From the NCBI GenBank assembly GCA_937976305.1, contig CALJSB010000053.1, forward strand, positions 1-64,000: DNA of 64,000 nt, written 5' to 3'. The position numbers and the translations under genes were made by a program. A model generated the notes under the pieces. The model had not been told where the DNA came from and made no database searches. It was given only the letters and a program-made list of their open reading frames with translations. This DNA is from an uncultured Acidimicrobiales bacterium (lineage in GTDB: Bacteria; Actinomycetota; Acidimicrobiia; Acidimicrobiales; SZUA-35). This document shows, in pieces, positions 1 to 64,000 of the stretch (position 1 is the first letter of the stretch; each line of letters starts with the position of its first letter).

Positions 1-1
1 C

Positions 2-79
2 TGGAACCAGGAAGGTGGCATCATCGACCTTTCCGGTCAGTCACCAAACTGCCCATGGGTTGCTGGCGAGGGTTGCTGA
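2..79 (+). CDS. C-terminal end of a CDS truncated by the window edge, possibly the Liv-type substrate-binding protein
   Basis: Open frame from nt 2 reads WNQEGGIIDLSGQSPNCPWVAGEGC*; it is followed by a hairpin and then livH/livM-type permeases. Product is inferred from position only. Confidence 0.4.
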   Translation, partial: WNQEGGIIDLSGQSPNCPWVAGEGC

Positions 80-138
80 GCCAACACGTCAACATGATGA
101 TGTGGGCAACTGAGATTGCCTGCACCTAAGAACAATTG

Positions 139-178
139 CGACGGTGCTGGGAGCAACGGCTTCCAGCACCGTCGTCGT
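139..178 (+). terminator. Hairpin between the upstream gene end and the livH-like gene
   Basis: Perfect 12-bp stem cgacggtgctgg / ccagcaccgtcg, 12-nt loop, followed by tcgtttt. Confidence 0.6.
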
Positions 179-204
179 TTTCGGCCAAACCCCCTGACTG
201 ACTG

Positions 205-1158
205 ATGGAACTCCTTCTTCAACGCCTCTTCGACGGCCTCTTCAACGGAGCGATCTATGCATCGCTGGCCCTCGCCATCGTCACGATCTATCGCTCGACC
301 GGTTTGCTCAACTTCGCTCAGGCCGAGCTGGCGACCTTCAGCGCCTACGTCGGGCTCGTGTTCGCTGGCGGTTCGGTTGGCGCCACCTTTGGCGGCGCCT
401 TACCCGGCACCGGACTCATCGATGAGTTCCCCGGCTACCCCTACCCAGTGCCTGTCGCCGTACTCGTCGCAATGGTCTTTGGCATGGTCGCCGGCGCGCT
501 GATCGAAGCGATCATCTTTCGCGGTCTCGAACGGGGCTCTGCGTTGTCCCTGGTCAACGTGACCATCGGCCTCCTGATCATCGTGAGCGGCATGACAACA
601 CAGTTCTTTGGGTCGGGGGCCCGGATCTTTCCCGAGCTCTTCCCCTCTGGTATCGATGACTTCGTGAGCATCGGTGGAGCTCGTCTCCGCTACACGACCA
701 TCGGATCGTGGGCGACGCTGCTGGTTGTACTCGGTCTGCTTGTTGCCTTCATGAACCGAACCAAGGCGGGCTTGGCGTTCCGGGCCATCACGAGCAATCG
801 TCAATCAGCGAGATTGGTCGGTGTGCCGGTCGGACGCACGCTGATGCTCGGGTGGGCCATCGCAGGCGGTTTGGGGGCATTGGCCGCATGCCTCACCGCC
901 GCCGTTGTCAGCTTCAGCCCCTTCACGATGCTCGGTGCGCTCATCTACGCCCTTGCTGCCGCAACCCTTGGAGGCCTCGACAGCCCAAAGGGGGCTGTGG
1001 TTGGCGGGCTGATCGTGGCTCAGGCGCAGACAATGATCCCCGCCTATCTCGGACTTCCGACTGAGTTGGCGGTGATCGCAGCGGTCGCCGTGCTCGTGAC
1101 GGTCCTGCTGTTTCGTCCGTCTGGGCTCTTCGGAACACCGCGGGTCGAACGGGTATGA
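205..1158 (+). CDS. Branched-chain amino-acid ABC transporter permease (LivH family)
   Basis: Hydrophobic LivH-like protein (GLFNGAIYASLALAIVTIYRSTGLLNFAQ...); 4-bp overlap with the next permease. Confidence 0.9.
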   Translation: MELLLQRLFDGLFNGAIYASLALAIVTIYRSTGLLNFAQAELATFSAYVGLVFAGGSVGATFGGALPGTGLIDEFPGYPYPVPVAVLVAMVFGMVAGALIEAIIFRGLERGSALSLVNVTIGLLIIVSGMTTQFFGSGARIFPELFPSGIDDFVSIGGARLRYTTIGSWATLLVVLGLLVAFMNRTKAGLAFRAITSNRQSARLVGVPVGRTLMLGWAIAGGLGALAACLTAAVVSFSPFTMLGALIYALAAATLGGLDSPKGAVVGGLIVAQAQTMIPAYLGLPTELAVIAAVAVLVTVLLFRPSGLFGTPRVERV

Positions 1159-2171
1159 CACCAGCACCACCTCGGCCCAAAGCGTCGAGTGCCAACCTTG
1201 GGGCAGCAGGGTCACTCGGCTGGCTCAAGTGGGCCGTGCCCGTGTTCCTCGCGGTTTTTCCCCTGATCGCAAGCGATCTCGTCCTGCGACGATTCTCACA
1301 GACGCTTGTGCTTGTGCTTGCAGTGCTCGGCGTAAACCTCGCCACTGGGTATACGGGCCTGATTTCGCTCGGGCACGGTGTCTTTGTTGGCATCGGAGCG
1401 TTCGGCATGGCCAATTTCCTCGACGAGATGAATCTCAACTTCTTTCTTGCCCTGCCCCTCGCCACCTTGCTTGCCGGCGTTGGCGGCCTCATCCTCGGCC
1501 TTCCAGCCTTGCGCATTCGCGGGATCTACTTGGCCCTCATCACCTTCGGGTTCGCGCTGGCCTTTGGACCGGTTGCTCGACGGCTGGGCTCGATCACCGG
1601 CGGCCCCTCGGGCCGACCGATCAACCGTAATGTCGATCCGCCGGCCTTCCTTGGCCTTCCGGAGGAGTGGTTCCCCGAATACCGGTACCTCGTGAGCCTC
1701 ATCGTTGTTGCCCTCTGGTTTGTGTTGGCGAGAAACCTCGTTGACAGCCGCATTGGGCGGGCCACACGAGCCACGCGCGACGACCAGACGGCGGCAGTTG
1801 TCTTTGGTGTGAACCCGACCGTCATCAAGTCGGGCGTCTTCAGCATCTCCGCGGCCATGGCGGGTACGGCGGGAGCGCTCCAGGCCTGGCTCTTCCCGTT
1901 TGTGAGCCATGCCGACTTCGACGTGTTCCTCTCGCTTCGCCTCTATGCCGCAGCTGTGTTGGGTGGATTGGGCAGCATTGCCGGCGCGATCTACGGCGTT
2001 GTTGCCCTGATTGTGATTCCCGCAATCAACAGTGTTCTCGGCGTCATTGGAAGTGATGCGATTGTCTTTGGGTTAGGACTCATTGTGCTGACCTACTTCG
2101 CCCCAAATGGAATTGCCGGCGTTGTGGACCGCCGCCGTGCAGATCGAGACGCAAAGCAGCTCGAGGCATGA
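1155..2171 (+). CDS. Branched-chain amino-acid ABC transporter permease (LivM family)
   Basis: LivM-like (GVNLATGYTGLISLGHGVFVGIGAF...ALRIRGIYLALITFGFA). Confidence 0.9.
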   Translation: MTPAPPRPKASSANLGAAGSLGWLKWAVPVFLAVFPLIASDLVLRRFSQTLVLVLAVLGVNLATGYTGLISLGHGVFVGIGAFGMANFLDEMNLNFFLALPLATLLAGVGGLILGLPALRIRGIYLALITFGFALAFGPVARRLGSITGGPSGRPINRNVDPPAFLGLPEEWFPEYRYLVSLIVVALWFVLARNLVDSRIGRATRATRDDQTAAVVFGVNPTVIKSGVFSISAAMAGTAGALQAWLFPFVSHADFDVFLSLRLYAAAVLGGLGSIAGAIYGVVALIVIPAINSVLGVIGSDAIVFGLGLIVLTYFAPNGIAGVVDRRRADRDAKQLEA

Positions 2172-3631
2172 GCCGCCGTCTGGCAGCTGGAGCCGTCGCC
2201 CTGGCCCTCGTCGCAGCATCGTGCACCTCCCAATCGGGCGACGGTGACGATGTCGCTGGCACCGACAGTCCGAGCACAGAGAACGCGGAAACGGCCACCC
2301 CCGTTTCGACAACGGAAGCACCGCAGCCAGACCTTGGCCCCGGCATCAGCGATGCCGAGTTGACCGAACTGGAAGAGGGCATCGACACCTACCTCGAAGA
2401 GCGGGGCACGAACCAAGCCATTGCCTTTGTCGAGCTGATGCAGAAGTCAGGCGACACCAGTTACGCGCCGTATCTCGTCGATTTGCTGCGGCTAGGCAAC
2501 TCGGGCCCGCTTGTGGACCCGCTCGGCGAGGCCCTCCGCAGTTTCACTGGGATCGAGCCGCAGGGTGATGCCACTCGCGACTTCGTTTCCTACGGATCGT
2601 GGCTCCAAGGAGCCAACATCGAGCCTGCTGAGGGCTACCGCGAGTTCAAGCTGGCCCTCTACGAACGCCCAGATGAAGAGTTCGTTGCTCTGCTCGACAG
2701 TGTTGAAAGCGATGCCGAACTTGCTCTGATCCATTGGGGCGGAGCCCCGAGAGGTGGCATTCCCGAGCTGAACGATCAGGAGCGGATTCCCGTCGCCGAG
2801 GCCGACTGGATGACGCCGGACGAGCTGATTCTCGGTGTCGAGATCGACGGTGTTGCGGTTGCCTACCCGCTTCGGATTTTGGCCCGCCACGAGTTGGCAA
2901 ACGACACCGTGGCGGGCATCCCAATCTCGGTGGTGTATTGCACGCTGTGTCAGTCGGGCCTCACCTTTGATCGTCGCGTCGAGGGCCAGGTGATCGACTT
3001 CCAGACCAGTGGTCTGTTGGCGAACTCGAACAAGATCATGGTGGATGTGCAGACCGACACCCTCTGGCGGCACTTGGAAGGCGTTGGCTTTGCTGGCGAG
3101 CACGATGGTTTCGAGCTCGAGCAATATCCAACGATCACAACGACATGGGCTGATTGGATCGAAGAGCACCCGAGCAGCGAGACGCTCACCTTCCCCGCTC
3201 CGATCTTCTTCGACGATCCAGAACGTCCGCCGATTGCCTACGACTACAGCCCCGGAGCGGCGTATGCGAACTACTACGACAATCCAGATGTGTGGTTCCC
3301 GATCTTGGACACCCCCGAGACGTTCGAGCTGAAAACACCGGTACTCGGCATCGACGGAGGTACCGCAGCACTGGCTCTCGAGATCGATGCGGTCGCAGGT
3401 GGGCCGAGTCTCTGGTTCGACGTCGGCGATCTGAGGATTGTTGTGATCCCGACTGCCGCCGGTGCACGGGTCTACGACGCTTCCGGACTTGATCTACCAG
3501 GCAACTCAGGCGACGAACTCGAACCGGGCGACGTCGATGTTGAGGCGCTGCCCCAGATCGCTGCCGAGCAGTCATTTTGGTTCGCCTGGTTCTCGAATCA
3601 CCCAGAGACGGCCACCTGGCCCGCCGAATAG
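2168..3631 (+). CDS. DUF3179 domain-containing lipoprotein
   Basis: N-terminal lipobox VAASC; DUF3179-like core (VAYPLRILARHELANDTVAGIPISVVYCTLCQSGLTFDR). Overlaps the livM stop (ATGA). Confidence 0.85.
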   Translation: MSRRLAAGAVALALVAASCTSQSGDGDDVAGTDSPSTENAETATPVSTTEAPQPDLGPGISDAELTELEEGIDTYLEERGTNQAIAFVELMQKSGDTSYAPYLVDLLRLGNSGPLVDPLGEALRSFTGIEPQGDATRDFVSYGSWLQGANIEPAEGYREFKLALYERPDEEFVALLDSVESDAELALIHWGGAPRGGIPELNDQERIPVAEADWMTPDELILGVEIDGVAVAYPLRILARHELANDTVAGIPISVVYCTLCQSGLTFDRRVEGQVIDFQTSGLLANSNKIMVDVQTDTLWRHLEGVGFAGEHDGFELEQYPTITTTWADWIEEHPSSETLTFPAPIFFDDPERPPIAYDYSPGAAYANYYDNPDVWFPILDTPETFELKTPVLGIDGGTAALALEIDAVAGGPSLWFDVGDLRIVVIPTAAGARVYDASGLDLPGNSGDELEPGDVDVEALPQIAAEQSFWFAWFSNHPETATWPAE

Positions 3632-3656
3632 GCGAGGCAAAGCGTCACAGAGGGTC

Positions 3657-3683
3657 AACGTGCTGCTCAAGGGCACGTTTTTT
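3657..3683 (+). terminator. Rho-independent terminator after the liv/DUF3179 operon
   Basis: aacgtgc-(9 nt)-gcacgtttttt: 7-bp stem plus T-tract. Confidence 0.65.
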
Positions 3684-3700
3684 GGCGTCGATACACCGGT

Positions 3701-6220
3701 GTGTTTCTGAAGCGGCTCTACCGGTTGTTGCCGGCGCTGGTGATGGCTCTTGGCCTCACGTTGACGGTGCAGTTTGGCGCGGGTCTGGCGTCTGAACTGT
3801 CGATCCGCAACGAAGCGGCTCTCGAAGAACAAATCGATCGGCTCAGTGTTCAGGTCGATACTCGAGCAGAAGCTGTGCGCCGTGAGTCCGCTCGAATTGA
3901 GAGTCTGTTGCATGCTGCTCTCGACCTGGATGGAACAGGTGCGACGCTCGAGGATGTGGTGGAGGGTGCGGACGCCTTTGCGGGCAACGGGGTGGTTCGT
4001 GCTGTTTCGGTGACCACATTTGACGGAACCGACGTCGTGCTGCCGAACGGAGCGCTGGCAACCGAGATGATTCCGGGGTCGCTGCAGGGGCTCACGGTGA
4101 CCAACGAAGGACGCTGGGTTGGTACCGTGAGCTATCGGCTCTTCAGCGAGTCTGAAGCCGGGCGCTCGGCAGCAGCAGTGGTTGATGTCGCTGCAATTGT
4201 CGGGAGTCTTCCTCTCTCAGAGGGGTACGAGCTGTGGATCGAGCAGTTCCCCGGACAACCCGAGACCGACGCCCATTCGTCGAGCATGGTTGCCGTTGGC
4301 GAGGATGTGTATCGCGACGCCAACGATGGACTCACGACGAGTCGTTCGGTTGAGTTGCTCGGCGAACAAGCCCAGCTCGTGCTGTCGACTCCGTCCGGGG
4401 TGGCCAGCCCGCTCACGTCGCGGGAGCTGCCGCTCACCGTGCTGGCCGGCGGTCTATCGACGCTCGTCGCGACGATTGCTGCCTGGCTCCTCGTTCGTCG
4501 CATTGATCGTCTCTACCACGAGCGAGACAGCTTTGCGTCGGCTCGGGAAGCTGCCATCGATCGCTTCTCCGCCAGTTTCAACAACGCCCCGATGGGTGTG
4601 GCCGAGGTGGACGAGGGGGGCGAGATCATCATGGTGAACCCGCGTTTCGCCAGCAAACTAGGCTATCTGCCAGAGGAGATGGCGGGGATGGGCTTCCTCG
4701 ATCTGATCGACGGTCAAGATCGCCTCGCCACCTCTTCCGGCATGCAAGCAGTGCGCAAGGGCGGCGAAAACAGCCGGTCTGAGCGGCGCTATCGCACGAT
4801 GACGGCAAGTGCTGTTTGGATGCGAGAATCGATGAGCACCATCGATGGCGGCGACGGCACCACACATCTGCTTGTGCAGGTAGAGGACATCAGCGACGAG
4901 CGCCGCACTCGATCCGAGCTTCGCCGCAAAGCCCTCTACGACGAACTCACGGGCCTTCCCAACCGCGCTCACCTCATCAACCAACTCCGCCTTGCCATCG
5001 ACAACTCCGCTGAGACCGGCGATCACGTTGCGGTGATGTTCGTGGACCTCAACAAGTTCAAGATGGTGAACGACACCCATGGCCATGAGGCAGGCGACCA
5101 GATGCTGATTGAGGTCGCGGAACGGCTTCGAGGAGCATGCCGATCTGGCGACACCGTTGCCCGCTTCGGCGGTGATGAGTTCGTTGTGGTGTGTAGCGGC
5201 CTGGTGGGCAACGATGAGGCTCGAAAGGCGGCCCAGCGCTACCACGAGGCGATCAACCAACCGGCAGTCATCGCGAACGTCGAAATGGACATCTCGGCCT
5301 CGATCGGCTTCGTGGTTGCCGAAGGTGATGTGGACCCTGATTCGTTGCTGCGCAATGCCGACAAGGCCATGTATCAGGCCAAACTGGCCGACGAGGCGGG
5401 TGTCGTCGAGTTCGACTACTCGATGCGAGCAGCCTCTGTCGACCGCGTGTCACAAGAGGTGGCGTTGCGCCAAGCGGTCGAGCTCGACGAACTCCAGCTG
5501 TATTACCAACCCATCGTCGATGGCGTGACGTCCGAAATCGTTGGGGTCGAGGCACTCGTGAGGTGGGACCACCCGAGAGATGGCCTCATCCCCCCGGGAG
5601 AGTTCTTGCCGCTGGCCAGCGAGCTCGGCATCATGCCGGAGATCGACAGATGGGCACTGCGCACCGGCGTCCGCACCCTGGCCGAGTGGTCACGACAAAG
5701 TGAAGCAGCGGGGAAGTGGTTCCTCAGTGTCAACACCGTCAGCGCTCACTACAGCGAGCCTGGTTTCGCTGATTGGGTGGCCGATCTGCTGACCGAAGCA
5801 CGGCTCGAGCCGCGGCGACTGGTGCTCGAGCGAGCTGAGAGTCTTGTCTATGACGACGGTGCCTCGGCGACATCGAGTATCCGCCAGCTGCGTTCCCGCG
5901 GCGTCCGCATCTCGCTTGACCAGTTCGGTGTCGGCCGCACCGCCCTTGCTGACTTGGCGACACTGGAAGTCGACAGCCTCAAGATCGGACGTTCGTTCGT
6001 CCGTAACGCCACCCAGCGCGAAACTCATGTTCTCGCTGGCCTTGCCGCTATTGCTGAAGGCCTCGATATCGATCTGATTGTCGAGGGCATCGAGAGCCAA
6101 GCTGAACTCGACCTCGTGCTCAAGGCCGGCCTGCGGACCGTGCAGGGATTCCACTTCTCCCGGCCCGTGGACGGCGAGACGCTGGCTCAGTCACGCAGTC
6201 TCGGCGCCGTCAACGCGTAG
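3701..6220 (+). CDS. Membrane GGDEF/EAL protein with PAS domain (GTG start likely)
   Basis: TM segments, PAS-like region, RSGD...ARFGGDEF and VGVEALVRW motifs. Confidence 0.92.
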   Translation: MFLKRLYRLLPALVMALGLTLTVQFGAGLASELSIRNEAALEEQIDRLSVQVDTRAEAVRRESARIESLLHAALDLDGTGATLEDVVEGADAFAGNGVVRAVSVTTFDGTDVVLPNGALATEMIPGSLQGLTVTNEGRWVGTVSYRLFSESEAGRSAAAVVDVAAIVGSLPLSEGYELWIEQFPGQPETDAHSSSMVAVGEDVYRDANDGLTTSRSVELLGEQAQLVLSTPSGVASPLTSRELPLTVLAGGLSTLVATIAAWLLVRRIDRLYHERDSFASAREAAIDRFSASFNNAPMGVAEVDEGGEIIMVNPRFASKLGYLPEEMAGMGFLDLIDGQDRLATSSGMQAVRKGGENSRSERRYRTMTASAVWMRESMSTIDGGDGTTHLLVQVEDISDERRTRSELRRKALYDELTGLPNRAHLINQLRLAIDNSAETGDHVAVMFVDLNKFKMVNDTHGHEAGDQMLIEVAERLRGACRSGDTVARFGGDEFVVVCSGLVGNDEARKAAQRYHEAINQPAVIANVEMDISASIGFVVAEGDVDPDSLLRNADKAMYQAKLADEAGVVEFDYSMRAASVDRVSQEVALRQAVELDELQLYYQPIVDGVTSEIVGVEALVRWDHPRDGLIPPGEFLPLASELGIMPEIDRWALRTGVRTLAEWSRQSEAAGKWFLSVNTVSAHYSEPGFADWVADLLTEARLEPRRLVLERAESLVYDDGASATSSIRQLRSRGVRISLDQFGVGRTALADLATLEVDSLKIGRSFVRNATQRETHVLAGLAAIAEGLDIDLIVEGIESQAELDLVLKAGLRTVQGFHFSRPVDGETLAQSRSLGAVNA

Positions 6221-6248
6221 AGCACCGCTTCGCTTGAGTGCGGTGGTG

Positions 6249-7028
6249 TTAGAGGATCTGGCTGAGGAACAGCTTTGTGCGGTCTTCGGTGGGGTTGGTG
6301 AAGAAGTGCTCGGGAGTGCCGACCTCGACGATCTCGCCTGACTCCATGAAGATGATGCGATCGGCGACCTCACGGGCAAAGCCCATCTCGTGGGTCACCA
6401 CGATCATCGTCATACCGCTTCTGGCGAGATCCTTCATGACGTCGAGGACCTCCTTGATCATTTCGGGGTCGAGGGCTGACGTCGGCTCGTCGAACAGCAT
6501 CACACGGGGCTCCATGGCGAGCGATCGTGCGATCGCCACACGCTGCTGCTGACCACCGGAAAGCTGGCCCGGGTACTTCTCGGCCTGCTCGGGGATGCCC
6601 ATCTGGGTCAGCAGCTCCATGGCCTTGTCCTCGGCTTGATCCTTGGGCTGCTTCTTGACCCACTTCGGGGCCAGGGTGACGTTGTCTCGAACCGTGAGGT
6701 GGGGGAACAGATTGAACTGCTGAAAGACCATGCCGACTTCGGAACGGATCTTCTCGATGTTGCGAACGTCGTTCGTGAGTTCGACGCCATCGACCACGAT
6801 CGAGCCGCCTTGGTGTTGTTCGAGGCGGTTGATGCAGCGGATCCAGGTGGACTTGCCCGAACCAGAGGGGCCGAGCACCACGACAACCTCTTGCTCCTTC
6901 ACCGTTGCGGTGACCCCTTTGAGCGCTTGGAAGTCGCCGTACCACTTGTCGACGCCCGTGCAGACGATCATGTCGTCGCGGGAAGCGAGCTCCTCGGAGA
7001 CCGCTGTGGTTGCATCTGAGATACTCAT
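6249..7028 (-). CDS. aapP: Polar amino-acid ABC transporter ATP-binding protein (AapP/GlnQ family)
   Basis: Walker [10 protein letters not shown], signature [17 protein letters not shown], Walker [15 protein letters not shown]. Confidence 0.92.
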
Positions 7029-8866
7029 CGTTCACCGACTCCAAGTCGTCGCTCGAGTTTTTGACTGTATTTCGACATGGAGAACGCACCCACCCAGTAG
7101 ATGAATGAGATCAGAATGAGGTTCTCCATCTGCACGCCGAGGAATTCCGACTGGGCCGGAATGATCGCGTTGGCGATGCGGGTCAGGTCGTTGAGACCGA
7201 CGATCGCAACCAGCGAGGTTTCTTTGTAGGTGGCGATGGCCTGGCCGACCAATGGTGGGATCGACACCCGCAACGCCTGGGGGAGCACGATGAAGCCGGT
7301 CCGTTGGGAGCCGGTGAGACCAAGGGCGTCCGCCGCCTCGAATTGGCCTCGGCGGATGGACTGGAGCCCACCACGAACGTTCTCGGCGAGATACGCCGCA
7401 GAGAAGAGCGTGTAGCCAGTCACCACCGCAGCCGTCTCCGACACCGACATGCCGTTGGGGAGGAAGAGGTTCAGGACGACGCTGAAGAAGAAGAGAATCG
7501 TGATGAGCGGGACACCCCGGATCGCCTCGATGTACACCGTCGACAGCAAGCGGAAGATCGGAAGACGCGAGGTTCGGGCGAGGGCCAACATCACGCCCAG
7601 CGGGAACGACAACATGAGCGTCATCACCGACACGAACAAGGTGAGGGCATAGCCGCCAAGGAAGAAATCGCCTCGGAACTCGAGCGTCGACGCCGTGTTG
7701 ATCATCGTGGCGAAGTAGTGGAGGACCGCCATGAAGATGCCCCACCCGAAGACGAGTTGGAGGCGGGTCCTGCGATCGCCGGCAAAGTTGGCCGCCGCCA
7801 TGGCGAACAAGGCCAGAAACAGGAAGCTCAACCGAGCCTTCTGCAGCATCGGGTACCACCCGAAGAAGGCCGCCAACCAGTGGAAGGCCGCAAACAACAG
7901 CAGGCCGAAGCCCGCAAGCTTGCCGATCTCGCCCAGTCCGGGCTTGGAGAGGGCGTAGAGGAGCGCTCCACCGATCAGGATGAACCCCAGGGCCATCGGA
8001 ATGTCGGTCGAGATGACGTGGTCCCAGTCGAGTTCGGGATCGCGGAGGATGACCCACACGATGATGAGCGGCGACAGCACCCACAGTCCGATCAAGATCG
8101 GCTTGAACACCCGAGCCGCAGAGGCAGGCGCGAACCGCCCGGCGATGTAGGTCCCGATGAGGATGAACGCCATGACCAGCCATGGCCACCGGGTGGTGAA
8201 CGCGACGATCGAGTCGGGTTCGTTGGTGAGTACGCCGTCGCTGAAGGTGTAGTTGCCGTAGGGAACGACCCACAGGCTCGCCACGATCGCAGCGATGGCC
8301 CCGTAGATCAGATAGGGCGTGCGCACGAAGGTGCTCCGCCGCTTCTGGTCGCCGAGTCCGTACCAGAGAGCCAGGCCGATCGCTAGCGACACCGCCGAGG
8401 CGATGAACCACGTGGTCTTGCCGCCGGTGTCGAGCGGGGACAGGGCGATGGCGATGATGCCGAACGCTCCGGTGGACATGAACCAGGTCGAGATGCGCTT
8501 CATCGAGACGGCATCGCCGGCGTTCCAAATGCCGCTGCACAACCCGGTGAGGGCAGCCAGGAAACCGACTGACACCCAGATGCGGATGTACTGCGACTCG
8601 GGGTAGCCCTGGGTCATCAGTAGACGGAGGTTGGTTGCGGTGCCGTTCCAGCGTCGTTCCTCGGAGAACACGAAGTCGACGAAGAGATCGATGAAGAACA
8701 GGGCGATGGCGCCGAACACGACGGTGAGCACAGCGTTGAAGGGAGTCGAGAAGAGGTTCTTCTTGATCCATTCACCCGGTGGGAGGCTCGGCTCCTCCGG
8801 GGGAAGAGCGGCCGCCTGCGGCAGCACGCCGTCGTCGATGGTCAGTGAAGGTTGGGAGTTCTCCAT
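7025..8866 (-). CDS. aapM: Amino-acid ABC transporter permease, AapM-like, enlarged (613 aa)
   Basis: C-terminal HisM/GlnP permease domain ([24 protein letters not shown]...[28 protein letters not shown]); long multi-TM N-terminus. Confidence 0.85.
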
Positions 8867-8867
8867 C

Positions 8868-10415
8868 TCAGCGCTCCACGATCTTGAGTCGGACGTTGAA
8901 GAAGTTGACGACCACCGAGATCGTCAGCGAACAGGCGAGGTAAAACGCCATCCAGATGGCGAAGATCGACAGCGACCGGCCGGTCTGGTTGCCGACCGTC
9001 TGACCCACCTGGACGATGTCGGAAAACCCGACGGCGATGGCCAGTGAGGTGTTTTTGGTGAGGTTCAGATACTGATTGCCGAGCGGCGGCAAGATGATGC
9101 GAAACGCCTGAGGCAGGATCACCTTGCGGAGCATCTGCACGCGGCTGAGTCCGACCGCTTGGGCGGCCTCGGTTTGTCCCTTTGGCACCGCCAAGATGCC
9201 ACCTCGGACAATCTCGGCGATGAAGCTGCCGGTGTAGAGCACGAGTGAGAAGAACACGGCGGCGAAACCGAGGCTCATGTTGAGACCGGCGGGGCCGTAG
9301 TTGGGGAAGTTGCCGGCCTGCACGATGTCGGGACGCTTGGCATCGATGGGCCAACCGTTGCGGGGATCGCCGTCGGGGTTGTCGCCGAACTTGTCGGCGA
9401 TGACCTGGAACAGATCGCTTCCCGAGTTGATCATCCAACTCGAAAAGCCGGGCCAGATGACGAAGAAGAACAAGGCGGCGAAGGCAGCTGCGACACCGGC
9501 GAAGATGACCCGGAACCAATCGTCGTCGTCGAGCTTGGCCGTTCCGGCTGGGGTCGTGCGCTCTGCGAAGAAGTTTCGGATCCACCGAATGGCGAGAAGG
9601 ACGGCGAGTGCACTCAGCGCCGCCTGCATCGCCACCTCTGGGATGGCGCCGATCGCGTCAGAGACGGCCTGAAACGGAGCGTTGAGGAAGGCGAAGATCG
9701 GGTGGATGAACCAGCCGACGATGCCGAACACCACGATGACCCCGAGGGCAAAGAGCCCGGGATAGGTGTCCTGGCCGGTCTCGTCTTTGATGCTCTGGCG
9801 CCACTTGGCGACCTGTCGAGCGATGATCGCACCGATCAGCAGCACGGTGAGCCACTGATAGAAGCCATCGGCGATGAACACCCGGGGGATCGACACTCCC
9901 TTGTTCGAGATGTGCAACCAGCCGTTGATCGGTCCCTGCTCGGCTGCCTGTTGCACCCGGCTGAGGCCGGCGAGGAGCGCTGCAAAGATCAGGATCTGCA
10001 CCAACACCGGGATGTTGCGGAGCGTCTCGACGTAGACGTTGCCGAACTTCTTCACGACCCAGTTGTCGGAGAGGCGGGCGAGCCCGATCAGGATGCCGAC
10101 GGTGGTGGCAGCGAAGATGCCGGCAATCGCGAGTCGGAAGGTGTTGACCATCCCGACCCACAGGGCCCGTCCACCGGTGGCTGGTTCGGTGTCGATGCCC
10201 TCAGACAGGCTGATGCCGGGATCGTTGCTGAGGAAGTCAAAGCTGGTCGAGATGCCCTTGGCCCGGAGATTGTCACCGGCTTGGCGAGCCAGGAACCAGG
10301 CAGCGAAGACCACGAGGGCCAAGACCACCAACTGAAGTACCCACTTCACGACCACGGCATCGCGATAGAGCGGGGGTCGTTGTTGTTGGGTCGATGAAAG
10401 TGATGTTGCAGCCAC
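8868..10415 (-). CDS. aapQ: Amino-acid ABC transporter permease, AapQ-like
   Basis: HisM-type domain (VETLRNIPVLVQILIF...VGLSRVQMLRKVILPQAFRIILPPLGNQYLNLTKNTSLA). GTG start at 10415 chosen because the longer ORF would run through a 13-bp hairpin. Confidence 0.85.
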   Translation of the reverse strand: MAATSLSSTQQQRPPLYRDAVVVKWVLQLVVLALVVFAAWFLARQAGDNLRAKGISTSFDFLSNDPGISLSEGIDTEPATGGRALWVGMVNTFRLAIAGIFAATTVGILIGLARLSDNWVVKKFGNVYVETLRNIPVLVQILIFAALLAGLSRVQQAAEQGPINGWLHISNKGVSIPRVFIADGFYQWLTVLLIGAIIARQVAKWRQSIKDETGQDTYPGLFALGVIVVFGIVGWFIHPIFAFLNAPFQAVSDAIGAIPEVAMQAALSALAVLLAIRWIRNFFAERTTPAGTAKLDDDDWFRVIFAGVAAAFAALFFFVIWPGFSSWMINSGSDLFQVIADKFGDNPDGDPRNGWPIDAKRPDIVQAGNFPNYGPAGLNMSLGFAAVFFSLVLYTGSFIAEIVRGGILAVPKGQTEAAQAVGLSRVQMLRKVILPQAFRIILPPLGNQYLNLTKNTSLAIAVGFSDIVQVGQTVGNQTGRSLSIFAIWMAFYLACSLTISVVVNFFNVRLKIVER

Positions 10416-10500
10416 GTAGCTCCCCAAGAGTGCGGCGGTTGGTCTGGGATGGGTGGTGAGCGGGGGAGGGGCCGAGGCCGGGGCCTCGGGAAAAGCCGAC

Positions 10501-10530
10501 CGTGGGGGCCAGTCGGAACTGGCCCCCACG
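10501..10530 (-). terminator. Strong hairpin between aapJ and aapQ (attenuator or partial terminator)
   Basis: Perfect 13-bp inverted repeat cgtgggggccagt/actggcccccacg with 4-nt loop. Confidence 0.6.
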
Positions 10531-10557
10531 AATCATTGCGTGTTTGAAGCGCTCAGA

Positions 10558-11748
10558 TCAGCGAGCGGGCGGTGCGAAGATCAGACCACCGGCGGTCCAC
10601 GCTGCGTTCGCCGAACCGTCGCGGGTGAGACCCACAGGGTTGAGGTTGCGAGCATAGATCTCGTCGTAGTTGCCTACCTGGCTGATCACCTGGAAGAAGG
10701 CGTCTGCGCTGAGGCCCATGGCGCTCTGGAGCTCACCTTCGCCACCGAAGAGGCGGACGATCTCGGCGTCGCCGTTGGCGAGTGCGTCATCGACGTCACC
10801 GGAGGTGACACCCTTTTCGTCAGCGATGATCGTGGCGTAGACAACCCAGTTGATCACGTCGGCCCACTGGGAGTCGTTCTGACCGTAGGTTGGGCCAAGC
10901 GGCTCCTTCGAGATCGGCGTTGCCGGGAAGATGACCCACTCTTCGCCATCAGGCTGCTGCTCAGCCTTACGGCCGACGAGACCCGAACCATCGGTGGTGA
11001 TGATGTCGCAGGCACCCGAGATGAAGTTCTCGGTCACGATGTTGAAGTCTTCGAAGGTGTTGAGGGTGATGCTGATTCCTGCGGCGGCAGCGGCATCGGA
11101 GATGTTCTGCTCGGTCGTGGTACCAGCGTTGGTGCAGACAACTGCGCCGTCGATGTCAGCGACACCGGAAGCGTTCGAGAAGCCGTCACCCTCGCGGGCC
11201 ATGAGCTGCTGGCCGTCGTAGTAGGTGGTCGGACCGAAGTCCATGCCAACGTCGGTGTCACGGCTCTGGGTCCAGGTGGTGTTGCGCATGAGCAGATCAA
11301 CGTCGCCCGTCTGGACGGCGGTGAAGCGCTCGGCTGCGGTGAGCTCCACGAAGTTCACAGCCTCGGCGTCGCCGAGAACGGCAGCGGCAACGGCACGGCA
11401 GTAGTCGGCATCGAAGCCGACCATGTTGCCCTCGGCATCAAGGGTCGAGAAGGCAACAGCGGCGCCAGAGACGCCACAGTTGAGCTCGCCACGAGCCTGC
11501 ACGGCGGCGAGCACGCCGTCGCCCTGGGTCAGTTCGACCTCGTCGCCGTCATCGGAGTCTCCGTCGTCTGAGCCGCCATCGTCGGAATCACCGTCGTCGG
11601 AGTCTCCGTCGTCTGAGCCGCCATCGTCTTGGCCGGCATCGTCGCCTCCACCGTCAGCGGAGTCGTCGTCACTGCTGTCACCGCACGCTGCAACGAGCAA
11701 CGTGAGGGCCGCAAGGAGCGCCAAAAGGCGCTTCAGCGTCATGGTCAT
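10558..11748 (-). CDS. aapJ: Amino-acid ABC transporter substrate-binding lipoprotein (AapJ-like)
   Basis: Start MTMTLKRLLALLAALTLLVAACGDSS with SD ggagg; SBP family 3 features; Asp/Ser/Gly-rich linker after the lipobox. Confidence 0.88.
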   Translation of the reverse strand: MTMTLKRLLALLAALTLLVAACGDSSDDDSADGGGDDAGQDDGGSDDGDSDDGDSDDGGSDDGDSDDGDEVELTQGDGVLAAVQARGELNCGVSGAAVAFSTLDAEGNMVGFDADYCRAVAAAVLGDAEAVNFVELTAAERFTAVQTGDVDLLMRNTTWTQSRDTDVGMDFGPTTYYDGQQLMAREGDGFSNASGVADIDGAVVCTNAGTTTEQNISDAAAAAGISITLNTFEDFNIVTENFISGACDIITTDGSGLVGRKAEQQPDGEEWVIFPATPISKEPLGPTYGQNDSQWADVINWVVYATIIADEKGVTSGDVDDALANGDAEIVRLFGGEGELQSAMGLSADAFFQVISQVGNYDEIYARNLNPVGLTRDGSANAAWTAGGLIFAPPAR

Positions 11749-12016
11749 TGTTACTACCTCCACAGTAGTTCCGGTCTGTTCGACCAGGTCCATATCGGTC
11801 TCATGGGCGGACCGAAAATGTGCGAGGGACACTAACTCCTTTTGCTGTCTTCGCGCTCGGGGAACACCGCAAATCCTTCAGCCTGTCACGCAGCGGAAAT
11901 GTAAGCGATCAGTCACTTTGCGTGAGACTGACCTCACAAAGGCTATTGGCTGCTGCGTAATGCGGTCGCGTACCGTGGCCACTGTGGGAGCTTGTTGGTT
12001 CAGGTGTGAGAATGTT

Positions 12017-13309
12017 TCACGCCCGCTGATCGATCGTTCGTTGTAACTTTCCGCCCTCGGACCGGGGGAGCGAACCGGGCTCGTTGAGCGTGACGGCAGC
12101 GCCGATTCCAAGCGATGACCGCATGGCCTCGACGACGGTCTTGACCAGCTCCGCGTCAGATGCGGTGCTGGCCGACGCAGGGTCTCGCTCGCCGCGAATC
12201 GTGAGGGTGTCGAGCGTGCCGTCTCGCTCGACGACGAGTTGGAAGTGGGGGCTGATGCCGTCGATGCCGACAAGCGTGTGTTCCACCTGGCTTGGATAGA
12301 CGTTGACCCCGCGGATCACGAGCATGTCATCAGCCCGGCCGACGACGAACGACATGCGAGCGTGGGTGCGGCCACATGGTGACGGTTCCCGGGTGAGCGA
12401 ACACAGGTCACCCGTCCAGTAGCGCAACACCGGGAACGCCCTTTTCGAAAGACTGGTGAGAACGAGCACACCGGTTTCGCCGTCGGGCAGACGCTCTCCG
12501 GTGTCGGGGTCGACGATCTCGGGAATGAAGTGGTCCTCCATGATGACCAATCCGTCTCGGTCTGCTGTTTCGCACGAGACGCCCGGCCCGAGCACTTCGC
12601 TCAGCCCGTAGATGTTCACCGCAATCATGCCGAGGCCGGTTTCGATGGCTTGCCGCGTCTCGTTGGTCCATGGTTCGGCCCCGAGGATGCCAACCCTCAT
12701 CGAGGTCGAAGGACCCTTTTCGCCCAAGAGCTCAGCGAGCGTCAGTGCATAAGACGGCGTGCAGCACATGGCTTCGGGAGCGAAGTCGTCAATGAGCATG
12801 AGTTGGCGTTCGGTGTTGCCGCCCGACACGGGGATGCAGTTGATGCCGGCTTCCTCGGCGCCCATGTGCATGCCGAGACCACCGGTGAAGAGGCCGTAGC
12901 CATAGGCGTTGTGCAACATCCAGCCTGGTTCAACGCCAGCGCCTCGAAGGCAGCGGGCCACGCATTCCGCCCACATCTCGAGGTCTTCTGCTGTGTAGGC
13001 GACGACGGTTGGTTTGCCGGTTGTGCCTGAGCTGGCGTGGACCCGAGCCAGCTCCTCTCTCGGCACCGCGAGCAAACCGAAGGGATAGTTGTCCCGAAGA
13101 TCGGTCTTCTTGAGAAACGGCATGGCGGCGAGATCGTCCAGGGACGTTGGATCGTCGATGCCATCGAGTCGCTCAGCCATGAGTGGCACATTGCTGCGCA
13201 GGTGTCGGACCGTGGTCTGGAGCCGTTCGAGCTGGAGACGCTCGAGTTCTTCTCGAGGCATCGTCTCGATCTCGCGGCGATGGAAACCTGGGGTCAGAGC
13301 TTCAGTCAC
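12017..13309 (-). CDS. Phenylacetate-CoA ligase family protein (PaaK-like)
   Basis: HASSGTTGKPTVVAYTAEDLEMW, NIYGLSEVLGPGVSCE, RADDMLVIRGVNVYPSQVE motifs. Confidence 0.88.
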   Translation of the reverse strand: MTEALTPGFHRREIETMPREELERLQLERLQTTVRHLRSNVPLMAERLDGIDDPTSLDDLAAMPFLKKTDLRDNYPFGLLAVPREELARVHASSGTTGKPTVVAYTAEDLEMWAECVARCLRGAGVEPGWMLHNAYGYGLFTGGLGMHMGAEEAGINCIPVSGGNTERQLMLIDDFAPEAMCCTPSYALTLAELLGEKGPSTSMRVGILGAEPWTNETRQAIETGLGMIAVNIYGLSEVLGPGVSCETADRDGLVIMEDHFIPEIVDPDTGERLPDGETGVLVLTSLSKRAFPVLRYWTGDLCSLTREPSPCGRTHARMSFVVGRADDMLVIRGVNVYPSQVEHTLVGIDGISPHFQLVVERDGTLDTLTIRGERDPASASTASDAELVKTVVEAMRSSLGIGAAVTLNEPGSLPRSEGGKLQRTIDQRA

Positions 13310-13341
13310 TAGAGCCTCTCTTTTGCAGTCTTTCGGGCTGG

Positions 13342-14820
13342 CTAGGGCCGCGGTGCCCTGAAGCCACCGGCGCCAGTGTCGCTCATGGCCGTCTCGAGAG
13401 CGATGGCCGCCTGCATCGTTGTTCGGTCGCCGAGATGGGGGCCGATGAGCTGGACGCCGATCGGGAGGCCCGTCTCACTGGGTGCGCCGGCAATCACGGT
13501 GGAGGGCAGGTAGACGAGCGTTGAGATTCCAGCCCAAAACAGTTGTTCGTAGTAGCCGATGGTGCGGCTGTCGCCGATGTCGATCGTCCGGTCGAACCGG
13601 TCGGCGTCATCATGAGGCCACGCCGGGGTCGGTGCCGCCGGACAAAGAACGATGTCGTAGCTCTCGAAGAACTGGGCCCACGAGCGCCGCAGATCTGACC
13701 GCTCAAGGTCGGCGGCCATCCATTCGCTGTGCGGCATGGTCGATGCCAGATTCACCTTGGTCCGCCACGTCGTTGTGTTGGGGCTCGTCGCCTCCCGCAG
13801 GGCTTGGGCCCTCACCTTTGCCGCCTCATCGGGGGAGAAGCCGGCAGGGATCGCGGACCGAAGCAGACGGATGTACACGTCGTGGGAGTAGGCGGTGTCG
13901 ACCGGAAGTGCAACGGTGTCGACGTGGGCGCCCTGTGCTTCGGCGACGGCCGCAGCTGCGGTGATCGTTGCTTGCACCTCTGGCGAGACAGCGCAGACGG
14001 ATTCCTCGGTGACGACCGCAATACGCAGACCGAACAGCGATCCTCGCCGAGGCGGTGGGAGGTCGAGACGCATGCCGGTTGCGTCTGAACCATCGGGGCC
14101 CGCCATGGTGTCGAACAACAGGGGAAGGTCGCTGGCCGACCGAGCCATTGGGCCAACCACGCTCAGGTCAATCGGCCGAAGGTTGGTGTCGAGGGCGTGG
14201 CCGGTGAGCGGGATGATGCCGTAGGTGGGTTTGTGGGCGGTGACGCCACAGAAGTGTGCGGGGTCACGGAGCGACCCACCGATGTCGCTGCCGACTTCGA
14301 CACTGGCGTAACCCGCAGCGAGCGAGACGGCACTGCCTCCCGATGAGCCGCCCGGCGTTCGCTCGGGGTCCCACGGGTTGCGAGTGCGTCCGTAGACGGG
14401 ATTGTTCGATTGCCAGTCGGCGAGAGCGACGGGCACGTTTGTCTTGCCGATGCAGATCGCCCCGGCGTCTTTGAGCCGGGCGACAACGGTCGCATCCGCA
14501 TCGGCAGAGTGGTTGGCCCTGTCTTCGAAGCCCCACGTCGATGGTGTTCCGGCGACGTCGATGCCCTCTTTGATCGTCATCGGCACGCCATGCAGCGGGC
14601 CGAGTGGCTCGCCGGCCTGCTGGCGTTGATCTGCGGTGGCAGCGGCGGCTCTCGCTTGGTCGTCGAGTCGCACGCACACGGCGTTGAGTTCGCCGTCGAG
14701 TTCGTCGATACGGGCCAGGCTCGCCTCGACGGCCTCAGTGGCGGTGATCGCACCAGAGGCAATGGCGGCAGCCGTTTCGGTCGCGGTCATGGTCCGAAGA
14801 GAAGCAGCATCTACTGACAT
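13342..14820 (-). CDS. Amidase (amidase signature family)
   Basis: GGSSGGSAVSLAAGYASVEVGSDIGGSLRDPAHFCG amidase signature. Confidence 0.92.
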   Translation of the reverse strand: MSVDAASLRTMTATETAAAIASGAITATEAVEASLARIDELDGELNAVCVRLDDQARAAAATADQRQQAGEPLGPLHGVPMTIKEGIDVAGTPSTWGFEDRANHSADADATVVARLKDAGAICIGKTNVPVALADWQSNNPVYGRTRNPWDPERTPGGSSGGSAVSLAAGYASVEVGSDIGGSLRDPAHFCGVTAHKPTYGIIPLTGHALDTNLRPIDLSVVGPMARSASDLPLLFDTMAGPDGSDATGMRLDLPPPRRGSLFGLRIAVVTEESVCAVSPEVQATITAAAAVAEAQGAHVDTVALPVDTAYSHDVYIRLLRSAIPAGFSPDEAAKVRAQALREATSPNTTTWRTKVNLASTMPHSEWMAADLERSDLRRSWAQFFESYDIVLCPAAPTPAWPHDDADRFDRTIDIGDSRTIGYYEQLFWAGISTLVYLPSTVIAGAPSETGLPIGVQLIGPHLGDRTTMQAAIALETAMSDTGAGGFRAPRP

Positions 14821-14905
14821 GGCCGGAAGCTAGCACTGCCCCTGAAGCTGACCCATACGAGAAGTGGCCGACGCTCGACAGATGAGCGCAGGACCGATTG
14901 CGGGG

Positions 14906-15331
14906 CTAGGCCACTGGCCCGCCGACGGTGAGGGTGCGGCCTCGCATCACGGCAATCGTTGTGCCGGCGGCATCGGTGATCACGACGTCGTGCACGTTGA
15001 GCTTGCCTCGTGCAACCACCGTCGTAGCCGTTGCGGTGAGTTCTGCGCCCAGGGGTGCCGGATTGACGAAGTCGATGTCGGCGTGGCTGGCGAAGGCCCG
15101 CTCATTGCCGGCGTTCGATGCAAAGGCCATGGCCGAGTCGGCGAAGGTGAAGAGAAAGCCGCCGTGGCAGACCTCGAGGCCGTTCACCATGTGATCGAGC
15201 ACGGTCATCGACAGAACAGCGCGGCCGATCTCGACCTCGACCAACGCCATGCCGAGCGACTGACTGGCAGCATCGCGGTCGAACATCGCTTCGGCGACAA
15301 CCATCGGATCTGGACCAACTTCGGCTCCCAT
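14906..15331 (-). CDS. PaaI-like hotdog thioesterase
   Basis: HGGFLFTFADSAMAFASN...DFVNPAPLGAELTATATTVVARGKLNVHDVVITDAAGTTIAVMRGRT. Confidence 0.85.
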   Translation of the reverse strand: MGAEVGPDPMVVAEAMFDRDAASQSLGMALVEVEIGRAVLSMTVLDHMVNGLEVCHGGFLFTFADSAMAFASNAGNERAFASHADIDFVNPAPLGAELTATATTVVARGKLNVHDVVITDAAGTTIAVMRGRTLTVGGPVA

Positions 15332-15422
15332 GTGGGCCGACCCTACTGGGAGAGCTACGATCCGCTCCAGCGCTGTCACCCGACCCGGTGGCCGCCTTTC
15401 ATCCCCGAACGAGGAGCGTTCC

Positions 15423-15881
15423 ATGACCTTTTCTCACCGCCTTCTTGCCGCCTTCGATCGGTGTGTGCCGGCTCCCGTCGCCGACGCTCACTGTGACGGT
15501 CCCTGTGGCGTCTATGACCCATCGAGCGCCCGCATTGCGGCCGAGGCTGTGTTGTCGATGACCAAGAAGATCGTTGATCTCGACATGAGTGCCGATGGTG
15601 CCCACAACACCTTCAGCCGTTTCGTCGCCATCAAGGAAGAGCAAGCCGAGATCACCAAGCGCGAGCTCAACATTCTCTGGCACGACTACTTCAAGCCGAA
15701 CCACCTTGAGGCCTACCCCGATCTCCACACCACGTTCTGGAACGCAGCCAAGCAGGCCTCCGCATGCAAGACGTCCGTCGACGTCGGTGCTTGCGAAGAG
15801 CTGATGTCGCAGATCGAAGCGATCCACCACAGGTTCTGGGAGTCCAAGGGCCGCGAGGTGCCCTGGTACACGGCTTCGTGA
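15423..15881 (+). CDS. sodN: Nickel superoxide dismutase precursor
   Basis: Mature N-terminus HCDGPCGVYDP (Ni-hook) after a short propeptide; rest consistent with Ni-SOD helical bundle. Confidence 0.96.
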   Translation: MTFSHRLLAAFDRCVPAPVADAHCDGPCGVYDPSSARIAAEAVLSMTKKIVDLDMSADGAHNTFSRFVAIKEEQAEITKRELNILWHDYFKPNHLEAYPDLHTTFWNAAKQASACKTSVDVGACEELMSQIEAIHHRFWESKGREVPWYTAS

Positions 15882-15926
15882 CTTCGTCACGAAGCTTCGA
15901 GTTTCTTCGCTGACGCTCAGAAACTC
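15874..15926 (+). other. Two consecutive hairpins at the sodN/sodX junction
   Basis: cttcgtgac-ttc-gtcacgaag (15874-15894, containing the sodN stop) and gagtttct...agaaactc (15899-15926). Confidence 0.55.
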
Positions 15927-15932
15927 CCTTTC

Positions 15933-16307
15933 GTGTTTGGAAACGCCGTTGTTGAGGTTGGGGCTTGGGCTCTGCGTCGGCGGCGGCGTTTTCGCGTTAC
16001 CGGTGATTCGATGTTGCCGACGTTGACGCCCGACACCTTTGTTCTGATCGATGCCGCTCGGTCCCCGGCGGTCGATGATCTCGTCGTGGCCGTGCACCCG
16101 CAGAAAAAGATCGAGATCTGCAAGCGCGTCGCCGCTGTCCTACCCGACGGCGGTGTCGAGCTGGCCAGCGACAACGCCGCGGCTGGTCAAGACAGTCGCC
16201 ACTTCGGACCCGTGTCCCGGTCGGGGGTGCGAGGCGTCATCACCCACGTTTTCGGCTCATCCGGCGGAGGTCTAGGGTCCGCTGATGGATCTGCACCTGC
16301 GAGGTAA
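15933..16307 (+). CDS. sodX: Nickel-type superoxide dismutase maturation protease (S26 family)
   Basis: RRRRFRVTGDSMLPTLTPDTFVLID...RVAAVLPDGGVELASDNAAAGQDSRHFGPV, signal-peptidase-like; directly after sodN. Confidence 0.9.
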   Translation: MFGNAVVEVGAWALRRRRRFRVTGDSMLPTLTPDTFVLIDAARSPAVDDLVVAVHPQKKIEICKRVAAVLPDGGVELASDNAAAGQDSRHFGPVSRSGVRGVITHVFGSSGGGLGSADGSAPAR

Positions 16308-17055
16308 GCGCGCTGTTGTCACCGGCGCGTCGAAGGGCATCGGGCGGGGCGTCGCCCGAGCACTGGCGGCCGAAGGCGTCGACGTGGTGGTCGCCGCCCG
16401 ATCCGAAGCGCAACTCTCCGCCGAGGCCGACCAGATAGCGGCCGACTTTGGTGTATCAGCCACAGCGGTGCCGTGCGATCTGTCGACCCCTGCTGGTCGA
16501 GCTGCCTTGGTCGAAGTGATCGACGGCGGTCCGCTCGACATCGTCGTGAACAACGCCGGCGCCATCCCCGGCGGTTCCCTCGACGAGGTCGACGACCAGG
16601 CATGGCGTGAGGGGTGGGACCTCAAGGTCTTCGGGTATGTCAATCTCACCCGTGCCCTCCTACCTCGACTGATCGAGCAAGGTTCGGGCGTGGTTCTCAA
16701 CGTCATCGGCTCGGCCGCCGATCGGCCGAATGCCGGCTACATCGCTGGTGCTGCCGGGAACTCGGCGCTCGTTGGATTCACCAAGGCCATTGGCGCTGAG
16801 TCGATCCGGTCTGGCGTTCGAGCCCTTGCGGTGAACCCGGGGTTGATCGTCACCGATCGGATGACGGATCTCTTGCGGCGCCGAGCCGAAAGCGAGTACG
16901 GCGACCCCAACCGGTGGGAAGAGATGATCCCGACTGATCCCGCAGCCGGCACGGTCGAGCAGGTTGCCGACGTGGTTGCGTTCTTGGTGTCTGACCGGGC
17001 GTCGCACGTGAATGCAGTTGCGCTCACCATCGACGGCGGTGCTGCAGCCAGGTAA
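16285..17055 (+). CDS. Short-chain dehydrogenase/reductase
   Basis: TGASKGIGRG, NNAG, GYIAGAAGNSALVGFTKA motifs. Catalytic Tyr in GYIAGAAGNSA spacing should be checked. Confidence 0.88.
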   Translation: MDLHLRGKRAVVTGASKGIGRGVARALAAEGVDVVVAARSEAQLSAEADQIAADFGVSATAVPCDLSTPAGRAALVEVIDGGPLDIVVNNAGAIPGGSLDEVDDQAWREGWDLKVFGYVNLTRALLPRLIEQGSGVVLNVIGSAADRPNAGYIAGAAGNSALVGFTKAIGAESIRSGVRALAVNPGLIVTDRMTDLLRRRAESEYGDPNRWEEMIPTDPAAGTVEQVADVVAFLVSDRASHVNAVALTIDGGAAAR

Positions 17056-17080
17056 CGGGCTGGCTCGATAGCCTGCTGCG

Positions 17081-19027
17081 GTGATCTCGGTCAGCGGTTT
17101 GGCGAAGGCATACGGCGGGCGAACGCTGTTTCAAAACGTGACGTTTCGGCTCACCAACGGCCGACGGATTGCACTTGTTGGCGGGAACGGTGTTGGCAAG
17201 ACGACAATTCTCGAGATCGTCGTCGGTCTACGAGAAGCCGACACCGGTGATGTGTCGATTCAGAAAGACACGCGGGTCGGCTATCTCCCACAGGAGCTCC
17301 TCGACTCATGGGAGGGTTCGGTTCTCGACGAGGTGATGCGAGGCGCCGATCACATCCTCGAGATTCAAGACAAGCTCCGTGAGCTCGAAGCTGAACTCGC
17401 CTCTGGCGACCCCGATGTGATGGAGCGCTACGGCGCCCTCCAAAGCCAGTTCGAGCAGCTCGGCGGCTACCAACTCGAAGCCGAAGCTCGCAGCATCCTG
17501 GGTGGTCTTGGCTTCACCACCGAAGACATGGACCGCAAGCTCGCTGAGATGTCCGGTGGCTGGCAAATGCGAGCCGCTCTCGCTCGGTTGCTGCTGCAGC
17601 GACCAGACGTTCTCGTGCTCGATGAGCCCACCAACCATCTCGACGTCGACTCAGTGCTGTGGCTCGAACAACAACTCGCTGCGTTTCCCGGAGCGTTGCT
17701 GTTCGTATCGCACGATCGTGACTTCATCGACGCCGTTGCCGAGCGAGTGGTCGAGGTCGCTCGCCAGACCGCAGCCGAATACGTCGGTGGCTTTGCCGAA
17801 TTCGTGGTGTTGCGTGAGGAGCGCATACGCATGGCCGAGGCCGAGGCTGCCAATCAGGCTCGCAAGGTCGCACACGTCGAAGCGTTCATCGAGCGCTTCC
17901 GCTACAAGGCGACAAAGGCTCGACAAGTGCAGTCGCGGATCAAGACCCTCGAGAAGCTCGAGACCATCGAGGTGCCCGAGATCGAGGAGCTCAAGCTCAA
18001 CTTCTCGTTTCCAGAACCCCGACGTTCGTCGCGGGTCGTCGTCGAGATCGACAATGCCGACATCGGCTACGGCGACGAAGCGCCTGTTGTCACCGGAGCA
18101 AATCTGGTCGTCGAGCGAGGGCAGAAGGTCGGCTTGATTGGTCCCAACGGGGCAGGCAAGTCAACGGTGCTCAAGGCCGTGCTCGGCGAGTTGAAGCCGT
18201 CGACCGGATCGGTCACCATCGGCAACAACGTCGACGTTGCCTACTTCGCCCAGCACCAAGTTGATGCTCTCGACCTGTCGAAAACCGTCGAGCAAGAGTT
18301 CCGCATGAAGGTGGGAGAACAGCCCAAGAACCGCAACTACCGAACGGTCCTCGGTTCGTTCGGGTTCTCCGGTGATGCAGTCGAACGCCGAGTGGCCGAT
18401 CTGTCTGGTGGCGAACGAACTCGGTTGGCGCTGGCCGAAACGATGTGCAACCCGGTCAACCTGCTCATCCTCGACGAACCGACAAACCACCTCGACATCC
18501 CGAGCTGCGACGTGCTCGAGGATGCCTTGTCGGTCTACCCCGGCACGGTGCTTCTCGTCAGCCACGATCGCTACCTGGTGCGCAACACGGTCGAGTCGCT
18601 TGTCGAGGTGCGCGACGGCAAGGTCACGCAGTACCTCGACGTCGAGGAGCACATTCTCAATCCGCAGAACGTCACGGCATCGACGTCTTCCCGCACGTCA
18701 ACCCAGGACTCGAAGAGTTCGCAGGGGCCGGGGGCCAACAAGGCCATCAGTCGAAAGGAAGAGAAGCGACGCGAGGCGGAGGGACGGCAGGCAAAGTCGA
18801 AGCGGACGAAGGATCTTCGCAAACGGGTTGAGCGCCTCGAACGTCAAGCGATGCGGGCCGAAGACGTCGTCACCGCTCTCGAACAACAGCTGGCCGACCC
18901 GGCGGCCTACGAGGACCCCGATGAGATGAAGCAACTGCTCGCCACACACGAGACGGCCAAAGCCAAAGCAGCCGACCTGGTGAGCGAGTGGGAAGAGGCG
19001 GTCGAACGCCTCGACGACGCCAGCTGA
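17081..19027 (+). CDS. ABC-F family ATP-binding protein
   Basis: Two NBDs (GGNGVGKTT, GPNGAGKST; two LSGG/MSGG signatures), linker, C-terminal coiled coil. Confidence 0.92.
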   Translation: MISVSGLAKAYGGRTLFQNVTFRLTNGRRIALVGGNGVGKTTILEIVVGLREADTGDVSIQKDTRVGYLPQELLDSWEGSVLDEVMRGADHILEIQDKLRELEAELASGDPDVMERYGALQSQFEQLGGYQLEAEARSILGGLGFTTEDMDRKLAEMSGGWQMRAALARLLLQRPDVLVLDEPTNHLDVDSVLWLEQQLAAFPGALLFVSHDRDFIDAVAERVVEVARQTAAEYVGGFAEFVVLREERIRMAEAEAANQARKVAHVEAFIERFRYKATKARQVQSRIKTLEKLETIEVPEIEELKLNFSFPEPRRSSRVVVEIDNADIGYGDEAPVVTGANLVVERGQKVGLIGPNGAGKSTVLKAVLGELKPSTGSVTIGNNVDVAYFAQHQVDALDLSKTVEQEFRMKVGEQPKNRNYRTVLGSFGFSGDAVERRVADLSGGERTRLALAETMCNPVNLLILDEPTNHLDIPSCDVLEDALSVYPGTVLLVSHDRYLVRNTVESLVEVRDGKVTQYLDVEEHILNPQNVTASTSSRTSTQDSKSSQGPGANKAISRKEEKRREAEGRQAKSKRTKDLRKRVERLERQAMRAEDVVTALEQQLADPAAYEDPDEMKQLLATHETAKAKAADLVSEWEEAVERLDDAS

Positions 19028-19028
19028 A

Positions 19029-21593
19029 TCAGTCGCTCAGCATGCGGGCGTTGTTGATCAGCCCAATGTGGCTGTAGGCCTGCGGAATGTTGCCGAGTGC
19101 ACGTTGGTGGCCGGCGTCGTACTCCTCAGCCATCAGGCCGGTGGCGCCCACGAGACCAACGAGATCGTTGAACAGTTCGAGTGCATCGTCTCGACGGCCG
19201 GTAAGAGCGAGGGAGTCGATGAGCCAGGAGGTCATCATGTTGAAGCCGCCTTCTCGCCCGGGAAGGCCATCGTCTTCGAGGTATCGGTAGACCGTTGGTC
19301 CGTCGCGCAGCTCTCGTTCGATGGCAGCCACGGTTGAAACGAATCGCTCGTCCTCGGCGTCGACCAAACCCCAGAGACCGATGGCCAAGACCGAGGCGTC
19401 GAGATCCTGGCCGTCGTAGGCGGCGGTGAAGCTCCCTCGCTCGGCGTTCCAGCCGTTGGTCAAGACGTCCTCTGCGATCTGATCACGAAGTTCGACCCAC
19501 GCCGCCGGTTCGCGGTCGAGGAACTGATCGGCAATCGCGATGGCACGATCGACGGTGACCCAGCACATCACCTTTGAGTACACGTGATGGCGAGGGGGTT
19601 TGCGAATCTCCCAGATGCCGTGATCGGGCTCTGCCCAACGTCGTGAGACGGCGAGAACCATCGCCTCGACGAGGCGCCAATGTTCGGCCGAAAGCGCTTC
19701 GCCGCGGGAGAGCAGTTGGTGAACGAGATCGACCACGGGGCCGAACACGTCGAGCTGGACCTGACCGTCTGCCGCGTTGCCGACGCGCACAGGGCGAGAA
19801 CCCCCGTAGCCCGGGAGCTCAGCGATCTCGGCCTCTGGTGGCAGGTGGCGGCCGGTGACGTTGTAGAGCGGCGCAAGTCGCTCGGGGTCGCTGCGGGTCT
19901 CGAGAATGCCGAGCACCCAGTCGAGGTAGGCCATTCCTTCAGCGTGTGAGTTCAGATTGGCAAGGGCCGATGCTGAAAGCGCTCCATCTCGAAGCCAGCA
20001 ATAGCGGTAGTCCCAGTTGCGGACACCGCCGAGATGTTCGGGCAGGCTCGTTGTGGCGGCGGCGAGTATGGCGCCGGTGGGCCCGTGGCAGAGCCCCTTG
20101 AGCGTGATCGCTGAGCGTGTGACCAGTTCGCGCTCGAGATGCGGCACCTCGAGCCGTTCGGCCCAGCTCCGCCAAAATCGTTCAGTGTCCTCGCGGCGGT
20201 CGGCCTCGCTTCGGGCGTCTACACGCAGCGTGCCAGTGCCACTCCGAAGCTCGAGAGCGACGCTGCCACCGTCGAGCGTGATTCGGCCGCACGCCGTTTG
20301 GTGGATGCCGTCCTGCACGATCTCCCAGCTCACTTCGGGAGCCCGGAGCACCATGAGATCTGCGGTGCCCATCACGACAACGCCCTCGTCGCGCACCTCG
20401 AGCTGGGTGGGCACGCGGCCAAAGTCGATACGAGGGGCGAACTCGATGACCGCTTCGCCGTGACCTTCGAGCAAACGAATCAGGTCGGAGCGGCCCGCAA
20501 GCCGTTGGCTGCGGCCGCTCGAAACATCGAGGTAGTCCGTCACACGAAAGTCAGCGAACTTCGTCTCGAGCACCATCGACTGGCTGCGGTATTTCTGTTC
20601 GACTGCGGTGGAGCCATCAGCAGGTGCCACCGAAAAGAAGCCAGCGGACGGGCCGCCCAACAGCTCAGCGAAGACAGCGGCGGAGTCGATCCGAGGAGCA
20701 CACAGCCAGCTCACGCGTGCCTCGGGTGTCATGATCGCTGCGGTCCGCAGATCGGACAGCATCGAATGGTCCTGGATCGGTGTGAGTCCTGACCCTTGAA
20801 GCCACTCGCTGCGCAGCTCGGAGATGAGGGCCAAGACTTGAGCGACCGTGTCGGTGTCTTTGACCCGGAAGCGAGCAGCCGTCTGGCCCTCGCCCACCTT
20901 CACACCAACGTCAGGGCCGGCGAGGCTCTTGAATCCGTCCTCGTCGGTGACGTCGTCGCCGAGGAACAGCACCGCAGATGCGCCGACCTGTGAACGAATG
21001 GTGTCGAGGGCCCAACCCTTGTTGGTTTCGATGACGGACATCTCGATGATGTCGTGGCCGTTGCGGGTGTGGATGTCGTCCCACCCCGCAGGACCGCGCA
21101 CGACTTCGTCGCGAGCGACCTGCTTTGTCTCGTCGTCCATGCCTCGAAGGTGGAACGTGACACCGGCAGGCTTCTCTTCGACGAGAGCGTCGTATTTGTC
21201 GCCGAGCTCTTTCACCGCTTGGGTGAGGCGTTGGCGAATCTCGAGCAGTTCAGGACTGAGCTGTGAGGCAAATCCCAGATCGAACTCGCTGCCGTGAGAG
21301 CCGACAAGGCGAATCTCTTCGGGTAAGCGGGACAGGGTGGCGAGGTCACGCAAGCTGCGCCCGGAGATAAGCGTCACATGGGTGTTGCCGAGTTCGGCCA
21401 GGCTGCGCATGGCCGCGACGGAGTCGCGGTTTGCTCTGGCGTCCATTGGTTTGTCGACCAGGGGAGCAACGGTGCCGTCGAAGTCGCAAGCAACGAGGAG
21501 GGTGGGGACCCGCGCCAATTGCCGTATGCCTTCGCCTAGGTCGCCCAGGTTGTCGCTCGTCATTGAAAGGTCTTCCTCGCTGAGGTTGGCCAA
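19029..21593 (-). CDS. Fusion: trehalose-6-phosphatase (OtsB, HAD) plus glycoside hydrolase family 15
   Basis: N-terminal LLVACDFDGTVAPLVDKP...FLGDDVTDEDGF (HAD/OtsB); C-terminal GH15-like (NWDYRYCWLRDGALSASAL, AEEYDAGHQRALGNIPQAYSHIGLINNA). Confidence 0.9.
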   Translation of the reverse strand: MANLSEEDLSMTSDNLGDLGEGIRQLARVPTLLVACDFDGTVAPLVDKPMDARANRDSVAAMRSLAELGNTHVTLISGRSLRDLATLSRLPEEIRLVGSHGSEFDLGFASQLSPELLEIRQRLTQAVKELGDKYDALVEEKPAGVTFHLRGMDDETKQVARDEVVRGPAGWDDIHTRNGHDIIEMSVIETNKGWALDTIRSQVGASAVLFLGDDVTDEDGFKSLAGPDVGVKVGEGQTAARFRVKDTDTVAQVLALISELRSEWLQGSGLTPIQDHSMLSDLRTAAIMTPEARVSWLCAPRIDSAAVFAELLGGPSAGFFSVAPADGSTAVEQKYRSQSMVLETKFADFRVTDYLDVSSGRSQRLAGRSDLIRLLEGHGEAVIEFAPRIDFGRVPTQLEVRDEGVVVMGTADLMVLRAPEVSWEIVQDGIHQTACGRITLDGGSVALELRSGTGTLRVDARSEADRREDTERFWRSWAERLEVPHLERELVTRSAITLKGLCHGPTGAILAAATTSLPEHLGGVRNWDYRYCWLRDGALSASALANLNSHAEGMAYLDWVLGILETRSDPERLAPLYNVTGRHLPPEAEIAELPGYGGSRPVRVGNAADGQVQLDVFGPVVDLVHQLLSRGEALSAEHWRLVEAMVLAVSRRWAEPDHGIWEIRKPPRHHVYSKVMCWVTVDRAIAIADQFLDREPAAWVELRDQIAEDVLTNGWNAERGSFTAAYDGQDLDASVLAIGLWGLVDAEDERFVSTVAAIERELRDGPTVYRYLEDDGLPGREGGFNMMTSWLIDSLALTGRRDDALELFNDLVGLVGATGLMAEEYDAGHQRALGNIPQAYSHIGLINNARMLSD

Positions 21594-21688
21594 TTTACCC
21601 CGTGGTCACTCCCAAAAGGAGCGCACGAGGTAGTTCTCAATCGGCGTCAGCGATGCGTCCCTGAGCGCGGCATGAGAGGCTTGGATCC

Positions 21689-21937
21689 ATGTGCCGCAAC
21701 ATCACCATTCTCCGTGGTCTCGAACCCGCAGCGACAGAGGAAGAGATCGAAGCTGCAGCGCGGCAATATGTGCGCAAGATCAGTGGGATTCGAGAGCCGA
21801 GTGCTGCCACATCAGAGCCGTTCGAAGCCGCCGTTCGGTCGATCGCGGAAGCGTCGGCTGCAGTCCTCGAGCAGCTGCCACCACGCAAAGTGGTGCCGAA
21901 AAGTGAGCCGCCGCTGCGTCGGATCAGCCGCCGGTGA
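21689..21937 (+). CDS. DUF2277 family protein
   Basis: MCRNITILRGLEPAATEEEIEAAARQYVRKISGI matches the DUF2277 pattern. Confidence 0.8.
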   Translation: MCRNITILRGLEPAATEEEIEAAARQYVRKISGIREPSAATSEPFEAAVRSIAEASAAVLEQLPPRKVVPKSEPPLRRISRR

Positions 21938-23224
21938 TCAGCTGACGGTGATCGGGCACACCTCGAGACCACGCAGTACCAGACGGTTGCGATACACCCG
22001 ATCGCCGGCGTCATCGATCTTCGAGAACCGTCGAAGCAAGCCCGCAAACACCTCTTGACCCTCAACCTTCGCGAGATTGGCGCCGAGGCAATAGTGGATG
22101 CCTGATCCGAAGCTCATGACGGGCTCGGCTGGGTTGGGTCCGTGATAGCGGGCGATGTCGAAGTCGTCTGGGCGCTCGTACTTGGCGGGATCGTGGTTGG
22201 CCGCTCCGAGAAGTGTGAGGACACGGTCGCCCTCCTCGAACCTCAGCCCGGCAACCTCGGCAGGTTCGAGACACGCTCGGCCATCGAGCTGCACGGGCGA
22301 GTCGTATCGGAGGATCTCCTCGACCAATGACGGCACGAGTTCATGATTGGCGAACAGCTTGTCGAGTTGGTCGGGATGCTTGAGAAGCTGATGCAGACCG
22401 TTGCCGATCAAGTTGGTGGTGGTCTCGGCCCCAGCAGCAAAGAGAAGTTGGGCTGTCGCGAGGATCTCGTCGTTTGTCAGCTTGTCCTCGCCGTCGGCCG
22501 CCGCAATGAGCGCCGACAGCAAATCGTCTTCAGGGTCCTTCCGGCGAACCTCAACGAGATCGGTGAAGTAGTGCCACAGCACGGTCGAGGCTGCATCGGC
22601 CTTCTTGAGTTCCTCGAGCGATGCCGAGGGTTCGAGGGAAGCGACCACATCGGTCACTTGATCGCGGATGGTTGGCCAATCGGAATGCGGCACCCCGAGC
22701 ATCTCGGAAATCACCGACACGGGCAGCGGGAGGGCCAGGAGCTCCATAGCGTCGCCGGTTTCCGCTTCGGCTAAGTCGTCGAGGCAGCCCTCGACAAGTT
22801 CGCGAATGCGGGGACGCAGCTTCTCGACGGTTCGAGGAGTGAACGCTCTGCTCACGAGGCTTCGTTGTCGCGTGTGATCCGGCGGGTCGAGGCCGAGCAT
22901 CGACTGTGGCCGGGCTTCTTTGCGCCGTTCGAACATCTCACGTCGGTAGTTGCCGGCCTCCGATGTGTCGCTGCCAAAGGCCGAGCCAGGGCCAGCGTCG
23001 CCGTTGCCGAATCGAGGATCGCGCAGCAAGGTTCGAGAGTCGTCGTAGCGGCTCAAAATGGCGCCGCCAAAGCCGCTTACATGAACGGGGACTTCGTCGA
23101 GGAACGACTGGTAGAACGGGATGGGGTCGGCGTAGCCGTCGGGTGTGAAGAAGATCTGACCAAAGAGTTGATCGCCCCGGGCTTGCGCCTCGGGATCGAC
23201 GGTTCCATCAATGAAGTCGACCAT
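21938..23224 (-). CDS. Cytochrome P450
   Basis: I-helix FAAGAETTTN, ExxR (EEILRYDSPVQ), heme motif MSFGSGIHYCLGANLA. Confidence 0.93.
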   Translation of the reverse strand: MVDFIDGTVDPEAQARGDQLFGQIFFTPDGYADPIPFYQSFLDEVPVHVSGFGGAILSRYDDSRTLLRDPRFGNGDAGPGSAFGSDTSEAGNYRREMFERRKEARPQSMLGLDPPDHTRQRSLVSRAFTPRTVEKLRPRIRELVEGCLDDLAEAETGDAMELLALPLPVSVISEMLGVPHSDWPTIRDQVTDVVASLEPSASLEELKKADAASTVLWHYFTDLVEVRRKDPEDDLLSALIAAADGEDKLTNDEILATAQLLFAAGAETTTNLIGNGLHQLLKHPDQLDKLFANHELVPSLVEEILRYDSPVQLDGRACLEPAEVAGLRFEEGDRVLTLLGAANHDPAKYERPDDFDIARYHGPNPAEPVMSFGSGIHYCLGANLAKVEGQEVFAGLLRRFSKIDDAGDRVYRNRLVLRGLEVCPITVS

Positions 23225-23326
23225 GTCTGCACCGTAGAGCCTCCCACGCTGGCGAACCCAACAGCCATGCGTGCCCGTCGACTGGCGCATTGGTTCCCGA
23301 TGCCCGGGATGAGGCAGGCTGACACC

Positions 23327-24226
23327 ATGAAGATCCGCATTGGCTATGGGCTCGGTACGAGAACGACAACGAATGACCAAGAACGTTTTGGAGCGCTCGT
23401 TGATGGGCTCGAGCGGAACGAATTCGACTCGCTGTGGCTGTCAGAACGGCTGAGTGGTGACTGTCCCGACCCCATGATGGGCATGGCCTTCGCGTGCGGG
23501 CGCACGAAGAAGCTGAAGGTTGGCATGTCGGTGTTGGTCCTGCCGGGCCGCAACCCGGTCGTGTTGGCCAAGTCGATCGCGAGTCTCGACCGGTTGTCGA
23601 ATGGCCGAGTGCTGCCAGCCTTCGGGCTCGGCGTCGCCAATGCAGCCGAACATCAAGCTTTTGGTGTCGATCGTAAGGACCGAGGTGGCTGGTTCAACGA
23701 GGCGCTTCCACTGATGCGGCGCTTGTGGACCGAGGACAATGTGAGCCACGAAGGCAAGAGGTTCAGCATCTCTGATGTAACCATCCGGCCAAGGTCGGTT
23801 CAGGATCCGCTCGAGGTGTGGCTCGGAGGAATCGCGCCGCTCGAACTCAAGCGAGTGGGTCGACATGGCGACGGCTGGTTGCCATCGTTCTGCACGCCGG
23901 GTCAAGTGGCTGAGGCTCGCACGGTGATCGAGCAGATTGCTGATGAGAACGAGCGCGAGATCGAAGATGAGCACTACGGCGCCCTCATCCCGTACCGCAA
24001 CGTTGATGAGCCGTTGAGCGAGGCCTTCCAGACCATTCTGGCGACTCGGAATCCCGACGCCGATCCGAACGACATCATCCCGACCAAAGACGGGCTCGAA
24101 GCTGTCGTGAACCGCTTCATCGACGAGGGCTTTTCAAAGTTCGTGTTGATCCCCACCGGCGAGCCGCCGAGCTGGGACGACGAACTCGACGAGGTCGTCA
24201 CCCTCGTCAAACACCTCGAGAACTAA
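23327..24226 (+). CDS. LLM-class (luciferase-like, possibly F420-dependent) oxidoreductase
   Basis: MKIRIGYGLG...FDSLWLSERLSGD..., LKVGMSVLVLPGRNPVVLAKSIASLDRLSNGR. Start chosen at ATG 23327. Confidence 0.88.
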   Translation: MKIRIGYGLGTRTTTNDQERFGALVDGLERNEFDSLWLSERLSGDCPDPMMGMAFACGRTKKLKVGMSVLVLPGRNPVVLAKSIASLDRLSNGRVLPAFGLGVANAAEHQAFGVDRKDRGGWFNEALPLMRRLWTEDNVSHEGKRFSISDVTIRPRSVQDPLEVWLGGIAPLELKRVGRHGDGWLPSFCTPGQVAEARTVIEQIADENEREIEDEHYGALIPYRNVDEPLSEAFQTILATRNPDADPNDIIPTKDGLEAVVNRFIDEGFSKFVLIPTGEPPSWDDELDEVVTLVKHLEN

Positions 24227-25272
24227 CGACCCAACTCGTAGGGGTCGTAGGGGTCGGCGGTGAAGTCTTGGAGTTCGACGTCGGTGCCAACGCCGACCCG
24301 CGTCGCATGATCGAGCGCAAGCTCCGCAGCAATGCGATCTTCGACGGCCCACCCAGTCGAATCGAAGACGGTGAGACCACCGGCCAACTTTTCGGCCAAT
24401 TCCGGCTCCTTGCTCAACTCGATGATGGTCGGGCCCAATTCGTCTCGCTCCAGCCGCTGGGCTTCACCTTCGATCAAACATTGGTCGACATCGTCAGGAA
24501 TCACAACAGCTCGCCGCACGAGTTCGGCCGGAAGTTCGACCTTGCCGGGAAAGTCAGCCCCAACTGCGTTGACGTGCAGGTCAGGTCGATGCGGTCCGTC
24601 CGGAAGGACGCTGCCGACGCCCGGTTCGACCGATGTCGCCGTACACACGAGATCGACGTGGCTCAGGGCGTCTTTGAGTTGATCAGCGTGAACCGGTCGC
24701 AGGGCTACCTGATCCCGAACACTCTCTGGTAGCCGAGATCGGAGGCTGGCTTGCACCACGTCGTCGGTATCGAAGATCAATACTTGTTCGATTGGCCTCA
24801 CCCGGCTGACGGCGTGGATCTGGCTGACCGCCTGCGCCCCGCAGCCGATCATCAGCATGGTCGTGGCATCCACTGGAGCGAGTAGCCGGGTGGCCAAGGC
24901 AGAAGCCGCCCCAGTGCGGAGCGCAGTGAGGAGTGTTGCGTCAGTGATGGCGAGCAGCCTGCCCGTTGTTGCGTCGTGCAATGTGGTGGTGGCCATCACG
25001 CTCGGAAGCTTGTTGACAGTCGGATTTTCCGGGTGGTACCCGACCACTTTCATGGCGATGCGTTCGCCCTCTTCCATTGAGGGCATCCACTCGAGCAAAC
25101 CGAACTGGGGCTCGTCGTAGGAGAAGCCGGTGCGTGTGATCGTGCTCACGGACTTATCATCGAACTCAGCGAAGCTGCGGCGCAGCCGCTCGGTCATTTC
25201 GTCCATGAGCTGATCGAGCCCAACGTCGGCCACGATGGCACGCAGCGCGTTGGTGTCGAGCAACGTGGTCAT
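24223..25272 (-). CDS. Ornithine cyclodeaminase/mu-crystallin family protein
   Basis: GRLLAITDATLLTALRTGAASALATRLLA...MLMIGCGAQAVSQIHAVSRVRPIEQVLIFD. Confidence 0.9.
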   Translation of the reverse strand: MTTLLDTNALRAIVADVGLDQLMDEMTERLRRSFAEFDDKSVSTITRTGFSYDEPQFGLLEWMPSMEEGERIAMKVVGYHPENPTVNKLPSVMATTTLHDATTGRLLAITDATLLTALRTGAASALATRLLAPVDATTMLMIGCGAQAVSQIHAVSRVRPIEQVLIFDTDDVVQASLRSRLPESVRDQVALRPVHADQLKDALSHVDLVCTATSVEPGVGSVLPDGPHRPDLHVNAVGADFPGKVELPAELVRRAVVIPDDVDQCLIEGEAQRLERDELGPTIIELSKEPELAEKLAGGLTVFDSTGWAVEDRIAAELALDHATRVGVGTDVELQDFTADPYDPYELGR

Positions 25273-27122
25273 GCGACCGACTTCGGGGTGCTGTCCTTCA
25301 TGGCGTGCTTCTCCGCTTGTCTCGCCCGCTTCTTCTGACGGCGCTTTTCGAGCCGGCCACCCGTTGGTTCGTCCGCAGCCGGTCGTTGGATGCGGTGCGT
25401 CGTGCTGGCAGCGAGCGCATCGATGCGATACGAGGCAGTAGCGACAGGATCGGTACCGGTTGCCGTGACGACGATCGAGCCGCCATCTTCGCCGACCAGC
25501 GGCACGGAGATCGGTTCGGTCGGGTCACTGCGTTCGAAGGTGAGGTCTTCGCCAATGAGTCCATCTGGATCGCCTGTGACCTGGATGGCCCATGGTCCTG
25601 CACCGACGACCGGCCAGGGCACCGTGATGGTCGAAACCACGTCTTGAGGCGCTGCCATCGGCAGGTCGAGGTCAGGGACGAGGCCGTTGATTGAGATCGG
25701 GCGCACAGTCTTTGCCTCGAGATCGACGAGGACGAGCCGGTGGTTTCCGGTATCGGCCACAAGAACCTCGGATCCCAACGACAGGAGTGCCTCCGGCTGA
25801 TTGAGACCACGGGCGCCGATAGTCGAGACGTTCCGGTCGGCCACGACCCGCAGTCGACTCGTCCCTGAATCGGCGATCACGAGCGAGTCGTCGGCCATGC
25901 GAGCGATGGCCCGGGGGCGATCGAACATGGCCTTTGATAGTGGCCCGTCGACAAGGCCGGCTTCGCGGAAGGAGGCCTCGCCCGAGGTCAGGACCTTGCC
26001 TTTGTCGGTGAGCACTCGAAGACCGCTGGTCGCAAGATCGATGAAGGCGATTCCCTTGCCGCTTCGGACGAGGTCAACAGGTTGGGCAAGGGTGGCACTG
26101 CCCGCCGGTCCGTCATCACAACCCGTGGTGCCCGAACCGGCGATCACGCCCTGATTCTTGAGGTTTGCACCGTGCCCGTCCTCTGAGTCGGCACCATCGA
26201 GATCTACGATCCGCACCAGTTGGTCGGCGCCAGCGTCGGCAACAACGAGCGTTCCGTCGATGTCGATCATCAACCCGATGGGTCGAGTGAGATCACGTGA
26301 GATCGTCCACTTCTCCTGGGTGACCACGTCGATGCCAACGACGCGTCCGCGATCAGGTAGAGAGACCGCGATGGCTTCTTCGCCGATCCAACAAACGCGG
26401 GCTGGGCGGTGCAAGCCGCCGATCTCATGCACGACATGGGCCTCACCGCTCGTCGAGTCGAGGTCGAGAAGCAAGACGCGATCATTGCCGCTGTCTGCAA
26501 CCGCGATGAGCCGAGACTTTCCGTCGGTGGTGTCGGCCGCGGCAAGACCGGATGGATACTGCAGCCGACCGAGGCTCGGCTCAGGAAACGCGGGGAGGGC
26601 CGACGGGATTGGCAGGGGCTGCGCTGAACGACGCTTGCCATCAGCGTGGGTTGAGCGCCTCGTGGCAGCGACCTGACACGTGTGGTCGATGGCTTCACTG
26701 AGGACGGATGTGCCGACGCCGGCTCCCGAGGCGACAACTCGGGCCTTGTGGTCGATGAGGACGACGGCGGGCCAGCCCGGGGGGCTGTAGCGGCCCCAGG
26801 TAGTCAGCTTGGGATCGTGAACGACGGGGATCGTCAGACCCATGCGTTCGACGGCACGTCGGACTGGAGCGACGTCTCGCTGATCCTCAAATCGAGGGCT
26901 GTGAACGGCAATCACGACGAGTTCGCCGCCACGCTTGTGATGCAGCTGTTCGAGCCGGTGAAGCAGCGATCGTGAACTCTCACAACCAATGGTCCAAAAT
27001 GCCAACACCGTGGTTCGACCGCGCCAAACCTCCGGCCCGATGCGGTCGGTATTCAGCCAAACGGTGCCATCAACCGGCGGAGCTGCTTGTCGCACAGCTC
27101 TCCTGTCGGCTTTTGAGCTCAT
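25269..27122 (-). CDS. Thioredoxin-like plus NHL-repeat protein (NHLRC2-like)
   Basis: Trx-like N-terminus (TTVLAFWTIGCESSRSLLHRLEQL) followed by NHL propeller repeats (IAVADSGNDRVLLLDLD, VADTGNHRLVLVDLE). Confidence 0.82.
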   Translation of the reverse strand: MSSKADRRAVRQAAPPVDGTVWLNTDRIGPEVWRGRTTVLAFWTIGCESSRSLLHRLEQLHHKRGGELVVIAVHSPRFEDQRDVAPVRRAVERMGLTIPVVHDPKLTTWGRYSPPGWPAVVLIDHKARVVASGAGVGTSVLSEAIDHTCQVAATRRSTHADGKRRSAQPLPIPSALPAFPEPSLGRLQYPSGLAAADTTDGKSRLIAVADSGNDRVLLLDLDSTSGEAHVVHEIGGLHRPARVCWIGEEAIAVSLPDRGRVVGIDVVTQEKWTISRDLTRPIGLMIDIDGTLVVADAGADQLVRIVDLDGADSEDGHGANLKNQGVIAGSGTTGCDDGPAGSATLAQPVDLVRSGKGIAFIDLATSGLRVLTDKGKVLTSGEASFREAGLVDGPLSKAMFDRPRAIARMADDSLVIADSGTSRLRVVADRNVSTIGARGLNQPEALLSLGSEVLVADTGNHRLVLVDLEAKTVRPISINGLVPDLDLPMAAPQDVVSTITVPWPVVGAGPWAIQVTGDPDGLIGEDLTFERSDPTEPISVPLVGEDGGSIVVTATGTDPVATASYRIDALAASTTHRIQRPAADEPTGGRLEKRRQKKRARQAEKHAMKDSTPKSVA

Positions 27123-27168
27123 TGGCTGAGAACTGCCCCCCGCATCATCGGGAGGTAGGGTCGGAGCC

Positions 27169-27648
27169 ATGAAGGCCGCCGATGATGCGATTGTCGTTCG
27201 AGAGGCGTCAATTGACGTTTCAGCCACGCCGGCGCAGGTCTATGACCTCGTTGCCGACATCAGTCGGATGGGGGAGTGGAGTCCGGAAGCGACGGGCGGA
27301 GTGTGGACGCAAGGCAGTGGCGAGGTTGGCGACTGGTTCGACGGTACGAACAAGGCCGGCGAGCGAGAGTGGACCCGCGAGTGTGAGGTTGCCGCTGCCG
27401 ATCGGGGTCGTGACTTCACCTTCGTCGTCGGTGGGGTCGAGGCCAACCGCACATGGTGGAGCTTCGAGATGCAGCCCGCAGAAGACGGAGTGACCCAGCT
27501 GACCGAGCGTTGGTGGATCGTCAACAAGTCGCCCGCGATGCTCGAGGCAACAGACGAGCAGTTCACCCAACGAATCGCTCTCACCGAAGAGATGCTTGCC
27601 ACCACAATCGCTGGCCTCAAGCGGGCTGCTGAAGCGGCGAGCGGCTGA
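27169..27648 (+). CDS. SRPBCC family protein
   Basis: IDVSATPAQVYDLVADISRMGEWSPEATGGVW signature. Confidence 0.88.
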   Translation: MKAADDAIVVREASIDVSATPAQVYDLVADISRMGEWSPEATGGVWTQGSGEVGDWFDGTNKAGEREWTRECEVAAADRGRDFTFVVGGVEANRTWWSFEMQPAEDGVTQLTERWWIVNKSPAMLEATDEQFTQRIALTEEMLATTIAGLKRAAEAASG

Positions 27649-27657
27649 GCGCTACCA

Positions 27658-28047
27658 CTAGTTGTCGCAGTTGTTGGCGATGTAGTTGTCGATCCGGCTC
27701 GAGGTCTCCTGGATCGTTTCGAAGTCGCTTGAAAGATCTTCGAACTCCTGGGCGCTGAGCTCGGTCGGGTCGAGCTCGCTGAGCAGGCCGAAGCTGTCGA
27801 TCATGGCCTCGAGGTCGCCCCGAATTTCGGCGGGTGCGACGTCCCGGGCCTCTTCCATTGCCTCGATCGTGGCTTCGAAGAACTCGGGCGTGCCTTGCTC
27901 GGTTCCTGCCGTTGGATCATTCTCTTCGAATTCGAGCATGGTGGCGCAGAATGCCTGCGTATCGCCATCGTCGCCGCCACCGCACCCTGTGAGGGTCAAA
28001 ACGGCGCCGAATCCGAGGCCGATGATGCTTGCGTTGAGTCTCTTCAC
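27658..28047 (-). CDS. Small putative lipoprotein (paralogue of 30210-30593)
   Basis: VKRLNASIIGLGFGAVLTLTGCGGG lipobox; EENDPTAGTEQGTPEFFEAT shared with the paralogue. Confidence 0.75.
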   Translation of the reverse strand: MKRLNASIIGLGFGAVLTLTGCGGGDDGDTQAFCATMLEFEENDPTAGTEQGTPEFFEATIEAMEEARDVAPAEIRGDLEAMIDSFGLLSELDPTELSAQEFEDLSSDFETIQETSSRIDNYIANNCDN

Positions 28048-28214
28048 GGTGTCTCCGAAGGTGGCACGATCCGACGGTGTCGGTCGGTGCAAGATCTGGG
28101 CTGGGCACGGTGGCTGTTGCCCGCTGATTCAGCTGGTCTATGACCCCTCCGAATTGGAGGGGGGAACCTGCCCAACTTCCTCAAGCGAAGCCATTTTTGT
28201 GACGACCGGATTGT

Positions 28215-30149
28215 ATGGGTCTCGCTGCGCTCTCCGACGACAGGCGGAGCCCCGCGTCCGAACTCGGCGCAGCACACGAGGCGGTTGAGGCCAACAAGTG
28301 GATCCCTCCGATCGGGACTCTGGTTGCCGTCTGGGTGTTTCTCTTGTCGGCGTTGCCGCTCGAGCCGGACTATCCCCGACTCTTTGCGTGGGCATGTGTC
28401 TTCCTCGTCAGCTTCGTTTTTCTGCCTGGTTTCAGCTGGATGCCCTCGCAGTTGCTCACCAGAACGGCGAGCGGTGTTACCCGTTCGGCCGAAATCGGGC
28501 ACTTCATCATTGGGCTCAACTGGGGCGTCTTGCTCTTCGTCGACACGGCGTCATCGCGGGGACTGACCTATCGCTGGTTGGTTCTGGCAATGATTTTTGC
28601 GGTGAGTGCCAGAGCTGTGGGCGGCACGGCCTCGCTCAATGGGCTTGGCGCGACCGTCGTGTACCCGATGTTGTTGTCGACATCGCTTGGTCTCGCTGCA
28701 GTTCACGACTTCGCAGTGGCTTTGGGTGTGCTGTTCTTCCTGGTGGTGCTCTCCACCGATCTCGAAGACAGCCGCTTGCGATGGTTCGAATTGTCTCGCC
28801 TTCGCCGCAGGGCCGCCGACAGCGCAGACAGGTCGGCCTGGATCGCAGCCCACGACTCGCTCACCGGACTGCTCAACCGTAGTGGCGCGAAACAGGAACT
28901 CGAGAGCTGGAAGCAGCAGCGCACCACCGCGATGTTCGTGGATCTCGACCACTTCAAGTTTGTGAACGATCGATTCGGCCACGCCGCAGGAGACACGGTT
29001 CTCAGCGAGGCTGCCGAGCGGCTGCGTGGCGTGCTCCGAAACGACGACCTCATCGCCCGCATCGGCGGCGACGAGTTCTTCATCGTCCTCCATGGCGAGT
29101 TGCCAGACGAGGAAGTTGATCACCTTGCTGATCGTCTCATCGACGAGCTCGAACAACCCATCGCGCTGACTCACGGCGATGAAGCCTTGATCTCAGCCAG
29201 TGTCGGCATTTGTGCGGTTGACAGCGACCCATTCGATGCCGACTTGTTGATGAGCCAGGCCGACAAGGCGATGTATGTTGCGAAGCGCCGAGGGCGACGT
29301 CGGGCCCAGCGGTTCGCCGACGACATCGATTCAGAGCTGTCCAAGCGGGCGAAACTCGAGGTGGCACTTCGGCGTGACGTCCGAGACGGCAATCTCGAAG
29401 CGTACGCCCAACCCGTGTTCAGTCTCGAGACCGGCGACGTCGACTTCATCGAGCTTCTTGCCCGTTGGCAGACGGTTGAAGGCGAGACGATCAGCCCCGA
29501 CGTGTTCATCCCGATGGCTGAAGAGATTGGCCTCATTGGCGAAGTAACGGGGCTCCTACTGCGCAAGGCCGGCGAGGCGCTCGAGATCTGGCGCGACGAC
29601 CCGCTGCTTGCAGATGCCAAGGTGTCGGTCAATGTGTCGCCAGTGCAGGTGGCCCAAGGCGGTATGGCGGAGAGCATCTTCGCTGCGCTCGAACGCTTCA
29701 AGATCGAACCGGGCCGGGTCATCGTCGAGCTCACCGAATCGTCGATGCTGCCCGAGATCGCGCAGAGCGTCACACTGTTCGAGGAGCTCTGTGACCGAGG
29801 TTTGACCTTGGCGGTTGACGACTTCGGCTCTGGCTACTCATCGCTTGGACAACTGCTGGCGCTTCCGGTGTCGATCGTGAAGATCGACAAGGCGCTGATC
29901 AGCGAGATCGAGCGCAGCTCGAACCAGGTGCAGATTTTGGGCGCCATCCGTTCACTCGCAATGGCCCTCGGCCGCGAAGTCGTTGTCGAAGGCGTCGAGC
30001 GCGGTGAACAACTCGACTTGCTTCGTGAACTCGGGATCGACGCCGCCCAGGGCTATGGCCTGTGCCAACCAATGCCGATCGAAGTAGTGGCTGACGCTGT
30101 CGCTGATGCGGCGGGTGCCACGTCTCTACCTGCCGAACGGGCCAGCTGA
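28215..30149 (+). CDS. Membrane GGDEF/EAL protein
   Basis: Multi-TM N-terminus; RNDDLIARIGGDEFF; FIELLARW (variant EAL), VDDFGSGYSS, VKIDKALI. Confidence 0.92.
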   Translation: MGLAALSDDRRSPASELGAAHEAVEANKWIPPIGTLVAVWVFLLSALPLEPDYPRLFAWACVFLVSFVFLPGFSWMPSQLLTRTASGVTRSAEIGHFIIGLNWGVLLFVDTASSRGLTYRWLVLAMIFAVSARAVGGTASLNGLGATVVYPMLLSTSLGLAAVHDFAVALGVLFFLVVLSTDLEDSRLRWFELSRLRRRAADSADRSAWIAAHDSLTGLLNRSGAKQELESWKQQRTTAMFVDLDHFKFVNDRFGHAAGDTVLSEAAERLRGVLRNDDLIARIGGDEFFIVLHGELPDEEVDHLADRLIDELEQPIALTHGDEALISASVGICAVDSDPFDADLLMSQADKAMYVAKRRGRRRAQRFADDIDSELSKRAKLEVALRRDVRDGNLEAYAQPVFSLETGDVDFIELLARWQTVEGETISPDVFIPMAEEIGLIGEVTGLLLRKAGEALEIWRDDPLLADAKVSVNVSPVQVAQGGMAESIFAALERFKIEPGRVIVELTESSMLPEIAQSVTLFEELCDRGLTLAVDDFGSGYSSLGQLLALPVSIVKIDKALISEIERSSNQVQILGAIRSLAMALGREVVVEGVERGEQLDLLRELGIDAAQGYGLCQPMPIEVVADAVADAAGATSLPAERAS

Positions 30150-30209
30150 ACAGCCCGGTTGAACGGGCGAGCTGAACAGGTTCGACTGGAGGGACGAGCG
30201 ACCTCGTCG

Positions 30210-30593
30210 CTAGGCCTCGCAGTTCGCTTCGACGAAGTCGTCAATGCGTTCGCCGTTTTCGGTGACCCCGGTCAGAATCTCCTGCATCTCGCCGAGGTCG
30301 ATGTCAGCTGGGTCACCCTCCGCAAGCTCACTCATCTGCTCGAAGGCTGCCTGGAAGTCCTCGAAGTCATCCTTGATCTCGTCCGGGGCAGCATCGACGG
30401 CTTCTTGGACGCTCGAAGTTGTTGCTTCGAACCACTCCGGTGTTCCCTCTTCGAGGCCATCGGTGGGGTCGTTCTCCTCGAGGTCGAGCATGATGCCGCA
30501 AAACGCTTCTACGTCGGATTCACCACCACAGCCAGCGAGCGTGAGCATCGCTCCGAATCCGAGCGCACTGAAGACAGCGTTTACTTTTTCCAT
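30210..30593 (-). CDS. Small putative lipoprotein (paralogue of 27658-28047)
   Basis: MEKVNAVFSALGFGAMLTLAGCGGES lipobox; EENDPTDGLEEGTPEWFEAT. Confidence 0.78.
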   Translation of the reverse strand: MEKVNAVFSALGFGAMLTLAGCGGESDVEAFCGIMLDLEENDPTDGLEEGTPEWFEATTSSVQEAVDAAPDEIKDDFEDFQAAFEQMSELAEGDPADIDLGEMQEILTGVTENGERIDDFVEANCEA

Positions 30594-30728
30594 TGGTTCC
30601 TCCCGGTCGGCCGAGGTGGCCTCCACGAACCGCAATGATGTCATGGCGGTGGCCGCGTCGAAGGGAATCGCATCACATGGTCGATCGGGATTACTGTTGC
30701 AAGACCGATTCGAACCTTGGGAGCTGCC

Positions 30729-31517
30729 ATGACTGACACCGTTGAGCCCACACTCGAAGGCCTCACGGCCGAACTCAACGCCGAGATCACCGATATGGAA
30801 GCCGAGCGCTTGCACCGCAAGCAGCGGCTCGCCGGTGGGCTCCGCACCCTGGGACGATTGCGCCTCGCCGAGGGTGTCGCTGGTCACGTGACGGTGCGCG
30901 ACCCTGAGTTCCCCGACCGCTTCTGGGTGAACCCCTTTGGTCTGAACTTCAAGCACATGACGGTGAGTGACCTCATCTGCGTCGACCACACCGGCGAAGT
31001 CGTCATCGGCGATCAGCCGGTCAATGCCGCTGCCTTTGCCATTCATAGCGAGCTTCACAAGGCTCGGCCCGACGTCATGGCCGCCGCGCATTGCCACTCG
31101 ATGTACGGCCGCACGTTCTCGTCGCTGGGCAAGCCGCTCAAGATGATCACCCAAGATGCCACGGCGTTCTACAACGACGTCGCTCTTTGCAACGAGGGGA
31201 GTGGCGCCGTCGTGCTCGACACCGCAGTGGGGCGGGCCATGGGCGAAGCACTCGGCGACAAGAAGTGCTTGATCCATCAGAACCACGGTCTCATCACCAC
31301 CGGCGGGTCGGTCGACGCCGCGATCTGGTGGTTCGTGGCTCTTGAACGTTGCTGCCAGAGCCAGTTGCTGGCCGAAGCTGCCGGTGAGCCAATCGAGATT
31401 CCCGAGAACCTCTGCATTGACGGTCACCGGCAACAGGGCAGCGATGCTGCTGGTTGGTTCCAATTCCAGCCGTTCTGGGCCGAGCTCATGCGTGAAGAGC
31501 CGGACTTCCTGAACTAG
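30729..31517 (+). CDS. Class II aldolase/adducin family protein
   Basis: MAAAHCHSMYGRTFSSLGKPLKMITQD, KCLIHQNHGLITTGGSVDAAIWWF. Confidence 0.9.
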   Translation: MTDTVEPTLEGLTAELNAEITDMEAERLHRKQRLAGGLRTLGRLRLAEGVAGHVTVRDPEFPDRFWVNPFGLNFKHMTVSDLICVDHTGEVVIGDQPVNAAAFAIHSELHKARPDVMAAAHCHSMYGRTFSSLGKPLKMITQDATAFYNDVALCNEGSGAVVLDTAVGRAMGEALGDKKCLIHQNHGLITTGGSVDAAIWWFVALERCCQSQLLAEAAGEPIEIPENLCIDGHRQQGSDAAGWFQFQPFWAELMREEPDFLN

Positions 31518-31540
31518 CCGCTGTCTGACGGGGACCGTCC

Positions 31541-32509
31541 GTGGATGACATCACTGAAGTGCTCGACGAGATGCATGCCGCCGTTGTGTCCATGCTTCCT
31601 CCGACACTCCTCGATCTGACCGACATCAACGCCACCCGAGCCGGGCTCGATGGCCTGTTGGCCGCGCTGCCGTCGCCACCACTTCCCGGAGACGTGACGC
31701 TGAGCGATCACCACGCGCCGGGGCGAGATGGCGATCCGGACGTGTTGGTGCGCATCTACCAGCCAGCAAATGCTCAACCGGATGGCCCAGCTCTGTACTG
31801 GATCCACGGTGGTGGCATGGTGCTGATGTCGGTCGATAGCGACGACCTGAAGTGTGCAATGTGGGCCCGCGAGCTCGGCGTGGTGATCGCGTCAGTCGAC
31901 TATCGACTCGCTCCAGAGGCCCCCTACCCGGCTCCCATTCACGACTGCCACGCCGGCCTCGCGTGGTTCGCCGAGCATGCCGCGCAATTCGGCGTCGACG
32001 CCGAACGGATCGTGATCGGCGGAGCCAGCGCCGGTGGCGGCCTCGCGGCTGGAACCGCCTTGTTTGCTCGAGACCACGGAGGTCCGCATCTCGCCGGCCA
32101 GATGCTTGTGTTCCCAATGTTGGACGACCGCAATGAGACACCAAGCAGTCGGTCGATCAACGACAGCCGAGTGTGGAATCACTCGGCCAATGTCTTGGCC
32201 TGGGCGGCGTATCTAGGTGGCGCCAACGGTGACGCACCCATCTATGCCGCGCCATCGCGCTGTGATGATCTGAGCGGCTTGCCGCCGGCCTTCCTCAACG
32301 TCGGAGCGCATGACATCTTCCTCGACGAAGACCTGGCCTACGCCCGGGCGCTCATGGCTGCTGGGGTGCCCACTGAGTTGAAGGTGTATCCGTATGCCTT
32401 TCACGGATCGAACAGCTTTGTTGCTGACCATCCGATCTCACAGCAGTGGGTTGCCGATGAAATGACGGCGCTGCGACGCCTGCTCGGCACGGCCGATATC
32501 ACGGCCTGA
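31541..32509 (+). CDS. Alpha/beta hydrolase (HSL-type esterase/lipase)
   Basis: YWIHGGGMV oxyanion motif; GGASAGGGLAAG nucleophile elbow (GxSxG). Confidence 0.9.
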   Translation: MDDITEVLDEMHAAVVSMLPPTLLDLTDINATRAGLDGLLAALPSPPLPGDVTLSDHHAPGRDGDPDVLVRIYQPANAQPDGPALYWIHGGGMVLMSVDSDDLKCAMWARELGVVIASVDYRLAPEAPYPAPIHDCHAGLAWFAEHAAQFGVDAERIVIGGASAGGGLAAGTALFARDHGGPHLAGQMLVFPMLDDRNETPSSRSINDSRVWNHSANVLAWAAYLGGANGDAPIYAAPSRCDDLSGLPPAFLNVGAHDIFLDEDLAYARALMAAGVPTELKVYPYAFHGSNSFVADHPISQQWVADEMTALRRLLGTADITA

Positions 32510-32549
32510 CATCACGGCCTGATCGGTCGAGTCAGACGATCACCGACAG

Positions 32550-32597
32550 CACGATTACCAGGAAGCACGATTCCCAGGAAGCACGATTGCCAGGAAG
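32550..32597 (+). repeat. 16-bp tandem repeat x3 in the leader of the PPOX gene
   Basis: cacgattaccaggaag / cacgattcccaggaag / cacgattgccaggaag, differing only at position 8. Confidence 0.85.
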
Positions 32598-32608
32598 AAG
32601 GACACAGC

Positions 32609-33262
32609 ATGGGGTTCTACACCGAGTCGCAACGCAACGCTCAGGAGGAGTTCAACAGTCAAGAACTCGCAGCGACGATGGAAGCAGCCATCGTCGCCGA
32701 CGAACTCGACGAGAGCCAGGCGAAGTTTGTCGGGAGCCGCGACTACTTCTTTCTGTCGACGGTCAACGGCAGGGGTGAGCCGACGGTGTCGTTCAAGGGC
32801 GGCGACGTTGGAACCGTGACCGTGATCGACCCGCAACATCTCGCCTTCCCGATCTATGACGGCAACGGGATGTTCCTGTCGGTCGGCAACATGGAAGAGA
32901 CCGCCAAGGTCGGCTTGTTGTTCATCGACTTCGAGACGCCGAGTAGGGTCCGGGTGCAGGGCAACGCCAGCAGGACAGACGACGAACAGTTGGTGGCCGC
33001 CTATCCCGGCGCGAAGTTGGTGATCGAGGTCGAGATCACCAGCGTGTTTGTGAACTGCGCTCGCTACATCCACAAGCACACCCGCGTGGCCACCTCGAAG
33101 TACGTGCCAGACGAGAACGGTGACCAGCCCTTTGCGTCGTGGAAACGCATCGACATGTTGCAGGGGCACCTGCATCCCGATGACGAAGGCCTTGCGGACG
33201 AGAACGGCGGCACCATCACCGCCGAGGAATACGGCGCCAAGCTCCTCGCTGGCGACACCTGA
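32609..33262 (+). CDS. Pyridoxamine 5'-phosphate oxidase-family flavoprotein
   Basis: ESQRNAQEEFNSQELA...FFLSTVNGRGEPTVSFKGGDVGTVTVIDPQHLAFP. Confidence 0.85.
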   Translation: MGFYTESQRNAQEEFNSQELAATMEAAIVADELDESQAKFVGSRDYFFLSTVNGRGEPTVSFKGGDVGTVTVIDPQHLAFPIYDGNGMFLSVGNMEETAKVGLLFIDFETPSRVRVQGNASRTDDEQLVAAYPGAKLVIEVEITSVFVNCARYIHKHTRVATSKYVPDENGDQPFASWKRIDMLQGHLHPDDEGLADENGGTITAEEYGAKLLAGDT

Positions 33263-33293
33263 GGCCGCTTTCTCAGGCACATTCGCGGCTGGC

Positions 33294-33386
33294 GTCAGTA
33301 AGCGGAAACAGACACGAAACAGGGCGTGCACTTCAGCGAAACCCACGTGTCAAAACGCTGTAACGATGGACACACAGACGCGAAAC
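33294..33386 (+). promoter_or_regulatory. GlnR-box-like array of 5-mers phased at 11 bp upstream of amtB
   Basis: GTCAG 33294, GAAAC 33305, GAAAC 33316, GAAAC 33338, GTCAA 33349, GTAAC 33360, GAAAC 33382; all spacings are multiples of 11. Confidence 0.55.
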
Positions 33387-33453
33387 ACCGCCCCCCTAGG
33401 TTCTTCCTCGGTGCAAGAAGCACGTTAGGTACATCCCCTGGGGAGGACGCAAG

Positions 33454-34887
33454 ATGAAGAAAAAGTTGGCGACCGGAGCACTTGGAAGTTTGGGGGTGCT
33501 ACTTGCCTTCAGCGGGCCGGCCTTTGCTCAAGAAGAGGCGGCCGCCGCAAGCCAAGTAGTGCTCGACAACATCTTCATTTTCTTCTGCGGTGTGTTGGTG
33601 CTGCTGATGCAGGCTGGCTTCGGCCTTCTCGAAGCTGGTCTCACGCGGGCCAAGAACGCCTCGAACATCATGATGAAGAACCTCATGGACGCCAGCATCG
33701 GCTTCCTCGCCTTCTTCGTCGTCGGCTATGGCATTGCCTATCCCGGCGACTTCAACGGCTGGATCGCATCCGCCGGTTTCGGCGTCGAGGGCTTCATGCT
33801 CACAGAAGGCGACGGACTCATCCCGTCTGTCGACTTCTTCTTCCAGGCTGCATTCGCCGCCGCCGCAGCCACGATTGTCTCGGGTGCTGTCGCCGGCCGT
33901 ACGCAGTTCAAGGGCTACATCATCTACTCAATTCTCCTCACCGCCGTGATCTACCCCGTGGTGGTGTCGTGGCAGTGGGGCGGTGGCTGGCTCTCAGAGA
34001 TGGGCTTCGTCGACTTTGCCGGGTCAGGCGTGGTGCACATGGTCGGTGGCTTCGCAGCCCTGGCCGGTGCCGTCGTGATCGGTCCTCGCATCGGCAAGTA
34101 CAAGGACGGCAAGCCCCAGGCCATGCCTGGCCACAGCATGCCGATGGCCGTGCTCGGTGTCATGCTGCTCTTCGTCGGTTGGTTCGGATTCAACCCCGGG
34201 TCCGAGCTCGCTGCTGACCTGGCAGTGCCCGTCATTGCTGCACTGACCGCTCTCGTTGCCGCTGCCGGTGCGATGGCTGCCATGATCACCAGCTGGATCG
34301 TGCTGAAGAAGCCGGATGTCTCAATGGCCGGCAACGGCATGCTCGCCGGTCTCGTTGCGATCTGCTCGGGTATCGGCGAAGTCACCGCCATCGGAACGAT
34401 CATCATCGGCTTCATCGCCGGCGTGATCGTGACCTTCGCCGTGCTCGCCATCGAGCGTGCCGGTATCGATGATCCGGTTGGTGCGTTCTCGGTCCACGGC
34501 GTTTGCGGTTTCTGGGGCCTCGTGGCCACCGGCCTCTTTGCCACCAACGGTGGAGCCTCACGCCTCACCGACGCTGAGGGACTCTTCTACGGCGGTGGCG
34601 CTGGCTTGCTCGTTGATCAGGTCGTCGGAGGGTTCGCCATCGCCGCCTACACCTTCATCGTGGCCGGCGCCCTCTTCGGCGCCCTCAAGGTTGCCGGAAT
34701 GCTCCGTGTGTCAGCAGAGGAAGAGATGATGGGTCTCGACATCGCTGAGCACGGCGCCCCTGGCTACGGCCTCGAGACTCGTGTCGGCTCCGTCCCGGTC
34801 TCCAGCGGTGCCACGGTGGCTCCGGGGGCATCGACGGTCGATCTTCGCCCCGGCAGCCCCGCAGCGCAGCCAACACCCGCGACCTAA
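33454..34887 (+). CDS. amtB: Ammonium transporter (Amt family)
   Basis: MQAGFGLLEAGLTRAKNASNIMMKNLMD, VVHMVGGFAALAGAVVIGPRIGK, DDPVGAFSVHGVCGFWG; SD ggggagg. Confidence 0.95.
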   Translation: MKKKLATGALGSLGVLLAFSGPAFAQEEAAAASQVVLDNIFIFFCGVLVLLMQAGFGLLEAGLTRAKNASNIMMKNLMDASIGFLAFFVVGYGIAYPGDFNGWIASAGFGVEGFMLTEGDGLIPSVDFFFQAAFAAAAATIVSGAVAGRTQFKGYIIYSILLTAVIYPVVVSWQWGGGWLSEMGFVDFAGSGVVHMVGGFAALAGAVVIGPRIGKYKDGKPQAMPGHSMPMAVLGVMLLFVGWFGFNPGSELAADLAVPVIAALTALVAAAGAMAAMITSWIVLKKPDVSMAGNGMLAGLVAICSGIGEVTAIGTIIIGFIAGVIVTFAVLAIERAGIDDPVGAFSVHGVCGFWGLVATGLFATNGGASRLTDAEGLFYGGGAGLLVDQVVGGFAIAAYTFIVAGALFGALKVAGMLRVSAEEEMMGLDIAEHGAPGYGLETRVGSVPVSSGATVAPGASTVDLRPGSPAAQPTPAT

Positions 34888-34956
34888 GACGAAGGGTTGG
34901 TCTTCACGCCGGCGATGTTCGCCGGTGTGATCAACCAACCCCAAGATCCCCAACAC

Positions 34957-34997
34957 GACTCACCGCCGGCCCACACCCCGGCGGTGAGTCACGTTTT
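34957..34997. terminator. Bidirectional terminator between convergent amtB and hydrolase gene
   Basis: 13-bp stem gactcaccgccgg/ccggcggtgagtc followed by acgtttt. Confidence 0.75.
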
Positions 34998-34999
34998 GG

Positions 35000-35776
35000 T
35001 CAGGGCAGCCTCGACAAGAACCTGTGGATTGGCGTGATGTAGCGGGTGGGCTGCTCGAGAATGCCCAGGTGCTGGAGTCCGTCCACGATCACGGTTTCGG
35101 CTCCCTCGATCTCAGCGGCAATCGCATGGCTCATGGCCGGCGTGCTTCCTGAATCGTTCTCGCCTGTCATGACCAGCGTCGGTACCGTCAGTGCCGTTGG
35201 CAGATCAATCAGTTCCCGCACTCCGTTGGCCAGGACCCAGGCTGCCTCGGCGTACCCCCCAGGGTCAGCCTCAAGACGCCAGCGCCGCACGGCCGCCTCG
35301 TGTTCGGGATGCTCGGCAAGGTGCCCGGGGGTGAACCAGCGCAACAGCGCTGCATCCATCGTCGCCATTGGCCCCTGGCCAGCTACCGACCGAGCTCGTG
35401 CTTCGACCGCCTTCTGGGCCTCGACTCCGCGATCGTGCGGCGAGTTGATGATGGCAAGCGAAGCGACTCGGTCGGGTTGATCGATCGCGAGGCGTCGGTT
35501 GATCATGCCGCCAATCGAAAAGCCGACGATGTGCGCGTGCGGTACGCCGAGGTGGTCGAGCAGATCAACGATCTGGTGGGCGAACGCCGAGAGGTCAACC
35601 GGCGTCGCGGCGCGTCCGGTTTCGCCGTGGCCGTACAAGTCGTAGGTCACGACCCGAAACTGATCGGCGAGCAGCGGGATGTGATCCGCCCACATCTGCC
35701 GCGAGAGGCCGAGCCCGTGAATGAGCACCACCACCGGCCCTTCGACGGGCCCGGCAACGTCGAACGCCGTGTTCAC
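35000..35776 (-). CDS. Alpha/beta fold hydrolase
   Basis: VVLIHGLGLSRQMWADHIPLLADQFRVVTYDLYGHGETG; VGFSIGGM nucleophile. Confidence 0.9.
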   Translation of the reverse strand: MNTAFDVAGPVEGPVVVLIHGLGLSRQMWADHIPLLADQFRVVTYDLYGHGETGRAATPVDLSAFAHQIVDLLDHLGVPHAHIVGFSIGGMINRRLAIDQPDRVASLAIINSPHDRGVEAQKAVEARARSVAGQGPMATMDAALLRWFTPGHLAEHPEHEAAVRRWRLEADPGGYAEAAWVLANGVRELIDLPTALTVPTLVMTGENDSGSTPAMSHAIAAEIEGAETVIVDGLQHLGILEQPTRYITPIHRFLSRLP

Positions 35777-35782
35777 CCCGGG

Positions 35783-36379
35783 TTACACGCCGGCGGGATT
35801 GTCGACGTCGCCGCCCATCTCTTCGAGATCGAGGTAGCGGTTTCCGATGCGGTGATGCGGATGGCCGCCAACGGAGGCGCCGAGCGCCATGATGATCTCG
35901 TCGTCGGCCGGTGCATCGGGCACGTTGAGATGGATCGTTTGATAGTGCGACCGCTGACCGACATCGTCTTTGTGCATCAGGGGAATCATCATCGGCGTTC
36001 CGGCTGCGCCGCGAGTGTTTGCGAACGCCAAATAGCTCTTCGCGTTGACGGCGTTGCGGTACTGGTTGCCAAAGAACAGCGTGTGGGTCATCGCTTGGGC
36101 ATGCTCGATCTCGCCACCCATTCCCACGACCGAACTCTTGCCGTATCCCTCGAGCCGATCGCCTGTGACGTCGAGGATCATCTCGGTGAGCAACGAACCG
36201 AGGCCAGGGGCATGGCTCCGAATCTCGGGTCGCAAGTCTTCGACGAATCCCTGGCCGAACCACGGGTTGCGGATGATCGCCAATGCGGCGACGAGCTCGG
36301 TGGGTGTGTCAACCGGCTTGCCCCCTTCGATGTGGGTGACTTGGTGATGCAGCAGCGTGCGTCGAATCTCAGCAGTCAT
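35783..36379 (-). CDS. Amino acid synthesis family protein (DUF1185-like)
   Basis: AALAIIRNPWFGQGFVEDLRPEIRSHAPGLGSLLTEMIL...GYGKSSVVGMGGEIEHAQA. Confidence 0.75.
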   Translation of the reverse strand: MTAEIRRTLLHHQVTHIEGGKPVDTPTELVAALAIIRNPWFGQGFVEDLRPEIRSHAPGLGSLLTEMILDVTGDRLEGYGKSSVVGMGGEIEHAQAMTHTLFFGNQYRNAVNAKSYLAFANTRGAAGTPMMIPLMHKDDVGQRSHYQTIHLNVPDAPADDEIIMALGASVGGHPHHRIGNRYLDLEEMGGDVDNPAGV

Positions 36380-36430
36380 ATCGCTCTTCCGTTCATGCAG
36401 CGTCCTCGGTGCGAGCCCCGTGAGGGTAGA

Positions 36431-37465
36431 TCAGGAAAAGTGCGGGATCACGCGATCGACAAAGAGCTCGAATGAGCGTCGTTGCTGCTCCATCCCGAGG
36501 CCCATGGAGGCGTAGTAGATGAACGAGTCGATACCGAGCGCCTCGTACGACTTCAGCTTGGCGATGACCTCGTCGGGGCTGCCAAACATGAGGTTTTCCT
36601 CGAGCATCACCGGATCGACCCGAACGTTGCCTTCGAGTTCTGAGAACGGAATGTGCTCGGGGAAGCCGTCGATGACCTCGCCCTTCTTGAGCATGAGGTT
36701 GCCAAACATCCCAAGCACGTGGCGTACGGCGCTCAGCGCAGCCTCACGATCGGCCTCGGTCTCATAGACCGCAGCATGGCGCATCACGGCCCACTGTCCG
36801 GTCCACTCGCCCTCGGCCGCCTCGATGGAGTGCTCGAGTCGACTGCGGTACTCCTCGACCTCAGACATGGGCTGAGTGAACGGCCAGCTCATGATGTCGC
36901 AGTCGTTGGCGACGGCGTAGTCGAAGGTGATGGGGGCTCGCGCCGCCACCCACATCGGTACATCGTCCTGAAGTGGCTTTGGGCACGATGTCGACTTCGG
37001 GAACTGCCAGAACTCACCGTCGTGTTCGACATCGCCGGCCCAGAGTTCGCGAATGAGCGGCAGTGCTTCTTGCATGTAGCGCCAACCGTCGGTCTGGGCC
37101 ACGCCAGGAAGCATGCGGTCGAACTCGCGCTGGTAGGCGCCCGAACCGAGGCCGAGGTCGAGCCGACCATTCGATATCAAGTCGACCATGGCGGCCTCGC
37201 CAGCCAGATTGATCGGATGCCAGTAGGCCGTGTTCGCAACCGCTGACCCAAGCCGAATGTTGGTGGTGTGCTCGGCCCACCACGTGAGGATCTGAAACGG
37301 ATTCGGGGCAATCGTCATTTCGAGGGCGTGATGTTCTGCGGCCCACGCAACGGCAAACCCGGCGTCGTCTGCCATCTTGACCATCTCGAGTGTGTGGTCT
37401 CGCACAGCGAGCATGTCGGTCTCTGGTGAGATGCGCTCCAAGTTGACGGCGAGATGGAAGTCCAT
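36431..37465 (-). CDS. LLM-class flavin-dependent oxidoreductase
   Basis: Luciferase-like fold features: WAAEHHALEMTIAPNPFQILTWWAEHTTNIRLGSAVANTAYWHPINLAGEAAMVDLISNGRLDLGLGSG. Confidence 0.9.
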   Translation of the reverse strand: MDFHLAVNLERISPETDMLAVRDHTLEMVKMADDAGFAVAWAAEHHALEMTIAPNPFQILTWWAEHTTNIRLGSAVANTAYWHPINLAGEAAMVDLISNGRLDLGLGSGAYQREFDRMLPGVAQTDGWRYMQEALPLIRELWAGDVEHDGEFWQFPKSTSCPKPLQDDVPMWVAARAPITFDYAVANDCDIMSWPFTQPMSEVEEYRSRLEHSIEAAEGEWTGQWAVMRHAAVYETEADREAALSAVRHVLGMFGNLMLKKGEVIDGFPEHIPFSELEGNVRVDPVMLEENLMFGSPDEVIAKLKSYEALGIDSFIYYASMGLGMEQQRRSFELFVDRVIPHFS

Positions 37466-37536
37466 TTTCTGACACTACGCGTCGACGCACTGGGGAGAAA
37501 GCAAGCTCTCACAGGCTGGCACGCATCACCGCCGAA

Positions 37537-37578
37537 CTGGAGGCCTCTACCGGCAAAAACGCCGGTAGCAGACTCCAG
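37537..37578. repeat. 42-bp intergenic palindromic repeat, copy A
   Basis: ctggaggcctctaccggcaaaaacgccggtagcagactccag; outer stem ctggag/ctccag, inner taccggc/gccggta; homologous to 48467-48508. Confidence 0.85.
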
Positions 37579-37638
37579 AATGGGTCGTCCGAGAGCTGGT
37601 TCACGAAACCTTCACGGTCAGATTCGTACAACTGACCC

Positions 37639-39021
37639 ATGGCACCAACGGCGACGCCCGCAAACGTGGCTCACCTGCTGCGTCGAGCAGCATTTGGCGG
37701 AACACCCGATGAGATTCAGCATGGTGTCGACATCGGCATCGATGCTCTCGTCGACGAGCTCTACGACCGATCGAACGCGCCCGTCCTCGGCGGCCCCAAA
37801 ACGGTGCCCGGCACCTATAACTACGGCAGCGGTGTTCTCGCCCATTGGTTCGTTCGCTCGTGCGTTGCCTCACCCACACCAGCCATCGAACGGGTGATGT
37901 GGTTCTGGTCAGGGCACTTTGCAACGAGCCTCGTGAAAGTCGACACGCCCGACCTGTTGCACCATCAGTTCCTGACGTTGCGTCATCTCGGCCTCGGCCG
38001 ATTCGACGACATCTTGAAGGCGATCACCCGAGACCCGGCAATGAATGTCTGGCTTGATCTTTGGCTCTCGGCGGTCGGGAATCCCAACGAGAACTTCGCT
38101 CGTGAGCTCCTCGAGTTGTTCTCGATGGGCGAGGGCAACGGCTACACCCAGGCTGATGTCGTAGCCGCAGCGCGAGCATTTACCGGGTACGGCATCGAGG
38201 ATCTCGAGGGCACCAGCAGCCGACCGGTTGGGGTCACGCTCGAACGAGCCCGGCACGACTACGGCGAGAAGACCTTTCTCGGAAACACCGGCAGCTTCGA
38301 CGGTGACGACATCATCGACCTGATCGTGAAGCGTCGCGAATGCCACGAGTTCATCGCCGGACGCTTCTGGCAACGCTTCGCCGGCACGACACCTCGCCCC
38401 GAGGTGCTCGCCGAGCTCGCAGATGTATTTGGCTCCAACCTGCGGATCGACGAGTTGCTGCGGGCCATGCTCATCCACGACGCCTTCTACGAGGACGACG
38501 TGAAGGAAGGGCTGATCTCGCAGCCGGTTGAGCTGGTCATCCGAACCGTGCGTGGGTTCGACCTTGAGCTGTTCGACGAAGCTGCGTTCACAATGGAGGA
38601 AGCCAGCGATCGCCACGACGCCGACGTCGAAGCTGGCAACCGCACGTTCTTGTTTCCGTGGGCTGTTTCGTCCTGGACCCAAGCCATGTCGCAGGAGATT
38701 GGCTATCCGCCGAACGTCGCTGGCTGGCCACACAACGAATCCTGGCTCGACAGCAACCGGGCCGCAGGCCGGCTTCTCGCCAGCATCGAGATCGGCTGGG
38801 GTTTGATCGATGACGAGCACCCGGTGGCGGCCCGACTCTTTGACCTCTCCGACAATCCGGGCGCATTGACGGCCGAGCTGATGAGCCGCTTCGGGGTTGT
38901 GGAGTGGTCAAAGCAAACCGAGGCCGCGATCGCCGCCGCCTACCAGCGAGACGATCCGTACCAAACGCTCATCTCGTCGTTCGCCGTTGCCTTTACCTCA
39001 CCGGAAGTGACCCTCGCATGA
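37639..39021 (+). CDS. DUF1800 domain-containing protein
   Basis: HLLRRAAFGGTPDEI...NFARELLELFSMGEGNGYTQADVVAAARAFTGY. Confidence 0.92.
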   Translation: MAPTATPANVAHLLRRAAFGGTPDEIQHGVDIGIDALVDELYDRSNAPVLGGPKTVPGTYNYGSGVLAHWFVRSCVASPTPAIERVMWFWSGHFATSLVKVDTPDLLHHQFLTLRHLGLGRFDDILKAITRDPAMNVWLDLWLSAVGNPNENFARELLELFSMGEGNGYTQADVVAAARAFTGYGIEDLEGTSSRPVGVTLERARHDYGEKTFLGNTGSFDGDDIIDLIVKRRECHEFIAGRFWQRFAGTTPRPEVLAELADVFGSNLRIDELLRAMLIHDAFYEDDVKEGLISQPVELVIRTVRGFDLELFDEAAFTMEEASDRHDADVEAGNRTFLFPWAVSSWTQAMSQEIGYPPNVAGWPHNESWLDSNRAAGRLLASIEIGWGLIDDEHPVAARLFDLSDNPGALTAELMSRFGVVEWSKQTEAAIAAAYQRDDPYQTLISSFAVAFTSPEVTLA

Positions 39022-40364
39022 ACCACCATCCGCTCGTACTACCTGATGCCCATCGTGATTCGCGGCGCCGTTTCCTCAAGCTGGGAAGCGCTGGTCTGTT
39101 GGCTGGTGCTTCTGCGCTCGGTGGCGCCCGCGCGATCGAACGGCTCGCACAACTCGACGCTGGCGCCGACGGCGACACCGTGGCCTACCTTCCCGGCACT
39201 CAGCTCGATCAAGCAATCGCGGAGGCGGGGCTGATCTTGGTGGTCATCGAACTCGATGGCGGGCTTGATGGTTTCAACACGATCGTCCCTTACCAAGAAG
39301 GTGCGTACCGCGACCTGCGCGAGGCGGGAGCGTTGGGAGACGACGAGCTGATAGCGCTGGACGACACCTACGCCATCAATGCCACTATGCCGAACCTCGC
39401 GAGGCGTTGGGACGAGGGCGACCTGGCCATCGTCCATGGCGTTGGGATCGAAGACAACTCACTCAGCCACTTCACCAGCGTCGACATGTGGAACCGAGGG
39501 AGTGCCGAGTCGCCGGACGAAACCGGCTGGATCGCTCGAGCGCTTGAAGGCGCGGTCACCGATGTTGACCCGCTCGCGGGTGTGAGCATCGGCTACCTGA
39601 GCCCGGCGATGTACGGGGACGGTTGGAGCGCCGTGGCTCTCCCTGACGATGGCGCCCTGCCATGGAGCGCCTCTTTCGTCGAGCGTCATCCTGGCATCGT
39701 CGCCGCGTACCAACAGATGCTGGGAGCGCCGGCGTCAGGAGACATGTCGCTCGGTCAGCAAGTGCGCAACAGCCAACAGTTGGTTCGCAGCGTTGCCGAC
39801 AGCATTGGCGGCGTCACCGACCCCGAAAGCGTGATGGCAGCGGCAGACCTGCTGGGTGATCGCGAGGTTCCAGACGATGTGTGGGTGGGCGATGGTTTGT
39901 TGCCGGCACGGCTGTCGATGGTCGCCGACCTGATCACTGGCGGGTTGCCGACCCGGGCGTATCACGTTGTGCACGGCGGGTTCGACACGCACGCATCGCA
40001 GAAGGCTGCGCTTCCACTGTTGCTGACCGAACTCGACGCAGCGATCGAAGGGTTTCATCAGGCGCTCGGCGACGACGCTGATCGAGTGGTGATTGCGACT
40101 CGGAGTGAGTTTGGCCGCCGTCCCGACTGGAACGGGTCAGGGACCGATCATGGCTCGGCTGGTGTGCAGTTCGTGATTGGACCTCGCGTCGTCGGTGGGC
40201 ATCACGGTGAACCCTCACCTCTTGACCGATTCGATCGAGACCTGAACTTCCTCGTCACGACTGATGTTCGCGACTACCTCGGTGGTCTGACGCACGGCAC
40301 GTTCGGCGTTGATCCAGAGCTCGTTGTTCCCGGTGCCCGCACACCACTCGATCTGATCGCCTGA
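39018..40364 (+). CDS. DUF1501 domain-containing protein with Tat-type signal
   Basis: RDSRRRFLKLGSAGLLAGASALGG Tat motif; ELDGGLDGFNTIVPYQEGAYRDLR; SEFGRRPDWNGSGTDHGSAG. Confidence 0.9.
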   Translation: MNHHPLVLPDAHRDSRRRFLKLGSAGLLAGASALGGARAIERLAQLDAGADGDTVAYLPGTQLDQAIAEAGLILVVIELDGGLDGFNTIVPYQEGAYRDLREAGALGDDELIALDDTYAINATMPNLARRWDEGDLAIVHGVGIEDNSLSHFTSVDMWNRGSAESPDETGWIARALEGAVTDVDPLAGVSIGYLSPAMYGDGWSAVALPDDGALPWSASFVERHPGIVAAYQQMLGAPASGDMSLGQQVRNSQQLVRSVADSIGGVTDPESVMAAADLLGDREVPDDVWVGDGLLPARLSMVADLITGGLPTRAYHVVHGGFDTHASQKAALPLLLTELDAAIEGFHQALGDDADRVVIATRSEFGRRPDWNGSGTDHGSAGVQFVIGPRVVGGHHGEPSPLDRFDRDLNFLVTTDVRDYLGGLTHGTFGVDPELVVPGARTPLDLIA

Positions 40365-40374
40365 AGGAAGCGCC

Positions 40375-41028
40375 GTGACAAAGCCACTGCCAATCGATGA
40401 ACCACGCCCGTATCAACCGTTGATCACGGTGCTCACCGTGATTGCGCTCATCACGACGGGTTGGATGATCGGGTCGCGAGCCGGCGGGTTGCTCGTGGAC
40501 TCTGCCGCTGAGGTGCCCGACGTGCCGGAGCGAGCTGCATCAACCCTCGTTGAGTCGGCACCAGCTGAAACGACACCGCCTGAATCAGCCGACGACGAGG
40601 CCAGCGGCGGCCAGGGGGTTGTTCCAGAAAAGGCGACGATCGCGGACTCGATGGAGCAGGCCGGGATGTCGGTCCCCGAGAGTGAGCCCGCCGAAGATGC
40701 CCGGGCCGTCTCGATCGAGGTCGAGGCGGGCGACCTCGCAGCTGAGCAGCAATGCGGTGAAATCGAACAAGAGATCTCGCTGCGGTGGGATGACGGACGC
40801 TTGAGCGACGAAGACTACGACGCCCGCTGGGAAGGATTCCTCACCGAAGAGCAGTACAAGAGCGTTCTGGTCCCCAGCTTGGGAGCAAGTGGTGGCGTTG
40901 CGTCAGCTGGTGACCGCCCGCTGTTTGAGGGCTTTCCAAGCGGTTTCGTGGTCGAAGAGCTCGACAACAATGAGCTCATCACCGGCGGCGACAACTGCTG
41001 GGAGTTGCTGCAAGACGACCTCGAGTGA
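40375..41028 (+). CDS. Hypothetical protein with one N-terminal TM
   Basis: PLITVLTVIALITTGWMIGS TM; overlaps the next gene by 4 bp. Confidence 0.75.
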   Translation: MTKPLPIDEPRPYQPLITVLTVIALITTGWMIGSRAGGLLVDSAAEVPDVPERAASTLVESAPAETTPPESADDEASGGQGVVPEKATIADSMEQAGMSVPESEPAEDARAVSIEVEAGDLAAEQQCGEIEQEISLRWDDGRLSDEDYDARWEGFLTEEQYKSVLVPSLGASGGVASAGDRPLFEGFPSGFVVEELDNNELITGGDNCWELLQDDLE

Positions 41029-41087
41029 CCCTGTTCCACCCGGCTCCGTCTGGGCTTGATGAGACCGATGAGTTGTACTCTGACGGC

Positions 41088-41795
41088 GTGCGGATTCTTG
41101 TGATTGAGGACGACAGCGACATCCGCGCTGCGCTTGATGAGTCGCTTCGAGGCGATGGTTTCGCGGTTGATGTGGCGTCAACCATTCGTGACGCCGACGA
41201 ACTGCTTGCGATCAATACCTACGACACGGTCGTTGCCGATCGGATGGTCCCCGACGGCGACACCACCGACCTCGTCGCTTCTCTCAGAGCGCAAGAGGTA
41301 TCGGTTCCCGTTCTCTTCCTTACGGCTCGAGACTCGGTTGAAGACCGCGTGGACGGGTTCGAGGTCGGCGGCGACGACTACCTCATCAAGCCGTTCGCTA
41401 TGGATGAGCTGATCGTCCGTGTGCGAGCGCTCTGCCGGCGTCGAGGGGTGACGGCGCTCCCGGTCCTCGCGTTCGGCAGTCTCGAGATTGATCGAGGCCG
41501 AGCCGAAGTGCGGCGGGGCGGCGTGCTTCTACCGCTCACGGGCAAGGAGCGTTGCATACTGACTCAGCTCGCAGCATCGCCTGATCACGCGGTCACGCGC
41601 TCCGAACTGATTGAACACTGCTGGGACGAACATCACGATCCGATGTCCAACGTCGTCGACGCTCACGTGGCATCGTTGCGGCGAAAGCTCGGCCAGCCCA
41701 ACCCCATCCGGACCGTTCGCGGTGTCGGCTTTGTTCTTGATGGCGAGAGCGAGCAACCTGCGCCACCGGCAGCGGGCACTGGTGGCCGATCATGA
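41088..41795 (+). CDS. OmpR-type response regulator (GTG start; alternative 41025)
   Basis: VRILVIEDDSDIRAAL...LTARDSVEDRVDGFEVGGDDYLIKPFAMDEL plus winged-helix C-terminus. Confidence 0.9.
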   Translation: MRILVIEDDSDIRAALDESLRGDGFAVDVASTIRDADELLAINTYDTVVADRMVPDGDTTDLVASLRAQEVSVPVLFLTARDSVEDRVDGFEVGGDDYLIKPFAMDELIVRVRALCRRRGVTALPVLAFGSLEIDRGRAEVRRGGVLLPLTGKERCILTQLAASPDHAVTRSELIEHCWDEHHDPMSNVVDAHVASLRRKLGQPNPIRTVRGVGFVLDGESEQPAPPAAGTGGRS

Positions 41796-43300
41796 GTAGC
41801 GGGATGAACAAGCCCCGCCGTACGGCGGGGCTCGACCCACTGGGTGAAGCCGCCAGCCGACAAATGAAACGGCTGCGGTGGCGGGTCACTGGGCTCATCG
41901 TGTTGCTGGTGGCAACGATTTTGGCGACCTTCACCGCAGTGGTGGTCCGGCTTGATGACGAGAGCCGAACCTCAGCGCTCGAAACACAAATGCTCGAGAG
42001 GACCAACTTCGCGGTAAGCCGGATCGGTTTTGAGAACAACGCACCCGATCTCCGAGCGCTCGGACCCCTCGACGATGGCGTCGTGGTTGGCCTCCGTGAG
42101 CCATACGACGAGTACCACATCGTCGATCATTTCGAGCTCTGGGACGAAGTGCCTGCGGTCACCGACGAAGAACTGCTCGAGTTCGTTCCGGCCGCGATTG
42201 ACGCGCTTGAGGACAACGACCTGTCGTGGATCTTGCAGGTCGACAACGGAGATCTGTCCCGTGACGTCATGGCCCAGCGGATCCTCGAGGAAGTGCCAGA
42301 GCCGATCCTCGGCGAGGCACACCGCCAATACATGATCGGGGTGTTCGATGAGAAGGGCATCGCCTTGGAAAATCCGACAGACGACCTACGCCTCACCCGA
42401 AACTCGATTCTGACCCGAGAGACGGGTATCGAGGCGGTCAACGTGGTGATTGACGATGGCGTCGACAATGCCTTCGAGCTCGAGAGCGAGGGTCGCACCT
42501 TGCTCGCTCGGGGTGCACCCGTGCGGTCGGGCGGCGAGATCCGGGGCGCAGTGGTGGCCGCCGTCGATCCTGGACCTTCTCGGGAGGCACATCGCGACTT
42601 CCGGAACAACTTGATCGCCCTCAGCCTGCTACTCACGCTGGCTGCGGCTGGCGCAGCTTGGTTCGTTGCGGGTCGAACGATTCAGCCGGCTTCTCGGGCC
42701 CTGGCCCAACAGGAGCGCTTTCTCGCCGATGCCGCACACGAGCTGCGCACGCCGATCGCTGCCATCCGAGCGACGGCCGAGACAGGATCTGAGCAAGCGC
42801 TGCCCAGAGTGGCTGAGCTCGCTGGGGGAGCAGCCCAACTCACCGACGACTTGCTCACGTTGGCCCGAATGGATGCCGACCGAATGACGCTCCGCACCGA
42901 ACCCGTGCGTCTCGACCTGCTCGTCGAGGCTGTTGTCGATGACAATCCGGCGTTTGTCATCGTTGTGGTGGGTGACGACGACGAGTTGATCGTTGACGCC
43001 GATCCGAGCCTGCTGCGGCGGACAATCACCAACCTGTTGACGAATGCCATTCGCCACGGCGGGGCTACAGCTGACACGCCAGCTCAGATCTCGGTGAGCC
43101 CACGCCAGGTGACGGTTGACGACGAGGGTCCCGGCATCGATGGTGCGCAGATCGAGAGCGTCTTCGAGCGGTTCCGTTCAGGTCCGACATCGCCGGGCCA
43201 TGGCTTGGGCCTGCCGCTGGCCCGCTGGATCGCGCGAGCGCACGGCGGAGAGCTGCGAGTCGAACCCGGTCCCGGAGGACACTTCGTTTTGGACCTCTGA
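41792..43300 (+). CDS. Sensor histidine kinase
   Basis: Two TMs, H-box FLADAAHELRTPIAAIRATAE, DEGPGIDGAQ, GLGLPLARWIARAHGG. Confidence 0.93.
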   Translation: MSSGMNKPRRTAGLDPLGEAASRQMKRLRWRVTGLIVLLVATILATFTAVVVRLDDESRTSALETQMLERTNFAVSRIGFENNAPDLRALGPLDDGVVVGLREPYDEYHIVDHFELWDEVPAVTDEELLEFVPAAIDALEDNDLSWILQVDNGDLSRDVMAQRILEEVPEPILGEAHRQYMIGVFDEKGIALENPTDDLRLTRNSILTRETGIEAVNVVIDDGVDNAFELESEGRTLLARGAPVRSGGEIRGAVVAAVDPGPSREAHRDFRNNLIALSLLLTLAAAGAAWFVAGRTIQPASRALAQQERFLADAAHELRTPIAAIRATAETGSEQALPRVAELAGGAAQLTDDLLTLARMDADRMTLRTEPVRLDLLVEAVVDDNPAFVIVVVGDDDELIVDADPSLLRRTITNLLTNAIRHGGATADTPAQISVSPRQVTVDDEGPGIDGAQIESVFERFRSGPTSPGHGLGLPLARWIARAHGGELRVEPGPGGHFVLDL

Positions 43301-43338
43301 GATCGATAATCTGTTGCCCATCTGAACGAGAGGTGGGT

Positions 43339-43992
43339 ATGTCCGACTCAGCACCGTCGACGTCATCATCCGGTGCAGACCAGATCCTGGCTGCACTCAG
43401 ACGCCAAGCCACGGTTGACTTCCAGGCGACGGGCGACCAACGGGTGCAACGTGTCGTCGAGTTGGTCGACGGGCTCAGCCTTCGGCAGCCTGCGGACCAA
43501 GAAACCCAGCCGGTCGTCGAGAAGTGGTTGGAACGGGCCGTCGCGAACGCTCCCGATTCGACTCGTGACCTGGCGGAAACCCTGCAGCGGCACGTCACCG
43601 ATATTCCATGGAAGCTTGCCTACGAATCGGTGACCGACAACGAATACGTCGACGAGATGCGAACGGGCTACGCCTTCGCCCTCGTTGCGGGAATGGCCAG
43701 AGACGACTTTCCGTTTGGCCCATTTGCCTCGGACGAACTGCTGCTGGGCTTCTCGCTTCAGGCTCCTGGCATTCACTATCCCGGCCACTTTCACGCGGCG
43801 GTCGAGGTCTACAGCGTGATCTCGGGCACGGCCGACTGGTTGAACGGCGACCGAGTGTGGACACCTCGGCCGCCTGGCTCGGTCATGGTCCACGACCACA
43901 ACGAGATTCACGGCATGCAGACCCACGACGAGCCACTGCTCACGTGGGTGGCGTGGATCACCGATCCGGAATCACGAGCGATCCTCGAGTAG
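43339..43992 (+). CDS. Cupin protein of the DMSP lyase family (DddL-like), candidate DMSP lyase
   Basis: Canonical cupin motif 1 G(X5)HXH(X3)E(X6)G = GIHYPGHFHAAVEVYSVISG; downstream HDHNEIHGMQTHDEPLLTWVAWITD. Confidence 0.7.
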   Translation: MSDSAPSTSSSGADQILAALRRQATVDFQATGDQRVQRVVELVDGLSLRQPADQETQPVVEKWLERAVANAPDSTRDLAETLQRHVTDIPWKLAYESVTDNEYVDEMRTGYAFALVAGMARDDFPFGPFASDELLLGFSLQAPGIHYPGHFHAAVEVYSVISGTADWLNGDRVWTPRPPGSVMVHDHNEIHGMQTHDEPLLTWVAWITDPESRAILE

Positions 43993-44144
43993 AGGCGTCT
44001 CGGCCTGGCCATCTCATTGAGGGCAGTGCTGGCTCCTGGGACAGGGCTGGGTTCTGAAGCGCCTCTGGACTACCTTGCTCATACTCCATTAGCTGCGTTG
44101 GCGTTGGTGAGCCTGCGCACATTTGTTCTCAGGGGGAACTCGCT

Positions 44145-45680
44145 GTGAAGGTGCCACTGACTATCAATGACTTCCTCGATCGGGGGGTCAACGTGTATCC
44201 CGATCGCGTCGCCATCGTTGATGAACCCGACCAGCCTGCGCCATCGCTCGGCGAGGTGACCTTTGCCGAGCTCGGCGACATTCGTCGACAGGTCGGCGTC
44301 GCGATGGACGAACTGGGGCTCGAGATGGGCGCTCGGGTCGCCATGGTCAGCCACAACGCAGGTCGACTGCTCACGATGTTCTTCGGTGTCAGCGGCAATG
44401 GTCGGGTGTTCGTGCCGATCAACTTCCGTCTCAGCCGAGACGAGGTCGCCTACATCGTGGAGCACAGTGGCGCCGAGGCACTCCTGATCGATCCCGAGCT
44501 CGTTGACGAGCTCGGCGACATCGACTGCAAGCACAAGTGGGTCATTGGTGATGAGAGCGATGGCTTCTGGTACGGGCGCGAGGGCACACCTCAGGCCTGG
44601 GAACCAGACGAGGACGGAACCGCCTCGATCAACTACACCTCGGGGACAACGGCGCGCCCGAAGGGGGTCGAGCAGACCCACCGAGCCCGTTGGACCAATG
44701 CGGTGACCTTCGGCTGGCACGTCGGTGTCAACGATCGCGACGTCTACTTGCACACCCTGCCGATGTTTCACTGCGACGGCTGGGGAATGCTCTACACGGT
44801 CATGGGAATGGGCGTGAAGAACATCGTCCTTCGTAAGGTCGACGGCGCCGAGATCTTGCGCCGGGTTGAAGAGCACGGTGTCACCCTCATGTGTGGCGCA
44901 CCAGCTGTGTGTGCCGCGGTGCTCGACGCAGCAGCCGATTGGGACGGCGAGATTCCGGGTAAGGGCCGAGTGCGTATCGTCGTTGCTGGGGCCCCGCCAC
45001 CCTCCAAGACCATTGAGCGCATCGAAACTGAGCTGGGTTGGGAGTTCATCCAGATCTACGGCCTCACCGAGACCGCTCCGCTCATCACGATCAACCGAGC
45101 TCCGCAAGAGTGGGATGAGCTCGAGCCCTCCGAGCGGGCAACCAGGCTCTCGCGCGCTGGCGTGCCGTCGATCGGCATCAAGATGAAGACGGCGCCCGAC
45201 GGTGAACTGCTGGCCAAGGGCAATCACATCCTGAAGTCCTACTGGGACAACCCCGAGGCGTCAGACGAGGCGCTCGACGGTGGTTGGTTTCACACCGGCG
45301 ACGGCGGTGTGATCGGCGATGACGCCTACATCACGATCACCGACCGAAAGAAGGACGTGATCATCTCTGGTGGCGAGAATGTGAGCTCGATCGAGGTCGA
45401 AGACACGATCTTCTCGCACCCCGACATCACCGAAGTCGCCGTCATTGGTGTGCCCCACGAGAAATGGGGTGAGACGGTCAAAGCGCTGGTCGTGACGTCG
45501 CCCGGTGCTGATCTCACTGAGCAAGCCGTGATCGACTACTGCCGGGACCGGCTCACCCACTACAAGTGCCCCACAACCGTAGAGTTCCGTGATGCCCTCG
45601 ATCGCACCGCCACCGGCAAGCTCCAGAAATACAAGCTTCGGGCCCCGTACTGGGACGGCATGGCAAAGCAGATCAACTAG
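44145..45680 (+). CDS. AMP-dependent acyl-CoA ligase
   Basis: INYTSGTTARPKGVEQTH, IYGLTETAP, DGGWFHTGDGGVI, DRKKDVIISGGENVSSIEVE. Confidence 0.92.
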   Translation: MKVPLTINDFLDRGVNVYPDRVAIVDEPDQPAPSLGEVTFAELGDIRRQVGVAMDELGLEMGARVAMVSHNAGRLLTMFFGVSGNGRVFVPINFRLSRDEVAYIVEHSGAEALLIDPELVDELGDIDCKHKWVIGDESDGFWYGREGTPQAWEPDEDGTASINYTSGTTARPKGVEQTHRARWTNAVTFGWHVGVNDRDVYLHTLPMFHCDGWGMLYTVMGMGVKNIVLRKVDGAEILRRVEEHGVTLMCGAPAVCAAVLDAAADWDGEIPGKGRVRIVVAGAPPPSKTIERIETELGWEFIQIYGLTETAPLITINRAPQEWDELEPSERATRLSRAGVPSIGIKMKTAPDGELLAKGNHILKSYWDNPEASDEALDGGWFHTGDGGVIGDDAYITITDRKKDVIISGGENVSSIEVEDTIFSHPDITEVAVIGVPHEKWGETVKALVVTSPGADLTEQAVIDYCRDRLTHYKCPTTVEFRDALDRTATGKLQKYKLRAPYWDGMAKQIN

Positions 45681-46161
45681 GTCGCACGTCAGCGGCGTCA
45701 ACACGCGCAGATTCGCTCTGGCCGTGGTTGCCGTCGCTGCGCTTGGGCTCGCGGCATGCGCTGCTGAGTTCACTCGGGAGGCAGCCATCGATTCGTTCGT
45801 TGCCACGAACGAAGACGCGTCGCGCCAACAAGCGGGGTGCGTGGTCGATCGACTCGTCGACGGCTACACGCTCACCGGCTTGGAAGAAGAGCTCGCCGCC
45901 GAGCGGCTCGATGCTGACTTCGAAGAAGCCCAGTTCCGAGCCGAGTTCGGATGCGGGATGCGGTCGGGCGTCGAAGCTTCGCTGGTAAGCCAGCTCGAAG
46001 CCTCCGGTATCGAAACTGCCGATGCTGAGTGTGCCGCTGATGAGTTGGTCGACTCCCTCGAAGAGTCGGACCTCGACGTGCTGCTCACCGGCGAGCTCAC
46101 CGACACGTTCTACACCAAGTACTTCGATTCCCTGGAGCGATGTGATGCCCTCCCCGAGTAG
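45589..46161 (+). CDS. Putative lipoprotein with internal Cys-containing duplication (start uncertain)
   Basis: FALAVVAVAALGLAAC lipobox. No ATG/GTG with an adequate N-region downstream of the preceding stop, so the 5' end is uncertain. Confidence 0.6.
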   Translation: MMPSIAPPPASSRNTSFGPRTGTAWQSRSTRSHVSGVNTRRFALAVVAVAALGLAACAAEFTREAAIDSFVATNEDASRQQAGCVVDRLVDGYTLTGLEEELAAERLDADFEEAQFRAEFGCGMRSGVEASLVSQLEASGIETADAECAADELVDSLEESDLDVLLTGELTDTFYTKYFDSLERCDALPE

Positions 46162-47605
46162 TCCACCGATTGATCTGCAGATCGCCGATGATCTGATTGC
46201 GGCCCAATGGCAGGACGATCTCGAGCCCCAGCTGATCGACTACATCAAGATCCCGGCGCTGTCGCCGTCGTTTGATCCCGAGTGGGAGTCGGCCGGTCAC
46301 ATCGAGGCCGCAGTGACCCAAATCACCGAGTGGCTCAGAACCCGCCCGGTGCAGGGCATGACCATTGATGTGCAGCGTCTCCCGGGCCTCACCCCTCTCA
46401 TCGTGTGTGAGATCGATGCCTTTGTAGCGAGCGGAGCCGAGCCGGCATCCGACAAGACCGTCGTGTTGTATGGCCATCTCGACAAGCAGCCGGAGATGAC
46501 CGGGTGGCGAGATGATCTCGGCCCGTGGAAGCCGGTGCGCGAGGGCGATCGCCTCTATGGCCGAGGCGGGGCCGACGATGGGTATGCCGCCTTTGCCAGC
46601 TTGACCGCCATCGAGGCCGTGCAGGCCAGCGGCGGCTCGCACAGCCGGTGCATGTTGCTGGTCGAAGCGTCTGAAGAGTCAGGCAGCCCGGACCTTCCCG
46701 CTCACATCGACGCCCTCGCTGATCGGTTGGGCGACGTCAACCTCGTGCTGTGTCTCGACTCCGGGTGCGCGACCTACGACACGATGTGGCTCACCACGTC
46801 GTTGCGTGGCCTTGTTGGCGCCAACATGTCGGTCGACATCGTGACCGAGGGCCTCCACTCAGGTTCGGCCGGGGGAGTGGTGCCCTCGACGTTCCGCATC
46901 GCCCGTCACTTGCTCGACCGGGTCGAAGATTCGTCATCGGGTGAGGTGCTGATCGACGCGGCCCGAGTCGACATCCCCGACTATCGGGTGAACGAAGCGA
47001 GGGCGGTTGCGGACGAACTCGGTTCGCTCGCTCTCGAAGGGCCTCCGTTTGTCGAGGGGGCGGGCCCCGTGACCGACGATGTCACCGAGGCGCTGTTGAA
47101 CAAGACCTGGCGGGCATCGTTGTCGACGACGGGCGCCGATGGTCTGCCGCCGACCGCTCGGGCCGGCAATGTATTACGACCAAACACCACACTCGCCCTG
47201 TCGCTGCGGATTCCGCCGACGGCTGAAGCAACTGAGGTGTTCGCCGAACTCGAAGCGAAGCTCACCAGCGACGTGCCGTATGGCGCCGCCGTGTCGCTCG
47301 GCCATCCCGAGCTCGCAAATGGCTGGCATGCACCCGACCTCGAGCCGTGGCTGGCGGCTGCGCTCAACGATGCCAGCGAGACCGTGTTCGGCAAGCCGAT
47401 GCGGCTCTACGGCGAGGGTGGGACGATCCCGTTCATGGGGATGCTCGGCGAGAAGTTTCCGGCTGCCCAGTTTGTGATCACCGGTGTTCTTGGCCCAGAG
47501 TCAAATGCTCACGGTCCCAACGAGTTTCTTCACGTCCCCTACGCCGAGAAGATGACCCGTTGCCTCGCCCTGATTCTCGCCACCCACGCCCTCACCCCTT
47601 CCTAG
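46145..47605 (+). CDS. M20 family peptidase/dipeptidase
   Basis: VVLYGHLDKQPEMTGW, LYGRGGADDGYAAFA, LLVEASEESGSPDLP. Confidence 0.92.
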   Translation: MPSPSSPPIDLQIADDLIAAQWQDDLEPQLIDYIKIPALSPSFDPEWESAGHIEAAVTQITEWLRTRPVQGMTIDVQRLPGLTPLIVCEIDAFVASGAEPASDKTVVLYGHLDKQPEMTGWRDDLGPWKPVREGDRLYGRGGADDGYAAFASLTAIEAVQASGGSHSRCMLLVEASEESGSPDLPAHIDALADRLGDVNLVLCLDSGCATYDTMWLTTSLRGLVGANMSVDIVTEGLHSGSAGGVVPSTFRIARHLLDRVEDSSSGEVLIDAARVDIPDYRVNEARAVADELGSLALEGPPFVEGAGPVTDDVTEALLNKTWRASLSTTGADGLPPTARAGNVLRPNTTLALSLRIPPTAEATEVFAELEAKLTSDVPYGAAVSLGHPELANGWHAPDLEPWLAAALNDASETVFGKPMRLYGEGGTIPFMGMLGEKFPAAQFVITGVLGPESNAHGPNEFLHVPYAEKMTRCLALILATHALTPS

Positions 47606-47670
47606 GGGTCAGGTCTGAAACGTTAACAAGCGCGTCGAACGCAGCGTTCGCTGCCACAACGGAGCACCTC

Positions 47671-48429
47671 ATGACCACATCAGCGAATCCAAGCCAAGAG
47701 CTCGAAGGCAGGGTCGCCATTGTCACCGGCTCGTCGTCTGGTATTGGCGAACGCACGGCCCAGCGACTGTCGGCCCTCGGGGCAACGGTCGTCGTCAACT
47801 CGTCGTCGTCGGTCGAAGCTGGCCAAGCCGTCTCTGACGCGCTGCCCGGCACCTCGATGTATGTGCAGGCCGACATCAGCGATCAAGGCCAGGGGCAGGC
47901 GCTGCTGGATGCAACCATGGATGCATACGGCAAGCTCGACATCCTGGTGAACAACGCTGGCTGGACAACGGTCGTGCCTCACCGCAAGCTCGACGAACTC
48001 ACCGACGACATCTTTCTCAAGACCTTCGACGTCAACGTGTTCGGGACCTGGTGGCTCACCAAGGCTGCCGTTCCTCTCCTTGCGGCGTCCGATGATGGGA
48101 ACGTCGTGACCATCACCTCGATCGCTGGTGTTCGACCAGTCGGCAGCTCCATCGCTTACTCGATGGCCAAGGCAGCGCTCAACCAGATGACGGCACTCTT
48201 GGCGAAGAGCCATGGCCCGACCCGCTTCAACGCGGTTGCGCCTGGCCTCGTGGCGACCCCATGGACCGAGGACTGGGACGCTCAGCACGAAGCGGTGGCC
48301 AAGATGTCGCCGATCCCACGGTCAGCAACGCCAGATGACTGTGCCGAGGCGGTGCTGGCGTTCGTCCGCAATCGGTACACCACCGGCCAGGTGATGGTGG
48401 TCGACGGCGGTCTCACCATCGCCACCTAA
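47671..48429 (+). CDS. Short-chain dehydrogenase/reductase
   Basis: TGSSSGIGERTAQ, NNAGWTT, SSIAYSMAKAALNQM motifs. Confidence 0.92.
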   Translation: MTTSANPSQELEGRVAIVTGSSSGIGERTAQRLSALGATVVVNSSSSVEAGQAVSDALPGTSMYVQADISDQGQGQALLDATMDAYGKLDILVNNAGWTTVVPHRKLDELTDDIFLKTFDVNVFGTWWLTKAAVPLLAASDDGNVVTITSIAGVRPVGSSIAYSMAKAALNQMTALLAKSHGPTRFNAVAPGLVATPWTEDWDAQHEAVAKMSPIPRSATPDDCAEAVLAFVRNRYTTGQVMVVDGGLTIAT

Positions 48430-48466
48430 GTCGCGACGCCGCCGGATTGCCCGATTTCCTGTCGTT

Positions 48467-48508
48467 CTGGAGGCCCCTACCGGCGGAAACGCCGGTGGGG
48501 CACTCCAG
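48467..48508. repeat. 42-bp intergenic palindromic repeat, copy B
   Basis: ctggaggcccctaccggcggaaacgccggtggggcactccag; same length and architecture as copy A at 37537-37578. Confidence 0.85.
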
Positions 48509-48530
48509 AACCGGAAGAAGGGTTCGTGGG

Positions 48531-50165
48531 TCAGAGCTTGAGGTCGACGGGGCGGGCGGTTTCGGCGTAGAAGTCGTTGCCTTTGTCGTCGATGACGATG
48601 AAGGCGGGGAAGTCTTCAACTTCGATCTTCCAGATGGCCTCCATCCCGAGTTCGGGATACTCGAGCACTTCGACCTTGCGGATCGAGTCCTTGGCCAGGC
48701 GAGCAGCTGGCCCACCAATTGAGCCCAGGTAGAAGCCGCCGTTGCGCTTGCACGAGTCGGTGACGTCCTGGCTGCGGTTGCCCTTGGCGAGCATCACCAT
48801 CGACCCACCGGCGGCCTGGAACTGCGAGACGTAGCTGTCCATGCGTCCAGCCGTTGTCGGGCCAAACGAGCCGGAGGCGTACCCCTCAGGGGTTTTGGCC
48901 GGGCCGGCGTAGTAGATCGGATGCTCTCGCAGGTACTGCGGCATCTCTTCGCCTGCATCGAGACGTTCTTTGATTTTGGCGTGAGCGATGTCGCGCCCGA
49001 CCACCAGCGTTCCCGTGAGTGAGAGGCGGGTCTTGTAGGGATGCTTCGTGAGCTCGCTGCGGATCTCGTCCATGGGCTGGTTGAGATCGATGTTGACGAC
49101 CTCAGCGCCCAGATCCTGCTCGGTCACCTCAGGCATGTACTTGGCCGGATCGGTTTCGAGTTGCTCGAGGAATACACCCTCGGCGGTGATCTTGGCGAGG
49201 GCCTGACGATCGGCCGAACAGCTGACGGCGAGACCGACGGGGAGCGAGGCACCGTGTCGGGGCAGACGAATCACCCGGACGTCATGGCAGAAGTACTTGC
49301 CGCCGAACTGGGCCCCGATGCCGAACTCCTGAGTGAGGGCGAGCACTTCCGCTTCCATTTCGAGATCGCGGAAACCGTGTCCGCTGGCCGAACCCGATGT
49401 TGGCAGTGAGTCGAGATAGCGAGTCGACGCGAGCTTGGCCGTCTCAACTGCGAGCTCCGCGGACGTACCGCCAATGACCAGCCCGAGGTGGTACGGCGGG
49501 CACGCCGAGGTGCCGATGAGCCGAAGCTTCTCGTTGAGGAACGCCCGCAGGCTCGTGGGATTCAGGAGCGCCTTCGTCTCTTGGAACAGGTAGCTCTTGT
49601 TGGCTGAGCCACCGCCCTTGGTCATGAACATGAACTTGTACGCGGAACCCGTGATCGATTCGAGCTTGATCTCGGCCGGCAGGTTGTTCTTGGTGTTCTG
49701 CTCCTCCCACATCGAGATCGGTGCCATCTGCGAATACCGCAGATTGGAGTTCTGGTAGGTGTCGTAGATGCCCTGGGAGATCGGCTCTTTGTCGTTGCCC
49801 TCGGTGAGAACGAACTGGCCCTTCTTGCCCTTCACGATCGCTGTGCCGGTGTCCTGACAGCCCGGAAGCACAAAACCCGATGCGATGTTGGCGTTCTGAA
49901 GGAGCTCGGTGGCCACGAACTTGTCGTTGGCCGAGGCTTCGGGATCGTCGAGGATGTTGGCCAGCTGTTGCAGGTGGCCAGGGCGGAGCAGGTGTGAGAT
50001 GTCGCGGATGGCTTCTGCCGTCAAGGCGCGAATTGCCTCGTTGGAGACCTTCAGAAACTCGGTGCCGCCCAGGTCGACGACTTCGACGCCGTCGGAGGTG
50101 AGCTGGCGATACGGCGTGGTGTCTTCGCCGAGGGGAAGGAGGTCCGTGAAGTCGAAATCAGCCAT
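48531..50165 (-). CDS. Fumarate hydratase class I
   Basis: [69 protein letters not shown]. Confidence 0.93.
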
Positions 50166-50244
50166 GGGATCACGCTACCCAACCCCGCTACCGCTGCGAG
50201 AGTTCGTGAGGCAGCCAGGCTGTGAACTTCTGGGTGCTGAGAAG

Positions 50245-51048
50245 TCAGTCCATCAGCAGCGTGCGCAAACGACCCTTGGTGAACGCCACGCCGAGAGCGG
50301 CCATTGCGACGAAGTAGCCAACATGCCAGAGATCGCCCCAGCCCTGAGCCCCGAAGGCGAGGTTCCGACACAACGTGACGCCGTGGTAGAGGGGCGTGGC
50401 CTGGACGAGCGGCTCGGCCCAACCGGGATACACCGACAGAGGGAAGAAGGTGGTCGAGGCCAAGAACAGCGGCTGGAGCCCCAGCTGGATGTAGTCGAAG
50501 TCGTGCCAAGACCGCATGAACGAGGTGAGGGCGGTGCCGACGGCTGAGAACGCAATACCAATCAGGAGGGCTGCGGGGATCGTGAGGAGGGCCCACCAAC
50601 TCTCGACAAGACCCAAGATTGTGGCGATGCCCAAGAAGATGGCGGCGTAGATGCCCGAGCGGGTCATCGACCACGCAACCTCGCCACTCACCACATCGCC
50701 GAGCCGCAGCGGGGTCACCAACATCGCATCGAAGGTCTTGGCGTACTTGAGCTTGTAGAAGAAGTTGAACGTCGAGTCGAACACGGCAGCGTTCATGGCT
50801 GATGACGCAATAAGTCCGGGAGCGACGTAGGCCGCGTACTCGACGCTCATGCCGTCAACCTCTACTTGACCGACGAGCTGGCCGAGGCCGACCCCCAGTC
50901 CAAGCAGATAGAAGACCGGTTCGATGAAGCCAGCTACGAAAACCAGCCACAACCGTCGGTACGACAGCACATTGCGCTCGAACACGTGGCGGGCCGGAAA
51001 TCGAGTCGCCGACTCGGGAAGCCGAGCTGCTTGCCGGAGGGCGATCAT
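50245..51048 (-). CDS. ABC-2 type transporter permease
   Basis: MIALRQAARLPESATRFPARHVFERNVLSYRRLWLVFVAGFIEPVFYLLGLGVGLG. Confidence 0.88.
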   Translation of the reverse strand: MIALRQAARLPESATRFPARHVFERNVLSYRRLWLVFVAGFIEPVFYLLGLGVGLGQLVGQVEVDGMSVEYAAYVAPGLIASSAMNAAVFDSTFNFFYKLKYAKTFDAMLVTPLRLGDVVSGEVAWSMTRSGIYAAIFLGIATILGLVESWWALLTIPAALLIGIAFSAVGTALTSFMRSWHDFDYIQLGLQPLFLASTTFFPLSVYPGWAEPLVQATPLYHGVTLCRNLAFGAQGWGDLWHVGYFVAMAALGVAFTKGRLRTLLMD

Positions 51049-51899
51049 GCCGAGAGCCGATTGGTGAAGGTCCGTCGAGCCACCAGCCACCCGGTGAGAA
51101 TCCAGGCGAGGATCACCACCACGTGTATGAGATCGTTGAGCGGATCGAGCTCGCCATTGATCAGATGGCGACACACCTCGACACCGTGCCAAGCCGGGGT
51201 GACTCTGCTGATCCAGGACACGACGACCGGCAGTTGCGACACCGGAAAGAACGCACCCGAAAACAAGAACAGCGGCGTGAAGATGAGACGGCTGATGAGC
51301 GAGAAACCTTCGTCAGAGTCGCGGCTGGCCGAGAATGCGCTGACGGGCGCGGCAAACGACATCGCGACCATGCCGGCGACCAGCGGTGCCAGAACGGCGA
51401 GCGGACTCGTAACGAGCCCAAACAAGGCAAGGACGAAGACGTACAGGCTCGACCCAACGGTGATCCGAAAGCCGATCCACAGAATGTGACCGGTGGCCAG
51501 CTCGGTTGCTGTCAGGGGTGTCGACAGAACCGCTTGGTAGGTGCCCTCCCACTTGAGCGCTCCGAGCGTTGGCCACAGTCCGAGCTGGCCGCCTTGCAAC
51601 ATCGCTACCGCAGCCAACACGCCGGGCCCGACGAATGCGGCATAGTCGTCAGTGCCGAGGGTCGACGTGTCGTCGATCTGGGACCCGAGACCGAACCCGA
51701 TGGTGAGCAGGAACAGCACGGGCGAGATGAGCCCGCTCACGATCGTGGGGCGCCACGTGGTTCGGTAGCGAGAGAACTGGTGCTCGAGAAAGTGCCAAAG
51801 CGAAGAGCGTCCAGATGGAATCACGCCGGCAGCGAAAGACGGTCTGCTCGCGACTGCTGGAGTCGAACCGGTGGGCAGGGTTGAACCGGCGTCACTCAT
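51045..51899 (-). CDS. ABC-2 type transporter permease
   Basis: RSSLWHFLEHQFSRYRTTWRPTIVSGLISPVLFLLTIGFGLG; overlaps both neighbours. Confidence 0.88.
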   Translation of the reverse strand: MSDAGSTLPTGSTPAVASRPSFAAGVIPSGRSSLWHFLEHQFSRYRTTWRPTIVSGLISPVLFLLTIGFGLGSQIDDTSTLGTDDYAAFVGPGVLAAVAMLQGGQLGLWPTLGALKWEGTYQAVLSTPLTATELATGHILWIGFRITVGSSLYVFVLALFGLVTSPLAVLAPLVAGMVAMSFAAPVSAFSASRDSDEGFSLISRLIFTPLFLFSGAFFPVSQLPVVVSWISRVTPAWHGVEVCRHLINGELDPLNDLIHVVVILAWILTGWLVARRTFTNRLSA

Positions 51900-52815
51900 T
51901 GAGCGACCTGCCGGTGAGGGCCAGGAACACGTCCTCGAGCGTTGCCCTCCGGATCAGGCTCCCGGTTGGATGAACGCCCTCGTTGTACATGTGTGAGAGA
52001 GCGGCGTCGCCATCGTCGACGTAGACGAGCACTCGATCGGGAAGCTGTTCGGTGCGGTGCCCGAGCGCATTGAGCTCTGTCGGTGTGCCGTCGACGAATC
52101 GCAGCTCGAGCACCTCTTTGGTGACGTGCTCCGCGATCAACTCAGTCGGCGAGCCGACGGCGACGATTTTGCCCTGGTCCATCACGAGAAGCCGGTCAGA
52201 GAGCTGCTCGGCCTCGTCCATGTAGTGGGTGGTGAGCAGCAAGGTGACCCCCTGCTCCTTCAGCCGGTACAGGCGCTCCCAGAGCAGGTGTCGGGCCTGA
52301 GGATCGAGGCCAGTGGTTGGCTCATCGAGCAGCACGAGCTCGGGCTCGTTCACGAGCGACCGGGCAATCGTGAGTCGGCGCTTCATGCCACCCGACAACG
52401 GATCGACCTTGGCATCAGCCCGATCAGCGAGTTGGGCGAATTCGAGGAGCTCATCTGCCCGAGCCTTCGCCGCCGACCAACTCAGGCCGAAGTAGCGGGC
52501 ATAGATGACCAGATTTTCTTTGACGGTCAGCTCTTGGTCGAGATTGTCCTCCTGCGGTACGACTCCCATACGTTGGCGGATCTCGCGGCCCTCACGATCG
52601 GGCGAACGGCCAAAAATCGAGAGCGTTCCTTCGGTGAGCGGACTCACCGTGCTCACCATCTTCATGGTGGAGCTCTTGCCGGCACCATTGGGTCCGAGCA
52701 AACCAAAGGTTTCACCCGGAGCGACCGCGAAGTCGATGTGGTCGACCGCGACAAAGCTGCCGAACCGTTTGGTCAGTCCGACAGCCTCGACGGCGAATGT
52801 GGCGATCTCAGTCAG
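51892..52815 (-). CDS. ABC transporter ATP-binding protein (5' end uncertain; CTG at 52815 is the earliest in-frame NTG)
   Basis: GLTKRFGSFVAVDHIDFAVAPGETFGLLGPNGAGKSSTMKM; LSGGMKRRLTIARSLVNEPELVLLDEPTTGLDP. The ORF-track start at 52701 lies inside Walker A. Confidence 0.82.
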   Translation of the reverse strand: MTEIATFAVEAVGLTKRFGSFVAVDHIDFAVAPGETFGLLGPNGAGKSSTMKMVSTVSPLTEGTLSIFGRSPDREGREIRQRMGVVPQEDNLDQELTVKENLVIYARYFGLSWSAAKARADELLEFAQLADRADAKVDPLSGGMKRRLTIARSLVNEPELVLLDEPTTGLDPQARHLLWERLYRLKEQGVTLLLTTHYMDEAEQLSDRLLVMDQGKIVAVGSPTELIAEHVTKEVLELRFVDGTPTELNALGHRTEQLPDRVLVYVDDGDAALSHMYNEGVHPTGSLIRRATLEDVFLALTGRSLNE

Positions 52816-52840
52816 GTCGCCAGTGTGCCAGCCTTTGTGG

Positions 52841-53851
52841 CTAACGCAGTAGTGATTTGCGGCTGCTGCCGAACATCACCAGAGCGGTGCCGGCGGCAAG
52901 CAGCCACAGGCCACCAAGCACGAAGACCGACGTCTCAGCGCCCGTCACCGGCAGCGTTGGCTGGTCTGTCGTTGGCTGGTCCGACGTGGGACTCTGCTGC
53001 TGCGGGGCGTCCGGGTTGAGCGGCGCCTCTTCGTCTGGGCAGTCGGGGTCGGTTGGGTCGACTGGGGTGCCGTCTGCGTTGGTTGGGCAGGCGGGTGCCT
53101 CTTCCTGTGGGCAGTCGGGGTCAGTCGGATCGACTGGGGTGCCGTCCGCATTGGTCGGGCACGCCGGCGCCGGTGGTGGGTCGGGATTCAGCGGCTCTTG
53201 CGGGCAGTCGGGGTCGGTTGGGTCGACTGGGGTGCCGTCAGCGCCCGTTGGGCAGGCGGGTGCCTCTTCGTCTGGGCAGTCGGGGTCGGTTGGGTCGACT
53301 GGGGTGCCGTCCGCATTCGTCGGGCACACGGGAGCGTCAGGCGCCGAGGTACAGATCGTCACCTCGCTCGCATTTACCGAGTGGGGGCTGACCTGATCGG
53401 TCTCGTTGGGACGGTGTGCGGCACGAACTCCCACGGCTGGTGCGGTGAGGGTGACGGTGCCGAGTGGGCCAACCCACTCGCCGGTCTCAACCATGTCGGG
53501 CACGTCGGTGGTCGGCGCTGAGGTACCAACAACGCTGCCATCGGCTCCGATGAACTCGACGACCCAGATCTCTGAGGTCTGGGTGACGTCGACTCGGGAT
53601 GGGTAGCTGTCGGTCGAAATGGCTTCAGGAATGCTCACCTCGCCTGCTGGCAGATCAACCGGAATGGTTGGAGTGACGGGGAACGCCGGATTGAGCAAGT
53701 TGTGCCCGATCGAATCGATGGCGCCGCCAAATTGGACGGTGGTGCAGGTCTCGCCTTCGGTCTGCGCTGACGCAGCTCCGGCGAAGCCGACCAACGTGGC
53801 GCTGATGACTGCAAGCGCGGCAAGCGCTCGAAGAAATGAGGACCGATGCAC
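52841..53851 (-). CDS. Secreted repeat protein with LPVTG sortase-type C-terminus
   Basis: Signal peptide VHRSSFLRALAALAVISATLVGFAGAASA; four copies of CPTxADGTPVDPTDPDCP; C-terminal LPVTG-hydrophobic-SSRKSLLR. Confidence 0.85.
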   Translation of the reverse strand: MHRSSFLRALAALAVISATLVGFAGAASAQTEGETCTTVQFGGAIDSIGHNLLNPAFPVTPTIPVDLPAGEVSIPEAISTDSYPSRVDVTQTSEIWVVEFIGADGSVVGTSAPTTDVPDMVETGEWVGPLGTVTLTAPAVGVRAAHRPNETDQVSPHSVNASEVTICTSAPDAPVCPTNADGTPVDPTDPDCPDEEAPACPTGADGTPVDPTDPDCPQEPLNPDPPPAPACPTNADGTPVDPTDPDCPQEEAPACPTNADGTPVDPTDPDCPDEEAPLNPDAPQQQSPTSDQPTTDQPTLPVTGAETSVFVLGGLWLLAAGTALVMFGSSRKSLLR

Positions 53852-54051
53852 TACAAAATCGCTGCTGGTTTCTGGAAGACCAGAATTGAGGGAAAAAGTC
53901 ACGAATATGCCTCCACTCGCTGTGCCCAATTCGGACACTATCCGCACGCAGCGTGAGCAACGAGTCCGATCTGACGATGTCACGAAGTTTTGGGTGCGGA
54001 GCGCGGTTGTCGCCACTTTGGGTGGCAGTGACGCCACTCTTTGCCGGTTCC

Positions 54052-55185
54052 TCAGCCGAATTCGTAGGTGAGCTCGGCGCCAGATCCGTCGGCCTCGGCT
54101 TCACCGGCGAGGCGAAGATGTTCAAGGTGGGCGTATGTTTCGCTCTCGGCCATCGGTCCCCACGAGCGCTCGGCAAACAGCGAACGCATGTACGCGCTCA
54201 CGGTGCCTTTCCCGATCTCGTCTGACGATTCGCGCAGTGTGTCGAGTCGCTCGTAATGATGACGCTTGATGTCGTTCGCCCGACCCGGCAGGTCAGCAAA
54301 CTCGAGCCCGTGAGCCGGGAGCACGGTGGCCACATCGGCGAAGTTGTCCATGCGGTCGAGAGACTCGAAAAACTCGCCGAGCGGATCAGCCGTGAGCCCC
54401 ATGCCCGAGATATGAGGTGTGATCGTCGGGAGCACGTGGTCGCCGCTGATCATCACCTTGGCATCGGGGTCATAGAGGCACAGGTGATCGGTCGTGTGGC
54501 CAGGGGTGTGGACTGACACCCAACTTCGCCCGCCGAGTTCGATCGCCTCTGCATCAACCACACGCCTGGTCGGTGAAGGAGTCGGAATGAGACGACCAGC
54601 CGTGAACTGCATGATCTTGTATTTCACTTGCCGATGGCGTGGGATCATGTAGGGCGACCCGCCCCAGGGGGTGTGAGGCGACAGCGGCCCGTGATCGACA
54701 ACCTGACCCTTCGCGGCATCGACCATGGCCTTTTCATCCCACTCAGATCTCGCTGCCCGTTCCTGCGATGTCGTTGGTGTGGCGTCGAGATCGACATCGT
54801 CATCTTCGGCGACAGGGTCGAGGAAGGTCCGAAAGTTCTGGTGGGTGATGACGTCGGCGCCGGCAACACGACGCAACATCCCGGCTTGGCCAAAGTGATC
54901 CGGGTGGGAATGTGTGATCACAACCGTGTGCACATGGCGCAGCGACATGCCGGCCGACTTGAGGCGTTTCTGTAGTGCAAGGGTCGTCTGCGGGCCGGGG
55001 AGTCCTGGATCGATCAGGGCGACGCCGCGGTGGTCCTCCATGGCGTAGCAGTTGACATGGCCCAGACCTGGCAGCGATATAGGAAGCTGCAGTCGCAGGA
55101 TGCCAGGTGCCACTTCTTCGACCTCTGAGCGTGCCGGCCGGCGTTCTTCACGAACGGGTTTCGACCCTTGGCATCCGTCGGTCAC
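54052..55185 (-). CDS. MBL-fold metallo-hydrolase
   Basis: VVITHSHPDHFGQAGML (HxHxDH), VHTPGHTTDHLCLYDPDAKVMISGDHVL. Confidence 0.92.
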   Translation of the reverse strand: MTDGCQGSKPVREERRPARSEVEEVAPGILRLQLPISLPGLGHVNCYAMEDHRGVALIDPGLPGPQTTLALQKRLKSAGMSLRHVHTVVITHSHPDHFGQAGMLRRVAGADVITHQNFRTFLDPVAEDDDVDLDATPTTSQERAARSEWDEKAMVDAAKGQVVDHGPLSPHTPWGGSPYMIPRHRQVKYKIMQFTAGRLIPTPSPTRRVVDAEAIELGGRSWVSVHTPGHTTDHLCLYDPDAKVMISGDHVLPTITPHISGMGLTADPLGEFFESLDRMDNFADVATVLPAHGLEFADLPGRANDIKRHHYERLDTLRESSDEIGKGTVSAYMRSLFAERSWGPMAESETYAHLEHLRLAGEAEADGSGAELTYEFG

Positions 55186-56255
55186 ACGCGCACCTCGTAG
55201 TAGAGGTTCGCGGCGTCGTCGAAGTCGTGAGTCTCGATACGGCTGAACCCCGCCTCTTTGACCAGCGACTCAGCGGCCTCAGGATGGAGCCCGAGCGTGC
55301 CCAAGCCAATGCCGTCTGGTTCTGACATTGCGGACTGAAGGCACGAGGCGACTGAGAAGCCATAAAAGAGAGCCAGGAGTGGATTGCGCTTGTCTTGCTC
55401 GAAGTCGCCCGTCGAACGAATGTCTTTGATCAGCCAGGTGCCGTCATCGGTGATCGCCCGTCGGATGGCGGCAGCTGCTTTGTCGGGGCGGGGCATGTCG
55501 TGCAGGCAGTCAAAACACAACACCAGATCGAAGTCTGCTGTTTGTGGCACATCTTCCGCGCCTGAAGCGACGTACTCGACGTTCTCGAGCGCCATGTCGG
55601 CTGCGCTTTGGCGAGCCAAGTCGACGGCGTGCTGTGACGGGTCGTAGCCGACACAGGTGGTTGCCGGGTACGCCTCCGCGATGCGGTTGAGCGTGACCCC
55701 AGCGCCACACCCGACGTCGAGCACACGAGCGCCAGCCTCGAGCTTGTCGACGACGCCGTCGAGGCCGGGCAGGGTCACGGTGGTCAACTCGAGGCGGCTC
55801 CGGACGCCAGTCATGCGAGCCAGACCGGCGGCTGCGCCGGGACCCTGTTGCTCGTAGGTGATGCCGATGCCGGTTGAGAACGACTCGGCAACCGAGTCGA
55901 GGAGCTCGGGGGAGAATCCGCCACGGAAGGCGCCAGCGGCAAAGCTCATCGACGACTCCTCGTCGGCGAGCACTTGGGCCTGGACCGCGGTGAGCTCAAA
56001 GACACCCTCTTCGACACGGTCGATCAGCCGGGCGGCCGCCTGGCCCATGAGCCACTCCCGAACGAACCGCTCGTTGAGGTCGAGGTCAGCGGCGAGCGCG
56101 TGACTGGTGGTTGGCCCTCGTCCCTGCATGGCTTTGTAGAGGCCGAGTCGATCGCCGAGGTAGATGAGCAGCGAGACCTGCTCGCCCATCTTGTAGCTCC
56201 ACACCGTGAAGCCAAACATCTTGACTGCGTCTTCGTCGATCTCGGCTTGGCTCAT
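55182..56255 (-). CDS. Class I SAM-dependent methyltransferase with N-terminal winged-helix region
   Basis: ARVLDVGCGAGVTLNRIAEAYPATTCVGYDPS; N-terminal TSHALAADLDLNERFVREWLMGQAAARLI. Confidence 0.9.
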   Translation of the reverse strand: MSQAEIDEDAVKMFGFTVWSYKMGEQVSLLIYLGDRLGLYKAMQGRGPTTSHALAADLDLNERFVREWLMGQAAARLIDRVEEGVFELTAVQAQVLADEESSMSFAAGAFRGGFSPELLDSVAESFSTGIGITYEQQGPGAAAGLARMTGVRSRLELTTVTLPGLDGVVDKLEAGARVLDVGCGAGVTLNRIAEAYPATTCVGYDPSQHAVDLARQSAADMALENVEYVASGAEDVPQTADFDLVLCFDCLHDMPRPDKAAAAIRRAITDDGTWLIKDIRSTGDFEQDKRNPLLALFYGFSVASCLQSAMSEPDGIGLGTLGLHPEAAESLVKEAGFSRIETHDFDDAANLYYEVRV

Positions 56256-56301
56256 CTGCTTCCCCCAGGTAGCCGCTCAGGACATGTGAACGACGACGAA
56301 G

Positions 56302-57492
56302 CTACTCGGCCTTGTCGGCCGACTCTGCATCTTGGGGCTGGGCATCTGACGAGCCTGCCTCCGATTCGGCATCGGGCGCATCGAGCGGGCCGGCAACCAT
56401 GGTCCAGCGCCCCGAGACCTTCTCGAATCGGAACCAGTCGCCAGACGTGCCCTGGCGGAACTGCACGTCATCGGAGACCTTCTGTGTCTCCGCCACGTTG
56501 TCGAGCACGTTGACTCCGGCCGCTCCGGCGAGTCTCCACGCCTGGGCTCGTTGACGCATGGCTTGGCCTGAGTGCGGTGAGGCAGCGACGATGCCAGCCC
56601 ACCCATCAGTGTTTTCGGCGGCAGCGGCGCGACGGGCAAGATCGAGGGGGCGGCTGAGATCGAGAGAGGAGGATGCACCGTCGCTGATCATGGCGAAGGC
56701 TCGGCCGGCCGCTTCGGTGGCCAGGATACCGAGCCCGCGAGCCGTGAACGGGGCAGACCGCGGGGGACCGGCACCGAAGTCGACATTGTTGGGTGCAGCG
56801 TCCGGCATCACAAGAGGCTCCGGGATGGGACCAGGGGTCCGTTTCCATGCCGTGACGGCAGACATCATGTTGCTCCGCGACAGCTCATCGTCGACGACTG
56901 AGTTCGCACGGTTCTCAGCCGCCGGTTCGGACGCTGATTCGCCGTCGCCACCTGGCTCGGCGTCATCACCAGCGCGGATGCCGCCAACCGATGCGAAGAC
57001 CTCGCTCGCCTCCTTGCCGCGAAACAGCAACAGGTCGAACGGATCCTCGTCGAACGCGTCGGCGAGGACGTAGAGCACCGCAGCCGCGTGACGGCACGGC
57101 GCCACCTCGCTCCGGCACTCACACGACACGCGCAGCGAGCGCGGTGACGGGAAAATCTCGATCCCGGCGGCCTGCGCCTCTCGCAACAACTCGATGTCGA
57201 GCTCGCGATCGAGCAGAGCAGCCGTTCGGGCGGACGAGTCGGCGATGAGCCTGAGAAGGCGGGCCCAACCGTCGTCATCCAGAGGGGGAGCGGCCACGAC
57301 GGCCCGGTAGGTAAGTCGGGGGCCCGATCGAGCCAGGGCCGACGCCTCACCCGGTTCGAGGTCGACGTCGAAGCGCCAGTCGTGCTGGGCGTAGGAGCGA
57401 CCGCGTTCGAGGTCGGCCGCAGCAAAGCCACTGTCGGGGCCTTCGATGAGTTCGAGCCAGGCTCCACCCCACGTGATATCTGAAGCCGTCAC
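56302..57492 (-). CDS. SWIM zinc-finger protein
   Basis: VSCECRSEVAPCRHAAAVLYVLADAFDEDPFDLLLFRG (CxC...CxH). Confidence 0.88.
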   Translation of the reverse strand: MTASDITWGGAWLELIEGPDSGFAAADLERGRSYAQHDWRFDVDLEPGEASALARSGPRLTYRAVVAAPPLDDDGWARLLRLIADSSARTAALLDRELDIELLREAQAAGIEIFPSPRSLRVSCECRSEVAPCRHAAAVLYVLADAFDEDPFDLLLFRGKEASEVFASVGGIRAGDDAEPGGDGESASEPAAENRANSVVDDELSRSNMMSAVTAWKRTPGPIPEPLVMPDAAPNNVDFGAGPPRSAPFTARGLGILATEAAGRAFAMISDGASSSLDLSRPLDLARRAAAAENTDGWAGIVAASPHSGQAMRQRAQAWRLAGAAGVNVLDNVAETQKVSDDVQFRQGTSGDWFRFEKVSGRWTMVAGPLDAPDAESEAGSSDAQPQDAESADKAE

Positions 57493-60437
57493 CAGTCGCC
57501 CGCCTCACCCGAGAGGGCAACGAGTTCTGCAAGATCGTCGTCGCTCAACTCGGAGATCCAGCCTTCACCAGCGCCGACGACCGCCTGGGCCACCGATCGT
57601 TTGTCTCGTAACAGTGCGGCAATGCGATCTTCGATCGTTCCTTCAGAGATGAGTCGGTGAACGTGCACTCGGCGGTCCTGGCCTATCCGCCACGCCCGGT
57701 CGCTGGCCTGATCTTCAACGGCCGGGTTCCACCAACGGTCGTAGTGGATGACATGGGTGGCAGCGGTGAGGTTGAGTCCGGTTCCGCCCGCTCGCAACGA
57801 AACGACAAAGGCGTCGGCTTCGCCGGCTTGGAAACGATCAACCATTTCTTCACGTTGGCGAGGTCCGAGACCACCATGAAGGAAGAAGGTCCGCAACCCA
57901 CGTTGCTCGAAGTGGCCCTGCAATAGGTGGCCCATGGCGACGTATTGAGTGAAGACGAGCGCAGCTTCGCCACCCTCGACAATCACATCGAGCAGGTCGT
58001 CGGTCGCAGTGAGCTTTCCTGAACGTCCCTCGAGCTCACCGCCTTCGGCCAAGAGATGCTCGGGGTGGTTGCAGACCTGCTTGAGGCGCGTGACCAGACG
58101 GAGCACGAGCCCTCGGCGTTCGATACCGGTGGCGGCCGCAATCTCTGCCATCACATCGGACACCACCGCCGCGTAGAGCGAGGCCTGTTCTTCGGTGAGC
58201 GGAACGATCTCGTCGGTTTCGGTCTTCGGTGGCAAATCCGGGGCGATGTCGGGATCGGTTTTGCGGCGGCGCAACAGGAATGGGCGCAACAGCCGGTTGA
58301 GCTGCGCTGTCACCTCGGCATCACCCTCGCGCTCGATCGGTGCAGCAAGTTCGCGGCGGAACCGTTCGAGCGGGCCAAGCAAGCCAGGGGTCGACCAATC
58401 GAGAATGGCCCACAGGTCGACGAGTTGGTTCTGGATGGGTGTTCCCGTGAGGGCAAAGCGGGTGCCCGAGTTGATGGTGCGAAGGGCTCGTGCCGTGCGT
58501 GATCGCGGGTTCTTGATGGCTTGGGCCTCGTCGGCGACGACCAAACCCCAGTCGATCTCAGCAAGGCGCGCCGCGTCGCGGCGGGCGACTCCGTAGGAGG
58601 TCAGCACGATGGCGTCTTGGTCGAGGTCGCTCACCGATCGGTTGATGCCGTGGTAGCGGACCACGGATGTTTTCGGCGAGAACCTGTTTGTCTCACGGCC
58701 CCAGTTGCCAACGACTGAAGTGGGGCAGACGACGAGCGTGGGGCCTGCCTGGGGGCCCATCGTTGCGTGCCGATGTGCGTGCAATGCCAAGAGTTGGATC
58801 GTTTTCCCGAGACCCATGTCGTCTGCGAGTACTCCGCCGAGGCCGAGCTCGTCCATTTCCTTGAGCCACGCCAGGCCTCTTCGCTGATACGGGCGAAGTT
58901 CTGCGGTGAATCCATCTGGCGGGTCGAGCTCGCGCAACGTGTCGAGTCCGCGCAGTCGATCGCCGAGCGTCGCCAGCGGGCCAACGACTTCGACCACCGC
59001 CTCAGTCGGGCCGCCGAGATCAATGCCGCCACCGAGCGCGGCGGCAAGCGCTGCTCCGGCGCCGACCGATCGACGTTCGCCGAGGCGTTTCAGCTGATCA
59101 CTCTCGACACGGATCCAGCGACCGCGGACCCGGACCACGGCTCGGTTGGCGTCAGCGAGCGACGCCAGCTCTGCGGGAGTGAGGGGTTCACCATCGATCT
59201 CTCCTTGCCATCGGAGTTCGAGCAATGACGACAGGTCGAGCCGTGTGGTGCGTCCGGCGAAGGCCTCTACGTCGCCAGGCGCTTGCTCGGCCGGTCCGAG
59301 AACAGGGGTGAGGGTGATGCCGGTGATCAGGTCTGTTGGCCAGATGACCGACAGCCCACCGGCCCCGAGCTCGGACCCGAGCGGTCCGGCCAGCTCGTCG
59401 AGTTCGGACTCAGTGAGCTCCATCTCGGTTGGACGAGGTTGGGCGAGCAAACGAGTGATTGGTTCCCAGCGTCGACCGGCACGGCGCAGGTTCAGAAGCA
59501 GAGCCGTCTCGAGCGGGGCGAAGTTCTTGCGAGTTGCTTCTGGGGCGGCCCAGAGCGATGCAGCAGGAACGGTCAGCGTCGAGTCGAGACGAGATTGAAA
59601 CACAAGGCTGCCGACGATGGCTTGGTCGCCAGCGTTGTCGCTCGGCACCTTGATGCGAAGCGTGGTGAGCGGAGCTCGTTCACCGCTCAGCGCACTCAGT
59701 CTCTTCAACGCAGCGCCGCTATCGATGACGACGGGTTCGGTTGTGGCGAAGGCCTCGTGGCCGGCAACCAGCGCAGCCGCGGCGGGACGGGCGAAGCGGT
59801 CGACGATGGCCTGTATGAATGCGCGAGCAGTTGCTTCGGGGGTCGGCACCGAGATGGCGGCCGCCGAGATGATCGCTTCAAGGTCTCGTTCGTCGCTTCG
59901 CGGGTCGGCGGGTGTATCGGGGCGGGTGGAATCGAGTGGCGGTCCCTGGCTCGACGGGGGAAGAGCCCCAGAGCCTCCATCGTCGACACGGCTGTGGCCG
60001 GCCGGTGGCATTGCCTTTGCCAAGGCGTCGATGTGAGCTTCTTCGTCAGGGGTGAGAGGGCCGAGCTGCCAGGCGTCGTAACCAGCCGAACTCAGTCCCG
60101 GCTTGAGCCGACCGCTTGCTGCGATTGTGAGTGCAGCTCTCGTTGCTTCGACCCAGAAGTTGTCAGCGGCAGTTGATGAAAAGACTGCATCCGATGGCGG
60201 TGCTTCGGCCGAGCGGGCGAGCGTCTCGATGATCTCGCTGAGTTCGACGCGTTCGACCGGGGTTTGCCGCAGCGCCACGTGGCCCGTCGCGGGATCGGGA
60301 CGGGCGATGGTGATCGAGTCGGTCAGAGCGAGATCGGCCTCGGGATGGTCGCTCCACAAGGCCAGCCAAGAGGCTCGTGGGGGATCGGCTTGCACGAACG
60401 AGACCTCGAGTTGGTCGTCCTGAAGGCGTGCGCGCAT
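57489..60437 (-). CDS. SNF2-family DEAD/DEAH-type helicase
   Basis: ADDMGLGKTIQLLAL, VVADEAQAIKN, FALTGTPIQN, DRAWRIGQDRRVHVHRLISEGTIEDRI. Start within the ORF track chosen as MRARLQDD. Confidence 0.92.
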   Translation of the reverse strand: MRARLQDDQLEVSFVQADPPRASWLALWSDHPEADLALTDSITIARPDPATGHVALRQTPVERVELSEIIETLARSAEAPPSDAVFSSTAADNFWVEATRAALTIAASGRLKPGLSSAGYDAWQLGPLTPDEEAHIDALAKAMPPAGHSRVDDGGSGALPPSSQGPPLDSTRPDTPADPRSDERDLEAIISAAAISVPTPEATARAFIQAIVDRFARPAAAALVAGHEAFATTEPVVIDSGAALKRLSALSGERAPLTTLRIKVPSDNAGDQAIVGSLVFQSRLDSTLTVPAASLWAAPEATRKNFAPLETALLLNLRRAGRRWEPITRLLAQPRPTEMELTESELDELAGPLGSELGAGGLSVIWPTDLITGITLTPVLGPAEQAPGDVEAFAGRTTRLDLSSLLELRWQGEIDGEPLTPAELASLADANRAVVRVRGRWIRVESDQLKRLGERRSVGAGAALAAALGGGIDLGGPTEAVVEVVGPLATLGDRLRGLDTLRELDPPDGFTAELRPYQRRGLAWLKEMDELGLGGVLADDMGLGKTIQLLALHAHRHATMGPQAGPTLVVCPTSVVGNWGRETNRFSPKTSVVRYHGINRSVSDLDQDAIVLTSYGVARRDAARLAEIDWGLVVADEAQAIKNPRSRTARALRTINSGTRFALTGTPIQNQLVDLWAILDWSTPGLLGPLERFRRELAAPIEREGDAEVTAQLNRLLRPFLLRRRKTDPDIAPDLPPKTETDEIVPLTEEQASLYAAVVSDVMAEIAAATGIERRGLVLRLVTRLKQVCNHPEHLLAEGGELEGRSGKLTATDDLLDVIVEGGEAALVFTQYVAMGHLLQGHFEQRGLRTFFLHGGLGPRQREEMVDRFQAGEADAFVVSLRAGGTGLNLTAATHVIHYDRWWNPAVEDQASDRAWRIGQDRRVHVHRLISEGTIEDRIAALLRDKRSVAQAVVGAGEGWISELSDDDLAELVALSGEAGDW

Positions 60438-60702
60438 CCTTACCAGCGTAGGGCTCGATGGGCCATCACCGACCGGCGCGACCAAGGTCACATCACCGAG
60501 CTCTCTCACCTGAATCTCTGCAAATCGGGGCAAAATCACGAAAACTGCGAGATTCTGCGGTCAACGAAGGGGTGTCCTTGGGGCGATCGTGTCTAGTCTT
60601 GTGGGTCGGGAGCGGGTCGTGGAGATCAGAGTTGGGCGTTGCCAGCAGCGTCGCATCGATGATCAACCGTGATCCAGGAGTACGAACTGGCGGAGCGGAG
60701 CC

Positions 60703-63348
60703 ATGGCAGATCAACAGAGTCGACCCAGTGATGATGGCGAGAGCCAGTCCCGGACCTGGGAAGCGTTTGCGAGCGAAACCGGCGAGTTGTCCGGTCATCG
60801 CATCGAAACGTATCGAGCACCGGCGAGCTCATGGGATGAGCGTCATCGTCGGCGTTTGGCACAAAGCGCGGCGATTCCCGGCCTCCTGCCGGTCATCGCA
60901 GCCCAGCGCACCAATGGGATGGCCGAGGTCGTGTATTTCGCGCCCGAGACGGCCTCGCTTGAGCAGCGCCTGAGCAGCTCGGCACGTTTGCCTTGGTACG
61001 AGGCGACCGGTGTCGTCTCTGCGGCAGCGCTCGGTCTTCATGCCGCCCACCTCGACGGGCTGGTGCATGGCGCCTTGACGGCGTCGGACGTGCGGATCTA
61101 CGGCAACAGCGTGGCCATCGCTGGCGCTGGCGCTGGCCGAGGCGGGCTTGTGCCGGCAGATCGTCGGAGTGTCGTTGCTCCAGAGGTACTTGCCGACGAG
61201 GGTGTCACCGCCCGCTCAGACGTGTATTCGCTTGGTCGCCTTCTCGAGCGCTCGATCCAAGGTCAAGCCAACGTGCCCGAAGAGGTGAGTCGTCTTGTGC
61301 GCCGGTCGATCGCTCCGCTTCCGGGAGATCGTCCGGTCTCTGCTCGCTTTTTTGCCGAAGGGCTCAATCGCGCCTCCGGTCGTCGACAAAAGAACTTCGG
61401 ACTTGCCGACCTGGGAGCAACTCCCGACTTCCAGCGGGCGTCGTCGGCCTATCGACCAGCTCCCATTCGTAAGCCCAATGTGGCACCAGCTCCTGTGTCG
61501 ACCTCAGAGGACGCTGGGGGTACAGCGGGAGCTGAGGCGAACACAGCGGGAGCTGAGGCGACCTCAGAGGTCGCTGGGGGTACAGCGGGAGCTGAGGCGA
61601 ACACGGCGGGAGCTGAGGCGAACACGGCGGGAGCTGAGGCGATCACGGCGGGAGCTGAGGCGAACACAGCGGGAGCTGAGGCGAACACGGCGGGAGCTGA
61701 GGCAAACACGGCGGGAGCTGAGGCAAACACGGCGGGAGCTGAGGCGAACACGGCGGGAGCTGAGGCGAACACAGCGGCAGGTGGTGTGCCGGCAGTCGAT
61801 GGCGTTGATTCCAGCGAAGGAGCATCGGGTGCTGCCGTTGCTGGCGCCGCGGGACTCGCTGGTGCAGCGGGTCTCGGAGCAGCAGCGCTGTTCGGCAAGC
61901 GCGACGACGCTCTCGAGATCAAACCACACGACGCCTCGGCGGTTGATGCCGGTGTCGAAGGCGCCGCTGGCAAGGTTTTGAGCGGTTCTGGCGACGCCTT
62001 GCATGACGATCTTGAGGTCGATGATCTCGAGGTCAGTGATCTCGAGGACAGCGAAGTGGGCGTTGACGGGCTGACAACTGCCGAGTTCGATGCGAGCCTC
62101 GATCCGGATACAACCGTCATCGAGGAAGTGCCGCTGACCACTGCCGCGACGCCCGCCGACCTCAACCCAATGGAACGCCCTGAGATTGCCGACGCTCCGC
62201 CACCAGATCGGCCACCGGTTGCAGCAGCCAATGACAAGGCGGCGCCGGCAAGCAAGCCGGGGCGAGACGTGGTTTCAGCCTCGCAAACAACGGAGAACGA
62301 GCGCGGCAAGCGAGCCGGTTGGCTATGGGCTGGCGCGGCCGTTGCCGGTCTTGCTGCGGTGACCGCACTGGCGATCTACACCAGCGACGATGGCGACGAC
62401 AACGACTCCGTCGCTGTCACCACGACTCAGGCTCCGACGGCGACTCAGGCTCCGACCACAACCGAGGCTCCGACCACGACTGAGGCTCCGACCACGACTG
62501 AGGCTCCGACCACGACCGAGGCTCCGACCACGACCGAGGCTCCGACCACAACTGAGGTCACGCCAGCCGAGCCCGAAGAAAGCCCATTGCTCTCGAATGC
62601 ACCGCTCGATGCTGAAGTCGCTTCATCAAGCTTTGAAGTGGTCCATGCCGTCCCGGGGTTTGATGCCGATTTGTATCTCGACGGGATGCTCCTCGCGGCC
62701 GGTGTGAGCCCCGGAGCAGTGCTGAGTCCGATTCCGCTCGAAACCACCGGGGAGCTCCAACTCTTTGCCGCCGACGTGAGTGCGCCAACCGACGCAGCGG
62801 ATCGACAAGATGAACCGGTTCTTGTCTCTGATCTCGAAGTGGCCGAGCCTGGCACCGTTGTTGCCCACCTCGATGGTGACGAGGCGGTCCAGGTGTCTAT
62901 CTTCGGCAATGATCTCAATCCGGTTCCGGCCGGTCAGGGACGACTCGCTCTTCATCACGCTGCCGCCGTGGGGCCGGTCACGATCAATCTCGACGGAACC
63001 GACGTTGCAGAGGGCGTCGATGTTCTCGACAGCTTGGTCACCGATGTCACGGCTGGCTCACATCTCGTGCGGGTCACCACCGAGGACGGCACAACCATCT
63101 TTGACGAGACCGTTGACGTTCCGGAAGGTGAACTCACCGCGGCCTTCGTCGGCGGAAACGACGATGAAGTCACCGTGACGGTCCGACGAGTCACCGGGCT
63201 TGAGTCTGCACCGGCAGCGGTTGACAGCGGCGACTCCGGTCTTCTGAGCGACGAGATTCCCTGGGTGGCAGTGGTGGCCCTTGCCGGCAGCCTCACCCTT
63301 GGAGGCGTCGTCCTCCGCCGCCGGTTCGAGGAGCCCGCCGAAGCGTGA
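60703..63348 (+). CDS. Pseudokinase - Ala/Glu repeat - TM - Thr/Pro linker - DUF4397-like - TM protein
   Basis: Kinase-like VAPEVLADEGVTARSDVYSLGRLL with HGALTASDV in place of HRDLKPxN; TM GWLWAGAAVAGLAAVTALAIY; (TEAPTT)n; VVHAVPGFDADLYLDGMLL; C-terminal TM. Confidence 0.85.
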   Translation: MADQQSRPSDDGESQSRTWEAFASETGELSGHRIETYRAPASSWDERHRRRLAQSAAIPGLLPVIAAQRTNGMAEVVYFAPETASLEQRLSSSARLPWYEATGVVSAAALGLHAAHLDGLVHGALTASDVRIYGNSVAIAGAGAGRGGLVPADRRSVVAPEVLADEGVTARSDVYSLGRLLERSIQGQANVPEEVSRLVRRSIAPLPGDRPVSARFFAEGLNRASGRRQKNFGLADLGATPDFQRASSAYRPAPIRKPNVAPAPVSTSEDAGGTAGAEANTAGAEATSEVAGGTAGAEANTAGAEANTAGAEAITAGAEANTAGAEANTAGAEANTAGAEANTAGAEANTAGAEANTAAGGVPAVDGVDSSEGASGAAVAGAAGLAGAAGLGAAALFGKRDDALEIKPHDASAVDAGVEGAAGKVLSGSGDALHDDLEVDDLEVSDLEDSEVGVDGLTTAEFDASLDPDTTVIEEVPLTTAATPADLNPMERPEIADAPPPDRPPVAAANDKAAPASKPGRDVVSASQTTENERGKRAGWLWAGAAVAGLAAVTALAIYTSDDGDDNDSVAVTTTQAPTATQAPTTTEAPTTTEAPTTTEAPTTTEAPTTTEAPTTTEVTPAEPEESPLLSNAPLDAEVASSSFEVVHAVPGFDADLYLDGMLLAAGVSPGAVLSPIPLETTGELQLFAADVSAPTDAADRQDEPVLVSDLEVAEPGTVVAHLDGDEAVQVSIFGNDLNPVPAGQGRLALHHAAAVGPVTINLDGTDVAEGVDVLDSLVTDVTAGSHLVRVTTEDGTTIFDETVDVPEGELTAAFVGGNDDEVTVTVRRVTGLESAPAAVDSGDSGLLSDEIPWVAVVALAGSLTLGGVVLRRRFEEPAEA
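61501..61790 (+). repeat. Coding tandem repeats: 60-bp duplication and 21-bp TAGAEAN units (11 TAGAEA copies)
   Basis: 61501-61560 and 61561-61620 are near-identical; followed by iterated acagcgggagctgaggcgaac. Confidence 0.92.
62451..62558 (+). repeat. 18-bp coding repeat (APTTTE x6)
   Basis: gctccgaccacnacnGAG repeated six times. Confidence 0.92.
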
Positions 63349-64000
63349 AGTTCGTTGTCGTTGTCTCCGTCCTGACGGCTGGCTTGGCTGCCATTGTTTC
63401 GACGCTCTCCGAAACACATGTGTCAGAAGCACCGCTAGCGGCGGAGACCGTCTCAGCTGCCGGCGATATGTCCTCTTCCGGCACAGAACGAGCGCCGGAG
63501 ACAACGCTGCGTTCAGGGCCACCCACCAACAGCGATGGATCAGGCGACACGGCCGCGCCGGAAACGACCCTCCTCTCCGATCCTCCGGGCAGCACCCTCG
63601 TTCCCGTAGACGGGCACGACCTTCAGATCGCCGAAACCGGTGTTGTTCCACTCCGTATCCGAGTCGAGCAACTCGACATCGATCTCGACGTGCTCAGTGT
63701 CGGCGTCGACGATGAGGGGGACTTCGACGTGCCAAGGTCAGGTATTGGCTGGTACGAGCACGGGTCTGCTCCGGGCGAGGTCGGCTCCGCGGTCCTCGCC
63801 GCTCATGTCGACTTCGGAGGTGCACCCGGAGCCTTCTTCCAGCTCGAGACCCTGGTGCCAGGCGACGTGATCGAGATCGATCTGAGCGACGGGTCAATAC
63901 AGGCATTCGAAGTCGTGGATCAGGTGCTGTACGACAAGGTGGCGCTACCAGCTGACGAACTGTTCGATCGTTCCGGCGATCCGCTGCTGCAGTTGATTAC
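63345..64000 (+). CDS. Class F sortase, truncated at the window end before the catalytic Cys
   Basis: GTG start overlapping the upstream TGA (gtga); no stop to the window end; RIRVEQLDIDLDVLSVGVDDEGDFDVP...IGWYEHGSAPGEVGSAVLAAHVDFGGAPGAFFQLETLVPGDVIEI...DPLLQLIT. Absent from the ORF track because it has no stop in the window. Confidence 0.85.
   Translation, partial: MKFVVVVSVLTAGLAAIVSTLSETHVSEAPLAAETVSAAGDMSSSGTERAPETTLRSGPPTNSDGSGDTAAPETTLLSDPPGSTLVPVDGHDLQIAETGVVPLRIRVEQLDIDLDVLSVGVDDEGDFDVPRSGIGWYEHGSAPGEVGSAVLAAHVDFGGAPGAFFQLETLVPGDVIEIDLSDGSIQAFEVVDQVLYDKVALPADELFDRSGDPLLQLI

Follow-up and report, generated by a model that had tools for sequence, protein, structure and literature searches.

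How is a protein that starts like a kinase inside the cell and ends like a surface protein outside it related to the sortase encoded directly downstream? This question is raised by the last two genes of the window, by which we mean the whole 64,000-nucleotide stretch of DNA analysed here, from an uncultured Acidimicrobiales bacterium. A preliminary description of the sequence had proposed a transmembrane pseudokinase that controls either its own exported domain or the sortase. We consider it probable that the genes form a two-gene module, in which the surface protein is the substrate of its own dedicated class F-like sortase and becomes a link between cytoplasm, membrane and wall with a pseudokinase scaffold. 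The features are listed below, all on the forward (+) strand.

60703–63348 (+), bitopic protein of 881 amino acids (open reading frame list; orthologues in 33 of 39 family genomes)
60739–61440 (+), pseudokinase domain, residues 13–246 (AlphaFold, Foldseek and profile alignment to StkP/PknA)
61063–61092 (+), degenerate catalytic loop VHGALTASDV, with HGALTASD in place of HRDLKPxN (StkP/PknA alignment)
61117–61137 (+), degenerate DFG region IAGAGAG (DFG-Asp position Gly in 29 orthologues, Tyr in 2, Asn in 1 and Ser in 1; the motif's Gly in 33/33)
61174–61191 (+), retained APE motif VAPEVL (invariant in 33/33 orthologues)
61525–61777 (+), AEANTAG-type linker encoded by a 21-bp tandem repeat, 12.2 copies (tandem repeat finder)
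62320–62376 (+), first transmembrane segment, TM1 (hydropathy and flanking charge across 33 orthologues)
62419–62557 (+), Thr/Pro/Glu stalk encoded by an 18-bp tandem repeat, 7.7 copies (tandem repeat finder)
62635–62982 (+), DUF4397 domain (PF14344), residues 645–760 (Pfam match and model)
63220–63246 (+), candidate sorting motif VDSGDSGLL (orthologue tails; low-pLDDT linker in the model)
63259–63345 (+), hydrophobic helix and Arg-rich tail RRRFEEPAEA, the hydrophobic part being 63259–63315 (model and hydropathy)
63345–64000 (+), class F-like sortase of 247 amino acids, ending beyond the window at contig position 64088 (NF033748 and PF04203)

The 881-amino-acid protein thus runs, from N to C terminus, through a pseudokinase, a disordered linker, TM1, a Thr/Pro stalk, a DUF4397 region and a putative C-terminal sorting signal. 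Structure prediction, which the preliminary description had named as the check on its kinase assignment, recovered a kinase fold for the N terminus: the AlphaFold model (pLDDT 95.6, pTM 0.92; alignment of 24 family relatives) has PknB, PknG and PknA as its nearest solved folds in Foldseek (PknB, E = 8e-10). The Pfam Pkinase match is sub-threshold, at 12.1 bits against a cut-off of 31.7, and covers residues 158–192. In the model only two strands precede helix αC, in agreement with the missing Gly-rich loop, and the activation segment is shortened to 15–18 residues from the DFG position to APE. The three landmarks on which the pseudokinase claim had been built (VHGALTASDV, IAGAGAG and VAPEVL) lie at the positions given above, and the profile alignment to StkP/PknA sets HGALSPDD opposite HRDLKPQN. 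Across the 33 orthologues the HG of the catalytic loop is always kept, and the position of the HRD Asp is occupied by Ala (23), Ser (8) or Gly (2). No relative restores the HRD Asp or the DFG Asp (0/33 each), and the 33 orthologues share no conserved Lys in β3. From these lost motifs, the domain is predicted to be catalytically dead.

Loss of every catalytic motif is the one point in favour of a chance fusion or a functionless, degraded kinase, a reading that conservation makes scarcely credible. The protein occurs in 33/39 genomes of the same Acidimicrobiales family (named relatives are metagenome-assembled genomes of uncultured Acidimicrobiales), so the architecture, which the preliminary description had put forward for a search among relatives, is family-wide rather than a one-off. 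The His, Gly, APE and structural D and R residues are invariant across the 33 orthologues, and dN/dS of the kinase domain is 0.02–0.15 in six pairs, in which dS is often saturated. The invariant residues and the low dN/dS together indicate that the N-terminal domain is, as judged from sequence, a maintained pseudokinase and not a decaying kinase. A match to the antiphage MAD6 kinase was rejected as generic kinase similarity (25 bits, cut-off 460). The earlier suggestion that the domain senses lipid II or a PASTA-kinase partner found no support, because a Pfam scan detected no PASTA domain in the protein and no FHA, phosphatase or kinase gene, PASTA kinases included, is a conserved neighbour among the complete loci.

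The neighbour that is conserved is the sortase. An intact sortase gene directly follows the pseudokinase gene in 29/29 full-length loci, with a 4-base (−1) overlap in 21, and it is the sole neighbouring gene common to all complete loci. In the window its GTG start overlaps the upstream stop codon (GTGA at 63345–63348), as first described. Together with the family-wide occurrence and purifying selection, this takes the gene pair beyond chance. The enzyme extends 88 bases past the window, and its catalytic Cys motif LITCGG begins at the window edge. The truncated part matches NF033748 at E = 2.6e-26, by far the best class among the NCBIfam sortase models, and scores 47.5 bits against the Sortase family PF04203 (cut-off 26.6). 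The whole protein scores 127 bits against NF033748, below the curated class F cut-off of 166, which makes ‘class F-like’ the more cautious term; the sortase reported in the same operon is there, and its assignment to class F falls short of the curated score. The catalytic His (AAHVD/AGHVD) and the TCGG Cys are present in 29/29 sortases. Another sortase occurs in the same genome (loci L118/L204): a second, canonical class F enzyme, directly downstream of a signal-peptide protein that has the tail GGVAAGGGGTS-TM-Arg, resembles CHRD proteins and has no Pfam match at E ≤ 0.001.

Between the pseudokinase and the exported part, TM1 indicates the likely topology. Basic residues precede it and acidic residues follow it in most of the 33 orthologues; the pseudokinase should therefore be cytoplasmic, with the N terminus inside. 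This segment, the kinase fold and the lost catalytic motifs bear out the proposal of a transmembrane pseudokinase. The 539-residue N-terminal part lies ahead of this sole internal membrane segment, and no cleavable signal peptide was recognized. Signal peptidase might nonetheless use the small, AXA-like residues that follow TM1 in some copies (TALA in the window), in which case the pseudokinase would be released or lost inside the cell, the outer half would be a normal wall protein and the N-terminal half would serve only secretion or the regulation of synthesis. We think this improbable, as these residues vary between orthologues (WALLRSGG and WQLFNGD are examples) and strong purifying selection acts on the kinase domain. 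Beyond the stalk, the DUF4397-like region of the preliminary description proved to match PF14344 just above the Pfam gathering cut-off (31.0 versus 30.6 bits; 36.6 bits in the genome search), and the exported part is modelled as two β-sandwich-like domains, mostly with pLDDT above 90, of which DUF4397 is the first. On the other side of TM1, the 21-bp linker repeat (61525–61777, 12 copies) is apparently peculiar to the genome of the window and likely to be length-variable. A further protein of this genome (L037, contig C76, 5482–7324) has tandem DUF4397 repeats and a signal peptide, with no sorting tail; its C terminus looks like a different repeat domain.

The C terminus suggests what the sortase does with its neighbour. 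Complete orthologues all end in [P/D][TSA]G[NDT][SGA][GN]L with an invariant Gly, followed by a hydrophobic stretch and an Arg-rich tail, so that the C-terminal motif, hydrophobic stretch and basic tail of a sortase substrate are all present. The usual motif of the family is VP[TS]G[ND]SGL, from which the VDSG of the window's copy deviates; canonical LPXTG is absent from both the window's tail and the family motif. In the model of this exported half the motif sits in a low-confidence linker between the β-sandwich domains and the terminal helix, as expected for an accessible sorting signal. The NCBI sorting model GVDTG_CTERM (NF058571, cut-off 29 bits) is matched weakly by 8/23 orthologue tails, at best with E = 3.2e-4, and not at E ≤ 1 by the tail in the window. 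What had been called a second transmembrane segment (63259–63315) is indeed hydrophobic, and is most likely the hydrophobic part of this sorting signal rather than a second membrane pass. Read in this way, the tail makes the DUF4397 protein a probable substrate of the sortase and not its controller, and the earlier idea that the pseudokinase controls the exported domain or the sortase changes accordingly. A canonical anchor occurs elsewhere in the window: a secreted protein at 52841–54037 on the reverse (−) strand has ACPTNADGTPVDPTDPDCP repeats and an LPVTG anchor, so this genome has LPXTG-type substrates besides the non-canonical tail.

A comparison of class F sortase loci across the phylum, comprising 92 non-redundant loci after de-duplication, places this tail in a wider pattern. 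At 68 of the 92 (69/98 in a looser count), the gene immediately preceding the sortase on the same strand encodes a protein with a C-terminal transmembrane segment and basic tail. In 56 of these 68 partners the pattern [TA]G.[GS][GSP] precedes the membrane segment; 200 shuffles gave 10.2 on average and never more than 21. An extended tail pattern occurs in 54 partners compared with 2.6 in shuffles. LPXTG was rejected as the sorting motif of class F partners (2/68 match). Among control tails 5/34 match the motif; of the five, four appear to be genuine partners that lie at another position within a class F locus. Partner domains include DUF4397, CHRD and ice-binding-like domains, and several partners match GVDTG_CTERM; the existence of that model means that the general sorting tail is already known, and our literature search found no paper naming a tail of this type. 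One partner, from a large actinobacterial genome of approximately 9 Mb (L173), carries GGVHTGGGALA three times internally as well as a terminal motif. A 2026 study (PMC13251363) calls the roles of class F sortases unknown and reports, beside two of them, proteins with a signal peptide, a transmembrane segment, a basic tail and no recognisable pentapeptide that might be substrates. That suggestion becomes directly testable through the phylum-wide pairing and the [TA]Gx[GS][GSP] tail. The one class F sortase studied biochemically, from Propionibacterium acnes, is described as a housekeeping enzyme where it is cited in PMC13251363, and on that description class F specificity is probably not uniform.

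These comparisons bear on two further explanations. The protein could be an ordinary two-pass membrane protein that regulates the adjacent sortase through its pseudokinase or its exported domain, with the sortase acting on other substrates; the tight operon (29/29) and a C-terminal helix that the model allows as a plausible membrane segment would both fit. We nevertheless hold this to be fairly unlikely, because unrelated partners (CHRD and ice-binding-like) carry the tail pattern too, the position of the motif, in a flexible linker ahead of the helix, is the one expected for a sorting signal, and kinase-free DUF4397 proteins with a signal peptide (SP-DUF4397 proteins) share the same tail and adjoin sortases of the same clade. 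In a tree of 110 sortases, the family enzymes and the SP-DUF4397-linked sortases of Acidimicrobiales form one clade (99/98), which stands apart from most other class F enzymes. Alternatively, the sortase might link the tail to another protein in a pilus-like manner and not to peptidoglycan, making the pseudokinase protein the base of a surface polymer. Pilus sortases do typically form dedicated pairs with their substrates; however, conservation at the locus does not extend to a second, pilin-like substrate, and the sortase resembles class F and not class C. We regard a pilus-like role as unlikely.

The kinase-free pairs suggest how the fusion might have arisen. Two genomes of the same family (G019 and G038) encode a signal-peptide DUF4397 protein without a kinase next to a class F-like sortase, the remaining four lack both DUF4397 and a class F sortase, and kinase-free SP-DUF4397 and sortase pairs occur in other families as well. 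Outside the family, profile searches of 149 genomes of the phylum and 118 of the order returned only generic or other kinases; the architecture is therefore family-specific as far as sampled. Because SP-DUF4397 partners occur elsewhere, the pseudokinase appears to occupy the place at which a cleavable signal peptide normally stands. The simplest history would be that an SP-DUF4397 substrate and sortase pair came first, and that the pseudokinase, linker and TM1 then replaced the signal peptide. One family sortase (L047) groups with the signal-peptide type, and the tree leaves the number of replacements unfixed. Another transmembrane kinase-like protein, with HGDL or HGSL for HRD and GFG for DFG, is found in genomes of approximately 2 Mb from family f73 (L217 and L218); it adjoins a sigma-factor-like gene and might be a stand-alone MviN-type (ActPs3-like) protein.

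Known systems resemble parts of this arrangement. As in the actinobacterial pseudokinase ActPs3 of Mycobacterium tuberculosis MviN (PMC12599244), all three motifs are degraded, the activation segment is shortened, and a C-terminal transmembrane segment leads to an exported domain; this likeness is one of anatomy, in related features only. In contrast to MviN, our protein has no MurJ fusion; outside the membrane it carries DUF4397 and a sorting tail, and its partner is a sortase. The best MurJ match in the genome is a 560-amino-acid frame, too short for a MurJ–pseudokinase fusion. EssB/YukC of type VIIb secretion, a scaffold, likewise combines a cytoplasmic pseudokinase, one transmembrane segment and an extracytoplasmic part (PMC12599244), but has no sorting signal or sortase, and differs in exported domain and genetic context. 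Pairs of a class F sortase and a GVDTG_CTERM-type partner (NF033748 and NF058571) share the gene order, the kind of C-terminal tail and the enzyme superfamily; such partners usually bring a cleavable signal peptide and lack any cytoplasmic domain, whereas here there is a pseudokinase with TM1, and their GGVxTGxGG contrasts with VP[TS]G[ND]SGL. The SP-DUF4397 pairs of other Acidimicrobiales families are alike in exported domain and sortase clade, with tails VNTGNSP or VPTGNSG, and lack the pseudokinase. The locus thus works like a sortase–substrate pair from which three defining features are missing: an LPXTG motif, a cleavable signal peptide and a curated class F score. No pseudokinase family in the review (PMC12599244) is described with a sortase, and our literature search, in line with the preliminary description, found no paper that joins a pseudokinase to a sortase.

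Returning to the two-gene module, the sortase likely acts on the adjacent pseudokinase protein, and from the features above we infer the cleavage, the wall attachment and the existence of pseudokinase partners. On membrane insertion, the pseudokinase would be cytoplasmic and DUF4397 outside. The adjacent sortase would cut after the T/S of the motif and join the new end to a peptidoglycan precursor. As TM1 takes the place of a cleavable signal peptide, the product, assuming that TM1 is retained, would be anchored twice, through TM1 in the membrane and through its C terminus in the wall, a covalent link from cytoplasm through membrane to wall. More speculatively, the pseudokinase could, in the manner of MviN, be a non-catalytic docking platform, with a Hanks kinase or an FHA protein among the conceivable partners, and docking could couple the envelope state or growth sites to the wall-attached domain. 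This scaffold step draws on precedent, because the bacterial pseudokinases of known role, MviN and EssB/YukC, are scaffolds (PMC12599244), and by that analogy the product could plausibly be a lasting strut that carries a pseudokinase scaffold. The full proposal, that the sortase permanently staples a membrane-retained pseudokinase protein to the wall as a covalent strut coupling wall growth or tension to the scaffold, we advance tentatively, as a possibility with somewhat less than an even chance.

The interest of the locus lies in a conserved fusion and, separately, in class F sortase substrates becoming testable. We found no earlier description of a sortase substrate that retains a cytoplasmic pseudokinase across a membrane segment; such a protein would tie cytoplasmic signalling machinery to the wall and, if the strut is real, would represent a form of envelope-spanning coupling that is new for bacteria lacking an outer membrane.
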